Assembly (NCBI RefSeq): GCF_000423825.1
Contig: NZ_AUIS01000012.1
Span: 1-64,000, forward strand
Length of the DNA stretch: 64,000 nt
Direction of reading: 5' to 3'
DNA from: Thermithiobacillus tepidarius DSM 3134
Lineage (GTDB): Bacteria > Pseudomonadota > Gammaproteobacteria > Acidithiobacillales > Thermithiobacillaceae
This document shows, one piece after another, positions 1-64,000 of this stretch; positions within the stretch are counted from its first letter, which is position 1; each line of letters begins with the position of its first letter. The notes under the pieces are model-generated. The model saw only the letters and a program-made list of their open reading frames with translations. It was not told the DNA's origin and searched no databases. Both the position numbers and the translations under genes were made by a program.

Positions 1-1092
1 GCGCACCTTGTCGCTTTGGGCGAGGAAGGCGTGGACGCAGTCGGGGTCGAAGTGGCGGCCGGCCTGCTGCTGGAGGTAGCGGCGGGCATCGGCGACCGAC
101 CAGGCCGGCTTGTAGGGCCGGGTGGAGGTCAGGGCATCGTAGACGTCGGCCACCGCCACGATGCGGGCGGCCAGCGGAATGGCCTGGCCGCGCAGGCCCT
201 GCGGATAGCCGCTGCCGTCGTACTGCTCGTGATGGCCCAGGGCAATCACCGCGCCGAGCTGCAGATAGCGCGACGGACTGCCGCTCAGGATGGCATGGCC
301 GATCGTGGTGTGCGCCTGCATGATGCGGAACTCCTCGGCGGTGAGCCGGCCGGCCTTGAGCAGGATGCTGTCGGGCACGCCGATCTTGCCGATGTCGTGC
401 ATGGGCGCGGCCAGCTCGATCTCGTCGCACTCGGCCTCGCTCAGGCCCACGGCTTCGGCCAACAGGCGCGAGTACTTGGCCATGCGCAGCACGTGATTGC
501 CGGTCTCCTCGTCGCGGTACTCGCCGGCCTTGGCCAGGCGCAGCAGGGTCTCGCGCTCGCGGGCGCGGATCTCGCGGGTGGCCAGGGCCACCTGGTCTTC
601 CAGCCAGTGGGCGCGGTGCTTGATGAGCTGCTGCTGGCGGCGCAGGGTCAGCAGGTTGCGGCAGCGGGCGCGGCATTCGTACTGGTCGATGGGACGGGTG
701 AGGAAGTCGCTGGCGCCGGCATCCAGGGCCTGGTAGCGGATCTGCGGGTCCTCCACCACCGTGATCACCACCAGCGGCACGTCGGCGCAGCCGGGCAGGG
801 CGCGGATGCGCTGGATGAAGGTCACGCCGTCCATGCTCGGCATCTTGTAGTCGGTCAGGATCAGGTCCGGCGGCTGCCGCTGGGCACGCGCCAGCGCCGC
901 CTCCGGCTCCGCAAAACTCTCCACCACCAAGCCCGGATCCATCGCCCGCACCAGCTCCTCCAGAATCTTCCGGCCACCGGCTTGGTCGTCCACGATCAGC
1001 ACGAAGGATGGACGCCCGGCAAGCCCGGGCTCGGCCGGAATTGCGTCTGCCCATGCCGCATGAAATGGTGGTGATTGGTCAAGCAGCGTCAT
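1..1092 (-). CDS. HD-GYP response regulator (RpfG-like), 3' end outside window
   Basis: Response regulator joined to an HD-GYP cyclic-di-GMP phosphodiesterase domain; the 364 codons in the window stay open to the edge, so the C-terminus is missing. The receiver domain (about residues 28-145) has the acidic pair D35/D36, phospho-acceptor D81 and switch T111, but the usual switch lysine before proline is R133. After a linker, the output domain shows HDIGK at 232-236 and a DGSGYP motif at 292-297, the full HD-GYP signature expected of an active enzyme. ATG at 1092 is preceded by GGAG about 11 nt upstream. No sensor kinase is adjacent, so the input signal is unknown. The likely role is lowering c-di-GMP in response to phosphorylation; a link to the pilus genes 53 kb away would be speculation. 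Confidence 0.9.
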   Translation of the reverse strand, partial: MTLLDQSPPFHAAWADAIPAEPGLAGRPSFVLIVDDQAGGRKILEELVRAMDPGLVVESFAEPEAALARAQRQPPDLILTDYKMPSMDGVTFIQRIRALPGCADVPLVVITVVEDPQIRYQALDAGASDFLTRPIDQYECRARCRNLLTLRRQQQLIKHRAHWLEDQVALATREIRARERETLLRLAKAGEYRDEETGNHVLRMAKYSRLLAEAVGLSEAECDEIELAAPMHDIGKIGVPDSILLKAGRLTAEEFRIMQAHTTIGHAILSGSPSRYLQLGAVIALGHHEQYDGSGYPQGLRGQAIPLAARIVAVADVYDALTSTRPYKPAWSVADARRYLQQQAGRHFDPDCVHAFLAQSDKVR

Positions 1093-1237
1093 GCGAATCC
1101 GAACTCCAACGGAGGAATGTCGAAGCGTGCGGACACGCTCCAATCAGGAGCGCGCCCACGCTTTGCCTGCTCCTTTCGCGAACAAGCCAGAACCTCAGCA
1201 AATCCGCAACGGCGGCGAGGGCCGGGCGGCGAGGAGA

Positions 1238-1263
1238 CGAGCCTATTTCCCGAGCCTGTTTCC
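1238..1263. repeat. Tandem 13-bp direct repeat upstream of the HD-GYP gene
   Basis: Two abutting 13-bp units (1238-1250 and 1251-1263) differ at one base. They lie in the 287-bp gap between the HD-GYP start and tRNA-Pro, about 150 bp upstream of the ATG. They could be a regulator binding site or a chance slippage product. The rest of the gap shows only the tRNA-Pro terminator. Confidence 0.6.
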
Positions 1264-1323
1264 GGGGTGAGGCTGACCGATGCGGTCATCGAGGGCGGCA
1301 ACGAGTCCCGCACGCGCGTTTGC

Positions 1324-1360
1324 AAAGAAAAAGGCGGTTAGTGCCGAGACACTAACCGCC
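1324..1360 (-). terminator. Rho-independent terminator of tRNA-Pro
   Basis: A perfect 11-bp inverted repeat (1333-1343 with 1350-1360, 6-nt loop) is followed on the minus strand by a T-rich run at 1332-1325. It lies 20 nt downstream of the tRNA-Pro 3' end and also insulates the HD-GYP gene from upstream transcription. Confidence 0.9.
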
Positions 1361-1379
1361 TGCCGTTGCTGATCGAAAC

Positions 1380-1456
<77 letters not shown>

Positions 1457-1469
1457 TGCAAGAGCGCAG

Positions 1470-1498
1470 AGTTTAACCGGAGCCCCATGCCAGGTCAA
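1470..1498 (-). promoter_or_regulatory. Sigma-70 promoter of tRNA-Pro
   Basis: -35 TTGACC (1498-1493), 17-bp spacer, -10 TAAACT (1475-1470). Predicted transcription starts about 6-7 nt before the mature 5' end. The same TAAACT -10 is found before tRNA-Thr. Confidence 0.75.
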
Positions 1499-1512
1499 GC
1501 CGGAACACCCGC

Positions 1513-1884
1513 TCAGGATCGGCAGAGTTTCAGGATGGCCTGCAGCTCCCGGCGCAGGGCCGCCAAGTCCACGCCCGACCGGGGAGCGGCGGGCGGCTGG
1601 GCGACGGACTGCTGCGAAAGGCGCTCGCGGGCGCCCTGGATGGTGAAGCCCTGCCGATAGAGCAGGTCCCGGATCTGGCGGGCCAGGAGAATGTCCGCCT
1701 CCTGGTAATAGCGGCGGTTGCCGCGACGCTTGATGGGCGACAGGGAAGGAAATTCCTGCTCCCAGTAGCGCAGGACGTGCGCTTTCACGCCGCACAGCGC
1801 CGCCGCCTCGCCAATGCTGAAATAACGCTTGGCGGGAATGGGCGGCAACGCCGGGCTATCCTTCTCCGGTATCTCCGTTGACAC
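1513..1884 (-). CDS. MerR-family transcriptional regulator downstream of ihfA
   Basis: A 123-aa protein with an N-terminal MerR-type winged helix-turn-helix (about residues 19-85: [16 protein letters not shown], then [13 protein letters not shown] and the wing RRGNRRYY). The C-terminus is a short helical tail with no metal-binding cysteine cluster, so it is not a typical metal sensor. This small MerR-like protein commonly sits behind ihfA in gammaproteobacteria and its target is generally unknown. The start overlaps the end of ihfA by 29 nt, indicating co-transcription and possibly translational coupling. Confidence 0.85.
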
Positions 1885-2152
1885 AGGCTTTCAACTTGTT
1901 GCTGGCCCGAAAGCTGACCACGCGTCGGGCCGTTATGGTGATCTCCACGCCGGTCTTCGGGTTGCGGCCCGGGCGCGGATTCTTCTGGCGCAGCGTGAAG
2001 TTGCCGAAGCCGGACAGCTTGATCTCCTCCCCCTGCGCCAGGGCCGAGCGCATCTCGCTGAAGAAGCTTTCCACGATTTCCTTGGCCTCGCGCTTGTTGA
2101 AGCCCACTTTCTCGAACAGCATGTCGGCCAGATCCGCCTTGGTTACCGCCAT
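1856..2152 (-). CDS. ihfA: Integration host factor subunit alpha
   Basis: A 98-aa DNA-bending protein of the HU/IHF family, forming a heterodimer with IhfB to bend DNA in transcription (notably at sigma-54 promoters), replication and recombination. It has the family arm and core ([21 protein letters not shown], shown here as two adjoining parts: GFGNFTLRQ then [12 protein letters not shown]). ATG at 2152 is chosen over an upstream in-frame start because GAGGAG stands about 10 nt before it and the protein then begins [10 protein letters not shown] like its homologues. It follows pheT by 14 nt, the conserved pheST-ihfA arrangement. Confidence 0.97.
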
Positions 2153-2166
2153 ATGACTGATTCTCC

Positions 2167-4533
2167 TCACTGACGCAGGGTGACCGGGCACACTTGGCGC
2201 ACCCGCATCAACACCGCTTCCATTGCCTGACTGATGGCCTCGTCATCCAGAGTCTTTTCGTCGCTTTGCAGCAGCAGGCTGAAGGCCAGGCTCTGCTGAT
2301 CTTCGGGAATGCCCGCCCCCTGGTAGCGGTCGAACAACTGTACCTCCCGGATCAGGGACGGTGCCGCCGCCGCGATGGCCGCAGCGATTTCCGCCGCCGG
2401 CACGCTGCGCGGCACCAGCAGCGCCAAATCGCGCCGCAGCGCCGGAAAGCGCGACAGCCCCGTGTAACAAGGAGAAGCTGCGCGCGCCGCGCGCAACGCC
2501 TGCAGATCCAGCTCGAAGAGCACCGGCGTCTGGGACAGATCCAGCGCCTGCAGCAGGCGGGGATGCAGTGTGCCCAGGCGTCCGACCCAGCGGCCGCCAG
2601 CCCGGATGTCGGCGGTCTGCCCCGGGTGCAGGGCGCGATGCGCGCCGGCCTGAAATACGGGCTCGCCGGCCCGCAGCTCCAGGAGCAATGCCTCCACGTC
2701 GCCCTTCACATCGAAGAAATCGGCCGGCTGGCGGTCATTGGCCCAGGACAGCGGAAAGTGCGGGCCGGCGACCAAACCGCCCAGCATGAGCGGCTGCTCC
2801 TCGCCCCGGAAGACCCGGCCCAGCTCGAAGATGCGCACCCGCTGCTGCTGTCGATTCAGATTATAGTGCAAAGTCTGCAACAGGCCGGGCCACAGGCTGG
2901 TGCGCATCACGCCCAGCTCTTGGGAAATCGGGTTGCGCACCGGGATGGCGGGGCACTCGGGATCGATGCGCGCCTGCCACTCGGCGGAAACGAAGCTGTA
3001 GGTGATGACCTCGTGGTAGTCCCGCCCGGCCAGCAGGTGCCGCAACGCCGCCGGCTCGCCGCTCTCCACGGCCGGCGGCACCGGCAAGGCGGCCCGCGGC
3101 AAAGTCACCGGCAAGTTGGCATAGCCGTGGATGCGCGCCACCTCCTCGATCAGATCGGCCTCGATGCGCAGATCAAAGCGGCTGCTGGGCGGGCACACCT
3201 GCCAGCCCTCGCCCACGGCGCTCACCGCCATGCCCAGGGCGCCCAGGATGCCGGCGACCTCGGCATCGGGAATGGCCGCACCCAGAATGCGAGCAAGGCG
3301 TTGCCGGCGCAGCAGGATTTGCGGACGCGCGGGCAGGTGCTCTGGATGCTCCAGCACCTGCACCGGCCCCGCCCGGCCACCGCAGATCTCGACGATCAGG
3401 GCGGCGGCCCGGGCCAGGGCCGCCGGCGCCAGCTCCGGGTCCACGCCGCGCTCGAAGCGATGGGAGGCATCGGTATGCAAGCCCAGGCGCCGAGCCCGCC
3501 CGGCCAGGGCCGCCGGCGCGAAAAAAGCGCTTTCCAGGAAGAGGCTGCGGGTGTTGCCGTCCACCGCCGTGGCCAGCCCCCCCATGATGCCGGCCACGGC
3601 CTGGGGGCCGGCCTCGTCGGCGATCACCAGCATGTCCGGGGCCAGGGCCGCCGTGGCGCCGTCCAGCAGCACCAGCTTCTCGCCGGCGCGCGCCAGGCGC
3701 ACCTGCAGGCCGCCCTGCAGCTTGCCGGCGTCGAAGGCATGCAACGGCTGCCCGAGCTCGAGCATGACGTAATTGGCGACGTCCACCACCGGGTGGATGG
3801 CACGCAGGCCGGCGCGGCGCAGGCGCTCGCGCAGCCAGTCGGGCGTGCGGGCGCGGGGATCGATGCCGTCGATGCGCTGGCCGCAGTAGCGGGGACAGGC
3901 GGCGGGTGCCTCCACCCGCAGCGCCAAGGACGGCAGATCCGCCGCCGCCACGGGTGCGGCGGCCGGCGCCACCGGCGTGCCGCCGGCCAGGGCCGCCACC
4001 TCGCGGGCCAAGCCGCGCAGAGACAGGCAATCCGCCCGGTTCGGCGTGAGGCCGAGGGTCAGGATCTCGTCATCCAACGCCAGATAGGTGCGCAGATCCT
4101 GCCCCACCGGCGCATCCGGATCCAGGATGAGCAGCCCCTCGGACTTTTCCTCCAGCCCCAGCTCCTGGGCGGAGCAGAGCATGCCGGCGGAAGACTCGCC
4201 GCGCACGCTCGCCGCGCGGATGCTGAGCCCGCCGGGCAGCACCGCGCCCGGCAGGGCAACGGGCACCCGCAGCCCCTCGGCCACGTTGGCCGCGCCGCAC
4301 ACGATCTGCAGGGGCTCGCCACGGCCCGCGTCCACCCAGGTCAACCGCAGCTTGTCGGCATTCGGATGAGGCGCGACGCGCAGCACGGCTCCCACGACCA
4401 CCCCACTGAAGGCGGGTGCCGCCGCCTCCAGGGCTTCCAATTCCAGGCCGGCCATGGTCAGGCGCTCGCCCAGCTCGCGCGCGCTCCAGCCCGGGTTGAT
4501 CCAACTGTGCAGCCATTCTTGGCTAAGACGCAT
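2167..4533 (-). CDS. pheT: Phenylalanyl-tRNA synthetase beta subunit
   Basis: A 788-aa beta subunit of the (alpha-beta)2 PheRS (E. coli about 795 aa). Domain order is as expected: an N-terminal OB-fold tRNA-binding domain (about residues 40-150), the B3/B4 editing region (about 210-370), B5 (about 400-475), a catalytic-like core, and a C-terminal anticodon-binding ferredoxin-like domain in the last 95 residues. It hydrolyses mischarged Tyr-tRNA(Phe) and binds tRNA. The gene starts 17 nt after the pheS stop and precedes ihfA. Confidence 0.97.
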
Positions 4534-4550
4534 GCCCTACCCCACTCTCG

Positions 4551-5573
<1,023 letters not shown>

Positions 5574-5590
5574 TCAAGCCCCCACAAACG

Positions 5591-5624
5591 TTCCGGGGAG
5601 AAAGGTGATCCCTTCTCCCCGGAA
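5591..5624 (-). promoter_or_regulatory. Strong hairpin in the rplT-pheS gap
   Basis: A perfect 12-bp inverted repeat (5591-5602 with 5613-5624, 10-nt loop) ends 17 nt before the pheS start. On the minus strand it is followed by CGTTTGTGG, not a clean T tract, so it is not a convincing terminator. E. coli pheST is controlled by an attenuator in this region; whether this hairpin pauses, stabilises or attenuates transcription is unknown. No Phe-rich leader peptide is seen. Confidence 0.6.
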
Positions 5625-5671
5625 TGCTTCAACGAAACACCACGCGCCGGATCATCCAGGCATGCGAAGCT

Positions 5672-6031
5672 TCAGCTCGCCAGCTGCTGCTTGGCAATTT
5701 CCGCCAGCGAGGCGAAAGCCGCCTTGTCGGCCACCGCCAGATCGGCGAGTACCTTGCGGTCCACCTCGACGCCCGCGCTCTGCAGGCCGTTGATAAAGCG
5801 GCTGTAGCTCAGGCCGTACTCGCGGGCGCCGGCGTTGATGCGCACGATCCACAGGCGACGGAAGTCGCGCTTGCGGACGCGGCGATCACGGTATTGATAC
5901 TGGCCGGCCTTCATCACCGCCTGATTGGCGGCGCGGAAGGTACTCTTGCGGCGGCCCCGGTAGCCCTTGGCCTGCTCCAGGATGCGCTTGTGGCGCTGAC
6001 GCGCCTGAACTCCACGTTTAACGCGAGGCAT
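5672..6031 (-). CDS. rplT: Large ribosomal subunit protein bL20
   Basis: A 119-aa, very basic 50S assembly protein with the typical start [16 protein letters not shown] and the conserved core [16 protein letters not shown] and [10 protein letters not shown]. It binds 23S rRNA early in assembly and in many bacteria represses its own operon. It is third in the infC-rpmI-rplT block, 42 nt after rpmI. Confidence 0.98.
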
Positions 6032-6073
6032 TGTGATAACTCCTTACGGCGGGAAAGCTTTCCGGCCCGATAC

Positions 6074-6271
6074 TTAAACGAAAGGCAGCATGCGCTTCAA
6101 GGCGGCCACGTCACTGGAGGACGCGACGACCGTATGGCGCAGGTGGCGCTTGCGCTTGGTGGACTTCTTGGTCAGGATGTGGTTCTTGAAGGCGGGACGG
6201 TGCTTGAAACCGCCCTTGCCGGTCCGTGTGAAGCGCTTGGCCGCACCCCGATTGGTCTTCAACTTAGGCAT
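6074..6271 (-). CDS. rpmI: Large ribosomal subunit protein bL35
   Basis: A 65-aa basic protein starting [14 protein letters not shown], the standard bL35 N-terminus, which fixes the start at 6271 rather than at an upstream in-frame codon. It ends ALKRMLPFV. It lies 18 nt after infC. Confidence 0.97.
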
Positions 6272-6289
6272 AACTCTCTCCAACAAGTA

Positions 6290-6808
6290 TTAATGTTTAC
6301 GCGGGGCGATGACCATCACCATTTGCCGGCCCTCCAAGCGGGGCCGCTGTTCAACCGCACCATAGTCCTTCAAGTCGCCCTCGACGCGGTTCAGGAGCTG
6401 CAGTCCCAGTTCCTGGTGTGCCATTTCCCGACCGCGGAAGCGCAGGGTGATCTTGGCCTTGTCCCCCTCCTCCAGGAAGCGGATCAGGTTGCGCAACTTC
6501 ACCTGGTAGTCGCCTTCGTCGGTGCCCGGGCGGAACTTGATTTCCTTGATCTGCACCTGCTTCTGCTTCTTGCGCGCCTCGTGCAGCCGCTTGCTTTCCT
6601 GGTACTTGAACTTGCCGTAATCCATGATCCGGCAGACGGGCGGATCCGCATTGGGGGCAATCTCCACCAGGTCCAGACCGGCGGTCTCGGCGGCAGCCAA
6701 GGCAGCCGACAGCGGCACGATGCCGGCCTGCTCGCCGTTTTCGTCAATCAGGCGCACCTTGGGCGCGTTGATCTCCCGGTTAACTCTAACTGACTTTGTC
6801 GAGGCGAT
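6290..6808 (-). CDS. infC: Translation initiation factor IF-3, probable AUC start
   Basis: IF3 keeps ribosomal subunits apart and checks the initiator codon. The protein contains the family blocks [31 protein letters not shown] and [14 protein letters not shown], and ends in the conserved [13 protein letters not shown]. The first ordinary start codon in frame (GTG at 6757) would remove the conserved N-terminal segment VNREINAPK. That segment is encoded upstream in frame, back to the thrS stop TAG (6814-6812), which is itself in the infC frame. The only plausible start is ATC at 6808, with GGAGG exactly 8 nt before it, giving 172 aa (E. coli 180). Non-AUG infC starts are known in other bacteria as the basis of IF3 autoregulation. 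The GGAGG lies inside the end of thrS. Confidence 0.93.
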
Positions 6809-6811
6809 AGC

Positions 6812-8749
6812 CTAACCCTCCGCTTTGTCCTGTAATTGCGCCCGGCTCTCCACCATGCGCCCGAGCAGGGCACCGAAATCCCGGATCGGCATGGTGCCCA
6901 GGTCGCGGCCGTCGCGGCTGCGCACCGCCACGGTGCCGGCCGCTTGCTCACGGTCGCCGACGACCAGCAGATACGGAACCCTTCGCAAAGTGTGGGCGCG
7001 TATTTTAAAGCCGATCTTCTCGTTTCTCAAGTCGGATTCTACACGAAAACCCATTTTTTTCAGAGTTTCCGTTGCTTCCTGCGCGTAATCCGCCTGCGCG
7101 TCGGTGATATTCATCACCACCGCCTGCACGGGCGCCAGCCAAGGCGGGAACTTGCCTTCGTAGTGCTCGATGAGGACGCCGAAGAAACGCTCCAGGGAAC
7201 CCAGCAGGGCGCGATGGATCATGATGGGGCGCCGGCGCGAGCCGTCCTCGGCCACGTACTCCATGTCGAAGCGCTCGGGCAGGTTGAAATCCAGCTGCAC
7301 CGTGGAGCACTGCCACTTGCGACCGATGGCGTCCTCGATCTTCAGGTCGATCTTGGGCCCGTAGAAGGCGCCGCCACCCTCGTCCACCTGATAGGCCAAG
7401 CCCTTGCGCTCCAGGGCGGTGCGCAGGGCCGCGGTGGCGCTTTCCCAGATGGCGTCGCTGCCCACCGACTCCGCCGGCCGGGTGGAGAGATTGATCTCGT
7501 AGCGCTCGAAGCCGAAGGCGGTGAGGATCTTCTGGATCAGATCCAGCACCCCGAGAATCTCCTCCTCGATCTGGTCCTCGCGGCAGAAGATGTGGGCATC
7601 GTCCTGGGTGAAGCCGCGCACGCGCATGAGCCCATGCAGGGCGCCGGACAGCTCGTGCCGGTAGACCGTGCCGAGTTCCGCCCAGCGGAAGGGCAGCTCG
7701 CGATAGGAGCGCAGCTTGTCCTTGTAGATCAGCACATGGAAGGGACAGTTCATCGGCTTCAGCTGATAGAGCTGATGGTCGTCCTCGATGGGCTGGAACA
7801 TGGACTCGCTGTAGAAGTCGGCGTGGCCGGAAGTCTTCCACAGCTCCTGGTGCGCGATGTGCGGGGTGTAGAGGAGCTCGTAGCCCCCCTGCACGTGCGC
7901 CGCGCGCCAGAAATCCTCCATGAGGCGGCGGATGCGCGCGCCCATGGGATGCCAGAACACCAGGCCGCCGCCGGCATCCTCCTGAATGGAGAAGAGATCG
8001 AGCTCGGTGCCGATGCGCCGGTGATCGCGCCGCTCCGCCTCTTCCTGCTGCTTGAGATAGGCATCGAGCGCGGCCTTGTCCGCCCAGGCGGTGCCGTAGA
8101 TGCGCTGCAGCATGGGGTTGCGGGCGTCGCCGCGCCAATAGGCGCCGGCCACCTTGGTCAGCTTGAAGGCCTTCAGGCGACCGGTGCTGGGCACGTGCGG
8201 GCCGCGGCACAGATCGACGAAATCGCCCTGCCGATAGAGGCTGATGTCCTCCCCCGCCGGGATCTCGCCGATGATCTCTGCCTTGTACTTTTCGCCCATG
8301 CCGCTGAAGAGGCGGATGGCCTCGTCGCGGGGCATCACCTCCCGCTCGACCTTCAGGTCGGCCTTGGCCAGCTCGGCCATCTTGGCCTCGATCCGCGCCA
8401 GGTCTTCGGGCGTAAAGGCCCTGTCGATGGCGAAATCGTAGTAGAAGCCGTTCTCCACGGTGGGACCGATGGTGACCTGGGCCTGCGGATAGAGCGCCTT
8501 GACCGCCTGGGCCAGCAGATGCGCGGTGGAATGACGGATGACCTCGGTGCCCTCGGGACTGTCGGCCGTGACCACGGCAAAGTCCACGTCGTGGTCAATC
8601 AGCGTGGACAGGTCCACCAGCTTGCCGTCCAGACGGACGGCCACCGCCGCCTTCGCCAGCCCCTTGCCGATGCTGGCCGCCACCTCGGCGGCGGTGACGG
8701 GGCGGTCGAACTCCTTTCGGCTCCCATCGGGAAGAGAAACAACGGGCAT
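6812..8749 (-). CDS. thrS: Threonyl-tRNA synthetase
   Basis: A 645-aa class II synthetase: TGS domain (about 1-62), second editing domain (about 63-225, with HSTAHLLAQ and its His-x3-His), catalytic core (about 245-535) and anticodon-binding domain (about 540-640). ATG at 8749 gives MPVVSLPDG, matching the usual N-terminus, with GAGG 7 nt upstream; an in-frame TTG at 8755 is too close to that site. The only space upstream is a 20-nt stretch behind the tRNA-Val terminator, so its promoter is unclear. The stop is two codons before the infC start. Confidence 0.97.
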
Positions 8750-8767
8750 CCGCAAGCCTCGCTATAA

Positions 8768-8795
8768 ACAAAAAAAGCATCACAAATTGCGATGC
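8768..8795 (-). terminator. Rho-independent terminator of tRNA-Val
   Basis: An 8-bp stem with one G-T pair (8777-8784 with 8788-8795, 3-nt loop) is followed on the minus strand by seven T (8776-8770). It lies between tRNA-Val and thrS, ending only 19 nt before the thrS ATG. Confidence 0.9.
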
Positions 8796-8809
8796 CTTCA
8801 TAGGAAAAT

Positions 8810-8884
8810 TGGTAGGCACGGGCGGTTTCGAACCGCCGACCTCTACCGTGTCAAGGTAGCGCTCTCCCCCTGAGCTACGCGCCT
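8810..8884 (-). tRNA. tRNA-Val (anticodon GAC)
   Basis: A 75-nt cloverleaf with encoded CCA. Acceptor AGGCGCG pairs with CGTGCCT (one wobble), the T arm is GGCGG/CCGCC with TTCGAAA, and the anticodon loop TTGACAC between CTACC and GGTAG gives GAC. Confidence 0.95.
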
Positions 8885-8896
8885 AAAGTACCGCCA

Positions 8897-8925
8897 AACT
8901 TACCATCCCACCCGGCAAAAATCAA
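8897..8925 (-). promoter_or_regulatory. Putative promoter of tRNA-Val
   Basis: -35 TTGATT (8925-8920), 17-bp spacer, -10 TAAGTT (8902-8897, a weak match). Predicted start about 6 nt before the mature tRNA. The -35 overlaps the stop codon of the DUF2818 gene. Confidence 0.5.
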
Positions 8926-9236
8926 GGCCGAGCCAGCATGCGCCGCAGGTTGTAGCGGTAGATGAAGCTTGGGATGGCCAGCACGGCGAAAAGCGACAGG
9001 GTGACGGCATAGAACTCCCAACCCTGCCGCTGCACGTCGCCCATGCTCGCCCGTTCGATGCCGAAGCCGATGGCCAGGGTCACGAAGTACAGCACCAGCC
9101 ACTCCAGCAGTCGCCAGAAAATCTTCTTCTCGCCGGCTTTCGGGGCAAACAGGAAGAAGATCCGACTCGTCAGCCACGGCAGATTGGCCGCCACCACCGC
9201 GACGAAGAGGAAGAACCAGACGCCGGTCTTGGCCAT
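8922..9236 (-). CDS. DUF2818 family membrane protein
   Basis: A 104-aa hydrophobic protein with a probable signal-anchor (residues 5-24) and two or three further membrane segments (about 40-62, 72-92), ending in a basic tail. It matches the DUF2818 family, which is typically found right behind nuoN in proteobacteria; its function is unknown, though the position suggests a role in complex I assembly or stability. It starts 3 nt after the nuoN stop and is the last gene of the nuo operon. Confidence 0.8.
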   Translation of the reverse strand: MAKTGVWFFLFVAVVAANLPWLTSRIFFLFAPKAGEKKIFWRLLEWLVLYFVTLAIGFGIERASMGDVQRQGWEFYAVTLSLFAVLAIPSFIYRYNLRRMLARP

Positions 9237-9239
9237 GAC

Positions 9240-10682
9240 TTACACCAATCCCTGCATGGCGTACACGCAGATGCTCATCAGGGCGCCCGGCGACAGGCCC
9301 AGCACCAGGACGGCCAGGCTGTTGAGGGTGACCACCCCGCCCACGAGGCTGTCACTGGGCACTGGTTCCGCCGTCTCCGGGGCATCGAAATACATGACCT
9401 TGACCACGCGCAGGTAGTAGAAGGCGCCCACCACCGACAGGATGACCGCGAAGATGGCGAGCCAGACATGGCCGGCCTGCACCACGGTCTGCAGCACCGC
9501 CAGCTTGGCGTAGAAGCCCACGGTCGGCGGTACGCCGGCCATGGAGAACATGAGGATCATCATCATGCCCGCATACCAGGGATGACGCTGGTTCAGCCCC
9601 TTGAAATCGCTGATCTCCTCGGCCTCGAAACCGGCCCGCGACAGCAGCATGATCATGGCGAAACCACCCATGCCCATCAGCACGTAGGTCACCGTGTAGA
9701 AGAGCGCGCTGGACAGGCCGTTGAGGTTGCCGCCGACCAAGCCCAGGAAGAGGAAGCCCACGTGGCTGATGGCCGAGTAGGCAAGCATGCGCTTGAGGTT
9801 GGTCTGGGCGATGGCCACCACGTTGCCCACCAGGATGGACAGCATGGCCATGACGATGAACATGTCCTCCCAGGCCCCGGCGGTCGCCGACAAGCCCTCC
9901 ACCAGCAGACGGATGGCCATGGCGAAGGCGGCCAGCTTGGGTGCGGTGGACAGGAACAGGGTGATGGCCGTCGGCGCCCCCTGATAGACGTCCGGCACCC
10001 ACATGTGGAAAGGCGCGGCGCCGAACTTGAAGGCGATGCCCACCATGACGAAGACCAGCGCGAAGATCAGCACCTTGTCGTTGGCGCCGATGCTGGTCAC
10101 CACGTTGCCGATGCCGGCGATGTCCAGGGTGCCGGCCACGCCGTAGAGCAGGGACATGCCATAAAGCAGCATGCCGGAAGCCAAGGCGCCGAGAATGAAG
10201 TACTTCAGCGCGGCCTCGGTCGCCGTGCCGTTGTCGCGTTGCAGGCCGACCAGGGCGTACTGGCACAGGGCCAGCAGCTCCAGCCCCAGGTAGATGGTCA
10301 GCAGGTTGCCCGCGGACACCATGATCATGGTGCCCACCACGGCGAAGAGCACCAGCACGAAGTATTCACCCCGGTACAGGCCGCGCTCCATCAAGTAGCG
10401 CCGCGAATAGGCGAACACCGCGAAGACGGTGAGATAGATGAACAGCTTCATGACCTTGGCGAAGTTGTCCAGCACGAACATGCCCTCGAAGGCCACGTTG
10501 CTCTCCCCGGCCAAGCGCACGGTCAGGAGGCTGGCACCCAGCAGGGTGACCTGGGACAGCAGGTAGGTCAGGTCGCGCTGATCGTCCTTCAGGAACAGAT
10601 CGAAAATCAGAATAGCGCAAGCCATCGCCGTCACGAAGAGCTCCGGCGCGATCAACATCCAACTCGACATCGTAGAACCCAT
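9240..10682 (-). CDS. nuoN: NADH-quinone oxidoreductase subunit N
   Basis: A 480-aa antiporter-like membrane subunit of complex I with about 14 transmembrane helices, one of the three proton-pumping units (L, M, N). The conserved middle contains KFGAAPFHMWVPDVYQGAP, with the lysine of the proton channel, and KRMLAYSAISHVGF. ATG at 10682 has AGGG upstream. It starts 12 nt after the nuoM stop. Confidence 0.96.
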   Translation of the reverse strand: MGSTMSSWMLIAPELFVTAMACAILIFDLFLKDDQRDLTYLLSQVTLLGASLLTVRLAGESNVAFEGMFVLDNFAKVMKLFIYLTVFAVFAYSRRYLMERGLYRGEYFVLVLFAVVGTMIMVSAGNLLTIYLGLELLALCQYALVGLQRDNGTATEAALKYFILGALASGMLLYGMSLLYGVAGTLDIAGIGNVVTSIGANDKVLIFALVFVMVGIAFKFGAAPFHMWVPDVYQGAPTAITLFLSTAPKLAAFAMAIRLLVEGLSATAGAWEDMFIVMAMLSILVGNVVAIAQTNLKRMLAYSAISHVGFLFLGLVGGNLNGLSSALFYTVTYVLMGMGGFAMIMLLSRAGFEAEEISDFKGLNQRHPWYAGMMMILMFSMAGVPPTVGFYAKLAVLQTVVQAGHVWLAIFAVILSVVGAFYYLRVVKVMYFDAPETAEPVPSDSLVGGVVTLNSLAVLVLGLSPGALMSICVYAMQGLV

Positions 10683-10694
10683 GTCTCTATCCCT

Positions 10695-12179
10695 TTATGG
10701 CAAAACCTTGCTGACGGCCACCTGACCCAGCAGGTGATCCACGGAGGCGTGCATGACCTCCTGGAAGGGGGCGGGCCACAGGCCCATCAGCAGCGTGAAG
10801 GCGGCCAGCGTCAGCAGGGCGAAGATCTCGCGGCCATTGGCCTCCTTGAGCTGCGCCACCTCCTCGTTGGCCACCGGCCCGAAGATCACGCGCTTGTACA
10901 TCCACAGGGTGTAGCCGGCGCCCCAGATCAGGGTGGTGGCCGCCGCGATGGCGAACCAGGGATTCACCTGATAGGAGCCGAGAATCACCATGAACTCGCC
11001 CACGAAGCCGGAGGTGCCCGGCAGGCCGGCGTTGGCCATGCTGAACAGCAGCATCAGGCTGGCGAAAACGGGCATGCTGTTGGCCACGCCGCCGTAGCGG
11101 CTGATCAGGCGCGTGTGCATGCGGTCGTACAGCACGCCTACGCACAGGAACATGGCCGCGCTGATGAAGCCGTGGGAGATCATCTGGATGATGGCGCCTT
11201 CCATCCCGGCCTTGTTGAAGAGATACAGGCCCAGAGTGACGAAGCCCATGTGCGAAATGGAGGAATAGGCGATGAGCTTTTTCATGTCCTCCTGCACGAT
11301 GGCCACGAGGCCGATGTAGACCACCGCGATCAGCGACAGGGCGATCATCAGCCAGGCCAGCTCACGGGTGGCGTCCGGCAGCATGGGCATGGAGAAGCGC
11401 AGGAAACCATAGGCGCCGATCTTCAGCATGATGGCCGCCAGCACCACCGAGCCGGCGGTTGGCGCCTCCACATGGGCGTCGGGCAGCCAGGTGTGCACCG
11501 GCCACATGGGGATCTTGATGGAAAAGGCCAGCAGGAAGGCGAACCAGATCAGCGTCTGCGCCGTCATGCCGATGGCCATGTCCTGGAAGGTCAGGATATC
11601 GAAGCTCTGGCCGGCCTGGAAGTACATATACAGCAGCGCCACCAGCATCGGCACGGAGCCGAGGAAGGTATAGAGGAAGAACTTGATGGTGGCATAGACG
11701 CGGTTCGGCCCACCCCAAACGCCGATGATGAGGAACATCGGGATCAGCATGGCTTCGAAGAAGATGTAGAAAAGGATGGCGTCGAGCGCGGAGAACACGC
11801 CGATCATGAGGCCCTCCATGATCAGGAAGGCCGCCATGTACTGGGCGAGCTTGCGACTGACATTGCTCCACGAAGTGACGACCACCAGCACGCTGATGAA
11901 GCTGGTCAGCAGCACGAACCACAGGGACAGGCCATCCACTCCCAGGTGGTAGTTGATGTTGAAGAGCGCGATCCACGGCTTCTTCTCCACGAACTGCATG
12001 GCCGCCGTGCTCGCGTCGAACTGGCTGTAGAGCGGCAAGGTGATGACAAAGGTGAGCACCGTGCCCAGCAACGCGATCCAGCGGACCAGCTGCGGCCGTC
12101 CCTCGCCCGCCAGCAGGGTCAGGATACCGGTGAGGATCGGCAGCCAAATGGCCAGACTGAGAATGGGGAGTTCTTGCAT
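10695..12179 (-). CDS. nuoM: NADH-quinone oxidoreductase subunit M
   Basis: A 494-aa antiporter-like proton-pumping subunit with about 14 transmembrane helices. The typical stretch FSIKIPMWPVHTWLPDAHVE carries the key lysine and the histidine-tryptophan motif of the channel, followed by MKKLIAYSSISHMG. It starts 3 nt after the nuoL stop. Confidence 0.97.
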   Translation of the reverse strand: MQELPILSLAIWLPILTGILTLLAGEGRPQLVRWIALLGTVLTFVITLPLYSQFDASTAAMQFVEKKPWIALFNINYHLGVDGLSLWFVLLTSFISVLVVVTSWSNVSRKLAQYMAAFLIMEGLMIGVFSALDAILFYIFFEAMLIPMFLIIGVWGGPNRVYATIKFFLYTFLGSVPMLVALLYMYFQAGQSFDILTFQDMAIGMTAQTLIWFAFLLAFSIKIPMWPVHTWLPDAHVEAPTAGSVVLAAIMLKIGAYGFLRFSMPMLPDATRELAWLMIALSLIAVVYIGLVAIVQEDMKKLIAYSSISHMGFVTLGLYLFNKAGMEGAIIQMISHGFISAAMFLCVGVLYDRMHTRLISRYGGVANSMPVFASLMLLFSMANAGLPGTSGFVGEFMVILGSYQVNPWFAIAAATTLIWGAGYTLWMYKRVIFGPVANEEVAQLKEANGREIFALLTLAAFTLLMGLWPAPFQEVMHASVDHLLGQVAVSKVLP

Positions 12180-12182
12180 AGC

Positions 12183-14174
12183 TTAGCCTTGGATAATCAG
12201 GAAGTAGGTCATTAATGCGAAGAGGCCGATGATCATGGCGAAGGCGTAGTGGTAGATGTAGCCGGTCTGCACCTGCCGCAGCAGGAGTGCGATGCGGCCG
12301 ACCAGATTGGCCGTGCCGTTGACCAGGCTGCCGTCGATGAGCTTCACGTCGCCCACCTTCCAGAACAGTCGACCGATTCCCAAGGCTCCTTTGGCAAAAA
12401 CGAGGTTGTTGAACTCATCCGCCCAGTACTTGCGGTCCAGCATGACGTACACGGGGCGGAAGGCGCTGGCGATCGCCGCCGGCCAGTCGGGGCGCACCAG
12501 GTAGAAGAAGGCGGACAGACCAATGCCCGCCACGGCCAGCCACAGGGTCGGAGTCTGCAGGCCGTGCAGGATGAAGGGCAGCACGCCGTGCCACTCCTCG
12601 GCCAGGTGACCCAGGACGTCGTGCTCGGGCAACACGCGGATGGCGTCGGCGAAGTACGGGCCGAAGAGCATCGGCTCGATGTAGAGCAGGCCCGCCAGCG
12701 CCGACGGCACCGCCAGGATCACCAGGGGTACGGTGATGACCCAGGGCGACTCGTGCAGGTGATGGCGCGTGTGCTCGTCCATGCGCGGCTGGCCGTGGAA
12801 GACCAGGAAGAACATGCGGAACGAGTAGAAGGCGGTCAGGAACACGCCGACCACCAGGGCAAAGTAAGCGAAGGCGGCGCCCGGCGTATGGGACAGCTCC
12901 ACCGCCTCGATGATGGCATCCTTGCTGAAGAAGCCGGCAAAGGGCGGAATGCCGGCCAGCGCCAGCGAGCCGATGATGGAGGTGACGTAGGTGATCGGCA
13001 TGTACTTGCGCAGGCCGCCCATCTTGCGGATGTCCTGCTCATGGTGCATGGCGTGGATCACCGAGCCGGCCGCCAGGAAGAGCAGCGCCTTGAAGAAGGC
13101 GTGGGTCATCAGGTGGAAGACACCGGCGGCGTAGGCGGACGCACCCAGGGCGGTGGTCATGTAACCGAGCTGCGACAGGGTCGAGTAGGCCACCACCCGC
13201 TTGATGTCGTTCTGCACCAGGCCGACGAGCGCCATGCTGAGTGCGGTGATGGCGCCGATGACCATGACTACCGACAGGGCGGTGGTGGACAGTTCGTAGA
13301 TGGGCGACATGCGCGCCACCATGAAGATGCCGGCGGTCACCATGGTGGCGGCGTGGATCAGCGCGGAGATGGGCGTCGGGCCCTCCATGGAGTCGGGCAG
13401 CCACACGTGCAGGGGCACCTGGGCCGACTTGCCCATGGCGCCGATGAAGAGCATCAACGCGATCCAGGTCATCAGGCTCCATTCGTAGCCGGGGATGATC
13501 TGCACCGTGGTCTGCGCCAGCTCGCCCACGCGGGCGAAGACGGTGGCGTAGTCGAGGGTGCCGAAGTACTTGTAGATCGCCGCGATGCCGATCAGGAAGC
13601 CGAAGTCGCCGACGCGGTTGACCAGGAAAGCCTTCAGATTGGCGTAGATGGCGCTTTCGCGGGTGAACCAGAAGCCGATCAGCAGATAGGAAACGAGGCC
13701 CACCGCTTCCCAGCCGAAGAAGAGCTGCAGGAAGTTGTTGCTCATCACCAGCATCAGCATGGAGAAGGTGAAGAGCGCGATGTAACTGAAGAAGCGGGCA
13801 TAGCCCGGATCGCCATGCATGTAGCCGATGGTGTAGATGTGCACGCACAGGGACACGAAGGTCACCACCACCATCATCATGGCGCTCAGCCGGTCGATCT
13901 GGAAGCCGACGTGGGCGCTGACGTCACCCACCATGCCCCAGGTATAGACGTCGCCGTAGAAGGTGTTGCCGGCCAGCACGTCGAAGAGGACGAACACGGC
14001 CAGGAAGAAAGCCACGGCCACGCCCGGCACGGCCGCCCAATGGGCCTTCTCCTTGAGCTTCCAGCCGAAGAGGCCCGCCACCAGGGCGCCCAGCAACGGG
14101 GCGAGCGGAATGGCCAGGTAAATGGCGCGCATGGGGAACTGGTACAGCCACTCGAAGATCACCGGCATGGTCAT
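12183..14174 (-). CDS. nuoL: NADH-quinone oxidoreductase subunit L
   Basis: A 663-aa proton-pumping subunit, the largest membrane protein of complex I, with about 16 helices including the long lateral helix at the C-terminus that runs along M and N. Conserved segments: GKSAQVPLHVWLPDSMEGPT and DIKRVVAYSTLSQLGYM. ATG at 14174 has GAGG 9 nt upstream. It starts 3 nt after the nuoK stop. Confidence 0.97.
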   Translation of the reverse strand: MTMPVIFEWLYQFPMRAIYLAIPLAPLLGALVAGLFGWKLKEKAHWAAVPGVAVAFFLAVFVLFDVLAGNTFYGDVYTWGMVGDVSAHVGFQIDRLSAMMMVVVTFVSLCVHIYTIGYMHGDPGYARFFSYIALFTFSMLMLVMSNNFLQLFFGWEAVGLVSYLLIGFWFTRESAIYANLKAFLVNRVGDFGFLIGIAAIYKYFGTLDYATVFARVGELAQTTVQIIPGYEWSLMTWIALMLFIGAMGKSAQVPLHVWLPDSMEGPTPISALIHAATMVTAGIFMVARMSPIYELSTTALSVVMVIGAITALSMALVGLVQNDIKRVVAYSTLSQLGYMTTALGASAYAAGVFHLMTHAFFKALLFLAAGSVIHAMHHEQDIRKMGGLRKYMPITYVTSIIGSLALAGIPPFAGFFSKDAIIEAVELSHTPGAAFAYFALVVGVFLTAFYSFRMFFLVFHGQPRMDEHTRHHLHESPWVITVPLVILAVPSALAGLLYIEPMLFGPYFADAIRVLPEHDVLGHLAEEWHGVLPFILHGLQTPTLWLAVAGIGLSAFFYLVRPDWPAAIASAFRPVYVMLDRKYWADEFNNLVFAKGALGIGRLFWKVGDVKLIDGSLVNGTANLVGRIALLLRQVQTGYIYHYAFAMIIGLFALMTYFLIIQG

Positions 14175-14177
14175 GGC

Positions 14178-14483
14178 TTAGCCCCTCAAGCTGTCGATGT
14201 CTTCGACGTTGATGGTGTTGCGGTTGCGGAAGTACACCACCAGGATGGCCAAGCCGATGGCCGCCTCGGCCGCGGCCACGGTCAGGATGAAGAAAACGAA
14301 GATCTGGCCGGACAGGTCCTGCAGGAAATGGGAGAAGGCCACCAGGTTCAGGTTGACGGCCAGCAGCATCAATTCGATGGCCATCAGCAGGATGATGACG
14401 TTCTTTCGGTTCAGGAAAATGCCCACCACACTCAAGGCGAACAGAATCGCTGCCAGGATTAGATAATGCGATAACGGAACCAC
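14178..14483 (-). CDS. nuoK: NADH-quinone oxidoreductase subunit K
   Basis: A 101-aa, three-helix subunit with the conserved membrane glutamates in the stretches [14 protein letters not shown] and [13 protein letters not shown] that link quinone chemistry to proton movement. GTG start at 14483 with GGAG 5 nt upstream. It starts 35 nt after the nuoJ stop. Confidence 0.97.
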
Positions 14484-14518
14484 AAGCTCTCCCCTTTCCG
14501 GTACTGACGCTACAAGGC

Positions 14519-15124
14519 TTACTGCCGGCTTTCCGACTTGACGTTGACCAGTTCCACGCGGTCGGCGCGCTTCACCCGCAACTGCTCTTCCGGCTTTTGA
14601 TATTTGGTTTCGGGACGGCGGCGCATGGTCAGGGCGATGGCGGCCACGATGGCCACCAGCAGCACCAGGGCCGCCACTTCGAAGGGATAAACGTAATCGG
14701 TATAGAGGAGCTGACCCAGCGCCTTGGTATTGCTGTAATCCGCCGGCGCAGCGGGCGGGGGCGGCAGGTTGGCGCTGTCGAAGGCCGGACCGCCGAGCAG
14801 CATGGACATTTCCACCACCATCACCAGGGCCAGGGCCGCGCCCAGGGGCAGGTAGTCCAGGAAGCCCTCACGCAGACGGGCCAGATTGATGTCCAGCATC
14901 ATCACCACGAAGAGGAAGAGCACCATCACGGCGCCGACATAGACGAGCACCAGGGTGATGGCCAGGAACTCGGCTTCCAGCAGGACGAAGAGCCCGGCGG
15001 CGGTGAAGAAGGCCAGGACCAGGTAGAGAGCGGCGTGCACCGGGTTGCGCACGGTGATCACCATGCCGGCGGCGAATACCAGAATCCCTGCAAAGACGTA
15101 AAAAATCAGCTGCTGCAAATCCAT
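14519..15124 (-). CDS. nuoJ: NADH-quinone oxidoreductase subunit J
   Basis: A 201-aa subunit with five transmembrane helices, including the helix with [19 protein letters not shown], where a pi-bulge forms in structures of the family. The C-terminal soluble tail of about 40 residues is charged. It is in the usual nuoIJK order. Confidence 0.95.
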
Positions 15125-15183
15125 GTATGTCCCTTATGCTCTCCCACCGGCCAGGCCGCGGGTATCTTCGTCCAGGAATCTTC

Positions 15184-15675
15184 TTAGCGGTAGCGGGCGT
15201 CCTGTGCGCGATCCGCCGCAATCTGCGCCTCGTACTTATCGCCAATCTCCAGCAGCCTGGGCTTGCTGTACAGGAGATCGCCGCGCTTTTCGCCGCAGTA
15301 GTCCAGAATCCGCGTCTCGACGATGGAATCCACCGGACAGGACTCCTCGCAGAAGCCGCAGAAGATGCACTTGGTCAGGTCGATGTCGTAGCGCGTGGTG
15401 CGCCGGGTGCCGTCCTCGCGCTGCTCGCTCTCGATGGTGATCGCCAGGGCCGGGCACACGGCTTCGCACAGCTTGCAGGCGATGCAGCGCTCCTCGCCAT
15501 TGGGGTAGCGGCGCAGGGCATGCAGTCCGCGGAAGCGCGGCGATTGCGGCGTCCGCTCCTCGGGATACTGGACGGTGATCTTGCGGGCAAAGAGGTGCTT
15601 GCCGGTCAGCATCATGCCGCGCACCAGCTCGGTGAGGAAAAAGGTGTCGATGAACTGCTTCGGACTGAGTCTCAC
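15184..15675 (-). CDS. nuoI: NADH-quinone oxidoreductase subunit I
   Basis: A 163-aa peripheral-arm ferredoxin-like subunit carrying two [4Fe-4S] clusters (N6a, N6b). The ligand motifs are [12 protein letters not shown] and [15 protein letters not shown] start at 15675, preceded by AGAGG at 5 nt. It lies 25 nt after nuoH. Confidence 0.97.
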
Positions 15676-15700
15676 GGGAACCTCTCCTTCGCCGCTCTTC

Positions 15701-16732
15701 CTACTGGAAGAAAGGCTTCAACGGGGTTTGCTGGGCGATGCCCACCACCAGGATCCAGACGATGGTGATGGGAATGAAGACCTTCCAGCCCAGACGCATG
15801 ATCTGGTCGTAGCGGTAGCGCGGGAAGGTGGCGCGCAGCCACAGGAACACAAAGAGCAGGAAAGCCACCTTCAGCATCAGCCACACGATGCCCGGCACCC
15901 AGGTGAAGGGGACAATGTTGAGGGGCGGCAGCCAACCGCCCAGGAACATGAGGGCCGCCAGCAGGGAAACCAGGATCATGTTGGCGTACTCGGCCAGGAA
16001 AAAGAGGGCGAAGGCCATGCCCGAGTACTCCACGTGGAAGCCGGCCACGATCTCCGATTCGCCCTCGGCCACGTCGAAGGGGGCGCGGTTGGTTTCCGCC
16101 ACGCCGGCGATGAAATACACCAGGAAGAACGGGAAGAGCGGCAGCCAGTACCAGCTCCAGAAGCCGCCGCCCTGCTGGCCGGCCACGATCTGGCCCAGAT
16201 TCAGGCTCTGGGCCGCCATCAGCACGCCCACCAGCGCAAAGCCCATGGCGATCTCATAGGCCACCATCTGCGCCGCCGAGCGCATGGCGCCGAGGAAGGC
16301 GTACTTGGAATTGGATGCCCAGCCGGCGATGATGATGCCGTACACGCCCATGCTGGTGATGGCCAGCACGTAGAGCAGGCTGGCATCGATGTCCGCCACC
16401 ACCAGATTCTCGCCGAAGGGCACCACGGCCCAGGCCGCCAGGGCCGGCGCGATGGCCAGGATGGGCGCCAGCAGGAAGAGGAAGCGATTGGCGTCGCTCG
16501 GGACGATCACCTCCTTGAACAGCAGCTTGAAGGCGTCGGCGATGGGCTGCAGCCAGCCGCCGGGACCGACCCGGTTGGGGCCCAGGCGCACCTGGATATA
16601 GCCGATCACCTTGCGCTCGGCATAGGTCAGATAAGCCACCGCCAGCATCAAGGGCCCCACGATGGCCACGATCTTGGCCATGATCCACGCCACGGGCTGG
16701 ACGTAATCGGTCATCCAAACGGCTTCAAACAT
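15701..16732 (-). CDS. nuoH: NADH-quinone oxidoreductase subunit H
   Basis: A 343-aa membrane subunit with about eight helices that forms much of the quinone tunnel at the joint of the two arms. Conserved blocks: [39 protein letters not shown] and [21 protein letters not shown] at 16732 has AGGAAGG upstream. A 165-nt gap with a hairpin separates it from nuoG. Confidence 0.97.
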
Positions 16733-16760
16733 GCCTTCCTAACCCCTTTTGTCAACTCCC

Positions 16761-16792
16761 GGCGACGGGCCGCTTGAAGAGCGGCCACCGCC
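16761..16792. repeat. Hairpin in the nuoG-nuoH gap
   Basis: A perfect 7-bp stem (16768-16774 with 16780-16786, 5-nt loop) extended by an outer GGCG/CGCC pair lies in the 165-nt space between nuoG and nuoH, the longest gap in the nuo operon. There is no T tract, so it is not an intrinsic terminator; it may affect mRNA processing or stability. No gene is seen in the gap. Confidence 0.5.
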
Positions 16793-16897
16793 ACGGGCCA
16801 TCACTATCGCGCAATGCCCTGCGCCTTCTGCACATCGTTTCGGTTTTTCGAGGGAAAGACCGCAGATCCCGCCAGGATTACTGCTTTGCCGCCTCTA

Positions 16898-19264
16898 TCA
16901 CCGGTTCAACTGCACCTGCACCGCGCCGTACAAGGGTCCCAGAGCCACGGTTTCCTCGTAGCCGGCGGGCACGGCGACGCAGCCCGGCGGCACGCCCGCA
17001 TCGAGCACGAGCGGCAAGCTCACCGGCTGGCCGTTGTGGGACAGCACCACTTCCTCGGCACCCTCCAGGCCCAACTGGCGCGCCTGCTCGGGATGCATGG
17101 CCGCCTGCGCCCGCCCCTGGGCAAGGCGCAGGGGCTCGGAACGGCGCACCAGCGCATCGGTGCGGTATATGGGCCAGCCGCCCAGGCGCCGCAGCGCGGC
17201 ATCGCTTGCCTGGCGGGGCGCCACCTGCACCTGGGGCAGCTCGCCGTGGCTGGACAGCGGTACCAGGCCAACCACGCTCTCCCAGGCCTTGGTAACCTCG
17301 GCCACGTCGTTCTGCTGGAAACCATCCAGGTGCAGCAGATTGCCCAGCACGCGCAGTACCTTCCAACTGGGGCGGGCCTCCTTGTAAAGCCGCGCCGTGG
17401 GCCGGATGCTCTGCACCCGTCCTTCGTTGTTGATCAGGGTGCCGGCCGACTCCAGGAAGGAGGCGATGGGCAGCATGACCTGGGCGTACTCGCTCGCCTC
17501 GCCAGCGAAGGGGGACAGGGATACCACAAAGTCGGCCTGCTTCAAAGCCCTGCGCGCCTGGGCGCCGTCCCAAGCCTCCAGGCCGGGCTCCACGTCCAGC
17601 AGCACATAGGCCTTCAGGCCGGCTTGCAGCATCTCGTGGGCCGACAGGCCGGGCGCCGCTGCCGGCTGGCCGCCGGCCAGCCGGTGCGGCACGCAGCCGC
17701 TCAGCCAAGCCCCGGCACTGTTGCCGAAGTCGGCCAGGCGGCCGACCCGCCCGCCGCAGGCCGCGGCCAGCTGCGCCGCCAGCCAATCCAATTCGGCTGC
17801 CTGCGGGTGGGCGGCCGCATCGCTGCCCAGCAGGATCAGCGGCGACTCGGTGGCCTGCAGCACCTGGGCGATCTGCGTCAGGCGTTCCGCGTCACCGGCC
17901 GGCATGGCGTAAAGCTCGTGGCCGGGCAACTGCGCCAGGCGCTGGCCATCGAGCAGGCCCAGCAACTGCGCCAGCAGCGCCGCTTCCTGCCCGGCACCGG
18001 CCGGCGTCACTTGGTAGACGGGATAGTTGAAGTCGTAGCGCCGGCCGTTGAGCGCCATGATCCGGTTGCCCGCCAGCGCGGCTTTGCGCAGGCGGTGGTT
18101 GGTCATGGGCTGCTGCTTGCGCGGATTGGCGCCCACCAGCAGCACCAGCGGCTGGGCCTGCAGCTCCTCCAGGGTGACGTTCAGCGCCGGGAAGAGCGGC
18201 GCCTGGGCGTCGGCGCGGGTATCCGCCTGGTTGAGGCGGTGATCGATATTTCTGACGCCAAGGGCCCGCATGAGGCTCTGGAACAGGAACAGTTCTTCGG
18301 TGGTGGCGCGCGCCGAGGCCAGCGCACCGATCTGGTCGGCTCCCTGGGCATTCAGCACCCGCCGCAGCCCTTCCACCGTGGCCGCCAGCGCCTCCTCCCA
18401 GGTCACCGCGTGCCAGGCACCCTGGTGCTTGACCATAGGCTGGGCCAGGCGGTCGTCGGCCTGCAGGCCGGCATAGCTGAAGCGGCCCTTGTCGCAGATC
18501 CAGCTCTCGTTCACCGGCTCGTTGTCGCGCGGCAGGACGCGCATGATCTGACCGTTGCGGGTATCGGCCTCGACATTGCAGCCGGTGGAGCAATGGGGGC
18601 AGACGCTGGGACTGGCTTTCAGCTCCCAGGGCCGGGCAGTGTAGCGGAACGGCTTGCTGGTCAGCGCGCCGACCGGGCACAGGTCGATGACGTTGCCGAC
18701 CAATTCGGAGGTGAGGCTGCGTTCGATGTAGGTGCCGATCTCCATGTGCTCGCCGCGGCCGGTGGCGCCCAGCTCCATGATGCCGGCGATCTCCTGGCCG
18801 AAGCGCACACAGCGGGTGCAATGGATGCAGCGGGTCATCTCGGTGGCGATCAGCGGACCGATGTCCTTGTCGCGGACCACGCGCTTGAGCTCGTAGTAGC
18901 GGGAATGACTGCCGCCGAAGCCGACCGCCAGATCCTGCAGGTCGCATTCGCCGCCCTGGTCGCAGATGGGGCAGTCCAGCGGATGGTTGATGAGCAGGAA
19001 CTCCATGACGCCCTTCTGCGCCTGCTTGGTCTTGGCCGAACGGGTGAAGACGCGCATGCCGTCGGCCACGGGCGTGGCGCAGGCGGGCAGCGGCTTGGCC
19101 ACCTTCTCCACCTCGACCAGGCACATCCGGCAATTGGCCGCCACGGACAGCTTGGGGTGGTAGCAGAAGTGCGGAATGTAGATATCGAGCTGCTTGGCAG
19201 CCTCGATGATCATGGTGCCCGCTTCGACCTCGATATGGCGACCGTCAATTTCGATATGTGGCAT
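16898..19264 (-). CDS. nuoG: NADH-quinone oxidoreductase subunit G
   Basis: A 788-aa peripheral subunit carrying several Fe-S clusters in the electron path from NADH. The N-terminal [2Fe-2S] ferredoxin domain has cysteines in HFCYHP, NCRMC and ACATPV; then come the His-Cys cluster in CPICDQGGECDLQD, the [4Fe-4S] motif CIHCTRCVRFGQEI and the CPHCSTGC motif of the extra N7-type cluster, followed by a molybdopterin-oxidoreductase-like domain without cofactor. The start at 19264 gives MPHIEIDGRHIEVEAG; upstream in-frame codons are overlap with nuoF. It lies 14 nt after nuoF. Confidence 0.96.
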   Translation of the reverse strand: MPHIEIDGRHIEVEAGTMIIEAAKQLDIYIPHFCYHPKLSVAANCRMCLVEVEKVAKPLPACATPVADGMRVFTRSAKTKQAQKGVMEFLLINHPLDCPICDQGGECDLQDLAVGFGGSHSRYYELKRVVRDKDIGPLIATEMTRCIHCTRCVRFGQEIAGIMELGATGRGEHMEIGTYIERSLTSELVGNVIDLCPVGALTSKPFRYTARPWELKASPSVCPHCSTGCNVEADTRNGQIMRVLPRDNEPVNESWICDKGRFSYAGLQADDRLAQPMVKHQGAWHAVTWEEALAATVEGLRRVLNAQGADQIGALASARATTEELFLFQSLMRALGVRNIDHRLNQADTRADAQAPLFPALNVTLEELQAQPLVLLVGANPRKQQPMTNHRLRKAALAGNRIMALNGRRYDFNYPVYQVTPAGAGQEAALLAQLLGLLDGQRLAQLPGHELYAMPAGDAERLTQIAQVLQATESPLILLGSDAAAHPQAAELDWLAAQLAAACGGRVGRLADFGNSAGAWLSGCVPHRLAGGQPAAAPGLSAHEMLQAGLKAYVLLDVEPGLEAWDGAQARRALKQADFVVSLSPFAGEASEYAQVMLPIASFLESAGTLINNEGRVQSIRPTARLYKEARPSWKVLRVLGNLLHLDGFQQNDVAEVTKAWESVVGLVPLSSHGELPQVQVAPRQASDAALRRLGGWPIYRTDALVRRSEPLRLAQGRAQAAMHPEQARQLGLEGAEEVVLSHNGQPVSLPLVLDAGVPPGCVAVPAGYEETVALGPLYGAVQVQLNR

Positions 19265-19278
19265 CTCGTTTCCTCGGC

Positions 19279-20547
19279 TTAAGCCACCAAACAACGACCA
19301 TGCTTGATGTGATGCTCGTATTCGGCGCGGAAATGCTTGATGGAACTGGCCACCGGGGCGACTGCCGCGTCCCCGAGGGCGCAAATGGTGCGACCTTCGA
19401 TGTTGTTGCCCAGGTTGAGCAGCAGCTCCAGGTCCGCCTCGGTGCCCTGCCCGCTCTCGATGCGGCGCAGGATGCGGTAGAGCCAACCGGTGCCCTCGCG
19501 GCAGGGCGTGCACTGGCCGCAGGACTCGTCGTAATAGAAGCGCGCCATGCGCTCGGCCGCCTGCACGATGCAGGTGGTCTCGTCCATGACGATCACCGAG
19601 CCCGCGCCGAGCATGGAGCCGGCCTTGGAGATGGAGTCATAGTCCATGTTGACCTCCATCATGACCTCGCCGGGCACCATGGGCGTGCTGGAGCCGCCGG
19701 GAATCACCGCCTTGAGCTTGCGGCCGTCGCGCACGCCGCCGGCCATGGCCAGCAGCTCGCGGAACGGGGTGCCCATGGGCACCTCGAAGTTGCCCGGCTT
19801 GTTGACGTGACCGGTCACCGAGAAGAGCTTGGTGCCGCCGTTGTTGGGCTTGCCCAGATTCAGGAACCACTCGCCGCCATGACGGATGATGTCGGGCACC
19901 GACGCCAGCGTCTCGACGTTGTTGACCGTGGTCGGCCGACCGTAGAGGCCGTAGCTCGCCGGGAAGGGCGGCTTGAAGCGCGGCTGGCCCTTCTTGCCTT
20001 CCAGCGACTCGATCAGCGCCGTCTCCTCGCCGCAGATGTAGGCGCCGGCACCGCGGTGGGTGTAGAGGTCGAAGCTGAGGTCGCTGCCCAGGATGTTCTT
20101 GCCCAGGAAGCCGGCGGCATAGGCCTCGTCGATTGCGTTCTGCACCCGCTCCCAGGGTTCGTAGAACTCGCCGCGGATGTAGATGTAACCCACGTTGGCG
20201 CCGATGGCATAGGCGGCGATCGCCATGCCTTCGATCAGGCGATGGGGATCATAGCGCATGATGTCCCGGTCCTTGCAGGTGCCGGGCTCGCCCTCGTCGG
20301 CATTGCACAGGAGGTACTTGGGATGCCCCACGCCCTTGGGCATGAAGCTCCACTTCAGGCCGGTCGGGAAGCCCGCGCCGCCGCGGCCCCGCAGCGCCGA
20401 CTTCTTGACCTCGTTGATGATGTCTTCCGGCGACACCGGCGTCTGCAAGACCTTGCGCAGCATGTCGTAACCGCCGGTGCTGGCGTAGGTGGACAGGGTC
20501 CACGGTTCTTTCAGATGCAGGTTTTGAAAGCAAACTTCGTTCGCCAT
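19279..20547 (-). CDS. nuoF: NADH-quinone oxidoreductase subunit F
   Basis: A 422-aa subunit that binds NADH and FMN, where electrons enter complex I. The glycine-rich NADH/FMN sites are [13 protein letters not shown] and [19 protein letters not shown]; the [4Fe-4S] cluster N3 is held by [10 protein letters not shown] plus a downstream cysteine. It lies 9 nt after nuoE. Confidence 0.98.
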
Positions 20548-20556
20548 GGGGCAATC

Positions 20557-21027
20557 CTATTTCAGTGCATCGAGAATCTCGTCGATCCGCTCGGGCGTGA
20601 GATTCTCGTAATATGTGTTGCCGACCTGCATCATCGGCGCCCCCACGCAGGCGCCCAGGCATTCCACCTCGCGCAGGGTGAAGCGCCCGTCGGGCGTGGT
20701 CTCGCCCACCTCGACGCCCAGCTTCTGACGCAGGTAATCCAGGATCTTGTCCGACCCGCACAGCCAGCACGAAATGCTGCCGCACACCTCCAGGCGGTGA
20801 CGGCCGACCGGCTTGAGCTGGTAGTAATGGTAGAAGGTGGCCACCTCGTAGACCTGGATGGGCTGCATGCCCAGCAGTTCGGCCACGTAGTCCATGGTCT
20901 CGGTGGACAGCCAGCCCTTTTCCTCCTGGGCGATGCGGAGGGCGGCCATCACGGCGGACTGGGCCTGCTCCGGGGGGTACTTGGCCCGCTCCCGGTCGAT
21001 TTGCGCTAGAGCTTCTGATGACAGCAT
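20557..21027 (-). CDS. nuoE: NADH-quinone oxidoreductase subunit E
   Basis: A 156-aa thioredoxin-like subunit holding the [2Fe-2S] cluster N1a through cysteines in CGSISCWLCG and ECLGACVGAP. ATG at 21027 (MLSSEALAQ) is preferred to an in-frame TTG at 21057 that lies inside nuoD. It starts 4 nt after the nuoD stop. Confidence 0.96.
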   Translation of the reverse strand: MLSSEALAQIDRERAKYPPEQAQSAVMAALRIAQEEKGWLSTETMDYVAELLGMQPIQVYEVATFYHYYQLKPVGRHRLEVCGSISCWLCGSDKILDYLRQKLGVEVGETTPDGRFTLREVECLGACVGAPMMQVGNTYYENLTPERIDEILDALK

Positions 21028-21031
21028 GCGA

Positions 21032-22285
21032 CTACCTATCAATTTCGCCGAAAACAATGTCCTGCGTGCCGATGATGGCGACCACGTCCGCGATCATGTG
21101 ACCGCGCGCCATCTCGTCCAGAGCGGCCAGGTGCGGGAAGCCGGGCGCGCGGATCTTCATCCGGTAGGGCTTGTTGGCGCCGTCGGAAACCAGATAAATG
21201 CCGAACTCGCCCTTGGGATGCTCCACCGCCGCGTAGGCTTCGCCCGGCGGGACGGAGAAGCCCTCGGTGAAGAGCTTGAAGTGATGGATCAGCGCCTCCA
21301 TGCTGCCCTTCATGGTCTCGCGGGGCGGCGGCGCCACCTTGTAGTCTTCGGTGATCACCGGCCCCGGGTTCTGCCGTAGCCAGTCCACGCACTGCTTGAC
21401 GATGCGGTTGCTCTGGCGCATCTCCTCGATGCGGACCAGGTAGCGGTCATAGCAGTCGCCGTTCTTGCCGATGGGGATATCGAAATCCAGGCGGTCATAG
21501 ATCTCGTAGGGCTGCTTGCGCCGCAGGTCCCAGGCGATGCCGGAGCCGCGCAGCATGGGGCCGGTGAAGCCAAGGTTCAGGGCGCGCTCCGGCGAGACCA
21601 CGCCGATGCCGACGGTACGTTGCTTCCAGATGCGGTTGTCGGTGAGCAGCGTTTCGTAATCGTCCACGTAAGCCGGGAAGCGCTCGGTGAAATCCTCGAT
21701 GAAGTCCAGCAGGCTGCCCTGGCGATTGCGGTTCAGCTCCTTGAGGCGCTCGGCATCGCGATAGGGAGACGGCTCGTACTGAGGCATGCGGTCCGGCAGG
21801 TCGCGGAACACGCCGCCGGGACGGTAGTAGGCTGCGTGCATGCGCGCCCCGCTCACCGCCTCGTACATGTCCATGAGGTCCTCGCGCTCGCGGAAAGCGT
21901 AGAGGAATACGGTCATGGCGCCGATGTCCAGGGCATGCGCCCCCAGCCACAGCAGATGGTTCAGGATGCGCGTCAGCTCGTCGAACATGACGCGGATGTA
22001 TTGGGCCCGCTCCGGCACCTCGATGCCCAGCAGCTTCTCGATGGCCATGACGTAGGCGTGCTCGTTGCACATCATGGACACGTAATCCAGACGGTCCATG
22101 TAGGGCACGCTCTGGAGGAAGGTCTTGTGCTCGGCCAACTTTTCCGTGCCGCGATGCAAGAGGCCGATGTGCGGATCGGCACGCTCGATCACTTCACCGT
22201 CCAGCTCCAGCACCAGGCGCAGCACGCCATGGGCGGAAGGATGCTGGGGGCCGAAGTTCAGGGTGTAGTTGCGGATTTCAGCCAT
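21032..22285 (-). CDS. nuoD: NADH-quinone oxidoreductase subunit D
   Basis: A 417-aa 49-kDa-type subunit that lines the quinone-binding site. It begins [20 protein letters not shown], the conserved loop with the quinone-site histidine, and ends in the invariant DIVFGEIDR. It is a separate gene, unlike the nuoCD fusion of enterobacteria. It overlaps the end of nuoC by 8 nt. Confidence 0.98.
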
Positions 22286-22871
22286 GGAGATTCGGCTCCT
22301 CGCGAATGATGCGGGGAACGTTGTTGCGTTCCTCCGTCGAGGTGGGCTCGTAGACGACTCGCTGGCGGTCGGCGTCGTAGCGCATTTCCACCAGGCCGAC
22401 CAGGGGGAAGTCCTTGCGGAAGGGGTGGCCCACGAAGCCGTAGTCGGTGAGGATGCGGCGCAGGTCCGGATGGCCCTCGAAGATGATGCCGTAGAGATCG
22501 AAGGCTTCGCGCTCGAACCAGTTGGCGCTGCTCCAGACGTCGTTGACGGAGGCCAGCACCGGCGCATCGTCATCCAGGAACACGCGCAGGCGAACCCGCT
22601 GGTTCAGGCTGACGGACAGCAGGTGGTAGACCACCGCGAAGCGCGGGCCGGTCCAGGCGCCGTCGCCGTATTCCAGGTAGTCCACGCCGCACAGGTCGAT
22701 CAACTGCTCGAAGCGGCAGGCGGCATCATCGCGCAGTGCCAGGCAGGACTGCGCCAGGTCCTCGCGCGCCAGCTCGACGGTGAGCTCGCCCAGGGCCAGG
22801 CGCGCGTTGCGCACCTTGTCCCCCAGCAACTCCTGAATGCGCGTAGACAGATTTTCCAGATACTGACTCAT
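22278..22871 (-). CDS. nuoC: NADH-quinone oxidoreductase subunit C
   Basis: A 197-aa 30-kDa-type peripheral subunit. The family signature ERxxxDLYGI appears as [10 protein letters not shown], followed by [22 protein letters not shown] at 22871 with AGGT upstream is preferred over a GTG at 22877 that leaves no room for a ribosome-binding site. The stop overlaps the nuoD start. Confidence 0.96.
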
Positions 22872-22877
22872 GGGCAC

Positions 22878-23354
22878 CTACCGGGCAATGGTGTTCGTCC
22901 GCTTGATCTTGTTCTGCAACTGGACCAAGCCGTAGAGCAGCGCCTCGGCCGTCGGCGGGCAGCCGGGCACATAGATATCGACGGGCACGATGCGGTCACA
23001 GCCGCGCACGACCGCATACGAGTAGTGATAGTAGCCGCCGCCGTTGGCGCAGGAGCCCATGGACACCACCCAGCGCGGCTCGGCCATCTGGTCGTAGACC
23101 TTGCGCAGCGCCGGCGCCATCTTGTTCACCAGCGTGCCAGCCACGATCATCACATCCGATTGTCGTGGACTTGGACGAAAAACGATGCCGAAGCGGTCCA
23201 GATCATAACGCGAGGCGCCGGCGTGCATCATCTCCACGGCGCAGCAGGCCAAGCCGAAGGTCATGGGCCAGAGGGAGCCGGTCCGGGTCCAGTTGATCAG
23301 CTTGTCGACGGTGGTGGTCACCACCCCCTTCTCGAGAATACCTTCTATTCCCAC
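22878..23354 (-). CDS. nuoB: NADH-quinone oxidoreductase subunit B
   Basis: A 158-aa PSST-type subunit with the terminal [4Fe-4S] cluster N2, which reduces quinone. Ligands are seen in [18 protein letters not shown] and [17 protein letters not shown] at 23354 is chosen: it has AGGAG 7 nt upstream and gives [10 protein letters not shown] like its homologues, whereas the GTG at 23375 lies deep in nuoA. It overlaps nuoA by 10 nt. Confidence 0.97.
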
Positions 23355-23701
23355 TCCAGTGCTCCTTTCATCCACTCATAGATGAATCCGATCACCAGGA
23401 TGCCCAGGAAAACCACCATGGCCAGGAATCCCGGCATGCCGATTTCGTCCAGCACCACGGCCCACGGAAAGAGAAACGCGATTTCCAGATCGAACAGAAT
23501 GAACAGGATGGCGACGAGATAATAACGGACGTCGAACTTCATGCGCGCGTCCTCGAAAGCCTCGAAGCCGCATTCGTAGGGGGACAGCTTTTCGCTGTCG
23601 GGCTTGTTGGGCGCCAGCAGGAAGCCCATCGCCAGCGGCACCACGCCGACCAGCAGCGCCACCACGATGAAGATCAAAACCGGTAAGTAGTTTTCCAGCA
23701 T
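23345..23701 (-). CDS. nuoA: NADH-quinone oxidoreductase subunit A
   Basis: A 118-aa subunit with three transmembrane helices and the conserved loop [23 protein letters not shown] at 23701 stands right behind GAGAAGAGGGG. It is the first gene of the operon, with its promoter about 100 nt upstream. Confidence 0.97.
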
Positions 23702-23798
23702 CCCCTCTTCTCCTGGGAACTTTTGCGAGTCACAGCACTCAATTGGCGCAATCACCGCCCTTTTCGCCGCGGCTGCAGGCATGCGCCGCAAGCGATCC

Positions 23799-23828
23799 AG
23801 TCTAGGCCGGCCCAACTTGGCGTGTCAA
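23799..23828 (-). promoter_or_regulatory. Putative promoter of the nuo operon
   Basis: -35 TTGACA (23828-23823, consensus), 18-bp spacer, -10 TAGACT (23804-23799). The predicted start near 23792 gives a 5' leader of about 90 nt before nuoA. It lies downstream of the tRNA-Leu terminator, as expected for an independent unit. Confidence 0.65.
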
Positions 23829-23881
23829 GCCAAAGTTTTACATATACCCATATCAAACAACAGCTTAGCTGGTTGCGGGCG

Positions 23882-23909
23882 CAAAAAAACAGCCTTGTTC
23901 AGGCTGTTC
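23882..23909 (-). terminator. Rho-independent terminator of tRNA-Leu
   Basis: A 7-bp stem (23888-23894 with 23902-23908, 7-nt loop) is followed on the minus strand by a run of T (23889-23883). It sits 10 nt after the tRNA 3' end and insulates nuo. Confidence 0.9.
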
Positions 23910-23918
23910 TTTGGAAAT

Positions 23919-24003
23919 TGGTGCCGAAGGCCGGACTCGAACCGGCATGGCTTGCGCCGCCGCCCCCTCAAGACGGTGTGTCTACCAATTTCACCACTTC
24001 GGC
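23919..24003 (-). tRNA. tRNA-Leu (anticodon GAG)
   Basis: An 85-nt class II tRNA with long variable arm and encoded CCA. Acceptor GCCGAAG pairs with CTTCGGC, the T-loop is TTCGAGT, and the anticodon loop TTGAGGG between CCGTC and GGCGG reads GAG. Its position between secG and nuoA is conserved in many gammaproteobacteria. Confidence 0.95.
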
Positions 24004-24012
24004 GTTATGAGA

Positions 24013-24041
24013 ATTAAACCAAATTCTAAGCCAGTAGACAA
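24013..24041 (-). promoter_or_regulatory. Sigma-70 promoter of tRNA-Leu
   Basis: -35 TTGTCT (24041-24036), 17-bp spacer, -10 TTTAAT (24018-24013), placing the start only a few nt before the mature tRNA. It lies in the 59-nt gap after secG. Confidence 0.7.
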
Positions 24042-24062
24042 TGCCAAAGGCCGGTTTTCGCC

Positions 24063-24455
24063 CTACGGCTGCCCGGCGGGCGGGACAGCGCCAGTCGGCT
24101 GACTGGGAGCGCCCTGGCCGGAGAGCGGGGCCGGCAGCGGCTGCACCGGGGCCGCCGGTTGCGATTGGATCGGGGCCGCGGAACGGGCCGGCGCGGTCAC
24201 GCTGCTCATCACGCTGTCATCGTTGCCGCGGGTCGACAGGTAGGCCAGCGCCAGGCTGTTCAGGAAAAAGAGCGCCGCCAGCACCGCTGTCGTGCGGGTC
24301 AGGAAATTGGCCGACCCTTGGCTGCCAAACACGGTCTGCGACGCGCCGCTGCCGAAGGCCGAGCCGATTTCGCTGCCCTGCCCTCGCTGCAGCAGGACCA
24401 GGGCCACCAGCCCCAGGGCAATGAAAATGTGCAGCACTGTCAAAAGAATGTACAT
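24063..24455 (-). CDS. secG: Preprotein translocase subunit SecG
   Basis: A 130-aa inner-membrane subunit of SecYEG with two transmembrane helices (about residues 3-24 and 52-73) joined by the conserved loop LLQRGQGSEIGSAFGSGAS. The proline/alanine-rich C-terminal tail of about 45 residues is longer than in E. coli (110 aa). ATG at 24455 has AGGA 7 nt upstream; an in-frame TTG at 24473 has none. Confidence 0.96.
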   Translation of the reverse strand: MYILLTVLHIFIALGLVALVLLQRGQGSEIGSAFGSGASQTVFGSQGSANFLTRTTAVLAALFFLNSLALAYLSTRGNDDSVMSSVTAPARSAAPIQSQPAAPVQPLPAPLSGQGAPSQPTGAVPPAGQP

Positions 24456-24494
24456 GTCAGATCCTGTATCCAAGCAAATCCGGCGGCCGCCGGC

Positions 24495-25253
24495 CTAGGC
24501 CCCCGCGGCTGCCGCGCAAATTTTGAGAAATTCCTCGGCATTCAGCGAGGCGCCGCCCACCAAGCCGCCATCGATGTCGGCCTGGGCAAAGAGCTCCGCG
24601 GCATTGTCGGCCTTGACGCTGCCGCCGTAGAGAATCCGGGTGCACTGCGCCGCCGCCTCGTCGAACGCCGCCAGCTGGCGGCGCAGGAAGGCATGCACCT
24701 CCTGCGCCTGCGCGGGCGTGGCCGTCAGGCCGGTGCCGATGGCCCACACGGGCTCGTAGGCGACCACCGTGCCCTGCCAGGTCTGCGGGTCGGCGGCCTG
24801 GAGCAGGGCCTGGATCTGCCGCCCCACCACCGCTTCCGTCTGGCCGGCCGCGCGCTCGCTTTCGGTCTCGCCGACACAGACGACGGGCACCAGACCCGCC
24901 CGCTTGGCGGCCTGGTACTTCTTCACGACCACCTCGTCAGTCTCGCCGAAGTACTGGCGGCGCTCCGAATGGCCGAGGATGACGTAGCGGCAACCCAGAT
25001 CGCGCAGCATTTCGCCGGAGACCTCGCCGGTGTAAGCGCCGCTCTTCTCCCAGAACAGATTCTGGGCGCCGTAGCGGATGGCGCTGCCCTTGAGAATCTC
25101 GCCGACGCAATCGATGGCCGTGAAGGGCGGACAAACCAGGACTTCCACCTGGGCGGGATCCGGCTCGCTGGCCTTGATGGCCTTGGCCAGACTTTCCGCC
25201 TCCCAGCGCGTGCCGTTCATCTTCCAGTTGCCCGCCACCAAGGGTTGCCGCAT
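24495..25253 (-). CDS. tpiA: Triosephosphate isomerase
   Basis: A 252-aa TIM-barrel enzyme that interconverts dihydroxyacetone phosphate and glyceraldehyde 3-phosphate. The substrate lysine is in GNWKMNG, the catalytic histidine in LGHSERR, the catalytic glutamate in VAYEPVWAIGTG, and the phosphate loop in YGGSVKADNA. ATG at 25253 follows GGAGGATGAA. It precedes secG by 39 nt. Confidence 0.98.
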   Translation of the reverse strand: MRQPLVAGNWKMNGTRWEAESLAKAIKASEPDPAQVEVLVCPPFTAIDCVGEILKGSAIRYGAQNLFWEKSGAYTGEVSGEMLRDLGCRYVILGHSERRQYFGETDEVVVKKYQAAKRAGLVPVVCVGETESERAAGQTEAVVGRQIQALLQAADPQTWQGTVVAYEPVWAIGTGLTATPAQAQEVHAFLRRQLAAFDEAAAQCTRILYGGSVKADNAAELFAQADIDGGLVGGASLNAEEFLKICAAAAGA

Positions 25254-25310
25254 TTCATCCTCCGCAAATTTCGAGATAGAGCGGCATAGTAACGGCGGGA
25301 TCAGGGCCGG

Positions 25311-26669
25311 TCAATTCCCCTGCGCGGCCTTGCCCATGGCGGCCACGACCGCCGTTGCGATCTCGTCGGCCACTTGATCGATCATGGCATCGTCCTCGCC
25401 TTCCACCATGATGCGCAGCAGCGCTTCCGTGCCGGAGGGGCGCACCAGCAAGCGTCCCCGCGAGGCCAACCGTTCCTCGGCACTGCGGATGGCGGCCAGC
25501 ACTTCGGGAAAGCCGCGGTAGTCCAAGCGCTGGCCCAGCCGCACGTTCTTGAGAATCTGCGGCAGCCGCGGCATGGCGGCGACCAATGCGGAGAGCGGCT
25601 GGCCGCGCTCGCGCATGACGGCCAGGACCTTGAGCGCCGCCACGATGCCGTCGCCGGTGGTGTTGTTGGGGGTGATGATGTGGCCGGAGGTCTCGCCGCC
25701 CAGGCTCCAGCGGGCCTCGCGCATCTTTTCCAGCACGTAGCGGTCGCCGACGGCGGCGCGCTGGAACGGAATGCCCTGTGCCGCCAGGGCCCGCTCCAGC
25801 CCGAGGTTGCTCATCACCGTGCCCACCACGCCGCCCTGCAGCGTGCCTTGGGCCTGCATGGCGCTGGCTATGACGTAGAGGATCTGGTCGCCGTCCACCA
25901 GCTGTCCACGCTCGTCCACCAGCACCACGCGGTCGCCGTCGCCGTCGAAGGCGATGCCCAGATGGGCACCCTCCTCCACCACCTTCTGCTGCAGCAGGGC
26001 GGGATCGGTGGAGCCGACGCCGTCATTGATGTTCAGTCCGTCGGGCTGATTGCCCATGGCGATCACCGTGGCGCCGAGCTCCTGCAGGACCATGGGCGCC
26101 ACCTTGTAGGTGGCGCCATGGGCGCAGTCAACCACGATCCGCAAGCCGTTGAGATCCTCGTGGCCGGGGAAGGTATGCTTGCAGAATTCCACATAGCGGC
26201 CGGCCGCGTCGTCCACCCGCTTGGCTTTGCCCAGCTGATCCGGGGCCGGCAGGGTCAGGGGTCGCTCTAGCCATTCCTCGATCTCCGCCTCGACCGCGTC
26301 GGGCAGCTTGTAGCCGTCACCGGAAAAGAACTTGATGCCGTTGTCGGCGTAGGGATTGTGGGAAGCGCTGATCACGATGCCGGCATCGGCGCGCAGGGCA
26401 CGGGTCAGATAGGCAATAGCCGGGGTAGGCAGCGGTCCGACCAGGAGCACGTTGAGCCCCGCGGAGGCCAAGCCCGCCTCCAGGGCCGATTCAAGCAGAT
26501 AGCCCGACAGGCGCGTGTCCTTGCCGATCAGCACCCGGCCCCGGCCCTTGACGTGCCCGGCCAGCACGTGGCCGGCCGCCCAGCCGAGCTTGAGAATGAG
26601 ATCGGGCATGATGGGGAGCTCCCCCACCCGCCCGCGGATGCCGTCGGTGCCAAACCATTTTCTTGCCAT
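25311..26669 (-). CDS. glmM: Phosphoglucosamine mutase
   Basis: A 452-aa enzyme that converts glucosamine 6-phosphate to glucosamine 1-phosphate for UDP-GlcNAc, peptidoglycan and LPS. It starts [13 protein letters not shown]; the phosphoserine loop is [11 protein letters not shown] (serine near residue 103), the metal site DGDGDR, and the sugar-phosphate loop [18 protein letters not shown] follows AAAGGGGAAG. It is in the common ftsH-folP-glmM order. Confidence 0.98.
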
Positions 26670-26684
26670 GTCTTCCCCTTTGCT

Positions 26685-27521
26685 TCAATCGGCGCGCAGC
26701 ACCGCTGCGGCCATGTTCATTGCCCGCGCCGTGGCGCGCACGTCGTGCGTCCTGATGATCCGTGCCCCTTGCCAGACGGCCAGCACCGCCAGCGCCAAGC
26801 CGCCTTCCAGGCGCTCCTCCATGGGCAGGCCCAAGGTCCGTCCGATCAAGGATTTGCGGGACAGGCCCGCCAGAACGGGGTAGCCGAGCGCCGCCAGCTG
26901 GTCCAGATGCTTCAGCAGGCTGAGGTTATGGGCGTCATTCTTGCCAAAACCGAAGCCCGGATCGAGCACGATGCGCTCCGCCGCAATGCCCGCGGCTTGG
27001 CAGGCCAGGGCGCGTTCCCGCAGGAAATCCCGCACCTCGCGGACCACGTCTGCGTACTGGGGCCGCCCTTGCATGTCCCGGGGCGTGCCCTGCATGTGCA
27101 TCAGGCAGACCGGCACCCCCAGGGCGACCGCCGTGGCCAGGGCTTCGGGGTCGCCGCGCAGAGCGGTCACGTCATTGATGAGGCCGGCGCCGCGGGCGCA
27201 GGCCTCGCGCATGACCGCCGCCTTGTAAGTATCGATGGAAATGGGCACGGAGACGCTGGCCGCCACCGCCTCCACCACCGGCAGCACGCGCCGCAGCTCC
27301 TCCTCGACGCCCACGGGCTGCGCCCCGGGCCGGGTGGACTCGCCGCCGATGTCGATGATATCGGCGCCCTCCTCCACCATGCGACGCGCCCGCTCCACCG
27401 CAGCCGCAGGCGCAAAAAAAGAGCCCCCGTCCGAAAAGGAATCGGGGGTGATGTTGAGGATGCCCATGATCCGGGGCCGGCCGAGATCCAGCCGGCGCCC
27501 ATTGCAGTCCAGGATGGTCAC
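26685..27521 (-). CDS. folP: Dihydropteroate synthase
   Basis: A 278-aa TIM-barrel enzyme that joins p-aminobenzoate to dihydropterin diphosphate in folate synthesis. The two signature regions are present: GILNITPDSFSDGG near the N-terminus and DIIDIGGESTRPGA; later GFGKNDAHN and GLSRKSLIG. GTG start at 27521 with a weak ribosome-binding site, 28 nt after ftsH. Confidence 0.97.
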   Translation of the reverse strand: MTILDCNGRRLDLGRPRIMGILNITPDSFSDGGSFFAPAAAVERARRMVEEGADIIDIGGESTRPGAQPVGVEEELRRVLPVVEAVAASVSVPISIDTYKAAVMREACARGAGLINDVTALRGDPEALATAVALGVPVCLMHMQGTPRDMQGRPQYADVVREVRDFLRERALACQAAGIAAERIVLDPGFGFGKNDAHNLSLLKHLDQLAALGYPVLAGLSRKSLIGRTLGLPMEERLEGGLALAVLAVWQGARIIRTHDVRATARAMNMAAAVLRAD

Positions 27522-27549
27522 AGGTTTTTGCGATGCACCACCGGCGGTC

Positions 27550-29460
27550 TCAGACCGGATGGCTGCCCGGCTTCAGGGAAGGTGTTTCCTGGCCCTCGGG
27601 CGCCGGAGCTGCCGGCGCGGGGGTACCGGCGCTCGGACCGGAGCCGCCCTCGGCCTTGGGATGCACTTCCCGTCCCGCCATGATGTCATTGACCTGATCG
27701 GCGTCCAGGGTCTCGTACTTGAGCAGGGCCTGGGTCATGGCCTCCACCTTGTCCCGGTGCATCTCGACCAGATGGCGGGCGCGCTGGTACTGCTCCTTGA
27801 CGATGCGGTGCACCTCCTCGTCCACGGCCTTGGCGGTGTCCTCGGAGATGTTGGAGTGCTTGGTGATCTCGCGGCCAAGGAACAGCTCCTCCTCCTTCTC
27901 GCCGATCACCAGCGGCCCCAGGTCGCTCATGCCCCACTGGGTCACCATCCTGCGCGCCAGATCGGTGGCCCGCTCGATGTCGTTGCCGGCACCGGTGGTC
28001 ATCTGATTGAGGAAGACCTCCTCCGCCACCCGGCCACCCATCAGGATGGCAATGTTGTTGAGGATCTCGTTGCGCTCGTAGTTGAAGCGATCCTCGGTGG
28101 GCAGCTGCATGGTCAGGCCCAGGGCCCGGCCGCGCGGAATGATGGTCACCTTGTGCACCGGATCGGTGCCCGGCAGCAGCTTGGCCACCACCGCATGGCC
28201 CGACTCGTGATAGGCCGTGGTCTCCTTCTGCTTGTCGGACATGACGATGGATTTGCGCTCGGCGCCCATCATCACCTTGTCCTTGGCGTCCTCGAAGTCC
28301 TGCATGTCCACCAGCCGCTTGTTGCGGCGAGCCGCCATCAGGGAGGCCTCGTTGGTCAGATTGGCCAGATCCGCCCCGGAGAAGCCGGGCGTGCCGCGGG
28401 CGATCACCTTGGGGTCCACGTCGGGGGCCAGGGGCAGCTTGCGCATGTGCACCTGCAGGATTTGCTCGCGGCCGCGAATATCGGGCAGCGGCACGGTCAC
28501 CTGGCGGTCGAAGCGGCCGGGACGCAGCAGGGCCGGATCCAGCACGTCGGGCCGGTTGGTGGCGGCGATGACGATGATGCCCTCGCTGCCCTCGAAGCCG
28601 TCCATCTCCACCAGCAGCTGGTTCAGGGTCTGCTCGCGCTCATCGTTGCCGCCGCCCAGGCCGGCGCCGCGCTGGCGGCCGACCGCATCGATCTCGTCGA
28701 TGAAGATGATGCAGGGCGCGTGCTTCTTGGCCTGCTCGAACATGTCACGCACGCGCGAGGCGCCCACGCCGACGAACATCTCGACGAAGTCGGAGCCGGA
28801 AATGGAGAAGAAAGGCACCTTGGCCTCGCCGGCGATGGCCTTGGCCAGCAGGGTCTTGCCGGAACCGGGCGAGCCCATCAGCAGCACGCCCTTGGGAATG
28901 CGGCCGCCCAGCTTTTGGAACTTCTGCGGATCGCGCAGGAACTCGACGATCTCGGCCAGCTCCTCCTTGGCCTCGTCCACGCCCGCCACGTCGGCGAAGG
29001 TCACCTTGTTGTTGTCCTCGGTGAGCATGCGCGCGCGGCTCTTGCCGAAGGACATGGCTCCCCGGCCGCCGGCGCCGCCCCCTTGCATCTGCCGCATGAA
29101 GAATATCCACACGCCGATCAAAAGCAGCATGGGGAACCAGGAGATCAGGATGGAGACCAGCAGGGACTGGCCCTCCTCCGGCTTCACCTTGATGTTGACC
29201 CCCGAGTTCAGCAGGTCGCGCACCAGGCCGGGGTCATTGGGCGTGAACACGCGGAAGCGCTCACCACTGGCCAGGACACCATCGATGCGGTCGCCCTGGA
29301 TGGTCACCTGGTTCACGTTGCCGTTCTTCACGCTGTTCATGAACTCGGAGAAGTCCAGGGTCTGCGTCGAGCTGGTACCCTGGTTGAAATTCTGGAAGAC
29401 CATCATCAGGATCAACCCGATGATGGCCCATAAAGCTATGTTCTTAGCCAAGTTGTTCAA
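27550..29460 (-). CDS. ftsH: ATP-dependent zinc metalloprotease FtsH
   Basis: A 636-aa membrane-anchored AAA+ protease that degrades misfolded membrane proteins and regulators. N-terminal helix (about 6-24), periplasmic domain, second helix (about 100-121), AAA domain with Walker A GSPGSGKT and Walker [12 protein letters not shown], the second region of homology with arginine fingers, and zinc motif HESGH in the peptidase. The Walker A loop differs from the usual GPPGTGKT at two places, both keeping the key GKT. The start is TTG with AGGAG 6 nt upstream. The 171-nt gap to rlmE holds a TAAACT -10-like element (29534-29529) without a good -35. Confidence 0.97.
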
Positions 29461-29631
29461 GTACGGCTCCTTGCGCTGTCAGGCAGTAAAGCTAAGACAA
29501 CATGACCTAATGGTAGGTTCTGGACAAAGTTTAAAATACCACTCTAAAGACGGAGTCGCCAGCGCAGCACGCCGGGGAGCGGACAGCAAGCGGCCGCAGG
29601 CGTGCGCCGCCGGACCGCCAGCCGGCTCGCC

Positions 29632-30249
29632 TCAGGCGCCCTTGAACCCGGTGGCCAGCCAGTACTGCTCCGCCGAGCGGGCCCGCGAGGCCTCGGGCTT
29701 GCGCACTACCAGGCGCTGGAAGCGGCTCTTGATCTGGGCGCGCAACGCATCGGCGCCCGCCCCCATGAAGACCTTGATCAGGAAGGCGCCGCCCGGCTTC
29801 AGCACCTGCACGGCGAAATCCAGAGCCAGTTCGGCCAGCTGCATGGCGCGCGCCTGGTCCACCACGTTGATGCCACTCATATTGGGGGCGATGTCGCAAA
29901 TTACAAGGTCCACCGGCTGCCCTTCCAGGGTCGCCATGAGCGCCTCGTAGACCGCTTCGTCGTTGAAGTCACCCTGGATGAAGGTGACATGGGGAATGGG
30001 ATCCATGGGCAGGCGGTCCAGGGCGATGACCTGGCCCCGGTCGCCCAGGATGCGGGCCGCCACCTGGCTCCAGCCACCCGGCGCGGCGCCCAGGTCCACC
30101 ACGCGCATGCCGGGGCGCAGGATGCGGTCCTTCTCCTGGATCTCCAGCAGCTTGTAGGCGGCGCGGGAACGATAGCCCTCCTTGGCGGCACGCTTGACGA
30201 AAGGATCGTTGAAGTGTTCCTTCAGCCAGCGGTGACTGGACTTACTCAT
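29632..30249 (-). CDS. rlmE: 23S rRNA (uridine-2'-O)-methyltransferase RlmE
   Basis: A 205-aa Rossmann-fold methyltransferase (FtsJ/RrmJ) that methylates U2552 of 23S rRNA late in 50S assembly. SAM motif [15 protein letters not shown]; the K-D-K-E tetrad is visible as K in [11 protein letters not shown] in [11 protein letters not shown] in [10 protein letters not shown] and a C-terminal E in KPEASR. Its start overlaps the small gene upstream by 8 nt. It keeps the classic rlmE-ftsH pairing. Confidence 0.97.
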
Positions 30250-30445
30250 GGCCGTCCTCGCGATGCGCCGCCAGCGTGCGCCGGGTGCGGATCAGCAGGT
30301 ACAACGCACTGCCCAGCCCATAAGCGCCGGCCAGCAGCATGTCCCAGGGCGCGGACAGGCGCAGGCTCAGCAGCAGCACCGGCACCAGCAGCACGAGAAC
30401 CAGCGCCAGCGCCAACTTGGGTCGGGCAAAGACATCCTGCTCCAA
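30242..30445 (-). CDS. Small membrane protein of unknown function
   Basis: About 67 aa with two hydrophobic segments ([18 protein letters not shown] and [17 protein letters not shown]) and a charged C-terminus. I do not recognise the family. The frame is open to 30523, but those extra codons run into the yhbY leader; TTG at 30445 with GGAG 6 nt upstream is the best start, though uncertain. The 8-nt overlap with rlmE suggests co-translation. Confidence 0.55.
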
Positions 30446-30475
30446 TTGATTCTCCAAATCCAACGGACAAAAGGC

Positions 30476-30481
30476 TATACT
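30476..30481 (+). promoter_or_regulatory. -10-like element upstream of yhbY
   Basis: TATACT at 30476-30481, about 29 nt before the yhbY ATG, with no convincing -35 at 16-18 bp. It lies in the divergent space between yhbY and the small membrane-protein gene. Confidence 0.35.
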
Positions 30482-30509
30482 GCGCGAAACCTCAACCGGC
30501 AGAGCCACC

Positions 30510-30800
30510 ATGCTAAATCCCAAACAACGGCAGTACCTGAAGGGCCTGGCCCATTCCCTGAATCCGACCGTCCTGGTGGGCGAGGCGGGCGTCTCCGACG
30601 CCGTGCTCGCCGAACTGGATCGGGCCCTGGCGCATCACGAACTGCTCAAGGTGCGCCTGCCGGCATTGGAGCGCGAGGAGCGGGAACACATGGCGGAGGA
30701 GATGGCGGCGCGGGTGTCCGCGGAGACGGTACAGCGCATCGGCCGCATCGTGGTGCTCTACCGGCCCGGGGAAAAACAGCGCATCGTGCTGCCCAAGTGA
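30510..30800 (+). CDS. yhbY: YhbY family ribosome-assembly RNA-binding protein
   Basis: A 96-aa single-domain CRS1-YhbY protein with an IF3-C-like fold. It starts MLNPKQRQYLKGLAHSLNPT, with VLVGEAGVSDAVLAELDRAL and a GIVVLYRP-like end (RIVVLYRPGEKQRIVLPK). E. coli YhbY associates with pre-50S particles. It diverges from rlmE-ftsH, the usual arrangement. Confidence 0.95.
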   Translation: MLNPKQRQYLKGLAHSLNPTVLVGEAGVSDAVLAELDRALAHHELLKVRLPALEREEREHMAEEMAARVSAETVQRIGRIVVLYRPGEKQRIVLPK

Positions 30801-30857
30801 CCGGCGCTTGGTGAGTGGTGAATGGCCGCCGGGGCGCCCGCTCCCACGATTCATCTT

Positions 30858-31301
30858 TCACCGCTCCACGCTCCCGCTCCGCCACACCTGCCACAGCAGG
30901 AAGCCGGCGACCAGCCAGAAGATCAGACTGGACACACCGTGCAGCATGCCGAAGCGCAGCAAGAGCGGGCTGCCGGCAGGCAGGGCATCGACCGGCCCCA
31001 GCGCCTTGATCTGCTCCATCATGGGCGTGATCAGGAGCCGGTTGGCGAGCAGCCCGGCGGCCACCAGCAGCCACGGCCAGGCGCGCCGCCCGCAGTACCG
31101 CGCGCGCATGAAGAACCACAGGCCGAGGGCCACGCCCATCCAATCCAGATAGGCAAAGAGCACGCCCGCCATCTCGCCGGCGAGATGGCGGGTGGGCAAC
31201 TGGGCGAAGAGCAGCGGCGCCACGACGGCGCCCATGAACAGCAGGGCACCCGTCCAGAGGGACAGCAGCAGGCGGTCGAGGCGCGGCAACAGCTTGTTCA
31301 C
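30858..31301 (-). CDS. DUF4149 domain membrane protein
   Basis: A 147-aa membrane protein with four predicted helices (about 10-33, 45-66, 72-92, 117-140) and the conserved AGEMAGVLFAYLDWMG stretch. It matches the DUF4149 (TMEM205-like) family, which is often found between greA and yhbY; function unknown. GTG start at 31301, 21 nt after greA, so probably the last gene of carAB-greA. It converges with yhbY. Confidence 0.8.
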   Translation of the reverse strand: MNKLLPRLDRLLLSLWTGALLFMGAVVAPLLFAQLPTRHLAGEMAGVLFAYLDWMGVALGLWFFMRARYCGRRAWPWLLVAAGLLANRLLITPMMEQIKALGPVDALPAGSPLLLRFGMLHGVSSLIFWLVAGFLLWQVWRSGSVER

Positions 31302-31322
31302 GCTTGCGGAAAAAAGGGTGGA

Positions 31323-31795
31323 CTACAGGTAGGCAACTTGCAGGATTTCGTACTCCCGCACACCGCCGGGCGCCTTGACTTCCACCACGTCCCCCTCACG
31401 CCGGCCGATCAGGGCACGGGCGATGGGCGAACTGATGGACACCTTGTTTTCCTTGATGTCCGCCTCGTCGTCGCCGACGATCTGATAGGTCACCTCGTTG
31501 CCGTCGGCATCCTCCAGGCGCACGGTGGCACCGAACACCACCTTGTCCTCGGCACTGAGGTCCTTGGGATCGATGATCTGTGCACGGGCCAGCTTGTCCT
31601 CCAGCTCCATGATGCGCCCCTCGATGAAGCCCTGGCGCTCCTTGGCGGCATCGTACTCGGCGTTTTCCGACAGATCGCCCTTGGAGCGCGCCTCGGCAAT
31701 CGCCTCGATCACTGCGGGGCGCTCCACGGTCTTGAGGCGCTGCAACTCCTCTCGGAGGCGCTGCGCCCCTACGACTGTCATCGGCACCTTGCTGC

Positions 31796-31799
<4 letters not shown>
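31323..31799 (-). CDS. greA: Transcription elongation factor GreA
   Basis: A 158-aa cleavage factor that rescues backtracked RNA polymerase. The N-terminal coiled coil carries the acidic tip in [20 protein letters not shown], and the C-terminal FKBP-like domain ends [13 protein letters not shown]. The start overlaps the carB stop (ATGA), as in the common carAB-greA order. Confidence 0.98.
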
Positions 31800-35042
<3,243 letters not shown>

Positions 35043-35050
<8 letters not shown>

Positions 35051-36200
35051 GATGTCTGCGGCTCTTCCGGTAGGCGTCGATCTGGTCTACGAAGCGGTCG
35101 AAAAGATAGCCCATCTCGTGGGGCCCGGGGCTGGCCTCGGGGTGGCCCTGGAAGGAAAAGGCGGGCAGCTCCGTGTGCGCCACGCCCTGCAGGCTGCCGT
35201 CGAAGAGCGAGACGTGGCTGACCCGCAGGGTGGCCGGCAGCGTCTCGGCGTCGATGGCGAAGCCGTGATTCTGGCTGCTGATGAAGACGCGGCCGGAGTC
35301 CAGATCCTTGACCGGGTGATTGGCGCCGTGATGGCCGAACTTCATCTTCAGGGACTTGGCGCCTAGGGCCAGGCACAGCAACTGGTGCCCGAGGCAGATG
35401 CCGTAGAGCGGCACTCCCTGCTCGAGGATCTCGCGGGTGGCCTGCTGGGCATAGTCCATGGGTGCCGGGTCGCCGGGACCGTTGCTGAGAAAGACGCCGT
35501 CCGGATCGAGGGCCAGCACCTCGCGGGCCGGGGTCTCGGCCGGCACCACGGTCACGCGGCAGCCGCGGTCCACCAGCATGCGCAGGATGTTGCGCTTGAT
35601 TCCGAAATCATAGGCCACCACGTGGCGCGGCAGCTTCTCGTCCAGCGGGTGCGGCGCATGCGGCAGGCCGCCGGCCAGGGTCCAGCTGCCCTGCGCCCAC
35701 TCGTAGGGGGCCGGCTCGCTGACCACCTTGGCCAGGTCCATGCCGTCGAGGCCCGGGAAATTCCGGGCGGCGGCCAGGGCGGCCTCGGCATCGATGTGCT
35801 CGCCGCAGACGAGAGCGGCATTCTGCGCACCCTTTTCGCGCAGCAGGCGGGTCAGCTGGCGCGTGTCGATGCCGGCGATGGCGACCACGCGGTTGTCCTT
35901 GAGATAGCGCTCCAGCGTCTGCTCGCTGCGCCAGTTGCTCGCCCGGCGCGGCAGATCGCGAATCACCAGGCCGGCGGCGTAGACCGCACCGCTCTCGGCG
36001 TCGGCCCGGTTGGTGCCCACGTTGCCAATGTGGGGATAGGTCAGGGTGACGATCTGCCGGGCGTAGGAGGGATCCGTCAGGATCTCCTGGTAACCGGTCA
36101 TGGCCGTATTGAAGCACAATTCGCCGACGGCCTGCCCCTGACTGCCGATGCCCTCGCCCCAAAACAGCGTGCCATCCTCCAATGCCAGCAATGCTTTCAC
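35043..36200 (-). CDS. carA: Carbamoyl phosphate synthase small subunit
   Basis: A 385-aa glutamine amidotransferase subunit. The class I GATase domain has the nucleophile in [15 protein letters not shown] and the catalytic His-Glu in [17 protein letters not shown] at 36200 ([10 protein letters not shown]) is chosen since AGGAG lies 10 nt upstream and it matches the family start; the in-frame ATG at 36230 lies on the T tract of a terminator hairpin and has no ribosome-binding site. The leader carries a promoter and a terminator, so attenuation is likely. Confidence 0.97.
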
Positions 36201-36228
36201 GCCTTGTCCACTCCTGAGCCGCACATGC

Positions 36229-36254
36229 AAAAACGGGAGGGGTAGCCCCTCCCG
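36229..36254 (-). terminator. Terminator hairpin in the carAB leader (probable attenuator)
   Basis: A perfect 9-bp GC-rich stem (36234-36242 with 36246-36254, 3-nt loop) followed by five T on the minus strand (36233-36229), only 29 nt before the carA GTG. Because a good promoter lies upstream of it, carAB transcripts must read through it. It could alternatively end transcripts from the gene at 36424. Confidence 0.85.
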
Positions 36255-36302
36255 CCGAGAATCCTGAAATTTAAGCGATTTTTACTGCCGATCACGGGCG
36301 TG

Positions 36303-36331
36303 ATTTTAAGAAATTTGCCGTCCGGGGTCAA
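36303..36331 (-). promoter_or_regulatory. Sigma-70 promoter of carAB
   Basis: -35 TTGACC (36331-36326), exactly 17 bp, -10 TAAAAT (36308-36303): five of six matches in each box. Predicted start near 36296, giving a leader of about 96 nt that contains the terminator hairpin. Confidence 0.8.
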
Positions 36332-36423
36332 TGCGACCTTAGGCTACACGCCGGCTTCCGAAACATAGACCGTCCCGGCGCCGTTTGGTTCGCTCCGCCC
36401 GCTACCGGCCGACGGCGACCTGC

Positions 36424-37383
36424 TCACGCCTTGTCGGCCAGCACGTCCTTCAACCCGCCGCCCAAGGAAAGCCACAGCAGCCCGCCCGGCAGGCTCGCCA
36501 GCAGGACAACCACGCCAGTGAGCACGGACAGAGCCAGGGCCTGGTCCGCCGCCACCCCCACGTAAGCGAGATAGAAGACCAGCAGGCCCTCGCGCACCCC
36601 CCAGCCGGCCAGCGACACGGGCAGGATGGTCAGCAGCGTCACCAGCGGCCAGATGATCCAGACCGCCGCCATGCCGAGCTGCAGGCCCAGGGCGCGGCCC
36701 ACCGCCCAGAACATGAAGAGCGACAGCACCTGCACGACAAGCGAGAGCAACAGCACCTGGAAGAGGTCCGGCCCATGGCGGAACAAGGCGCGCAACGCCA
36801 GCCGCGCCTCCCGCAGCTTCTCGCCGACGCGGCCGAGGCGGCGGAGCAGCCCATCCCCGCCGGATGCCAGCAGCAGACCGAGGCCGAGCAGATAGCCCGA
36901 TGCGGCCAGGCCGAGCACCCAGAGCACATGCGGCAGGCCCGCCATGGCCGCGCCGTTCAGCAGGCAGGCGCCGAGCGCCAGCAGAACGAGCACGCCGAGC
37001 CCGATCAAGCGCTCACCGAAGACCGCGGCCAGGGCCGTGGTAAGGGTGCCGGCATAGGGACGGCTGTAGTAGGCACGCACGGCATCGCCCGATACCGCGC
37101 CCGGCAGGACCTGATTGAAGAAGGCCCCCACCCAGTTCAGGCGCAGCAGCAGCGGCAGCGGCATGGGCCGCGCCAAGCTGCGCATGATGGCGCGGCCGCG
37201 CACGGCGGAAACCATCAGGTTGGCAACGTAGAGGGCGAGGGCCAGGGCGAGCCAGCCGGGCTGGGCCGCCAGCATGGCACGCAGCAGGTCGCGCCATTCC
37301 AGCCGCCCGATCAGCCACGCCAGCAGGGCCACGGTGACCGTGGCCTGGAACAACAGCTTGTAGCGGGCGACGGACAGGGACAA
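36424..37383 (-). CDS. Lysylphosphatidylglycerol synthase TM-region / UPF0104 family protein
   Basis: A 319-aa integral membrane protein with about eight helices and little soluble sequence. The pattern RLNWVGAFFNQVLPGAVSGDAVRAYY and SLAGWGVREGLLVFYL (each a known family stretch, quoted here in parts) is that of the UPF0104/flippase-like domain also found in MprF; many members are thought to move lipids or sit beside glycosyltransferases. No synthase domain is attached. TTG start at 37383 with GGAG 6 nt upstream. It lies 87 nt after the unknown gene at 37471. Confidence 0.8.
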   Translation of the reverse strand: MSLSVARYKLLFQATVTVALLAWLIGRLEWRDLLRAMLAAQPGWLALALALYVANLMVSAVRGRAIMRSLARPMPLPLLLRLNWVGAFFNQVLPGAVSGDAVRAYYSRPYAGTLTTALAAVFGERLIGLGVLVLLALGACLLNGAAMAGLPHVLWVLGLAASGYLLGLGLLLASGGDGLLRRLGRVGEKLREARLALRALFRHGPDLFQVLLLSLVVQVLSLFMFWAVGRALGLQLGMAAVWIIWPLVTLLTILPVSLAGWGVREGLLVFYLAYVGVAADQALALSVLTGVVVLLASLPGGLLWLSLGGGLKDVLADKA

Positions 37384-37470
37384 GGCGCACTCCGGTCATT
37401 CTGGGACCGCGCCAGTGTATGCGCCGGGACGCGATTTCTCAATGGAGAACGGCAGGATGCGCCAGTGCTT

Positions 37471-37827
37471 TCATCTTTCCAGCTTCGGCGCCACCAGCAG
37501 CGCCTCCGGCACCCGCACCTTGATGGCCGCCGCCACCTCCAGGGTGATGCCGGGCTTGTTGCGCACGGACACCCACAGGAGATTCAAGCGCAGGTTGAAA
37601 TTGGCGAACACCACTTCCTGATAGCGGCCCAGCACCCGCTGCACCCGTTGCAGGGTGGCGTCGATGATCAGGGGCGGTCGCTTGGCCAGCCCGGGAATGA
37701 TCATCATGAAATCGCTGACGGGCCGCCCCTCCTCGTCGCGGGTGGGAACGACTTTCCAGAGGGGAACGCCGGGCGCCAGCGGCTGGCCTTGACGAAGGAA
37801 CTGCGCCTGGGTCTTGCAAAGCTGCAT
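37471..37827 (-). CDS. Conserved-looking protein of unknown function
   Basis: A 118-aa soluble protein, no signal peptide or membrane helix, ATG at 37827 with a strong AGGAGG 4 nt upstream. Features: LWKVVPTRDEEGRPVSDFMMII, then LQRVQRVLGRYQEVVFANFN and a hydrophobic C-terminal half with alternating strands. I do not recognise the family. It follows panD by 114 nt on the same strand, so it may be part of the pan operon. Codon use looks like its neighbours. Confidence 0.75.
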   Translation of the reverse strand: MQLCKTQAQFLRQGQPLAPGVPLWKVVPTRDEEGRPVSDFMMIIPGLAKRPPLIIDATLQRVQRVLGRYQEVVFANFNLRLNLLWVSVRNKPGITLEVAAAIKVRVPEALLVAPKLER

Positions 37828-37941
37828 GAAGCCTCCTTGCGGCGATGCGTCGATGCCGGGAACGGGTTCTTCTTGGATCGCTTTGCCGGAGGCGGGTTCA
37901 ACGACGGAGGGAGGAGGCGCTGCAGGACGGCGGAGGCGGCC

Positions 37942-38325
37942 TTAGGAGGCCGCCTGCATGGGAATGTCGTGCCCGATACGAATGACACGGTTCTGAGCGT
38001 CCACGTAGACCAGGCGCGGCTTGAACACCTCCGCCTCGGCACTGCTGAGGCCGCAATAGGCGGCGATGATGACGAGATCGCCCGGATTGGCCTTGTGAGC
38101 GGCGGCGCCGTTCACGGAGATGACGCCGGAGCCGGGCTCGGCGCGGATGGCATAGGTGGTGAAGCGCTCGCCGTTGTTCACGTTGTAGATGTGGATCTGC
38201 TCGTATTCACGGATGCCGGCCGCCGCCAGGAGATCCGCGTCGATGGCGCACGAACCCTCGTAATGCAGCTCGGCGTGCGTCACCGTGACCCGATGCAACT
38301 TGGCCTTCAGCATCTGAATGAACAT
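37942..38325 (-). CDS. panD: Aspartate 1-decarboxylase
   Basis: A 127-aa pyruvoyl enzyme that makes beta-alanine for pantothenate. The self-cleavage site is YEGSCAID with Gly24-Ser25, where Ser25 becomes the pyruvoyl group; conserved GERFTTYAI and [15 protein letters not shown] follow. ATG at 38325 is behind GAGGAGGG. It lies 92 nt after panC. Confidence 0.98.
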
Positions 38326-38417
38326 CCATTCCCTCCTCGATCAATCGGCGTGGCGGCCGCGAGACCCTCGTTCCCGCGCGGCGCCCTTTGCCGCAGCGCT
38401 GCCCGGCAAATTTTTCA

Positions 38418-39263
38418 TTATCCTAGATTTACCGGCACATTATCAATGAGCCGGGTGCCTCCCAGGCGCACGGCGGCGAACCAGCGCAACTCGCCGGCGA
38501 ACTGCTCCACCGGCCGCAGATCCGCGGCATTCAAGAGCTCCAGATACTCGGGCACCAGGCCTTCCAGCTCCAGGGTCTCCCAGGCGGCCCGGCGCAGCGC
38601 GGCCACATCCCGCTCGCCCGCAGCCACTCGCCGGGCCAGATCCTGCAGAGTGGTGTAGAGCAGGGGCGCCCGCCGCCGCTCCTCGGGGGCGAGATAGGCG
38701 TTGCGGGAACTCATGGCCAGTCCATCCGCTTCGCGCACCGTCGGCACAGCGACAACCTGCACCGGAAAGTTGAGATCGCGCGCCATCTGCCGCACCACCT
38801 GCAGCTGCTGGAAGTCCTTCTCCCCGAACACGGCGAGCTGCGGCTGGATGATGTTGAAGAGCTTGGCCACCACCGTGGTGACGCCGACGAAATGCCCCGG
38901 CCGGGCGGCGCCGCACAGATCCTTGCTCAGGGAAGCGGCGGGCATGACCAGGCTCAGGCCGGTGCGCCCATGCGGGTACAGCACCTCCTCGGCCGGCGCG
39001 AAGACGGCGTTCACGCCGGCTTCCTGCAGGCGTGCCAAATCTTCGTTCAGGGTGCGCGGATAGCTGGCGAAGTCCTCGCGCGGGCCGAATTGCAGGGGGT
39101 TGACGAAGATGCTGACGATGACCATGTCCGCGCGCTGCTGGGCGACCTGCACCAGGGCCATATGCCCGTCATGGAGGTTGCCCATGGTGGGTACCAGGGC
39201 AACGGAGCTGCCCGCCACCGTACGCCACGCCTTGACGTCGTTCGTATCCTTCAGGAAAACCAT
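38418..39263 (-). CDS. panC: Pantothenate synthetase
   Basis: A 281-aa ATP-dependent ligase joining pantoate and beta-alanine. The HIGH-like motif is PTMGNLHDGH and the KMSKS-like motif MSSRNAYL; the pantoate/ATP sites GEKDFQQLQVVRQM are also intact. It lies 12 nt after panB. Confidence 0.98.
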   Translation of the reverse strand: MVFLKDTNDVKAWRTVAGSSVALVPTMGNLHDGHMALVQVAQQRADMVIVSIFVNPLQFGPREDFASYPRTLNEDLARLQEAGVNAVFAPAEEVLYPHGRTGLSLVMPAASLSKDLCGAARPGHFVGVTTVVAKLFNIIQPQLAVFGEKDFQQLQVVRQMARDLNFPVQVVAVPTVREADGLAMSSRNAYLAPEERRRAPLLYTTLQDLARRVAAGERDVAALRRAAWETLELEGLVPEYLELLNAADLRPVEQFAGELRWFAAVRLGGTRLIDNVPVNLG

Positions 39264-39275
39264 TGCTCTACCGCT

Positions 39276-40094
39276 TCAGAGGGAGGGAAACTGCCGGCCA
39301 TGCACCTCGGCCACGTAGCGGGCCAAGGCATCGGCCATTATACCCGCGCCGTCCACATAAGTCTTGGCGAAAGCCGGGCTCCGGCCCAGGAAGAGGCCGA
39401 GGGCGTCATTCAGCACCAGCACCTGGGCATCGCAGTGGGGCCCGGCGCCGATGCCGATGGTGGGGATGGGGAGCGCAGCGGTGATCTGCGCGGCCAGCTC
39501 CGCCGGGATGGCCTCCAGCACCAGCAGCCGGGCGCCGGCATCGGCCAGCAGGCGCGCTTCCTCGCGCAGGCGGGCGGCGGCCACCGCATCACGTCCCTGC
39601 CGGCGATAGCCGCCCAGCTGATGCACCGCCTGCGGCGTCAGGCCGATGTGGCCGCAGACGGGAATGCCCCGCTGACTCAGGAAGGCAACGGTCTCGACCA
39701 TGGCCGCCCCGCCCTCCAGCTTCACCACCTCCGCCCCGGCCCGCAGCAGCGCGCCCGCGCTGCGCAAGGCCTGGGCCGGGCTTTCCTGGTAGCTCAGGAA
39801 GGGCAAGTCGCTGATCAGCAGAGCGCGGCGGCGTCCGCGCGCCGCCGCTTCCGTGTGGTACACCATCTGCTCCAGGGTCACGGACAGGGTATTTTCGTGC
39901 CCGGCGAAGACCATGCCCAGCGAATCACCCACGAGCAGGGCATCCACGCCCGCCTCATCGGCCAAGCGCGCGAAGGTGTAGTCGTAAGCGGTGAGCACGG
40001 CCAAAGGCTGATTGCCCTTGGCACGGTCCCAGTCGCGCAGGGTCAGGCGCCTGCGTGCGCCGGCGGCTGCTGCATCCACGGCCCCCTCCTCCAT
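39276..40094 (-). CDS. panB: 3-methyl-2-oxobutanoate hydroxymethyltransferase
   Basis: A 272-aa TIM-barrel enzyme making ketopantoate with methylene-tetrahydrofolate. Metal and substrate motifs: LTAYDYTFARLADEAG, LLVGDSLGMV and VKLEGGAAM, then GHIGLTPQA. ATG at 40094 abuts the stop of the upstream kinase gene (TAGATG), with GGGAGG just before. Confidence 0.97.
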   Translation of the reverse strand: MEEGAVDAAAAGARRRLTLRDWDRAKGNQPLAVLTAYDYTFARLADEAGVDALLVGDSLGMVFAGHENTLSVTLEQMVYHTEAAARGRRRALLISDLPFLSYQESPAQALRSAGALLRAGAEVVKLEGGAAMVETVAFLSQRGIPVCGHIGLTPQAVHQLGGYRRQGRDAVAAARLREEARLLADAGARLLVLEAIPAELAAQITAALPIPTIGIGAGPHCDAQVLVLNDALGLFLGRSPAFAKTYVDGAGIMADALARYVAEVHGRQFPSL

Positions 40095-40739
40095 CTAGCC
40101 TCCCGCCCTCGCATTCAGGTACAGCCGGCCGCGCACGTCCCGGAAGCGGGCGAGCAGCAAGGCCAAGTCGTCGGCGCTGTTGAGAAAATCCATGTGTTCC
40201 GCGTTGACGATCAGCAGCGGCGAGGCGTCGTACTGGTGGAAAAAATGATTGTAGGCGGCGACCAGCTCCTGCAGATAGTCGCTGCCGATATGCTGCTCGT
40301 AGGCGATGCCGCGGCGGCGGATGCGGTTGAGCAGCAACTCCACTGGCGCTTGCAGATAGATGACCAGGTCCGGAGTCGGTGCGCTGGTGCTCAGTGCGCG
40401 ATGCACTTGATCGTAAAGCGCCAGTTCGTCGGCGGACAGGGTCTGGGCGGCGAACAGGCGGTCCTTCTCCCACATGAAATCCGCCACCGTGCGCGGCTGA
40501 AACAGATCGCCCTGGCGCAGGCCTTCCAGCTGCCGCGCGCGCTGCAGCAGAAAAAAGAGCTGGGTCGAGAGGGCGTGGCGAGCCGGATCCTCGTAGAAGC
40601 CGGGCAGGAAGGGATTCTCTTCTGCCTGTTCCAGCAACAGGGAGGCGCCCAGCGCCTCTCCCAGACGGCGCGCCAGCGTGCTCTTGCCGGCGCCGATGGG
40701 CCCTTCCACCACGATGTAACGGGCGTCTGTCAAATCCAT
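40095..40739 (-). CDS. Deoxynucleoside kinase family protein
   Basis: A 214-aa P-loop kinase of the deoxyadenosine/deoxyguanosine kinase family. Walker A is VEGPIGAGKST at the N-terminus, the LID-type arginine stretch is RIRRRGIAYEQ, and ERDRLF-like MWEKDRLFAAQ lies in the middle. It would phosphorylate deoxynucleosides for salvage; the specific base cannot be read from sequence. The upstream open frame to 40865 has no start signal and MDLTDARYIVVEGP fits the family. It lies between folK and panB, an arrangement known from other proteobacteria. Confidence 0.88.
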   Translation of the reverse strand: MDLTDARYIVVEGPIGAGKSTLARRLGEALGASLLLEQAEENPFLPGFYEDPARHALSTQLFFLLQRARQLEGLRQGDLFQPRTVADFMWEKDRLFAAQTLSADELALYDQVHRALSTSAPTPDLVIYLQAPVELLLNRIRRRGIAYEQHIGSDYLQELVAAYNHFFHQYDASPLLIVNAEHMDFLNSADDLALLLARFRDVRGRLYLNARAGG

Positions 40740-40773
40740 AACACTGCTTCCTCGTACTGCCGGCGGACGCCCC

Positions 40774-41316
40774 TCAGGCGTCCACCAGCCGCTCCACCGC
40801 GCCCCGGTCCGGACACTGCGCCCAGGCCGCGGCCACGCTCTGCCCGGTGGGCAGCAGCCAATCACCCGCCACTTCCGCCAGCGGCGCCAGCACGAAGGCT
40901 CGCTCGCCGAGGCGCGGATGCGGGATCTCCAGATCGCCCGAGCGCAGCGCCAGATCGCCGAAGAGCAACAGATCCAGATCCAGCGTGCGCGGCCCCCAGC
41001 GGGTCTCCCGGGCGCGGCAGCGCCCGGCGCGCGCCTCGATCTCCAGCAAGGCGGCGAAGAGCGCCTCGGGCGACAGCCCGGTGACGATGCCGGCCACGGC
41101 GTTGATGAAATCCGGCTGCGCCACGCCGCCCACCGGCCGGGTGCGGTACAGGTGCGAGCACTTGTGCAGGCGCGTATCCGGCAGCCGCGCCAGGGCCTCT
41201 CGCGCCCTTCTGACCTGCTGCACCGGGTCCGCCAGGTTGCTGCCCAAGCCGATCCACGCCGTGACCGGCCCCGCTACGGACTTTGTGTTTCCTGCTGCAA
41301 GCCCTGTCTGATCCAC
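40774..41316 (-). CDS. folK: 6-hydroxymethyl-7,8-dihydropterin pyrophosphokinase
   Basis: About 180 aa. HPPK adds diphosphate to hydroxymethyl-dihydropterin, just before FolP in folate synthesis. The core is AWIGLGSNLADP, the signature TRWGPRTLDLDLLLFGD and HPRLGERAFVLAPLAEV. No ATG, GTG or TTG lies directly before the core; the best start is GTG at 41316 with GGGAG 11 nt upstream, giving about 18 extra N-terminal residues. It would overlap the preceding gene by 43 nt. Start uncertain, function sure. Confidence 0.9.
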   Translation of the reverse strand: MDQTGLAAGNTKSVAGPVTAWIGLGSNLADPVQQVRRAREALARLPDTRLHKCSHLYRTRPVGGVAQPDFINAVAGIVTGLSPEALFAALLEIEARAGRCRARETRWGPRTLDLDLLLFGDLALRSGDLEIPHPRLGERAFVLAPLAEVAGDWLLPTGQSVAAAWAQCPDRGAVERLVDA

Positions 41317-43940
41317 CGCTGCGCCGTCTCCCTGTCCTGCACCCGCCCTTCCACCACGGCCCGGCGCAGCCACTGCAGCCATTCGCCGATGCGCGGTCCC
41401 TGCGGCACGCCCAGGGCGAGGAGGTCCGCGCCGTCCAGGGGCAAGGCCAAATCATACTGATGCTGGATGTAGTCCGAAACCTGCTCGCGCAACAGCTCAT
41501 TGTCGCTCCAGGCCATCAGAGCCAGCAGTCCCTCCAGACTCACGGGAGCGAGCGCCTGGTAGCGCGGCCACGGCTCCAGGCGCTCCCGCAGGCGCTGCGC
41601 CAGCGGACGCAGCTGCCGCAGGTCCGCCAGCAGCACAGAGGCATCGCGCGCCGCCAGCTGGAACTCGTGCAGGCGCCGGCGCAGGGCGGGCTCCGCCAGA
41701 TCGCCCAGCAACACCCGCAGCAGCACCGCCCAGGGCCGCACCGCTTCGGGTCGGAATAGTAAATGGTACCACTGCAGCATTTCCAGCGCGCGTTTGCCGC
41801 GCGCCAGCAGCAGGGTGGGATCCTTGGCCGGCTCCCCGCGCAGCACCGTCCACAGGTGCAGGCGCCCGAGCCGCTCCCAGGCGGCCGCGGCCTGGGGCAG
41901 ATCGAAGAGATAACGCAGCTCCCGCCACAGGCGCGCGCCGGACAACTGCTCGAAGACACCCAGATGCAGGGCGTTCAGGGCGAGGCGCTGGCTCTGCTCG
42001 TCCATGCAAAAACCCAAGCGCGCCTCGAAGCGCACCGCCCGCAGGATGCGCGTGGGATCCTCCACGAAGGACAGGCTGTGCAGGATGCGGATGCGCCGCT
42101 CGCGCAGGTCGGTCAGACCATGATAGGGATCCAGCAGATCGCCGAAGCGGGCCGGATGAATGTCCATGGCCATGGCATTGATGGTGAAATCCCGCCGCCA
42201 CAGATCCGCATGAATGCCGCCCAGCTCGATCATCGGCAGGGCCGCCGGGGCGGCATAGTGCTCCACGCGGCTGCTGGCCAGGTCCAGGCGCTCGCCGTCG
42301 GGAAAGATCAGGGTCGCGGTGCCGAAGGCGGCATGGGTGACCACCCGCACGCCGGGCGTGCGCTCCTGCAGGCGGCGGGCCAGCGCCGGCGCCGCGCCCT
42401 CCACCACCACGTCGAGATCCTGGGTGCTCTGGTTGAGCAGGAGGTCCCGCACGCTGCCTCCCACCAGATAAGCGCGCAGATCGATCTCCGCCGCCGCCTG
42501 CCCCAACTCGCGCAGGCGCCGGGTGCGGCGCTCGCCCCATTGGCCCCGCAGGCGCCGGGCCAGGTTGCGCGGGCCTAAGGGGTGGGACGGCGGCAGGGCG
42601 TGGGTGAGCTCCAGATGGCGCAGGTCCGCCGGTGTGATGACGCCGCTCAGCCGGCCGGCCGTGTCGACCACGCCCAGCATGGGCGTCGGGGAGTGGCGCA
42701 GGACCTCGCGCACGGCGGCCAGGCGGCTGTCCTGGGCGATGATCGGCAGCGGTTCGGCATAGTCCGCCAGGGGCCGGTCGCCGAGCCCGTGCCGCTGCGC
42801 GTTTTCCAGCAGGCGCCGGTGCACGTAGCCGGCGGGGCGACCCTGCTCGTCCAGCACCGGCATGCCGCGGTGGGGGTAGCGGCCCAGCAGGGCCAGTCCC
42901 GCCGCCACCGTGCAGCCGGCGGCCGCCGAGTGCACCGGGCGCGCCATGATGTCCTCGGCCCGCGGCGGCGCGGACAGGCGCTGGTGGATGGCCGCCAGCA
43001 CCTGCTCCTCAGCCTCCGCCAGGGTCACGTTGCGCAGCGTCGCCGCCGCCGCCATCGGATGGCCGCCACCGCCCAGCGTCTGGGCGATTTCGTGCACCGG
43101 TACCGCGCCGTCGCCGGCGGCGCGCGCGATCACGGAGATGCGCGGTCCTTGGGCCAGCAACGCGAAGATGGCCTCGGGGCGCTCCATGTCCAGCATGCGG
43201 CTGACCACCACCGCCGCCTCGTCGATGTACTGATCCACCACGGCGGCCGTCAGCAGGATGCGCTTGCCGCCGACCTCCAGCGCCTGCTGGTTCGCCAGCA
43301 GCCGGTCCAGCAGCTGCACCTGCTCCGCGCTCAGCTCCTGGCGCAGGAAGCGGCCTACGTACACCAGATCCGCTCCCCGCTCCAGCAGCCAGGCCAACGC
43401 TTGCAGATCACGCGGGCTCACGCCCGCATAGGTCAACCCGCCGGTATCCTCGAAAATGCCCAGAGCCAGCAGGGTGGCCTCCTCGGGACTGGGCTCCAGC
43501 TCCTGCGCGCGCAGGCACTCCACCAGCAGGGTCGAGTTGGCGCCGGTGGCGCCGCTCACGTGCTCGCCGCGCTCGACGTCGCCCGGCTGGGCGGGATGAT
43601 GATCATAGCTCAGCACCCGCACCCGCTCATCCGCCGCCAGGCCGCGCAGGGGACCGATGCGCTCGGCCTGGCGGCAGTCCACCAGCACCAGGCACGTCAC
43701 CTGATCCAGCTCGACGGCGTCAAGGGCATGGATGCGCTCGGCCAAGTGCGGACGCTCGGCCAGCAGGCGGCGCAGTTCTGCGCCGGCGCCGCCGGGCAGT
43801 ACCGGCAGGCAGTGGGGGTGCAGCAGGCTGGCGGCCAGCAGAGAGGCAAAGCCATCCAGGTCGGCCTGCTGGTGGGTGGCGATCAGGCAGCGCGGCCCGC
43901 CGTGCGGCTCGTCCTCGCCGCAGCCGGGCACGGGCGGCAT
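41274..43940 (-). CDS. DHH-CBS-CBS-tRNA nucleotidyltransferase/poly(A) polymerase fusion
   Basis: An 888-aa three-part protein. Residues about 15-325 are a DHH/DHHA1 phosphoesterase with intact metal motifs: H23, D27 and D29 in HQQADLDG, D88, D113-H114-H115, D165 in FEDTGG and GGGGH at 290-294. Two CBS domains follow (about 330-385 and 395-447). From about 485 there is a class II nucleotidyltransferase with YLVGGSVRDLL and catalytic DLD (508-510), RRDFTINAMAMD and EDPTRILRAVRFEARLGF. Such fusions are known in Aquifex and deltaproteobacteria, where they belong to the tRNA CCA-end enzymes; whether this one adds CCA or only A cannot be told from sequence. ATG at 43940 has GAGG 5 nt upstream; it follows pcnB by 14 nt. 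Confidence 0.9.
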   Translation of the reverse strand: MPPVPGCGEDEPHGGPRCLIATHQQADLDGFASLLAASLLHPHCLPVLPGGAGAELRRLLAERPHLAERIHALDAVELDQVTCLVLVDCRQAERIGPLRGLAADERVRVLSYDHHPAQPGDVERGEHVSGATGANSTLLVECLRAQELEPSPEEATLLALGIFEDTGGLTYAGVSPRDLQALAWLLERGADLVYVGRFLRQELSAEQVQLLDRLLANQQALEVGGKRILLTAAVVDQYIDEAAVVVSRMLDMERPEAIFALLAQGPRISVIARAAGDGAVPVHEIAQTLGGGGHPMAAAATLRNVTLAEAEEQVLAAIHQRLSAPPRAEDIMARPVHSAAAGCTVAAGLALLGRYPHRGMPVLDEQGRPAGYVHRRLLENAQRHGLGDRPLADYAEPLPIIAQDSRLAAVREVLRHSPTPMLGVVDTAGRLSGVITPADLRHLELTHALPPSHPLGPRNLARRLRGQWGERRTRRLRELGQAAAEIDLRAYLVGGSVRDLLLNQSTQDLDVVVEGAAPALARRLQERTPGVRVVTHAAFGTATLIFPDGERLDLASSRVEHYAAPAALPMIELGGIHADLWRRDFTINAMAMDIHPARFGDLLDPYHGLTDLRERRIRILHSLSFVEDPTRILRAVRFEARLGFCMDEQSQRLALNALHLGVFEQLSGARLWRELRYLFDLPQAAAAWERLGRLHLWTVLRGEPAKDPTLLLARGKRALEMLQWYHLLFRPEAVRPWAVLLRVLLGDLAEPALRRRLHEFQLAARDASVLLADLRQLRPLAQRLRERLEPWPRYQALAPVSLEGLLALMAWSDNELLREQVSDYIQHQYDLALPLDGADLLALGVPQGPRIGEWLQWLRRAVVEGRVQDRETAQRWIRQGLQQETQSP

Positions 43941-43954
43941 GCTGCCCTCGACAG

Positions 43955-45406
43955 TCACGAAGCACTCGACTCCGGCGCCGGACGCGGGCGCCGCCGGCGA
44001 CGGCGCTTGGGCTTGAGCGGACCGGCCGGCCCCTCCTCGGCGCCCGCGCTGTGCTTGGCAGTGCGCACCAGTTCGCCGCGACCGGCGTCGTCGGCCTCCT
44101 GGAAGGCGGTCCACCACTGGGCCAGGGCCTCGTCCGCCTCGCCGCTGGCCGCGCGCAGCAGCAGAAAATCATACGCGGCGCGAAAGCGCGGATGAGCCAG
44201 CAGCGCAAACGGGCGGCGTCCGCCGCGGCGGCTGAAGCGCGGCTGCAGCTCCCAGATCTCGCGCATCGGCACGGAAAAGCGCTTGGGGATCGCCACGCGC
44301 CCGATCTGCTCCTGCACCACCTCGGTGGCCGCCTGCTGCAACGCCAAGCCGTCCTGCAGGCCGGCTGCCTGCAGCTCGGCCGCACGCAGGCGCACGGGCT
44401 CCCACAGCAGGGCGGCGAAGAGGAAGGCCGGGGTGACCGCCTTGCCCATCTGCACCCGCTCGTCCGTGTTGGCCAGGGCCTGCATCAGCAGCACCAGCGG
44501 AAAGTGCTGCACCTCCTGCGCCAAGGCCGCCTCGGTGGCGGGAAAGAGATGCTGGAACAGGTCGTAGTGGCGCAGGAGTTCGTAGCTCTCGACCGCGTGG
44601 CCGCTGAGGAAGAGCTTCAAGGTTTCATCGAAGAGGCGGGCCGGCGGCACGTCGCGCAGCAGATGGCCAAGCTCTCTGAGCGGCGCCTCGGTTTCCGGAC
44701 TCATGCGAAAACCGAGCTTGGCGGCAAAGCGCACCGCGCGCAGCATGCGCACCGGGTCCTCGCGGTAGCGGCTGGCCGGATCGCCGATGACGCGCAGGCG
44801 GCCGGCGCGCAGGTCTTCCAGGCCGCCCACGTAGTCCACGAGCGAGAAGTCGGCGATGTTGTAGTACAGGGCGTTGACCGAGAAGTCCCGCCGAAAGGCG
44901 TCTTCCTCCATGTTGCCGTAGACGTTGTCCGCCAGCAACCGCCCGCTCTCGTCCTGGACCATGAGCTCGCGCTGATCCTCGCCCTCCTCGGGCGTTTCGT
45001 CGTCCAGTGCCGGAGAAGCGCCACTGCCCCGGAAAGTGGCCACCTCGATGATCTCGCCCTGGAAGTGCACGTGCACCAGGATGAAGCGGCGCCCGATCAG
45101 GCGAGAGTTGCGAAAGATCCGCCGCACCTCCTCCGGTCGCGCGTCGGTGGTGACGTCGAAGTCCTTCGGCTCGCGGCCCAGGAGCAGATCGCGGATGCCG
45201 CCGCCCACCAGATAAGCCTGATAACCGGCGTCCTTGAGCCCGTACAGCACGCGCAGGGCCGCCTGGCTGATCTGCTTGCGGGAGATGCCGTGCTCGGCCC
45301 GCGGGATGATCGGCGGAGCCGCTTCGTCCCGGGGCGCCGGAGCGCCTTGTGGCGACGCCGCTTTCTGCTCCCCGCTCTCACCTATGAACTCTTTCAAAGA
45401 AACCAA
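43955..45406 (-). CDS. pcnB: Poly(A) polymerase I
   Basis: About 483 aa. PcnB adds poly(A) tails that speed RNA decay. The nucleotidyltransferase core is YLVGGGIRDLLLGREPKDFD with the catalytic DFD, then FRNSRLIGRRFILVHV, the RRDFSVNALYYN block and REDPVRMLRAVRFAAKLGF. The LPK-type feature and the arginine-rich tail KPKRRRRRRPRP at the C-terminus are typical of PcnB and distinguish it from CCA-adding enzymes. No ATG is near; TTG at 45406 with AGGA 8 nt upstream is preferred over TTG at 45463. Confidence 0.92.
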   Translation of the reverse strand: MVSLKEFIGESGEQKAASPQGAPAPRDEAAPPIIPRAEHGISRKQISQAALRVLYGLKDAGYQAYLVGGGIRDLLLGREPKDFDVTTDARPEEVRRIFRNSRLIGRRFILVHVHFQGEIIEVATFRGSGASPALDDETPEEGEDQRELMVQDESGRLLADNVYGNMEEDAFRRDFSVNALYYNIADFSLVDYVGGLEDLRAGRLRVIGDPASRYREDPVRMLRAVRFAAKLGFRMSPETEAPLRELGHLLRDVPPARLFDETLKLFLSGHAVESYELLRHYDLFQHLFPATEAALAQEVQHFPLVLLMQALANTDERVQMGKAVTPAFLFAALLWEPVRLRAAELQAAGLQDGLALQQAATEVVQEQIGRVAIPKRFSVPMREIWELQPRFSRRGGRRPFALLAHPRFRAAYDFLLLRAASGEADEALAQWWTAFQEADDAGRGELVRTAKHSAGAEEGPAGPLKPKRRRRRRPRPAPESSAS

Positions 45407-45549
45407 GACTTTTATCCTGTCTGTGCAAACCCGTGCCGATGCGAACGCTGGCGAGCGCTCCAAGGATTAAAAGTTTACACCAAATCCACCTTTTTTGCGG
45501 AAACGGACCATCGGCGCACTCGGAAGGCGCCGGAGCGACTCCGGGCCCC

Positions 45550-45577
45550 TTGCCAAAGGCGCGAATATTCATATAAT
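45550..45577 (+). promoter_or_regulatory. Sigma-70 promoter of tRNA-Glu
   Basis: -35 TTGCCA (45550-45555), 16-bp spacer, -10 TATAAT (45572-45577, consensus). Predicted start about 6 nt before the mature tRNA. It diverges from pcnB. Confidence 0.8.
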
Positions 45578-45589
45578 GAACGACTCGCC

Positions 45590-45665
45590 GCTCCCATCGT
45601 CTAGTGGTCCAGGACACCGGCCTCTCACGTCGGTAACAGGGGTTCGAACCCCCTTGGGAGCGCCA
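45590..45665 (+). tRNA. tRNA-Glu (anticodon CTC)
   Basis: A 76-nt cloverleaf with encoded CCA. Acceptor GCTCCCA pairs with TGGGAGC, T arm GGGGTTCGAACCCCC, anticodon loop CTCTCAC between CCGGC and GTCGG reads CTC. No clear terminator follows; the next 150 nt hold no other gene I can see. Confidence 0.95.
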
Positions 45666-45818
45666 CTTTTCCCAGCGGCCGTCCAAGCCGCGCGCGCCCC
45701 GGTCGATATCCTATATCCCCCTTGCAAAGCTTCGCTCCCGGCGAAAGTTCCTGTTGCGCCAGGCCGTCCACCCTTAAGCTGTAGCCAGGCGAGTCGATCA
45801 GGTCGAGCCGGAAAATCC

Positions 45819-46265
45819 ATGTCCACGAAATATCTTTACGCAGGCATTGCGCTGCTGGTGGGTTCAGCCTTGCCCTTCCAGATCGGGATCAACACGCAGC
45901 TGCGCGACTGGCTCGGGCACGCCGTGCTCGCGGCGCTGGCTTCTTTCGGGGTGGGCACACTCATTCTGCTGCTGTACGCAACGACTTTGCGGCTGCCATG
46001 GCCCACGCTGGGCGCGCTGCTCGCCGTCCCGGCATGGGCATGGATGGGCGGGGTATTGGGAGCACTCTATGTGGCCGCCTCGGTGATCCTGGCTCCCCGG
46101 CTGGGGGCGGCCACCTTGGTGGCCCTCGTCGTCGCGGGCCAGCTGCTCGCATCCCTGCTGCTGGATCACTTCGGGCTGGTCGGCTTTGCCGCCCACCCTT
46201 TCAACGTCTGGCGCGGGCTGGGAGCCGCGCTGCTGCTCGGCGCCGTGCTGGTGCTGAAGTTCTAA
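45819..46265 (+). CDS. YdcZ/DUF606 family membrane protein (DMT superfamily)
   Basis: A 148-aa protein with five predicted membrane helices, starting MSTKYLYAGIALLVGSALPF. The repeated glycines and the stretch GGVLGALYVAASVILAPRLG fit the DUF606/YdcZ family, half-size relatives of drug/metabolite transporters that often act as pairs; no partner gene is next to it. ATG at 45819; the longer open frame upstream runs through tRNA-Glu and is not coding. Function unknown. It converges with the gene at 46290. Confidence 0.8.
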   Translation: MSTKYLYAGIALLVGSALPFQIGINTQLRDWLGHAVLAALASFGVGTLILLLYATTLRLPWPTLGALLAVPAWAWMGGVLGALYVAASVILAPRLGAATLVALVVAGQLLASLLLDHFGLVGFAAHPFNVWRGLGAALLLGAVLVLKF

Positions 46266-46293
46266 GGTCCGTCCGCTAGGGCCCGTCCGCTAG
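46266..46293. repeat. Tandem 14-bp repeat between convergent genes
   Basis: Units 46266-46279 and 46280-46293 differ at one base. The second unit covers the stop codon of the minus-strand gene (46292-46290). Probably a small slippage duplication. Confidence 0.6.
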
Positions 46294-46883
46294 CTGCCCC
46301 CGCCCAGTCCCAGCTTGGCCGGCAACGGATGCCGGTACAGGTGTCCCCGGTTGCTGTTGCCGCGCACCTTCTGTTCCAGCGAGACCTTGGCCGGCTTCAG
46401 ATAGCGCTCCCACACCGAGGCCGGGGACCAGTCATTCCACAGGCTGGCAGCGCCGACGTGGGAGTTCCAGCCGGCCAGCAGCGGCGCGGAAAAGGCCGCC
46501 AGCGAGGCGCCGGCGCTCAGTACGCCGTTTTTCAGCGCTTCAGTGCCCGCTTCCAGCTCGGCATTGGCCTGCCGGCCGAACTGATCGTACTGCTGCCTGG
46601 CAACATCAGCTCCCTTGCCAAAATCCAATGCGGATGCGCGCTTGGTCGGCGCGCCGGCATCCCTGGCGTAGTCGGGCGCATCCACCACCGCCAGCGGCAG
46701 TTCCACCGGCCCGCCCTGCACCGACAGGCGAAAGGTGTCGCCAGTGAAGACGGCTTTCAGCTTGCCCTGGTAGACAGAGGTGGGAATCGGATCGGGAGCG
46801 TTGAGCGCCTGCGCGGACAGCGGAAAAAGCGCAAGCAGCGGCAGGAAGAGCAAAGCCTGGAAAGCATGAGGCTTGAATTCCAT
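46290..46883 (-). CDS. Secreted protein with a degenerate staphylococcal-nuclease-like N-terminal region
   Basis: A 197-aa protein with a signal peptide (hydrophobic 10-22, cleavage after AQA at 24-26). Mature residues 40-71 resemble the thermonuclease core: TGDT at 47-50 where nucleases have DGDT, and LAVVDAPD at 64-71 where they have a RLxxIDxPE-type end; the catalytic arginine position is P63 and the glutamate is D71, so nuclease activity is not expected. The rest (80-197) is alanine-rich and unrecognised. This is a by-eye similarity only. ATG at 46883. It lies downstream of tRNA-Thr. Confidence 0.6.
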   Translation of the reverse strand: MEFKPHAFQALLFLPLLALFPLSAQALNAPDPIPTSVYQGKLKAVFTGDTFRLSVQGGPVELPLAVVDAPDYARDAGAPTKRASALDFGKGADVARQQYDQFGRQANAELEAGTEALKNGVLSAGASLAAFSAPLLAGWNSHVGAASLWNDWSPASVWERYLKPAKVSLEQKVRGNSNRGHLYRHPLPAKLGLGGGS

Positions 46884-46955
46884 CAAATTGTACCCCGCTC
46901 GATGCAGGTTGGTCCGGCCCCTGGAGGCCTGGAATCAGGATGATTGACCGAGGAC

Positions 46956-46972
46956 GGTGCCAGCATGGCACC
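46956..46972. repeat. Inverted repeat between tRNA-Thr and the secreted-protein gene
   Basis: A perfect 7-bp stem (46956-46962 with 46966-46972, 3-nt loop) about 55 nt downstream of tRNA-Thr. Neither strand has a T tract after it, so it is not an intrinsic terminator. Confidence 0.5.
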
Positions 46973-47025
46973 CAGAAAGAGAGCCCGGCTCGGGAAGTAA
47001 TAGAACAGCCAGAGGATTTTTCAAG

Positions 47026-47101
<76 letters not shown>

Positions 47102-47110
47102 GCGGGAGCA

Positions 47111-47139
47111 AGTTTATTGTGATTCCGGCGCCCAGGCAA
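47111..47139 (-). promoter_or_regulatory. Sigma-70 promoter of tRNA-Thr
   Basis: -35 TTGCCT (47139-47134), 17-bp spacer, -10 TAAACT (47116-47111). It fills the 41-nt gap after the Fur-family gene. Confidence 0.7.
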
Positions 47140-47142
47140 GCG

Positions 47143-47562
47143 CTATTCGCGGCGGACGCGGATCACCACGTCCACCCGCTCCACCACCACGCCCGCGGGC
47201 AGCGGCGGCAGATCGGGCAAAGCCAGGGAATGGGCGGGGATGTCCTCGAGCCGGCCGCTTTCCACATCGTAGAAGTGGTGATGGGCCGACGTGTTGGGAT
47301 CGTAGAAGACTTTGCCGGGCTCGACGATGACTTCGCGGATGAGGCCCTGCTGCGCCAGCAGGCCGAGGGTGTTGTAGACCGTGGCCTTGGAAACCACCGG
47401 GTATTCGGCATTCACCCGCTGCATGATTTCATCGGCGGACAGGTGGGCGGCCGCGGAGAACAAGGCGTAGGCCACTTCCACCCGCTGACTGGTGGGATTG
47501 ACGTTGGCACTGCGCAGAAATTCGACGACGTCCTGCTTGGTCAAGGTCTCGCTATTCATCAT
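47143..47562 (-). CDS. Fur-family transcriptional regulator (PerR/Irr-like)
   Basis: A 139-aa protein with the Fur winged helix (NPTSQRVEVAYALFSAAAHL, KATVYNTLGLLAQQGLI) and a dimerisation domain with the histidine-rich metal site HHHFYDVESGRLEDIP. The CxxC zinc motifs of typical Fur and PerR are absent; there is no cysteine at all, as in Irr-type members that respond to iron or heme status. It is too short for a second domain. ATG at 47562 is chosen because AAGG lies 8 nt before it and the in-frame ATG at 47589 falls inside the -10 box. The target genes are unknown; thiO is upstream. Confidence 0.85.
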   Translation of the reverse strand: MMNSETLTKQDVVEFLRSANVNPTSQRVEVAYALFSAAAHLSADEIMQRVNAEYPVVSKATVYNTLGLLAQQGLIREVIVEPGKVFYDPNTSAHHHFYDVESGRLEDIPAHSLALPDLPPLPAGVVVERVDVVIRVRRE

Positions 47563-47587
47563 CACTTCCACCTTAGCAAGGTTGAGC

Positions 47588-47593
47588 ATTATA
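47588..47593 (-). promoter_or_regulatory. -10 box of the Fur-family gene
   Basis: Consensus TATAAT (47593-47588), predicted start near 47581, about 20 nt before the ATG at 47562. The -35 region is poor, so an activator or an extended element may be involved. Confidence 0.5.
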
Positions 47594-47650
47594 AATTCAT
47601 TTCACAACTTTCAGCCAGCGAAAATCATACTTGCTTTAAAATTGTCGAAA

Positions 47651-48787
47651 TCAAACTATAGACTCCTCGACCGCGCTCCGGTTCAACGCGTAAGGCGCGG
47701 GATCCAGCGGCGGAGTGCGCTGCAGCAGCAGGGCGGCGATCAGCGCCGCCGAGCCCGGCGCCATGACGATGCCGTTGCGGAAGTGGCCCGCGCAAACAAA
47801 GAGCCCTTCCACTTCCGGCACGGGACCGATGTAGGGCACGCCCACCGGCGATCCCGGGCGCAGTCCGGCCCAGTGATGCTCGATCGCGAGTTCGCCGAGT
47901 TCGGGCATGAGGGCGACCGCCTTGCCCAGCAGCAGTTCGGCGGCCTCCGCCGTCGGGGTCTTGTCGAAGCCCACCCGCTCCAGCGTGCTGCCCACCAGGA
48001 TGCGGCCATCGCGGCGCGGCACCAGGTAGTGGGCCCCGGCCAGCACCATGGTGCGCACACGGCCAGGCTGGCCGCGCAGCAGGATCATCTGCCCGCGCAC
48101 CGGCTCTACCAGGAGCGGCCGCCCAAGCCCGGCGAGGAGCTGGCCGCTCCAGGCGCCGGCAGTGACGAGCACCTGTCCGGCCGACAGGGTGCCGCGGCTG
48201 GTCGCCAGCGCCTGCAGTCGGCCGGCGCGGACGCGGATATCCCGCACGGCGGTGTCGCTGTGAACCGGGATCTTCAGCTGCTGCAGGCGGGCAGCCAGGG
48301 ATTTGACCAGGCGCGGGTTGCGTATCTGTCCGATCTCGGGCCACCACAGGGCCCGGCCGGTGGGCTGGATGCCCGGCTGGATCCGCGTCAGATCGGCGTC
48401 AACCATGGATTGCGAAACGACGTGCCAGCGTCGAGCCCAGGCCTCGGCCGCCTCGTTCAGCGGCTGCTCCGGCGTATCCAGCATCAAAAGGCCGCAAGGC
48501 TGGTATTCGGGATCGATGCCCGTCGCCTGCGCCAAAGCGGCCGCCAGGGCGGGATAATGGCGCTGTCCGTAGGCGGCCAACTGATTGACGGAATCGGGAT
48601 AACGCCACGGGAAGAGCGGGCTGACGATGCCTCCCCCGGCCCACGAGGCTTCGCGCCCCGGACCGCTCCCCTGCTCCAGCAGGGTCACGCGCAGGCCGGC
48701 TTCATGCAGATGCAGGGCGGTCAACATGCCGATGACGCCCGCACCGACGATCACTGCGTCAGGCGAAACTGCCGTGTCGTGCTTCAT
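47651..48787 (-). CDS. thiO: Glycine oxidase ThiO (FAD-dependent)
   Basis: A 378-aa DAO-family flavoenzyme. FAD-binding AVIVGAGVIGMLTALHLHEAG at the N-terminus (GxGxxG, quoted in part) and the C-terminal HHWAGLRPGSPVGVPYIGPV and GHFRNGIVMAPGSA are typical of ThiO, which oxidises glycine to iminoacetate for the thiazole of thiamine. No other thi gene is adjacent, so glycine or sarcosine oxidation for another use cannot be excluded. It starts 12 nt after tamB. Confidence 0.88.
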   Translation of the reverse strand: MKHDTAVSPDAVIVGAGVIGMLTALHLHEAGLRVTLLEQGSGPGREASWAGGGIVSPLFPWRYPDSVNQLAAYGQRHYPALAAALAQATGIDPEYQPCGLLMLDTPEQPLNEAAEAWARRWHVVSQSMVDADLTRIQPGIQPTGRALWWPEIGQIRNPRLVKSLAARLQQLKIPVHSDTAVRDIRVRAGRLQALATSRGTLSAGQVLVTAGAWSGQLLAGLGRPLLVEPVRGQMILLRGQPGRVRTMVLAGAHYLVPRRDGRILVGSTLERVGFDKTPTAEAAELLLGKAVALMPELGELAIEHHWAGLRPGSPVGVPYIGPVPEVEGLFVCAGHFRNGIVMAPGSAALIAALLLQRTPPLDPAPYALNRSAVEESIV

Positions 48788-48799
48788 GCACTTCCTTGT

Positions 48800-51700
48800 T
48801 CAACGCATCTCCACGGTGTAGAAGAGGTCCACCCCGCTCTGCTGGGTGCCGCTTTCCGCCTGCACCTCCCAGTTGCGGGTCATGCGGTAGCGCCCGCGTA
48901 CCACCATGTCGTTGGTGAAGATGGCACGGCCGATGCTGACATAGATGCGGGGATTGATGTATTTGCCCAAAGTTACCATAAACCGGTCGAAGCCGGCACC
49001 GGGGCTGATGTCGAAAGTATCGAGCCCGAGGCCGCTCTGCAGGGATTTGCGCAGCTGGGCCGCCTCGCCCAGGCTCAGCAGCCCGCCCGCGGCCTGGGCC
49101 AGCAGGTTGCTTTCACCGCCGCCGGCGGCCATGGGGCGGCCGAGCACGATGTAGGACAGGATGTCGGCATCGCGCATGGGTGGGTTGGAAAACAGCACCG
49201 TGTTGGGCTTGGGCCACACCCCGGTGATCAAAATGCCCGCCGTGACGTTCTCCACCTTGCGTATTGCCCGCACGTTCAGGCTGGGGTGCTGCAGGGCGCC
49301 GCTGAAAGTGACCAGCCCGCGCTCGATGCTCAGCTTCTGCCCATAACCCTCGTACGAACCCTCCGCCACCCGGATCTGCCCGCTGGCCTGCGGTTCGGCG
49401 GCACCCTGCAGGCTGACCAGGAGGCTGCCGTCCAGGCGTGCCGAAGCGCCTTGCGCCCGCACCCAGACGTCGCGCCCCAGCACCAGGCTCACGCGCAGAT
49501 CGACGCCCTGGAGCCAAGCGCCGTCCTGGCGCACCGGCTCGTCGACGAAGACCACGTCATTGCTGGGCCGCAGCCCGCCCGGACTGGTGCCGGTCAGCAG
49601 CAGATGGGGCACCAGCACCTCGCCGCGCACCTGGATCCGCCCATCGGCACCCTGCACCTGCAGACGCGGCGACACGCTGGCCTCGATCTCCGGCTGATCG
49701 ATGGCACGGAAATTTTCGCCGGTGATGGTGAAACTGTAGGCGGCCGGGCGGAAGCCCTGCAGCCTCATCGTGCCGCCGCCGCCCAGGGTGCCGTCGCCGG
49801 AACGGGCGTGCAGCTCGCTCAGCCGCAGGCTGTCGCCGGCCAGGACCAGGCGTGCGCCGATGTCGCTGACATAGACGCCGGCGCTGGGCACGAAGGCGGC
49901 GGCCCCGCTCAGACGCACGTCTCCGCCCAGGCGGGGCTGAGCCCAGGTGCCGCCGATGTCCAGCGTGCCGCGCAGGTCGCCGCGCCCCTCCTGCACGATG
50001 CCCGGCATGGCTACCAACAGCAGGCCCTGCTCGCTCACCCGAAAGTTGCCGGTGACGCGCAGCGGGCCGCCGGGGACCGGGGCCAGCGGCCACCGCGCCG
50101 GCAGCGGCAGGGTGAATTGGGTGCTGGCCTGCCCGTAATCCGCCAGATCCAGGCGCGCCGCACCCTGCAGGCGCTCGCCGGCCCACGCGAACTGGGCCTG
50201 GGCGGTGCGGACCTGGGCGACCAATTCACCCTGCGGCCGCCTGACCTGCAAGCTTCCCCCGCGCAGCGCGGCCTCGCCGCGCAAGTCCAGGCGCTGGCCG
50301 GCCAGCACCTGTCCCTGCACGTTCCCCGACATACGCCCCTGCACCATGGCCGCGGCGCCCTTGGGAAACCAGACGGGCAGGACGGGCATGTCCTGCACGG
50401 ACAGGCCGAAGCGCCCGGTCACCATTGCCAGTGAACTCGTCAGCGGCAGGCGCGCCGGCAAGGCCAGATCGAGCCGGCCGTCTGCCCGTCCGGCATCGGC
50501 CAGGTCCAGCAGCGCGTCGCCCTGCAGGCGCTCGCCGGCCCAGGCAAATCGGGCTTGCGCCGTGCGGATCGACATGACGCTCGCGCCGCCCGGCCCCTGC
50601 AGGCGCAGGGTGCCGGCCTCGATGGCCGCATTGCCGCGCAGGTCCAGGCGCTGCTCGGGCAGGATCCGGCCCTGCAGCCGGCCCGAGAGGCGACCCTGCA
50701 CCGTGGCGGCGGCGTCCTCGGGGAACCAGACGGGCAGAATGGGCACGCCCTGCCAGGCGGCATCGAACTGCCCCATCAGGGGCTGCAGACGCAGGTCGGC
50801 ATCGAGCCGCAGCCACCCGGCCGCCTGATTGCTGAGCCGGAGCATTGGGATGCGAAGCCTGTCGCCCGGGTCGAACAGAATCGTCGCGGGCGCCGGCAGC
50901 TGCCAGCGGCCGGTCTGGCGGTCAGACAGGGTCAGCGTCCCCAGGCGCAACTGCCAGGCATCCATCCAGGTCTTGCCCTGCCGGGCGCTCTCGGCGGCCA
51001 GGCTCAGCGCACCCGCCGGCCAAGCGGCGCGCGCGCGCCAGCGTTGTTGCTCGAGAGTCCCGTCCATCGCTGCCTCGACCTGTTGCAGGGCATAACCGCC
51101 GTAGCGCAGTCCCCGCAGCGCCAGGCCGGCCCGCAGGGGCCCGGCCAGCCCGTTCTGCATGCTGCCCTCGACGCGGGCGCTGGCGGCGCGAATCTCGCCG
51201 TAGCCCAGATCCGTGCCCCGCCCGCTGAAGTCGAGCGCCAAAGCCCCCGCGCGATAGCGCACCCAGCCCGCGGCCCGGAGGTTGCCCGCGGCCTGTGGCG
51301 ACAAGCGCCCCAGCTCGGTCAGGGCCACTGCCACATTCAGGCGTTCCGCGAGGCGGCCCTGGCCGCGGATATCCATGCCCGGGCCGTAGACATGCCCTTG
51401 GGCGATACGCAGATCCCGCCCGTCCCAGTCCGCCGCGATGCGGCCCTGAAAGTTTTGCTGGTGCAAGCGGCTCTCCGCGAGCTCCAGCACGAAGTCGCCG
51501 CGATCAAAGAGGCCCCGGCCGCCGCCGCTGAGCACGAGGGAACCATTCAGATCGCCGGGCCAGGCCGGCGCCACCAGGGCCGGGTCGAGATCCGAAAAAC
51601 GCATGCTCAGCGCCGCGCGCATGGCCTCCTGCCAGGACACGGCCACCTCACCCCGCACCTGGCCGCCCAGTACGCGCCCCTGGAGCTTGCTGGCGCGCAG

Positions 51701-52738
51701 GCCCTGCAAATTGCCGGCCACCGACCCATACAGGACGGCCTGGCGCCAGTCGGCGCCCTTGCTGCTGATTGCCACCCGACCGGCATAATTGTCCAGCCAG
51801 CCGCGCAGATGGGCCTGCCAGACCAATCCGGTATCCCGCAGCTGCGGCGCGACTTCGCCCAGATGCCAGTCGGCGACGGCCCGGACATCCATCTGCGGGT
51901 CGCCCTGCGGAAAGTCCAGGCGCCCCAGCAGCCACAGGGGACCCGGCATGCCGGCCCAGCGGAAGCGGGTCTGCACGAGGCGCACGGCATGCGGCTCGAC
52001 GACCCACTGCCCGCTCCAGACGCCCAGGGTGCGGCCCGGACCGTGCATGACCAGATGCGCCGGCCCGGCCAGGTTCTGGTCCCGGCTCTCCCAGTCCACC
52101 GTCCAGTAAAACGCATCCAGCAGCCCCGGCTTCAGCGGCTGCCACATCCCCTGGCTTTGCAGCAGCGGTTCGTCCAAGCCGAGCCGCAGCCTGCCGATGA
52201 TGCGTCCGAACTGATCACGCAGCCGGACGTCCCGGGCTTGCAGGACGCTGCGCCGCAGCCGCAGCGAGGCCGTCAGCTCATCCAGCCGGTAGACGGGCCG
52301 CCGTCCCTTGGCGTAGTGCAGATCACTGATGCGCAGACGGTGGACGGCGATGCGCCGGCCGGTCAGCCAAGCGGGCAGCGCCGGCACCCGAAAGGTGGGC
52401 GCCTCCTTGACCTCCGGCCGATCGTCCTCGATACGCAGCCCGCGCAGCTCCAGCCAGGCGACATGCACGCTGCCGAGCAGCAGGGCGTTGGGACGCCACA
52501 GCATGTCCACTTGATGCACGGCCACTTCCATCTGGCCGGCCTGCAGGCGCACGCCGCGCAGCCGCAGCCGATCCGCCAGCCGCCCCTCCACCGAATCGAC
52601 CTGCAAGGGTGCCACCCGGCTCAGCTGCGCCACCGCCCAGCGCGCACCCGCGGGGGTCTGCCACAGCCAATGCCAGCCCGCCATGGCCGCGAGCAGCAGG
52701 CCCAGGAAGATCACCCAATAGATGACCAGGCGCTTCAA
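48800..52738 (-). CDS. tamB: Translocation and assembly module protein TamB
   Basis: A 1312-aa AsmA-like/TamB protein anchored in the inner membrane by an N-terminal helix (about 5-24) and spanning the periplasm as a long beta-taco. The C-terminal DUF490 region (about 970-1312) has VSPRLQVQGADGRIQVRGEV, GVWPKPNTVLFSNPPM and LGKYINPRIYVSIG. It works with TamA in outer-membrane protein insertion and lipid transport. TTG start overlaps the tamA stop (TTGA). Two 119-residue units lie in tandem in the middle (see repeat). Confidence 0.95.
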   Translation of the reverse strand: MKRLVIYWVIFLGLLLAAMAGWHWLWQTPAGARWAVAQLSRVAPLQVDSVEGRLADRLRLRGVRLQAGQMEVAVHQVDMLWRPNALLLGSVHVAWLELRGLRIEDDRPEVKEAPTFRVPALPAWLTGRRIAVHRLRISDLHYAKGRRPVYRLDELTASLRLRRSVLQARDVRLRDQFGRIIGRLRLGLDEPLLQSQGMWQPLKPGLLDAFYWTVDWESRDQNLAGPAHLVMHGPGRTLGVWSGQWVVEPHAVRLVQTRFRWAGMPGPLWLLGRLDFPQGDPQMDVRAVADWHLGEVAPQLRDTGLVWQAHLRGWLDNYAGRVAISSKGADWRQAVLYGSVAGNLQGLRASKLQGRVLGGQVRGEVAVSWQEAMRAALSMRFSDLDPALVAPAWPGDLNGSLVLSGGGRGLFDRGDFVLELAESRLHQQNFQGRIAADWDGRDLRIAQGHVYGPGMDIRGQGRLAERLNVAVALTELGRLSPQAAGNLRAAGWVRYRAGALALDFSGRGTDLGYGEIRAASARVEGSMQNGLAGPLRAGLALRGLRYGGYALQQVEAAMDGTLEQQRWRARAAWPAGALSLAAESARQGKTWMDAWQLRLGTLTLSDRQTGRWQLPAPATILFDPGDRLRIPMLRLSNQAAGWLRLDADLRLQPLMGQFDAAWQGVPILPVWFPEDAAATVQGRLSGRLQGRILPEQRLDLRGNAAIEAGTLRLQGPGGASVMSIRTAQARFAWAGERLQGDALLDLADAGRADGRLDLALPARLPLTSSLAMVTGRFGLSVQDMPVLPVWFPKGAAAMVQGRMSGNVQGQVLAGQRLDLRGEAALRGGSLQVRRPQGELVAQVRTAQAQFAWAGERLQGAARLDLADYGQASTQFTLPLPARWPLAPVPGGPLRVTGNFRVSEQGLLLVAMPGIVQEGRGDLRGTLDIGGTWAQPRLGGDVRLSGAAAFVPSAGVYVSDIGARLVLAGDSLRLSELHARSGDGTLGGGGTMRLQGFRPAAYSFTITGENFRAIDQPEIEASVSPRLQVQGADGRIQVRGEVLVPHLLLTGTSPGGLRPSNDVVFVDEPVRQDGAWLQGVDLRVSLVLGRDVWVRAQGASARLDGSLLVSLQGAAEPQASGQIRVAEGSYEGYGQKLSIERGLVTFSGALQHPSLNVRAIRKVENVTAGILITGVWPKPNTVLFSNPPMRDADILSYIVLGRPMAAGGGESNLLAQAAGGLLSLGEAAQLRKSLQSGLGLDTFDISPGAGFDRFMVTLGKYINPRIYVSIGRAIFTNDMVVRGRYRMTRNWEVQAESGTQQSGVDLFYTVEMR
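50024..50746 (-). repeat. Tandem 119-residue duplication inside tamB
   Basis: Copy 1 is encoded at 50746-50390 and copy 2 at 50389-50024. Both contain LPVWFP, QRLDLRG and FAWAGERLQG at matching positions 357 bp apart, and stretches of the DNA are identical. Consistent with a unit duplication lengthening the beta-taco. Confidence 0.8.
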
Positions 52739-54519
52739 AAGCTCACCCCGGCGGAAAAATGGATGCGGAAGTTGCGGGCCGACGGATCCCCGAGAGGGTG
52801 CGCCAGATCCAGACGCAGGGGGCCGATGGGCGTGTAGGCCCGCGCGCCGACCCCGGCGCTTTGCAGCACGTTCATGTCGGCGAAGGTATCAAAGGCATTG
52901 CCGGCGTCGTAGAACACCACCGCGCCGAACATGCCGCCGATGTCGTGCTGGAATTCCACGCTGCCGGTCAGCAGGTGGCGGCCGCCCACCACGAAGCCGC
53001 CGGCATCGCGCGGCCCCTGGGAGCGGTAGTCGTAGCCGCGCACGCTGCGGTCGCCGCCGGCGAAGAAGCGCAGCGACGGCGGCAGATCGAGGATGGTGCC
53101 CTGATGCTGCCAAGTCGCACCCAACTCCGAGCGCAGCACGATGCGGTCGCGACTGCCCAGGGGCAGGCGCGCCTCGCCGCGGCCGGCCAGCTGCACGAAG
53201 TCGGTGTTCGAGCCCCAGCCGGTGTAGCTGGTGCGCAGGGTCACGTCGTAGCGATAGCCCTTGCGGGGCCGCAGCAATTGGTCCAGGCGGGTCTGCTGCA
53301 CGCGTACGCCGGGCATGATCAGGATGGAGTGGCCCCGCTGCAGCCCCAAGCTGAAGATCTCGTTCTGGTAAGTCAGGAAGGCCGATCCGATCAGCGTGCT
53401 GGAGAAGCCCCGGGCCCGCTCAAGCGTCACCCCGAACAGACGGGTCGTGTACGTGTCCAACTCCTCGCGCTGGAAGGTGCTCTGCAGGCTGGTGAAGCTG
53501 CGGTAATCGCGATAGCTGGGCCAGACGAAGCGCCCGGCCAGGCCGAGCCGGCGCTCGGAAACATCGCTGGCCAGGTGCAGCTCGTTGGCCGAATGGCGGA
53601 AATTGAGATCATCATAACGGGCCGTCAGCCGCGCCCCGGTGTCGGTGCCGTAGCCCACGCCGCTGCGAAACCGCTTGGGTTTCAGGGATTCCAGGGCGAT
53701 GCGGACCGGCATCACCTCGCCTTGGGCGGCCTCGCGATCCGGCGTCACGGAAACATTGGCGAAGCGGTCGGCGTTCAGCAGGTTGAGCTGGGTATCGGAC
53801 AACTTCTGATAAGAGAAGACCTGGCCGGGCTTGAAGGCGAGATAGCGGTACAGGAAGCGCCGCGGATAGTCGGCCGCGCCGTCGAAGGTGGCCTCGCCGA
53901 ATACGTAGCGGGTGCCGGTATCGAGCGTGAGCTCGATGCGCGCGGTGCCCTGCTCCCGGTCGATGGCCAGCACATGCCGGCTGAACTCGGTATCGATGTA
54001 GCCGGCATCCTGGGCAGCGGACAGCCACTGGGCCTTGGCGCGCTCATAGGTGTCCTGGCGCAGCACGTCCCCCTGCCGCAGCGGAAACTCCTGCCGCAGC
54101 CTGTCCCAGACGGGCAGCTCAGCCCCCGGCCCGCGAACCGCCAGCGCCACGTCGCTCACGTGGATGCGCGTGCCGGGAATGACGGTGTAATGCAGGACGT
54201 ACTCGCTCTCGCTCACGGCCTCGGTGCGCAGCTCCAGTTGCGAGCCGTAGTATCCATACACTTGCAGGGCATTGCGCAGCCGCTCGTCCGCGGCCAGGCG
54301 GGCGCTGCCCAGCTCCTGGGTCACATCGCCGATCTGCACCGGCGCCATGTTTTTTTGCAGGTCATCGCGCACCTCCGCCGGCAGGCCCTCTCCCGCCACG
54401 GTAAAGCGCACCTCCACCGCGCCGGCCACGCCGGACCACAGGACCATGACCAGATACGCCACGCCGCGCATCCAGCGCCGCCAAGCGCCGCCTCCTCCCC
54501 TGCTGACGGAATTTGTCAC
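52735..54519 (-). CDS. tamA: Translocation and assembly module subunit TamA (Omp85 family)
   Basis: A 594-aa outer-membrane protein: signal peptide (hydrophobic stretch AYLVMVLWSGVAGAV), three POTRA domains (about 35-260) and a C-terminal 16-stranded Omp85 barrel with the lid motif SVRGYDYRSQGP and final strand ending ISFG-type FSAGVSF. GTG at 54519 has AGAGG 6 nt upstream; GTG at 54525 is too close, and an ATG at 54471 is also possible. It is in operon with tamB (4-nt overlap). Confidence 0.95.
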   Translation of the reverse strand: MTNSVSRGGGGAWRRWMRGVAYLVMVLWSGVAGAVEVRFTVAGEGLPAEVRDDLQKNMAPVQIGDVTQELGSARLAADERLRNALQVYGYYGSQLELRTEAVSESEYVLHYTVIPGTRIHVSDVALAVRGPGAELPVWDRLRQEFPLRQGDVLRQDTYERAKAQWLSAAQDAGYIDTEFSRHVLAIDREQGTARIELTLDTGTRYVFGEATFDGAADYPRRFLYRYLAFKPGQVFSYQKLSDTQLNLLNADRFANVSVTPDREAAQGEVMPVRIALESLKPKRFRSGVGYGTDTGARLTARYDDLNFRHSANELHLASDVSERRLGLAGRFVWPSYRDYRSFTSLQSTFQREELDTYTTRLFGVTLERARGFSSTLIGSAFLTYQNEIFSLGLQRGHSILIMPGVRVQQTRLDQLLRPRKGYRYDVTLRTSYTGWGSNTDFVQLAGRGEARLPLGSRDRIVLRSELGATWQHQGTILDLPPSLRFFAGGDRSVRGYDYRSQGPRDAGGFVVGGRHLLTGSVEFQHDIGGMFGAVVFYDAGNAFDTFADMNVLQSAGVGARAYTPIGPLRLDLAHPLGDPSARNFRIHFSAGVSF

Positions 54520-54609
54520 ACACACCCTCTTGATGGACCAAGCTTGTCGCTTTCTGATTTTTATACTAACTCAAAAACTTGCAGAGCATAGCCGACCCAA
54601 CGCCCTAAG

Positions 54610-54627
54610 TCAGGCGCGCTTTTTGCA
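54610..54627 (+). promoter_or_regulatory. Sigma-54 (RpoN) promoter of the minor pilin operon
   Basis: The element has the GG (54613-54614) and GC (54625-54626) doublets exactly 10 bp apart, with AGGCGCG and CTTTTTGCA around them, close to the -24/-12 consensus TGGCACG-N4-TTGCA. Predicted start near 54637, about 37 nt before the first ATG. Confidence 0.7.
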
Positions 54628-54673
54628 TAACGAGGGTGACTGCCGATTACCTATAACGACAAGACCGCAGGCC

Positions 54674-55228
54674 ATGATCCACACGCGTTTTGAAAAATGC
54701 GTCCGCTACGACGCCGGTTTCACTTTGGTGGAACTGGCTATCGCCTTGGCCGTGGGCAGCATCCTTCTGGCGCTGGCCCTGCCCATGTTCGCCGAATCGC
54801 GTGCCAACGGCCAGATCCGCGCGGCGGCCGCGCAGCTGCAGCAGGACCTGCAATGGGCGCGGGCCGAAGCGATCAAGCGCAACCAGCGGGTGGGCGTGGA
54901 AATCGCCACTGCCGCCAACGCGTCCGGTTGGACGGTCTTCGTGGACCGCAACAACAGCAGCACTCTGGATGCAGGTGACCTGACCCTGCGCCAGTTCGGC
55001 AACGCGGAGTTCCGGGCACGATTCGGCAGCAATACGGCCTTGGCGGCGAACGGCACGCCCAACCTGCCCGTCTTCGCGCCTTTCGGCAATCTCGCCAACG
55101 TGGGCAACGGCACCTACGGCTTTACGACGACGCCGACCACCCAGCGATGGCTGCTCGTGGTTGGCACGGGCGGCCGCATCGTCACCTGCATCGCCCAATC
55201 TCCCAGTTCCTGGACTTGCCGCCTGTAG
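54674..55228 (+). CDS. Type IV minor pilin, GspH/FimT family
   Basis: A 184-aa minor pseudopilin. Prepilin peptidase site after G15, with phenylalanine F16 and the needed glutamate E20 in GFTLVELAIAL; the hydrophobic helix follows (about 16-38), then the GspH domain with WTVFVDRNNSSTLDAGD. Equivalent in place to FimU/FimT of Pseudomonas, where these minor pilins prime pilus assembly and hold PilY1 at the tip. First gene behind the sigma-54 promoter. Confidence 0.92.
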   Translation: MIHTRFEKCVRYDAGFTLVELAIALAVGSILLALALPMFAESRANGQIRAAAAQLQQDLQWARAEAIKRNQRVGVEIATAANASGWTVFVDRNNSSTLDAGDLTLRQFGNAEFRARFGSNTALAANGTPNLPVFAPFGNLANVGNGTYGFTTTPTTQRWLLVVGTGGRIVTCIAQSPSSWTCRL

Positions 55229-55236
55229 ACACAGAC

Positions 55237-55665
55237 ATGAGCCATAACCCCCCTTCCCCACAATCCGGCTTCAGTCTCATCGAAGTGATGATCGCCATGG
55301 CCATTTTCGCTTTCGGCCTGCTGGCACTGGCGGCCTTGCAGGTCGCCGCCGTGCGCGCCACGACCGATTCCCAGTACATCACCCAAGCCAACCTGCTGGC
55401 CAACGAAATGGTCGGCATGATGTGGGGTACCCCGACCGCCACGGCGCTGTCCGCCTACCACAACCTCGACACCCAGGCGAGCCTGCCGTCCTCGCCCGCC
55501 ATCGTTGCCGCCAATGCCAGCACTTGGCGGGACGATGTGCAAAGGCAACTGCCCCAAGGGCAGGGGCAAATCGCGGTCAACGGCACGCAGGTCACGGTCA
55601 CGGTTTCTTGGCAGAGCCGCACCGGCCAGCGCAGTCATGCCCTTACCACCCAAATCGGGAATTGA
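55237..55665 (+). CDS. pilV: Type IV minor pilin PilV
   Basis: A 142-aa prepilin with cleavage site after G11 in SGFSLIEVMIAMAIFAFG, including glutamate E16, and a PilV-like region (LAALQVAAVRATTDSQ). ATG at 55237, 8 nt after the previous stop; the longer open frame upstream overlaps the first pilin gene. Confidence 0.9.
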   Translation: MSHNPPSPQSGFSLIEVMIAMAIFAFGLLALAALQVAAVRATTDSQYITQANLLANEMVGMMWGTPTATALSAYHNLDTQASLPSSPAIVAANASTWRDDVQRQLPQGQGQIAVNGTQVTVTVSWQSRTGQRSHALTTQIGN

Positions 55666-55669
55666 CGTC

Positions 55670-56803
55670 ATGTCCCTGTCCAGTCGTCCGTCGCGCACTC
55701 ATGGCAGCCTGCGCCATGACCAAGGCTTCACCATGGTCGAGCTCATGGTCGCCTTGGTGGTCTCCCTGCTCGCGTCCGTAGCCATCTACAGCATCTTCAT
55801 TCAGTCCGAAAGCCAGCAGCGGCGCAGCAATGAAACGGCGGATCTGTGGCAACAGGCGCGCATCGCCATGGCCATGCTCGAGCGCGACGTGCGCATGGCC
55901 GGCTACGGATTGGGCGGCAATCTGGGCTGCCAACTGGTGTCCTACAATGCCAACCGCACCCCACCGAACATTCCGGCCTATACCCTGATGCCCATCGTGT
56001 CGGCCGATCCGGCGCCCGCCACCCCCATCAGCGGGCCCGGCGGCAGCGATCAGCTCACCATCCTGTACAGCACCTCCGCCAACGGCGGGCTGCCCGCCAC
56101 CCAGTTGAACGGCGACATGCCGAATTCTTCCGCAGAGCTGATCGTGGCCTCCACGGCGGGTTTCCAGGAAGGCGACCTGGTCATCCTCAACGAGCCGGGC
56201 AAGACCTGCACGCTGGTCCAGGTCACCCAGGTGCAGCAGGCCGCGCTGAAGCTGCAGCACAACCCGGGGGTCTCGGCCCCCTACAATCCCGCGGGCGGCT
56301 TCAGCATCTTCCCGGCAAGCGGCTACGTGGCCGCCAACGGCGTCACGCTCTACAACATGGGCAGCATGGTCAACAACCGGTACAGCATCGCCCCCAACTC
56401 CACCGTCGCTGGCCAGCCTGACCCCACTCCGACACTGATGGTCACCAACGTCAACACGGGCACCACCACGCCGGTGGCCCGCGGCATCGTGTCCCTGCAG
56501 GTGCTCTACGGCATGGACACCAACGGCGACAACGCCGTGGATGCCTATGCCCGCCCCACCGGCGGCGGCTGGTTTGCCGCCAGCGGCGGGCAGATACGCA
56601 CGGTGCGCATCGCCCTGCTGGCGCGGGCCAGCCTGCCGGACCGGGACTACAACAGTCCGGCGAGCATCACCCTGCTGCCAGCCATGGGCGGCAATGCGGC
56701 CGTGGTTTACGACGTGCCCAACACCGATCGCAACTTCCGCCATCAACTGTTCGTGACGGAAGTGCCTCTCCGCAACCCCATCCTCGGCAATCAGACGACG
56801 TGA
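55670..56803 (+). CDS. pilW: Type IV minor pilin PilW
   Basis: A 377-aa large minor pilin. Cleavage after G19 in GFTMVELMVALVVSLLAS (E24 at +5), followed by a helix and MLERDVRMAGYGLGGN, the PilW hallmark, and a long beta-rich C-terminal part. ATG at 55670, 4 nt after pilV. Confidence 0.93.
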   Translation: MSLSSRPSRTHGSLRHDQGFTMVELMVALVVSLLASVAIYSIFIQSESQQRRSNETADLWQQARIAMAMLERDVRMAGYGLGGNLGCQLVSYNANRTPPNIPAYTLMPIVSADPAPATPISGPGGSDQLTILYSTSANGGLPATQLNGDMPNSSAELIVASTAGFQEGDLVILNEPGKTCTLVQVTQVQQAALKLQHNPGVSAPYNPAGGFSIFPASGYVAANGVTLYNMGSMVNNRYSIAPNSTVAGQPDPTPTLMVTNVNTGTTTPVARGIVSLQVLYGMDTNGDNAVDAYARPTGGGWFAASGGQIRTVRIALLARASLPDRDYNSPASITLLPAMGGNAAVVYDVPNTDRNFRHQLFVTEVPLRNPILGNQTT

Positions 56804-57339
56804 ACACATTCCAAAAAGGCTCCGTGCATCATCCGGAAGGCGGCGCCACGCTGCTGGTCGCCATCGTTGTGCTGCTGGCACTCTCGATGGCCGGCATCGC
56901 CGCCATGTACTTGGCCAAAACGGACACGGACATCGCCGGCAACGTGCGCTTCCGCGACCAGACGCTGGCAAGTGCCGAGATCGGCCGGCAAGGCGTGGTG
57001 CAGTTCTTGGCGGCGGCCACCCTGCCCCCTGAGCAGGGGGTAGGCCAGCCCACATGGTTCTACCCGCCAGCCTCCGTGCCGGTGGACATCAGCACCGTGG
57101 CCTGGGACACCGTCTGCAGCAGCGCGCCCTGCAGGCAAGTCCTGGACAACGGCGACATCGCCCAGAACATCGTCGAGGCGCTGGGGCCGATCAATACCGG
57201 GACCGGCGGCGGGCAAAGCCTCACGCGCGGATCCTACCGACCGTCCTCCGCCCCCTTCTACTATCGGGTCACCACGCGGATGCAGGGCCCTCGCGGCACC
57301 ACGAGCCTCGTCCAGGTCATCTATCGCATGCAGTATTAA
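56800..57339 (+). CDS. pilX: Type IV minor pilin PilX
   Basis: A 179-aa PilX. GTG start overlaps the pilW stop (GTGA). N-terminal EGGATLLVAIVVLLALSM with cleavage after G15; the +5 residue is V rather than glutamate, common in PilX-type minor pilins. Then AAMYLAKTDTDIAGNVRFRD. Coupled to pilW and followed by pilY1 after 19 nt. Confidence 0.9.
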   Translation: MNTFQKGSVHHPEGGATLLVAIVVLLALSMAGIAAMYLAKTDTDIAGNVRFRDQTLASAEIGRQGVVQFLAAATLPPEQGVGQPTWFYPPASVPVDISTVAWDTVCSSAPCRQVLDNGDIAQNIVEALGPINTGTGGGQSLTRGSYRPSSAPFYYRVTTRMQGPRGTTSLVQVIYRMQY

Positions 57340-57358
57340 CAGGGTTGAGGGCAAGCAG

Positions 57359-60300
57359 ATGAAAAACAAAAGAATACTCGCCGCTGCGCGCGCCCCGCGC
57401 ATCCTCCTCCCCTTTCTGGCCGCCCTGGTTCTCGGCTTGTACCAGGCCGATACCGGACGCGTCAGCGCCGCCAGCAACCTGGCCTTGGCCAATGACCCGC
57501 TGTTCCTGAAGCAGGCGGTGGAGCCCAACGTTATGTTCCTCATCGACGACAGCGGCTCCATGGACGCCGAGGTGATGACGCCCTACACCGACAGCGGCTA
57601 TGTGGAGGCCAGCGAGAACATCTACAAGGTGTATCGCGGCGGTGAGTACTGGTACAAGGGCAACCGGGGTGGCTACATCTTCAACAACGACAGCAACAAC
57701 GCCGGTCCTCTCAACAACGGACTGGGTTACGTGCCCAGCAGCGATCCCCGTCCGCGTTCCTATCAGTGGAACTCGATTTACTACAATCCCAACGTGACCT
57801 ACACACCGTGGCCCGGCACGGATACCAAGACCTTCGGCAACGCCAACCCGAAAGCGGCTCCCAATGACCCCATGGACGCCGCAGCCGGCACCACCGACCT
57901 GACCCAAAGCGGCATCGCGGTCTACTACACGCTGCCGAATAGCGTCAGTCCTGCCACCGCCAGCCACACGGGCGGCGCCGCCGGCACCGGCGACTATGTC
58001 CTGAACACCATCGATCCCAGCAACACGGCGCAGATGCAAAACTTCGCCAATTGGTACGTCTACTACCGCAAGCGTATCTACGCCGCCAAGAACGGCATCG
58101 GTTCGGCCATCGCCAACCTGTCCGGCATGCGCGTCGGTCTGACCGACATCTACAACACCGGCACCATCCTGGTGCCGCTGGCGACGATCACCAACAGCAC
58201 GGCCCAGAAAAACAAACTCCTCAACACCCTGTACGGGCTGGTGGCCAGCGGCGGCACGCCCCTGCGCACCTCGCTCCAGGCTGTGGGTGAGTACTTCAAG
58301 ACCAAGGACAGCGATGCGCCCATCACGGCGCCCTGCCAGCAGAACTTCACCATCCTGATGACCGACGGCTACTGGAACGGCGGTTCCCCGGGCGTGGGCA
58401 ATGTGGACGATGGCAAGGGAAAACCTTACCAGGACGACCACAGCGACACCCTGGCCGACGTCGCCATGAAATACTATGAGGAAAACCTGCGCCCCGACCT
58501 GGCCGAAGGCCAGGTCGAACTGGCGCCCGGCACGCACGAAACCAACAGCAATCCGCACATGGATACCTTCACCATCGGCTTCGGCGTCAGCGGAACCCTG
58601 GATTCCAGCGTCGATCCGTACCAGAACCCGCCCGCTTGGCCTGCCGTTTCGTCCAATGACAAAACCACCGTGGATGATCTCTGGCATGCCGCCGTGAACG
58701 GCCGCGGCCAGTTCCTCAGCGCCAAGGATCCGCAGGCCCTGCTGAACGCCCTGAACAGCTATCTGGCCAACATCGCCGGCCGCACCGCCTCCGCCGCGGC
58801 GGTATCCCTCAACAGCACCAGCATCAGCTCCACCACGCACCTGTATCAGGCCCGCTTCGACTCCGCTTTCTGGGTGGGCGACCTGCGGGCCTACGGCATC
58901 GATCAGAACACAGGTGCGGTCAAGAGCACTCCCGTCTGGAGCGCGCAGAGCGAACTGGACAGCCTGACCGGCAACGGCGGCTGGGACAGCAAGCGCATCA
59001 TGGCCACTTGGAATCCGAGCAGCAATGCCGGGGTGGCCTTCCGCTGGGACAGCCTGTCCAGCAGCCAGCAGAACCTGCTGAACAACAACGGGGCGGACAA
59101 GCTAGGGGCCGCCCGCCTGGATTACCTGCGCGGCGACAAGAGCAAGGAAGGCAATCCCTTCCGGACGCGCCAGCACATCCTGGGCGACATCATCGACAGC
59201 CAGCCGGCCTACGTGGGCAAGCCGCCCTTCCTCTACAACTACCAGAACTACTATGCGTTCAAGACCACGGGCACGGCCGCCAACCGGCCCGGCATGGTGT
59301 ACGTCGGGGGCAATGACGGCGCCCTGCACGCCTTCGATGCCGCCACCGGCATGGAACGCTTCGCCTTCGTTCCCAACGGCGTCTTTCCCAAGCTCGCGGG
59401 CCTGACGAACACCAACTTCACCCATCAGTACCTGGTGGACGGCTCTCCCGCCGTCGGCGACGTGACCTTCAGCGACAACTCCTGGCATACCATCCTGGTG
59501 GGCGGGCTCAACAACGGCGGCAAGAGCGTCTATGCGCTGGATGTCACCGATCCCGCCAGCATCACCACCGAGGCCGCGCTGGCCGGCAAGGTGCTGTGGG
59601 AATTCACCGATACCGACCTGGGACAGACCTTCAGCCGTCCCGTCGTCGTACCGCTCCGCGGCAACTCCCAGGGAACCACTTGGCAATGGGTGGTCATCTT
59701 CGGCTCCGGCTACAACAACAGTAACGGCAAGCCCTACCTCTACGTGCTGAACGCCCAGACCGGCGTCCTGCTCAAGAAGATCGATCTCTGCGGCAGCAGC
59801 AGTCCCGCCTGCGATACCAATCTGCCCAACGGCCTGGCGAGCCCGGCGGCCGTGGCCAGCAATGGCTGGGACCTGGTCGATGCGGTGTATGCCGGCGACC
59901 TGCAGGGCAACATGTGGAAGATCGACCTGTCGGACAGCAACCCGAACAAGTGGCAAGTCGCCTATCAAAGCGCCGGCAAGAACGTACCCCTGTTCAAGGC
60001 CACGGATAGCCTCGGCAATCCGCAGCCCATCACCACGGCGCCCGACGTCACCTTCCACCCCAAGCATCCTGCGAAGACTGGCGTCATGGTCTATTTCGGC
60101 ACCGGCAAGTATCTGGAAAGTACCGACATTACCGACACGAGCCACCAGCAGACCTTCTATGGCATCTGGGACAGCGGCGCGGCGCTGGGCACCTTCAATC
60201 GAAACACGACGCCCACCTCGCCAAACCTGCAAGAACAGCAGCTGGACACGGTCAGCATCGGCGGCCAGTTGGTGCGCGTTTCCGAACAGAATCCCATCAA

Positions 60301-60757
60301 CTGGAACACCCAGAAGGGCTGGTATACCGATCTGCCCACGGCCGGGGAGCGCTCCATCACCAATCCCCAGGTGGTGGCCGGGCGAGTGCTCTTCACCACC
60401 TTCATTCCGGACTCCAGCGCCTGCGGACGCGGCGGCAAGAGCTGGCTGATGGTGCTGGACTACGCCAGCGGCAGTTCCTTCAGCAAGCCGGAAATGGACA
60501 TCAACAAGGACAACGTGCTTGACGACAAGGATCTGGTCAGCAATCCCCCAAGCGGTTTCGCTGATGTGCCGACCGGCCTGTCCCTGGGACAGGGCCTGGC
60601 GGCCAGCCCCGCGGTGATCGGCGCGGGCACTGCGGGCGGGGGCGGCATCTCCGAGATCAAATACATGAGCAAGTCGGATACCAGCATCGAGGCCGTCAAG
60701 GAGCGCGGCGGCGGCGCCGGCGGCTCGCGGCCGATCTCCTGGCGCGAGTTGTTCTAG
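57359..60757 (+). CDS. pilY1: Type IV pilus tip adhesin/biogenesis protein PilY1
   Basis: An 1132-aa secreted protein: signal peptide (about 1-37), an N-terminal von Willebrand A-like domain with the metal site D63-x-S65-x-S67 in LIDDSGSMD, and a C-terminal beta-propeller (about 600-1040) with the calcium loop near D1047-D1055 (DINKDNVLDD). PilY1 sits at the pilus tip with minor pilins, acts in adhesion, mechanosensing and pilus retraction, and depends on calcium binding in Pseudomonas. It is the last gene of the operon; no pilE follows. Confidence 0.95.
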   Translation: MKNKRILAAARAPRILLPFLAALVLGLYQADTGRVSAASNLALANDPLFLKQAVEPNVMFLIDDSGSMDAEVMTPYTDSGYVEASENIYKVYRGGEYWYKGNRGGYIFNNDSNNAGPLNNGLGYVPSSDPRPRSYQWNSIYYNPNVTYTPWPGTDTKTFGNANPKAAPNDPMDAAAGTTDLTQSGIAVYYTLPNSVSPATASHTGGAAGTGDYVLNTIDPSNTAQMQNFANWYVYYRKRIYAAKNGIGSAIANLSGMRVGLTDIYNTGTILVPLATITNSTAQKNKLLNTLYGLVASGGTPLRTSLQAVGEYFKTKDSDAPITAPCQQNFTILMTDGYWNGGSPGVGNVDDGKGKPYQDDHSDTLADVAMKYYEENLRPDLAEGQVELAPGTHETNSNPHMDTFTIGFGVSGTLDSSVDPYQNPPAWPAVSSNDKTTVDDLWHAAVNGRGQFLSAKDPQALLNALNSYLANIAGRTASAAAVSLNSTSISSTTHLYQARFDSAFWVGDLRAYGIDQNTGAVKSTPVWSAQSELDSLTGNGGWDSKRIMATWNPSSNAGVAFRWDSLSSSQQNLLNNNGADKLGAARLDYLRGDKSKEGNPFRTRQHILGDIIDSQPAYVGKPPFLYNYQNYYAFKTTGTAANRPGMVYVGGNDGALHAFDAATGMERFAFVPNGVFPKLAGLTNTNFTHQYLVDGSPAVGDVTFSDNSWHTILVGGLNNGGKSVYALDVTDPASITTEAALAGKVLWEFTDTDLGQTFSRPVVVPLRGNSQGTTWQWVVIFGSGYNNSNGKPYLYVLNAQTGVLLKKIDLCGSSSPACDTNLPNGLASPAAVASNGWDLVDAVYAGDLQGNMWKIDLSDSNPNKWQVAYQSAGKNVPLFKATDSLGNPQPITTAPDVTFHPKHPAKTGVMVYFGTGKYLESTDITDTSHQQTFYGIWDSGAALGTFNRNTTPTSPNLQEQQLDTVSIGGQLVRVSEQNPINWNTQKGWYTDLPTAGERSITNPQVVAGRVLFTTFIPDSSACGRGGKSWLMVLDYASGSSFSKPEMDINKDNVLDDKDLVSNPPSGFADVPTGLSLGQGLAASPAVIGAGTAGGGGISEIKYMSKSDTSIEAVKERGGGAGGSRPISWRELF

Positions 60758-60806
60758 CGAGTGCAGGACAAGCGATCTGCCACGGAGGAGAGCGGGTTTG
60801 ATGGGA

Positions 60807-60834
60807 GGGTGGCCCCGGCGGGGTCACCCTTTTT
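60807..60834 (+). terminator. Rho-independent terminator of the minor pilin operon
   Basis: A 10-bp GC-rich stem (60807-60816 with 60820-60829, one G-T pair, 3-nt loop) followed by a T run (60830-60834). It lies 50 nt after pilY1, between convergent pilY1 and ispH. Confidence 0.9.
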
Positions 60835-60914
60835 ACATGAGGCTGCGGGAAGAAGCCGGAATCCGATGTGAAGCGGAAAGACGCTGCTTCAGGATGGGGT
60901 CGAAGGCAAGCCGT

Positions 60915-61844
60915 TCAGCTCCGCGCCAACGCCTGCGGCAGACTGAACACCACCTTTTCCCGCACGCCTTCCGCCTCCCGGCTCGCTTGACCGCCCCAGG
61001 CCTGCAGCTGGGCCACCACGCCTTGCACCAGCGCTTCCGGGGCCGAGGCGCCGGCAGTGATCCCTACCCGTGCCACGCCCGCGAACCAGCCCCGCTGCAA
61101 TTGGCTGGCATCCTCAATCAGATGAGCCGCCTTGCCCAGGCGCGCACCCAGTTCCGCCAGGCGGTTGGAATTGGAGCTGTTGGGCGCGCCCACCACCAGC
61201 AGCACGTCCACCGCTTCCGCCAGCCGCTTGACCGCATCCTGGCGGTTCTGGGTGGCGTAGCAGATGTCGTCCTTCCTGGGCCCGACGATCTTGGGAAAGC
61301 GGCTACGCAGGGCCTGGATGACCTGCGCCGTGTCGTCCATGCTGAGGGTTGTCTGGGTGATGTAGGCCAGATTGTCCGGATCGCGGACCCGCAATCTCTC
61401 CACGTCCGCCACTTCGGACACGAGATGCATGCTGCCCGGCGCCGCCTGGCCCATGGTGCCTTCCACCTCGGGATGGCCGGCGTGGCCGATAAGGATCATC
61501 TCCCGCCCTTCGCGGCTGTAGCGGACGACCTCCATGTGGACCTTGGTGACCAGTGGGCAGGTGGCGTCGAAGACCTGCAGCCCGCGCCGCTCGGCCTCGG
61601 CGCGCACGGCCTGGGAAACGCCGTGGGCGCTGAAGATGACCGTGGCTCCGTCGGGCACCTGGTCCAGCTCTTCCACGAAAACCGCGCCGCGTGCGCGCAG
61701 CCCGTCCACCACATGACGGTTGTGCACCACCTCGTGTCGCACGTAGATCGGCGCCCCGAGCATTTCGAGCGCCCGCTCCACGATCTGAATGGCCCGGTCC
61801 ACGCCGGCACAGAACCCCCGGGGATTGGCAAGCAGAATTTCCAT
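60915..61844 (-). CDS. ispH: 4-hydroxy-3-methylbut-2-enyl diphosphate reductase
   Basis: A 309-aa Fe-S enzyme, last step of the MEP isoprenoid pathway. The cluster cysteine in [13 protein letters not shown], the second in [11 protein letters not shown] and the third in [10 protein letters not shown]-side region (CYATQN) are present, plus the glutamate and histidines YVRHEVVHN and [10 protein letters not shown] at 61844 has AGAG 8 nt upstream (ATG at 61850 has none at a suitable distance). It faces the end of pilY1. The 298 nt between it and the slipin gene show no gene. Confidence 0.95.
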
Positions 61845-62142
61845 AGGCATCGCTCTGATGAATGGTTTGGGCAAGCATATCCGATTGCGGGGACAGTTTC
61901 GACTCCGGGCCATGGCCGGCATGGGACGTGGCTTGCGGCGGGCGGATTGTGGGGGCATCGCGCGCCCATGCCGGCGCCCACTCCGATCCTGCCGGAAGGT
62001 TTCGCGGCATGGGTGAAGGGGATAGACGCGAGCTTTGGCGCTTGGGAGCTTGGCCCCTGCCGGGCCGGCACAGAGCGGCCCGCAACGCGTGCCGCGCGGA
62101 CCCGTCCCCGCCGGCATGGAGGCGACGGATCCGGCGCCCCGG

Positions 62143-62907
62143 CTACCTCTCCCCCGTGCGCTTGCCCAGATCCATGAATGGCTTGATGAGTTCGATGGGG
62201 AACGGAAAGATGGTGGTGGAGTTCTTCTCCGCGGCGATCTCGGTGAGGGTCTGCAGGTAGCGCAGCTGGATGGCCATGGGCGCCTCTTCCAGGGTCTTCG
62301 CCGCATTCACCAGGGTCTGGGAAGCCTGCAGCTCGCCCTCGGCGTGGATCACCTTGGCGCGGCGCTCGCGCTCGGCCTCGGCTTGCCGGGCGATGGCGCG
62401 GATCATGGTGTCGGGAATGTCCACGTGCTTGATCTCGACGTTGCTGACCTTGATGCCCCAGGCGTCGGTCTGGGCGTCGAGGATGTCCTGGATGTCCTTG
62501 TTGAGCTTGTCCCGCTCCGCCAGCATCTCGTCCAGCTCGTGCTTGCCCAGCACCGAGCGCAGGGTGGTCTGGGCGAACTGGTTGGTGGCCGCCATGACGT
62601 TTTCCACCTGGATGACGGCCTTCTGCGGATCCACCACGCGGAAGTAGACCACGGCATTGACCTTGACCGAAACGTTGTCGCGCGAGATGACGTCCTGGGT
62701 GGGCACGTCCAGGACGATGGTGCGCAGGTCCACCCGCACCATCTGCTGCACGATGGGGATCAGGATGATGAGGCCCGGGCCCTTGACGCGCCAGAAGCGC
62801 CCCAACTGGAAGACCACGGCGCGCTCGTACTCGCGCAGCACCTTCAGGGAAGCCGCCAGAAAAACGATCAGGACGATCAGGATCAGCAGAAGGGGTGTAG
62901 TCAGCAT
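62143..62907 (-). CDS. Slipin family protein (stomatin/SPFH domain)
   Basis: A 254-aa membrane-anchored SPFH-domain protein: N-terminal hydrophobic hairpin (about 4-20) then the SPFH fold with [30 protein letters not shown] and the C-terminal coiled coil [16 protein letters not shown]. Slipins form membrane scaffolds and are typically paired with an NfeD protease partner, which here starts 95 nt upstream. ATG follows GGAGCC. Confidence 0.93.
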
Positions 62908-63002
62908 GGAAGGCTCCTTCGTGTCAAAGATAGGTGGGCAGCGCCGCCGCGCCCCGAACTGTTTTTCTACGTTTTTTCATGGACACGCTTCCCGTCCTCG
63001 CG

Positions 63003-64000
63003 TCACTCCGCAGGCGTGCCCGGCGTCAGGATGGGGCCCAGGCTTCCGGGCCCTCCCGCCTTTTCCACCCGCAGCGTCAGCCCGTCGAGGCCGGTCACGC
63101 GCAGGCGTTCACCCTTGTGCACCGGCTCCGCGGCCTGCGCCTGCCAGATCTCGCCGTGGGCCCGCACGTGTCCCTGGCCGACGAAGTCTTCCAGCGCCTC
63201 GGCCTCGCTGCCGACCAGCTGCTCGGCGCCGGTCACCACCGGGCGGTGGCGCGCCTTGAGCGCCATGCTGGCCACGGCGAAGAGGAAACCGCCGCTCAGC
63301 AGCGCGGCGGCGGCGATGAGCGGCAAGGCGATGCCGAAACCGGGAACATCCCCTTCCATGAGCATGAGGGAGCCGAGCACGAAGGCTACCAGACCGCCCA
63401 GGCCGAGGGCGCCGAAGCTGGGCACGAACGCCTCGGCCACGAAGAAGAGCAGGCCCAGGATGATGAGCGCCAGGCCGGCATAGTTCACGGGCAACACCTG
63501 GAAGGCGAAGAGAGCGAGCAGCAGCGAAATGGCGCCGATAACGCCCGGCAGCACGGAGCCGGGGTTGGCCAGTTCGAAGATCAGGCCGTACACGCCGATC
63601 AGCATCAGGATGTAAGCGATGTTGGGATCGGTGATGGTCGCCAGCAGCCGATTGCGCCAGTCGGGCATGAACCGCTGGATCTCCACATTCTGCAGGGCCA
63701 GAGTGCGTACGCCGCCGGCGGTTTTGAGCGTTTTCCCCTCCAACTGGCGCAGCAGGGCCGGCAGATCCGGCGCCACGTAGTCGATCACGCGCAATGTCAA
63801 GGCCTGCTCCGCCGGCAGGGAGGCAGCCTCCCGCACCGCCTGCTCGGCCCACTCCGCGTTGCGGCCGCGCAGGGCGGCCAGGGAGCGGATGTAGGCCACC
63901 GCATCGTTGACCTGCTTGCGTTCCATGGCATTGGCCGGGCGCTCCTTGCGCTCGGGCGACGGCTCCTCGCCGCCCGGCATGCCGGGGGAGCCGATCTGCA
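63003..64000 (-). CDS. NfeD-family membrane-bound serine protease, N-terminal part outside window
   Basis: The C-terminal portion of a ClpP-class NfeD protein, with the reading frame open to the window edge. Visible: the end of the protease domain (MERKQVNDAVAYIRSLAALRGRNAEWAE, quoted in parts; the ERK lysine aligns with the catalytic Lys region of the archaeal 1510-N protease), four membrane helices (about 63570-63280) and the C-terminal OB-fold NfeD domain. These proteases cut stomatin/slipin partners, and the slipin gene follows directly. Confidence 0.88.
   Translation of the reverse strand, partial: QIGSPGMPGGEEPSPERKERPANAMERKQVNDAVAYIRSLAALRGRNAEWAEQAVREAASLPAEQALTLRVIDYVAPDLPALLRQLEGKTLKTAGGVRTLALQNVEIQRFMPDWRNRLLATITDPNIAYILMLIGVYGLIFELANPGSVLPGVIGAISLLLALFAFQVLPVNYAGLALIILGLLFFVAEAFVPSFGALGLGGLVAFVLGSLMLMEGDVPGFGIALPLIAAAALLSGGFLFAVASMALKARHRPVVTGAEQLVGSEAEALEDFVGQGHVRAHGEIWQAQAAEPVHKGERLRVTGLDGLTLRVEKAGGPGSLGPILTPGTPAE

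Follow-up and report, generated by a model that had tools for sequence, protein, structure and literature searches.

The locus and the architecture of the fusion

The window (the whole stretch of DNA that was analysed, 64,000 nucleotides) contains an uninterrupted reading frame on the reverse strand (41274-43940), which starts with an ATG at 43940 and encodes a protein of 888 aa with the order DHH-DHHA1-CBS-CBS-nucleotidyltransferase. From profile matches and predicted fold, we describe this fusion as a long-form tRNA nucleotidyltransferase and a probable A76-adding enzyme. A GAGG lies directly 5' of the ATG and is, by our inspection, a putative ribosome-binding site. Upstream, on the same strand, lies pcnB (43955-45463), with its TGA stop codon at 43955-43957 and thus 14 nt from the fusion. 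PcnB is poly(A) polymerase I, scoring 540 bits with TIGR01942 (cut-off 306). Its sequence includes the PAP signature LIGRRFILVHV, which the fusion lacks, and this rules out the fusion as a second poly(A) polymerase. Downstream of the fusion, on the same strand, are the open frames of folK (40774-41382, true start by eye probably near 41265) and of a deoxynucleoside kinase (40095-40865, PF01712, start codon uncertain). These are followed by panB (39276-40094, PF02548), panC (38418-39263, PF02569) and panD (37942-38325, PF02261), together spanning 37942-40094 and transcribed in the same direction as the fusion.

The DHH domain (aa 19-162, 43455-43886, PF01368) carries H23, D27, D29, D88 and D113-H114-H115, with D165 beyond the domain end, and the DHHA1 domain (aa 241-323, 42972-43220, PF02272) carries GGGGH, so that the phosphoesterase signature is complete (HxxxDxD, D, DHH, D and the DHHA1 GGGH). 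Pfam reports a single CBS stretch (aa 329-376, 42813-42956, PF00571); a second one, at about aa 390-445 (42606-42773), is placed from the predicted strand-helix order, residue counts and the conserved T436 and D439. The nucleotidyltransferase head (aa 490-618, 42087-42473, PF01743) has D508/D510, the B/A motif R558-x-E560 and a full 24-residue loop, and is followed by the EDPTR nucleotide-template motif (aa 627-631) and by neck, body and tail (41277-42086), recognised from sequence and predicted fold. The DHH, DHHA1, CBS and PolyA_pol head families each score above the Pfam gathering threshold, in one chain and in the order of a long-form tRNA nucleotidyltransferase, while tRNA_NucTran2_2 falls slightly under it (25.9 against 27 bits). 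DxD, EDxxR, R-x-E and the flexible loop are those of a class II tRNA nucleotidyltransferase. The preliminary description, which had proposed a DHH unit with all its metal residues, a CBS pair and an RNA 3'-end nucleotidyltransferase next to a co-directional pcnB, is therefore confirmed in its architecture, with the second CBS resting on our placement.

Conservation was followed in 85 aligned rows (of which L044 and L103 represent one gene), and these counts lean to closer relatives, since the 80 named loci are the best of at least 543 confirmed relatives. H23, D27, D29, D88, D113, H114 and H115 are conserved in 85/85 rows and D165 in 84/85. In the second CBS, T/S436 and D439, putative ligand residues for adenylate sensing, are each found in 83/85; by eye, the first CBS has no such motif. 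All four Pfam families occur in every one of the 42 long forms that were scanned, themselves part of the 85 rows.

The preliminary description did not assign the protein to a known long-form family. The open frame (947 aa) matches NF041569 (A-adding tRNA nucleotidyltransferase) from aa 78 to 940, on profile positions 3-877 (E 7.6e-161), and the best 80 relatives from named genomes match the fusion over nearly its whole length; this is no chance match. The score of 537 bits lies under the curated equivalog cut-off of 1440 bits, which is reached by none of the 274 class genomes. The long-form architecture is already known, from the Thermotoga CCA enzyme and from NF041569. Among solved structures, the best relatives by sequence are the Thermotoga CCA-adding enzyme (187 bits) and then 4wby/1vfg (180/175 bits). 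As the CCA enzyme outscores the latter, sequence similarity does not tell A-adding enzymes apart from those that add the whole CCA.

The predicted structure has a mean pLDDT of 90.2 and a pTM of 0.62; given the latter, we do not trust how the DHH and nucleotidyltransferase parts are positioned relative to each other and build no claim on it. The C-terminal fold resembles 3h38, the CCA enzyme of T. maritima (421 residues aligned at 3.5 A, Z 29.8), as well as 4wby (Z 28.9) and 4wc2 (Z 27.2), which we take to be the Aquifex A-adding enzyme (AaL). The N-terminal fold resembles 5xsp, the catalytic domain of GdpP (304 residues aligned at 4.7 A, Z 26.9).

A short-loop partner and its distribution

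The preliminary description had raised the matter of a separate CCA-adding enzyme. A separate cca-like gene does exist in the genome (G000:C1, L005:5208-6743), but its product has lost both the R-x-E motif and the flexible loop, which is reduced to 16 residues compared with 24-25, and it is probably a CC-only enzyme. Deletion of this loop is given as the hallmark of bacterial CC-adding enzymes in the passages cited here (PMC7014341). Measured from the R-x-E arginine to RRD, the loop has 24 residues in 51/51 rows of fusions or cores (the fusions being 5 plus 21 of 22 chosen from the 80 named loci, with the masked loop of L180 counted by its X's), 15-17 in 24/24 short-loop Cca rows, and 25 in 2/2 Cca rows from genomes without fusion or core. 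Rows L133 and G004_cca were left out of these counts; the visible loop of G004 is short.

Among the 31 genomes of Acidithiobacillales, 23 have a short-loop Cca and all 23 of these also have a fusion or a stripped core, while the two with a full-loop Cca have neither. Beyond this order, the class sample has two genomes with the fusion, G150 and G264, and both also carry a short-loop partner (53% and 51% identity). Four states are thus found in the order: the fusion with a CC-type enzyme, as in the window genome; a bare core with a CC-type enzyme, in 17 g3 genomes and G024/G025; a bare core alone, in five genomes (G022, G023, G026, G027 and G029, which have PcnB and in which no CC-type gene was found); and a full-loop Cca alone, in two. 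The flexible loop of Cca was probably lost twice in the order.

The bare cores of the Acidithiobacillus relatives keep the nucleotidyltransferase and lack the DHH part, and the DHH-CBS module appears to have been lost once. In the four of 24 cores scanned with Pfam, the nucleotidyltransferase head was found, with no DHH and no CBS; in the others, the absence of DHH comes from a separate search and that of CBS from frame length only. In A. sulfuriphilus, GGGGQ replaces GGGGH. We looked for decay of the DHH in this lineage through dN/dS of the G020/G021 pair and did not find it: in single-pair counts by a simple method, with the two G020 contig pieces compared apart, the ratio is 0.16 for the DHH-to-CBS part (dN 0.039, dS 0.235, 406 codons) and 0.33 for the nucleotidyltransferase part (396 codons). 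Over a 99-codon CBS/linker stretch it is 1.0 (dN 0.071, dS 0.070), with silent change not in excess.

The fusion also lies beside pcnB in G030, G021, G150 and G264. At the named long-form loci, tblastn detected PcnB in one of 80 (L103, A. sulfuriphilus), against 30 of 31 control loci; the other 79 gave none in the stretch searched, and 38 of the 80 stretches are shorter than 10 kb.

Possible roles of the fusion and its partner

Architecture, conserved residues, the loop loss of the partner, co-occurrence and ancestry were computed. We consider it likely that the fusion adds A76 in a tRNA-end system split between a CC-adding and an A-adding enzyme, with a probable active phosphoesterase in its DHH part and a probable adenine-nucleotide binder in its CBS part. 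The Cca paralogue has lost the flexible loop and R-x-E while the fusion keeps both, so the former is probably CC-only and the latter probably supplies the A; we infer this A addition from the short-loop partner only. Nucleotide specificity, the DHH substrate, the CBS ligand and any coupling between the units are our interpretation, in which the paralogue would add or restore C74 and C75 and then stop, because it lacks the loop by which the pocket changes its preference from CTP to ATP. The fusion would recognise tRNA-CC and add the final A by means of the EDxxR pocket, the loop and the R-x-E motif; PcnB, as the poly(A) polymerase, is an activity of its own. CCA is encoded in each of the five tRNA genes of the window, so the main task of the two enzymes is probably the repair of tRNA ends. 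The CBS pair would probably bind an adenine nucleotide and tune one of the two catalytic units.

The DHH-DHHA1 unit is probably active, as its seven catalytic residues are kept in all aligned rows, and is most likely a Mn2+-type phosphoesterase of the NrnA/GdpP kind, with RNAs of a few nucleotides, pAp or dinucleotides like pApA as its substrates. NanoRNA or pAp is the likeliest substrate because no c-di-AMP synthase was found: the diadenylate cyclase family PF02457 gave no match in the genome of the window but was detected by this search in 11/14 control genomes. Orn (NF003765, 280 bits, cut-off 106; present in 30/31 genomes of Acidithiobacillales) and an NrnA-like DHH-DHHA1 protein (NF053633, 82 bits, below the cut-off of 350) are both encoded in the genome, which rules out the fusion as the sole nanoRNase of the cell and would make a nanoRNase role redundant.

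Alternatively, the fusion could make the whole CCA, as in Thermotoga, leaving the Cca paralogue redundant or specialised. The top PDB match points in this direction, as do the five relatives in which a stripped core is apparently the only tRNA nucleotidyltransferase and which suggest that the enzyme of this lineage may build all three nucleotides. However, a full CCA enzyme would leave a short-loop Cca with little to do, and the co-occurrence of short-loop Cca with fusion or core, together with the absence of both where the loop is full, is what a division of labour predicts. We therefore hold this reading to be unlikely. The preliminary description had suggested that one protein both removes and adds terminal nucleotides, the DHH trimming tRNA ends and the nucleotidyltransferase re-adding A. 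The intact DHH residues and the constant company of the four domains agree with this, but DHH-DHHA1 nanoRNases act on RNAs of 2-5 nt in the passages cited (PMC12709177; PMC5593865; PMC9757072), and the accessory domains of the Thermotoga enzyme are reported, in the part of the source used here, to be dispensable for CCA addition (PMC8208693). Moreover, the Acidithiobacillus relatives keep the nucleotidyltransferase after losing DHH-CBS, so the DHH part is dispensable for tailing. The suggestion thus finds no support, and we regard it as extremely improbable.

Two further readings concern the DHH part. It could be a c-di-AMP or pApA phosphodiesterase linking a second messenger to tRNA maturation, as the nearest folds to its DHH unit are those of pApA-bound GdpP and, with lower scores, TM1595; with no PF02457 found in the genome and no PAS or GGDEF domains in the fusion, a GdpP-like action on c-di-AMP is disfavoured and this link seems very unlikely. 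Some family II pyrophosphatases bear CBS domains, and such enzymes resemble the lobe formed by DHH (Z about 21 over aa 16-201), so that removal of PPi might drive A addition. Yet the second lobe is a DHHA1 with GGGGH, Pfam scans found no DHHA2, and the top two-lobe matches are nucleotide or oligonucleotide phosphoesterases; we give a pyrophosphatase next to no credence. As an extension of the split CC-/A-adding pair, the CBS pair might read the level of adenylate or pAp and gate A76 addition while the DHH clears an inhibitory small nucleotide, Acidithiobacillus having dropped this control module to run the bare enzyme. This is distinctly unlikely but, if true, one protein would couple the products of RNA decay to tRNA-end repair.

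Comparison with known systems

Long-form enzymes and split CC/A addition are both known already. In the literature, searched mostly outside subscription journals, we found no paper on DHH-CBS with A-adding or CC-adding enzymes or on CC-/A-adding in Gammaproteobacteria, and the papers retrieved for tRNA nucleotidyltransferases in Acidithiobacillus appeared unrelated. The passages cited here give no role for the DHH-CBS front. The Acidithiobacillales offer a natural experiment with their four states of fusion or core and Cca, and comparing these could reveal the job of the accessory module and how specificity shifts between partners.

The NF041569 family has the same domain order as the fusion over its whole length. 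With the T. maritima CCA-adding enzyme (3h37/3h38/5hc9) the fusion shares the nucleotidyltransferase fold at the Z-score of 29.8, and in the native Thermotoga enzyme Nrn and CBS domains are likewise described as preceding the nucleotidyltransferase (PMC8208693). In Thermotoga, according to the passages cited, a single enzyme makes all of CCA, while in Aquifex an A-adding enzyme pairs with a separate CC-adding one (PMC3925840); the window genome differs from the former in having a short-loop Cca partner. The Aquifex A-adding enzyme shares the nucleotidyltransferase fold (Z 26.7-28.9), although its solved chains comprise this part only. The CC partner in the window genome is of the Cca type and scores only 39 bits against 3wfo, presumably the Aquifex CC-adding enzyme. 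Finally, GdpP, TM1595 and NrnA share the DHH-DHHA1 fold (Z 20-27) and the metal residues, but in the fusion this unit is joined to a CBS pair and a nucleotidyltransferase.

Fusion gene and Cca paralogue

The open frame at 41274-43940 on the reverse strand encodes 888 amino acids, and Pfam places DHH (aa 19-162), DHHA1 (aa 241-323), CBS (aa 329-376) and the PolyA_pol head (aa 490-618) in it, which bears out the DHH, CBS and nucleotidyltransferase parts noted in the preliminary description. A second CBS (about aa 390-445) is supported by predicted secondary structure and T436/D439, and has no Pfam stretch of its own. Upstream, pcnB ends 14 nt before the fusion; downstream and co-directional are folK, a deoxynucleoside kinase gene, and then panB, panC and panD. 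The kinase gene (40095-40865) is flanked by folK and panB; a kinase resembling it (L067:4037-4816) lies 3' of a bare core, i.e., the nucleotidyltransferase part without the DHH-CBS front.

The preliminary description proposed a genome search for a separate cca gene, and there is one: PF01743 finds pcnB, the fusion and a third gene on contig C1 (L005:5208-6743). Its best NCBIfam match is PRK10885 (multifunctional CCA protein) at 150.8 bits, under the cut-off of 451. The distance from the R-x-E arginine position to RRD is 16 residues in this gene versus 24 in the fusion, and LPQ takes the place of the AR-x-E of the full-loop enzymes in genomes G018 and G019. Loss of the flexible loop is described as a hallmark of bacterial CC-adding enzymes, and a basic/acidic motif upstream of the loop as taking part in A addition (PMC7014341). 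Since both are gone from the C1 gene, our reading from sequence is that it is the CC-adding partner and the fusion the A-adding one. All five tRNA genes of the window (1380-1456, 8810-8884, 23919-24003, 45590-45665 and 47026-47101) encode the 3' CCA, therefore the pair probably acts in tRNA-end repair.

Distribution and ancestry in Acidithiobacillales

Among 31 genomes of the order, four carry the fusion: G000 (the window's genome), G030, G021 and G020 (there divided between two contigs). A bare core adjoining pcnB is present in another 24, 17 from genus g3 and seven from g6, which brings the total to 28. Short-loop Cca was found in 23 genomes, all belonging to these 28. In G018 and G019 the Cca loop is full (25 residues); neither genome has a fusion or core, and their pcnB adjoins an IMP dehydrogenase gene (Pfam was run on the G018 copy). 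Two further protein searches found no CC-type gene in G022, G023, G026, G027 and G029 (g6), which show only pcnB and the core beside it (L067-L071); hence an A-adding-type lineage may have become the sole tRNA nucleotidyltransferase there. No tRNA nucleotidyltransferase of any kind was seen in G028 (69% complete). Across the class, a full-length fusion was seen in 4 of 274 sampled genomes. Two of them, G000 and G030, belong to the order; the other two, G150 and G264, lie outside it and also carry the short-loop partner.

The tree was built by a quick method from 81 sequences, with SH-aLRT as its only support; it included 22 of the named long forms (the best 80 of at least 543 relatives) and four PcnB rows as outgroup, and two short rows were dropped. 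The order's fusions and cores group in a single clade (95), in which the fusions from the window and from G030 are outermost and those from G020 and G021 come next. All 24 bare cores nest together among the fusions (100), so that a single loss of DHH-CBS would be the simplest reading. Short-loop Cca sits at two places: 22 rows group together (99), and those of G024 and G025 share a clade (99) with the full-loop pair from G018 and G019. The loop would thus have been lost twice independently or, less likely, lost once and regained once; the tree program flagged long branches, including the G018/G019 pair, which makes this reading of the loop's history less sure. The loop of the G024/G025 Cca (L074, L075) is eight residues shorter than in the G018/G019 relatives (L072, L073), an apparent second loss.

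Constraint and candidate roles of the DHH-CBS front

Across 85 aligned long forms (one gene counted twice; named loci are the best 80 of at least 543), the seven DHH catalytic positions are unvaried in all 85 and D165 is kept in 84. The final H of GGGGH is present in 83; both exceptions are the twice-counted Acidithiobacillus sulfuriphilus gene, and G020 likewise has Q at this position. Comparing G020 with G021 gave dN 0.039 against dS 0.235 for the DHH-to-CBS part (406 codons); in a 99-codon CBS/linker stretch dN equals dS. The kept catalytic positions and the low dN suggest that the DHH unit is under constraint where present. It seems dispensable for the tRNA enzyme, given that Acidithiobacillus relatives with bare cores live without it.

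What might the unit hydrolyse? A role as the cell's sole nanoRNase is ruled out, as the genome also encodes Orn and an NrnA-like protein. The canonical oligoribonuclease lies at L099:1209-1751, and the NrnA-like DHH-DHHA1 protein beside truB (L098:8096-9989). A search of the window's genome found no diadenylate cyclase, and a pyrophosphatase is argued against by the second lobe, which is DHHA1 rather than DHHA2. These points leave very short RNA, pAp or linear dinucleotides, which the DHH unit would hydrolyse close to the tRNA-end enzyme, perhaps under CBS control. The earlier proposal that one protein both removes and adds terminal nucleotides found no support. The natural variants within one order are the most useful outcome, as they could test the purpose of the DHH-CBS front.

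Relation to known tRNA nucleotidyltransferases

The fusion matches NCBIfam NF041569 (A-adding tRNA nucleotidyltransferase) end to end at 537 bits, under the cut-off of 1440 bits. This cut-off excludes the class's full-length long forms in G000 (C10:41298-43886), G030, G150 and G264 (526-581 bits). By sequence, the nearest solved structure is the Thermotoga CCA-adding enzyme (187 bits), followed by 4wby and 1vfg (180 and 175 bits), which we take to be the Aquifex A-adding enzyme. In the AlphaFold2 model (mean pLDDT 90.2, pTM 0.62) the C-terminal part recovers the same families (3h38, Z 29.8; 4wby, Z 28.9), and the N-terminal part resembles GdpP/NrnA-type phosphoesterases (5xsp, Z 26.9). The family of the fusion is already known: tRNA nucleotidyltransferases with DHH-DHHA1 domains are in print (PMC12709177), and the Thermotoga CCA enzyme is described as carrying Nrn and CBS domains that are dispensable for CCA addition (PMC8208693).
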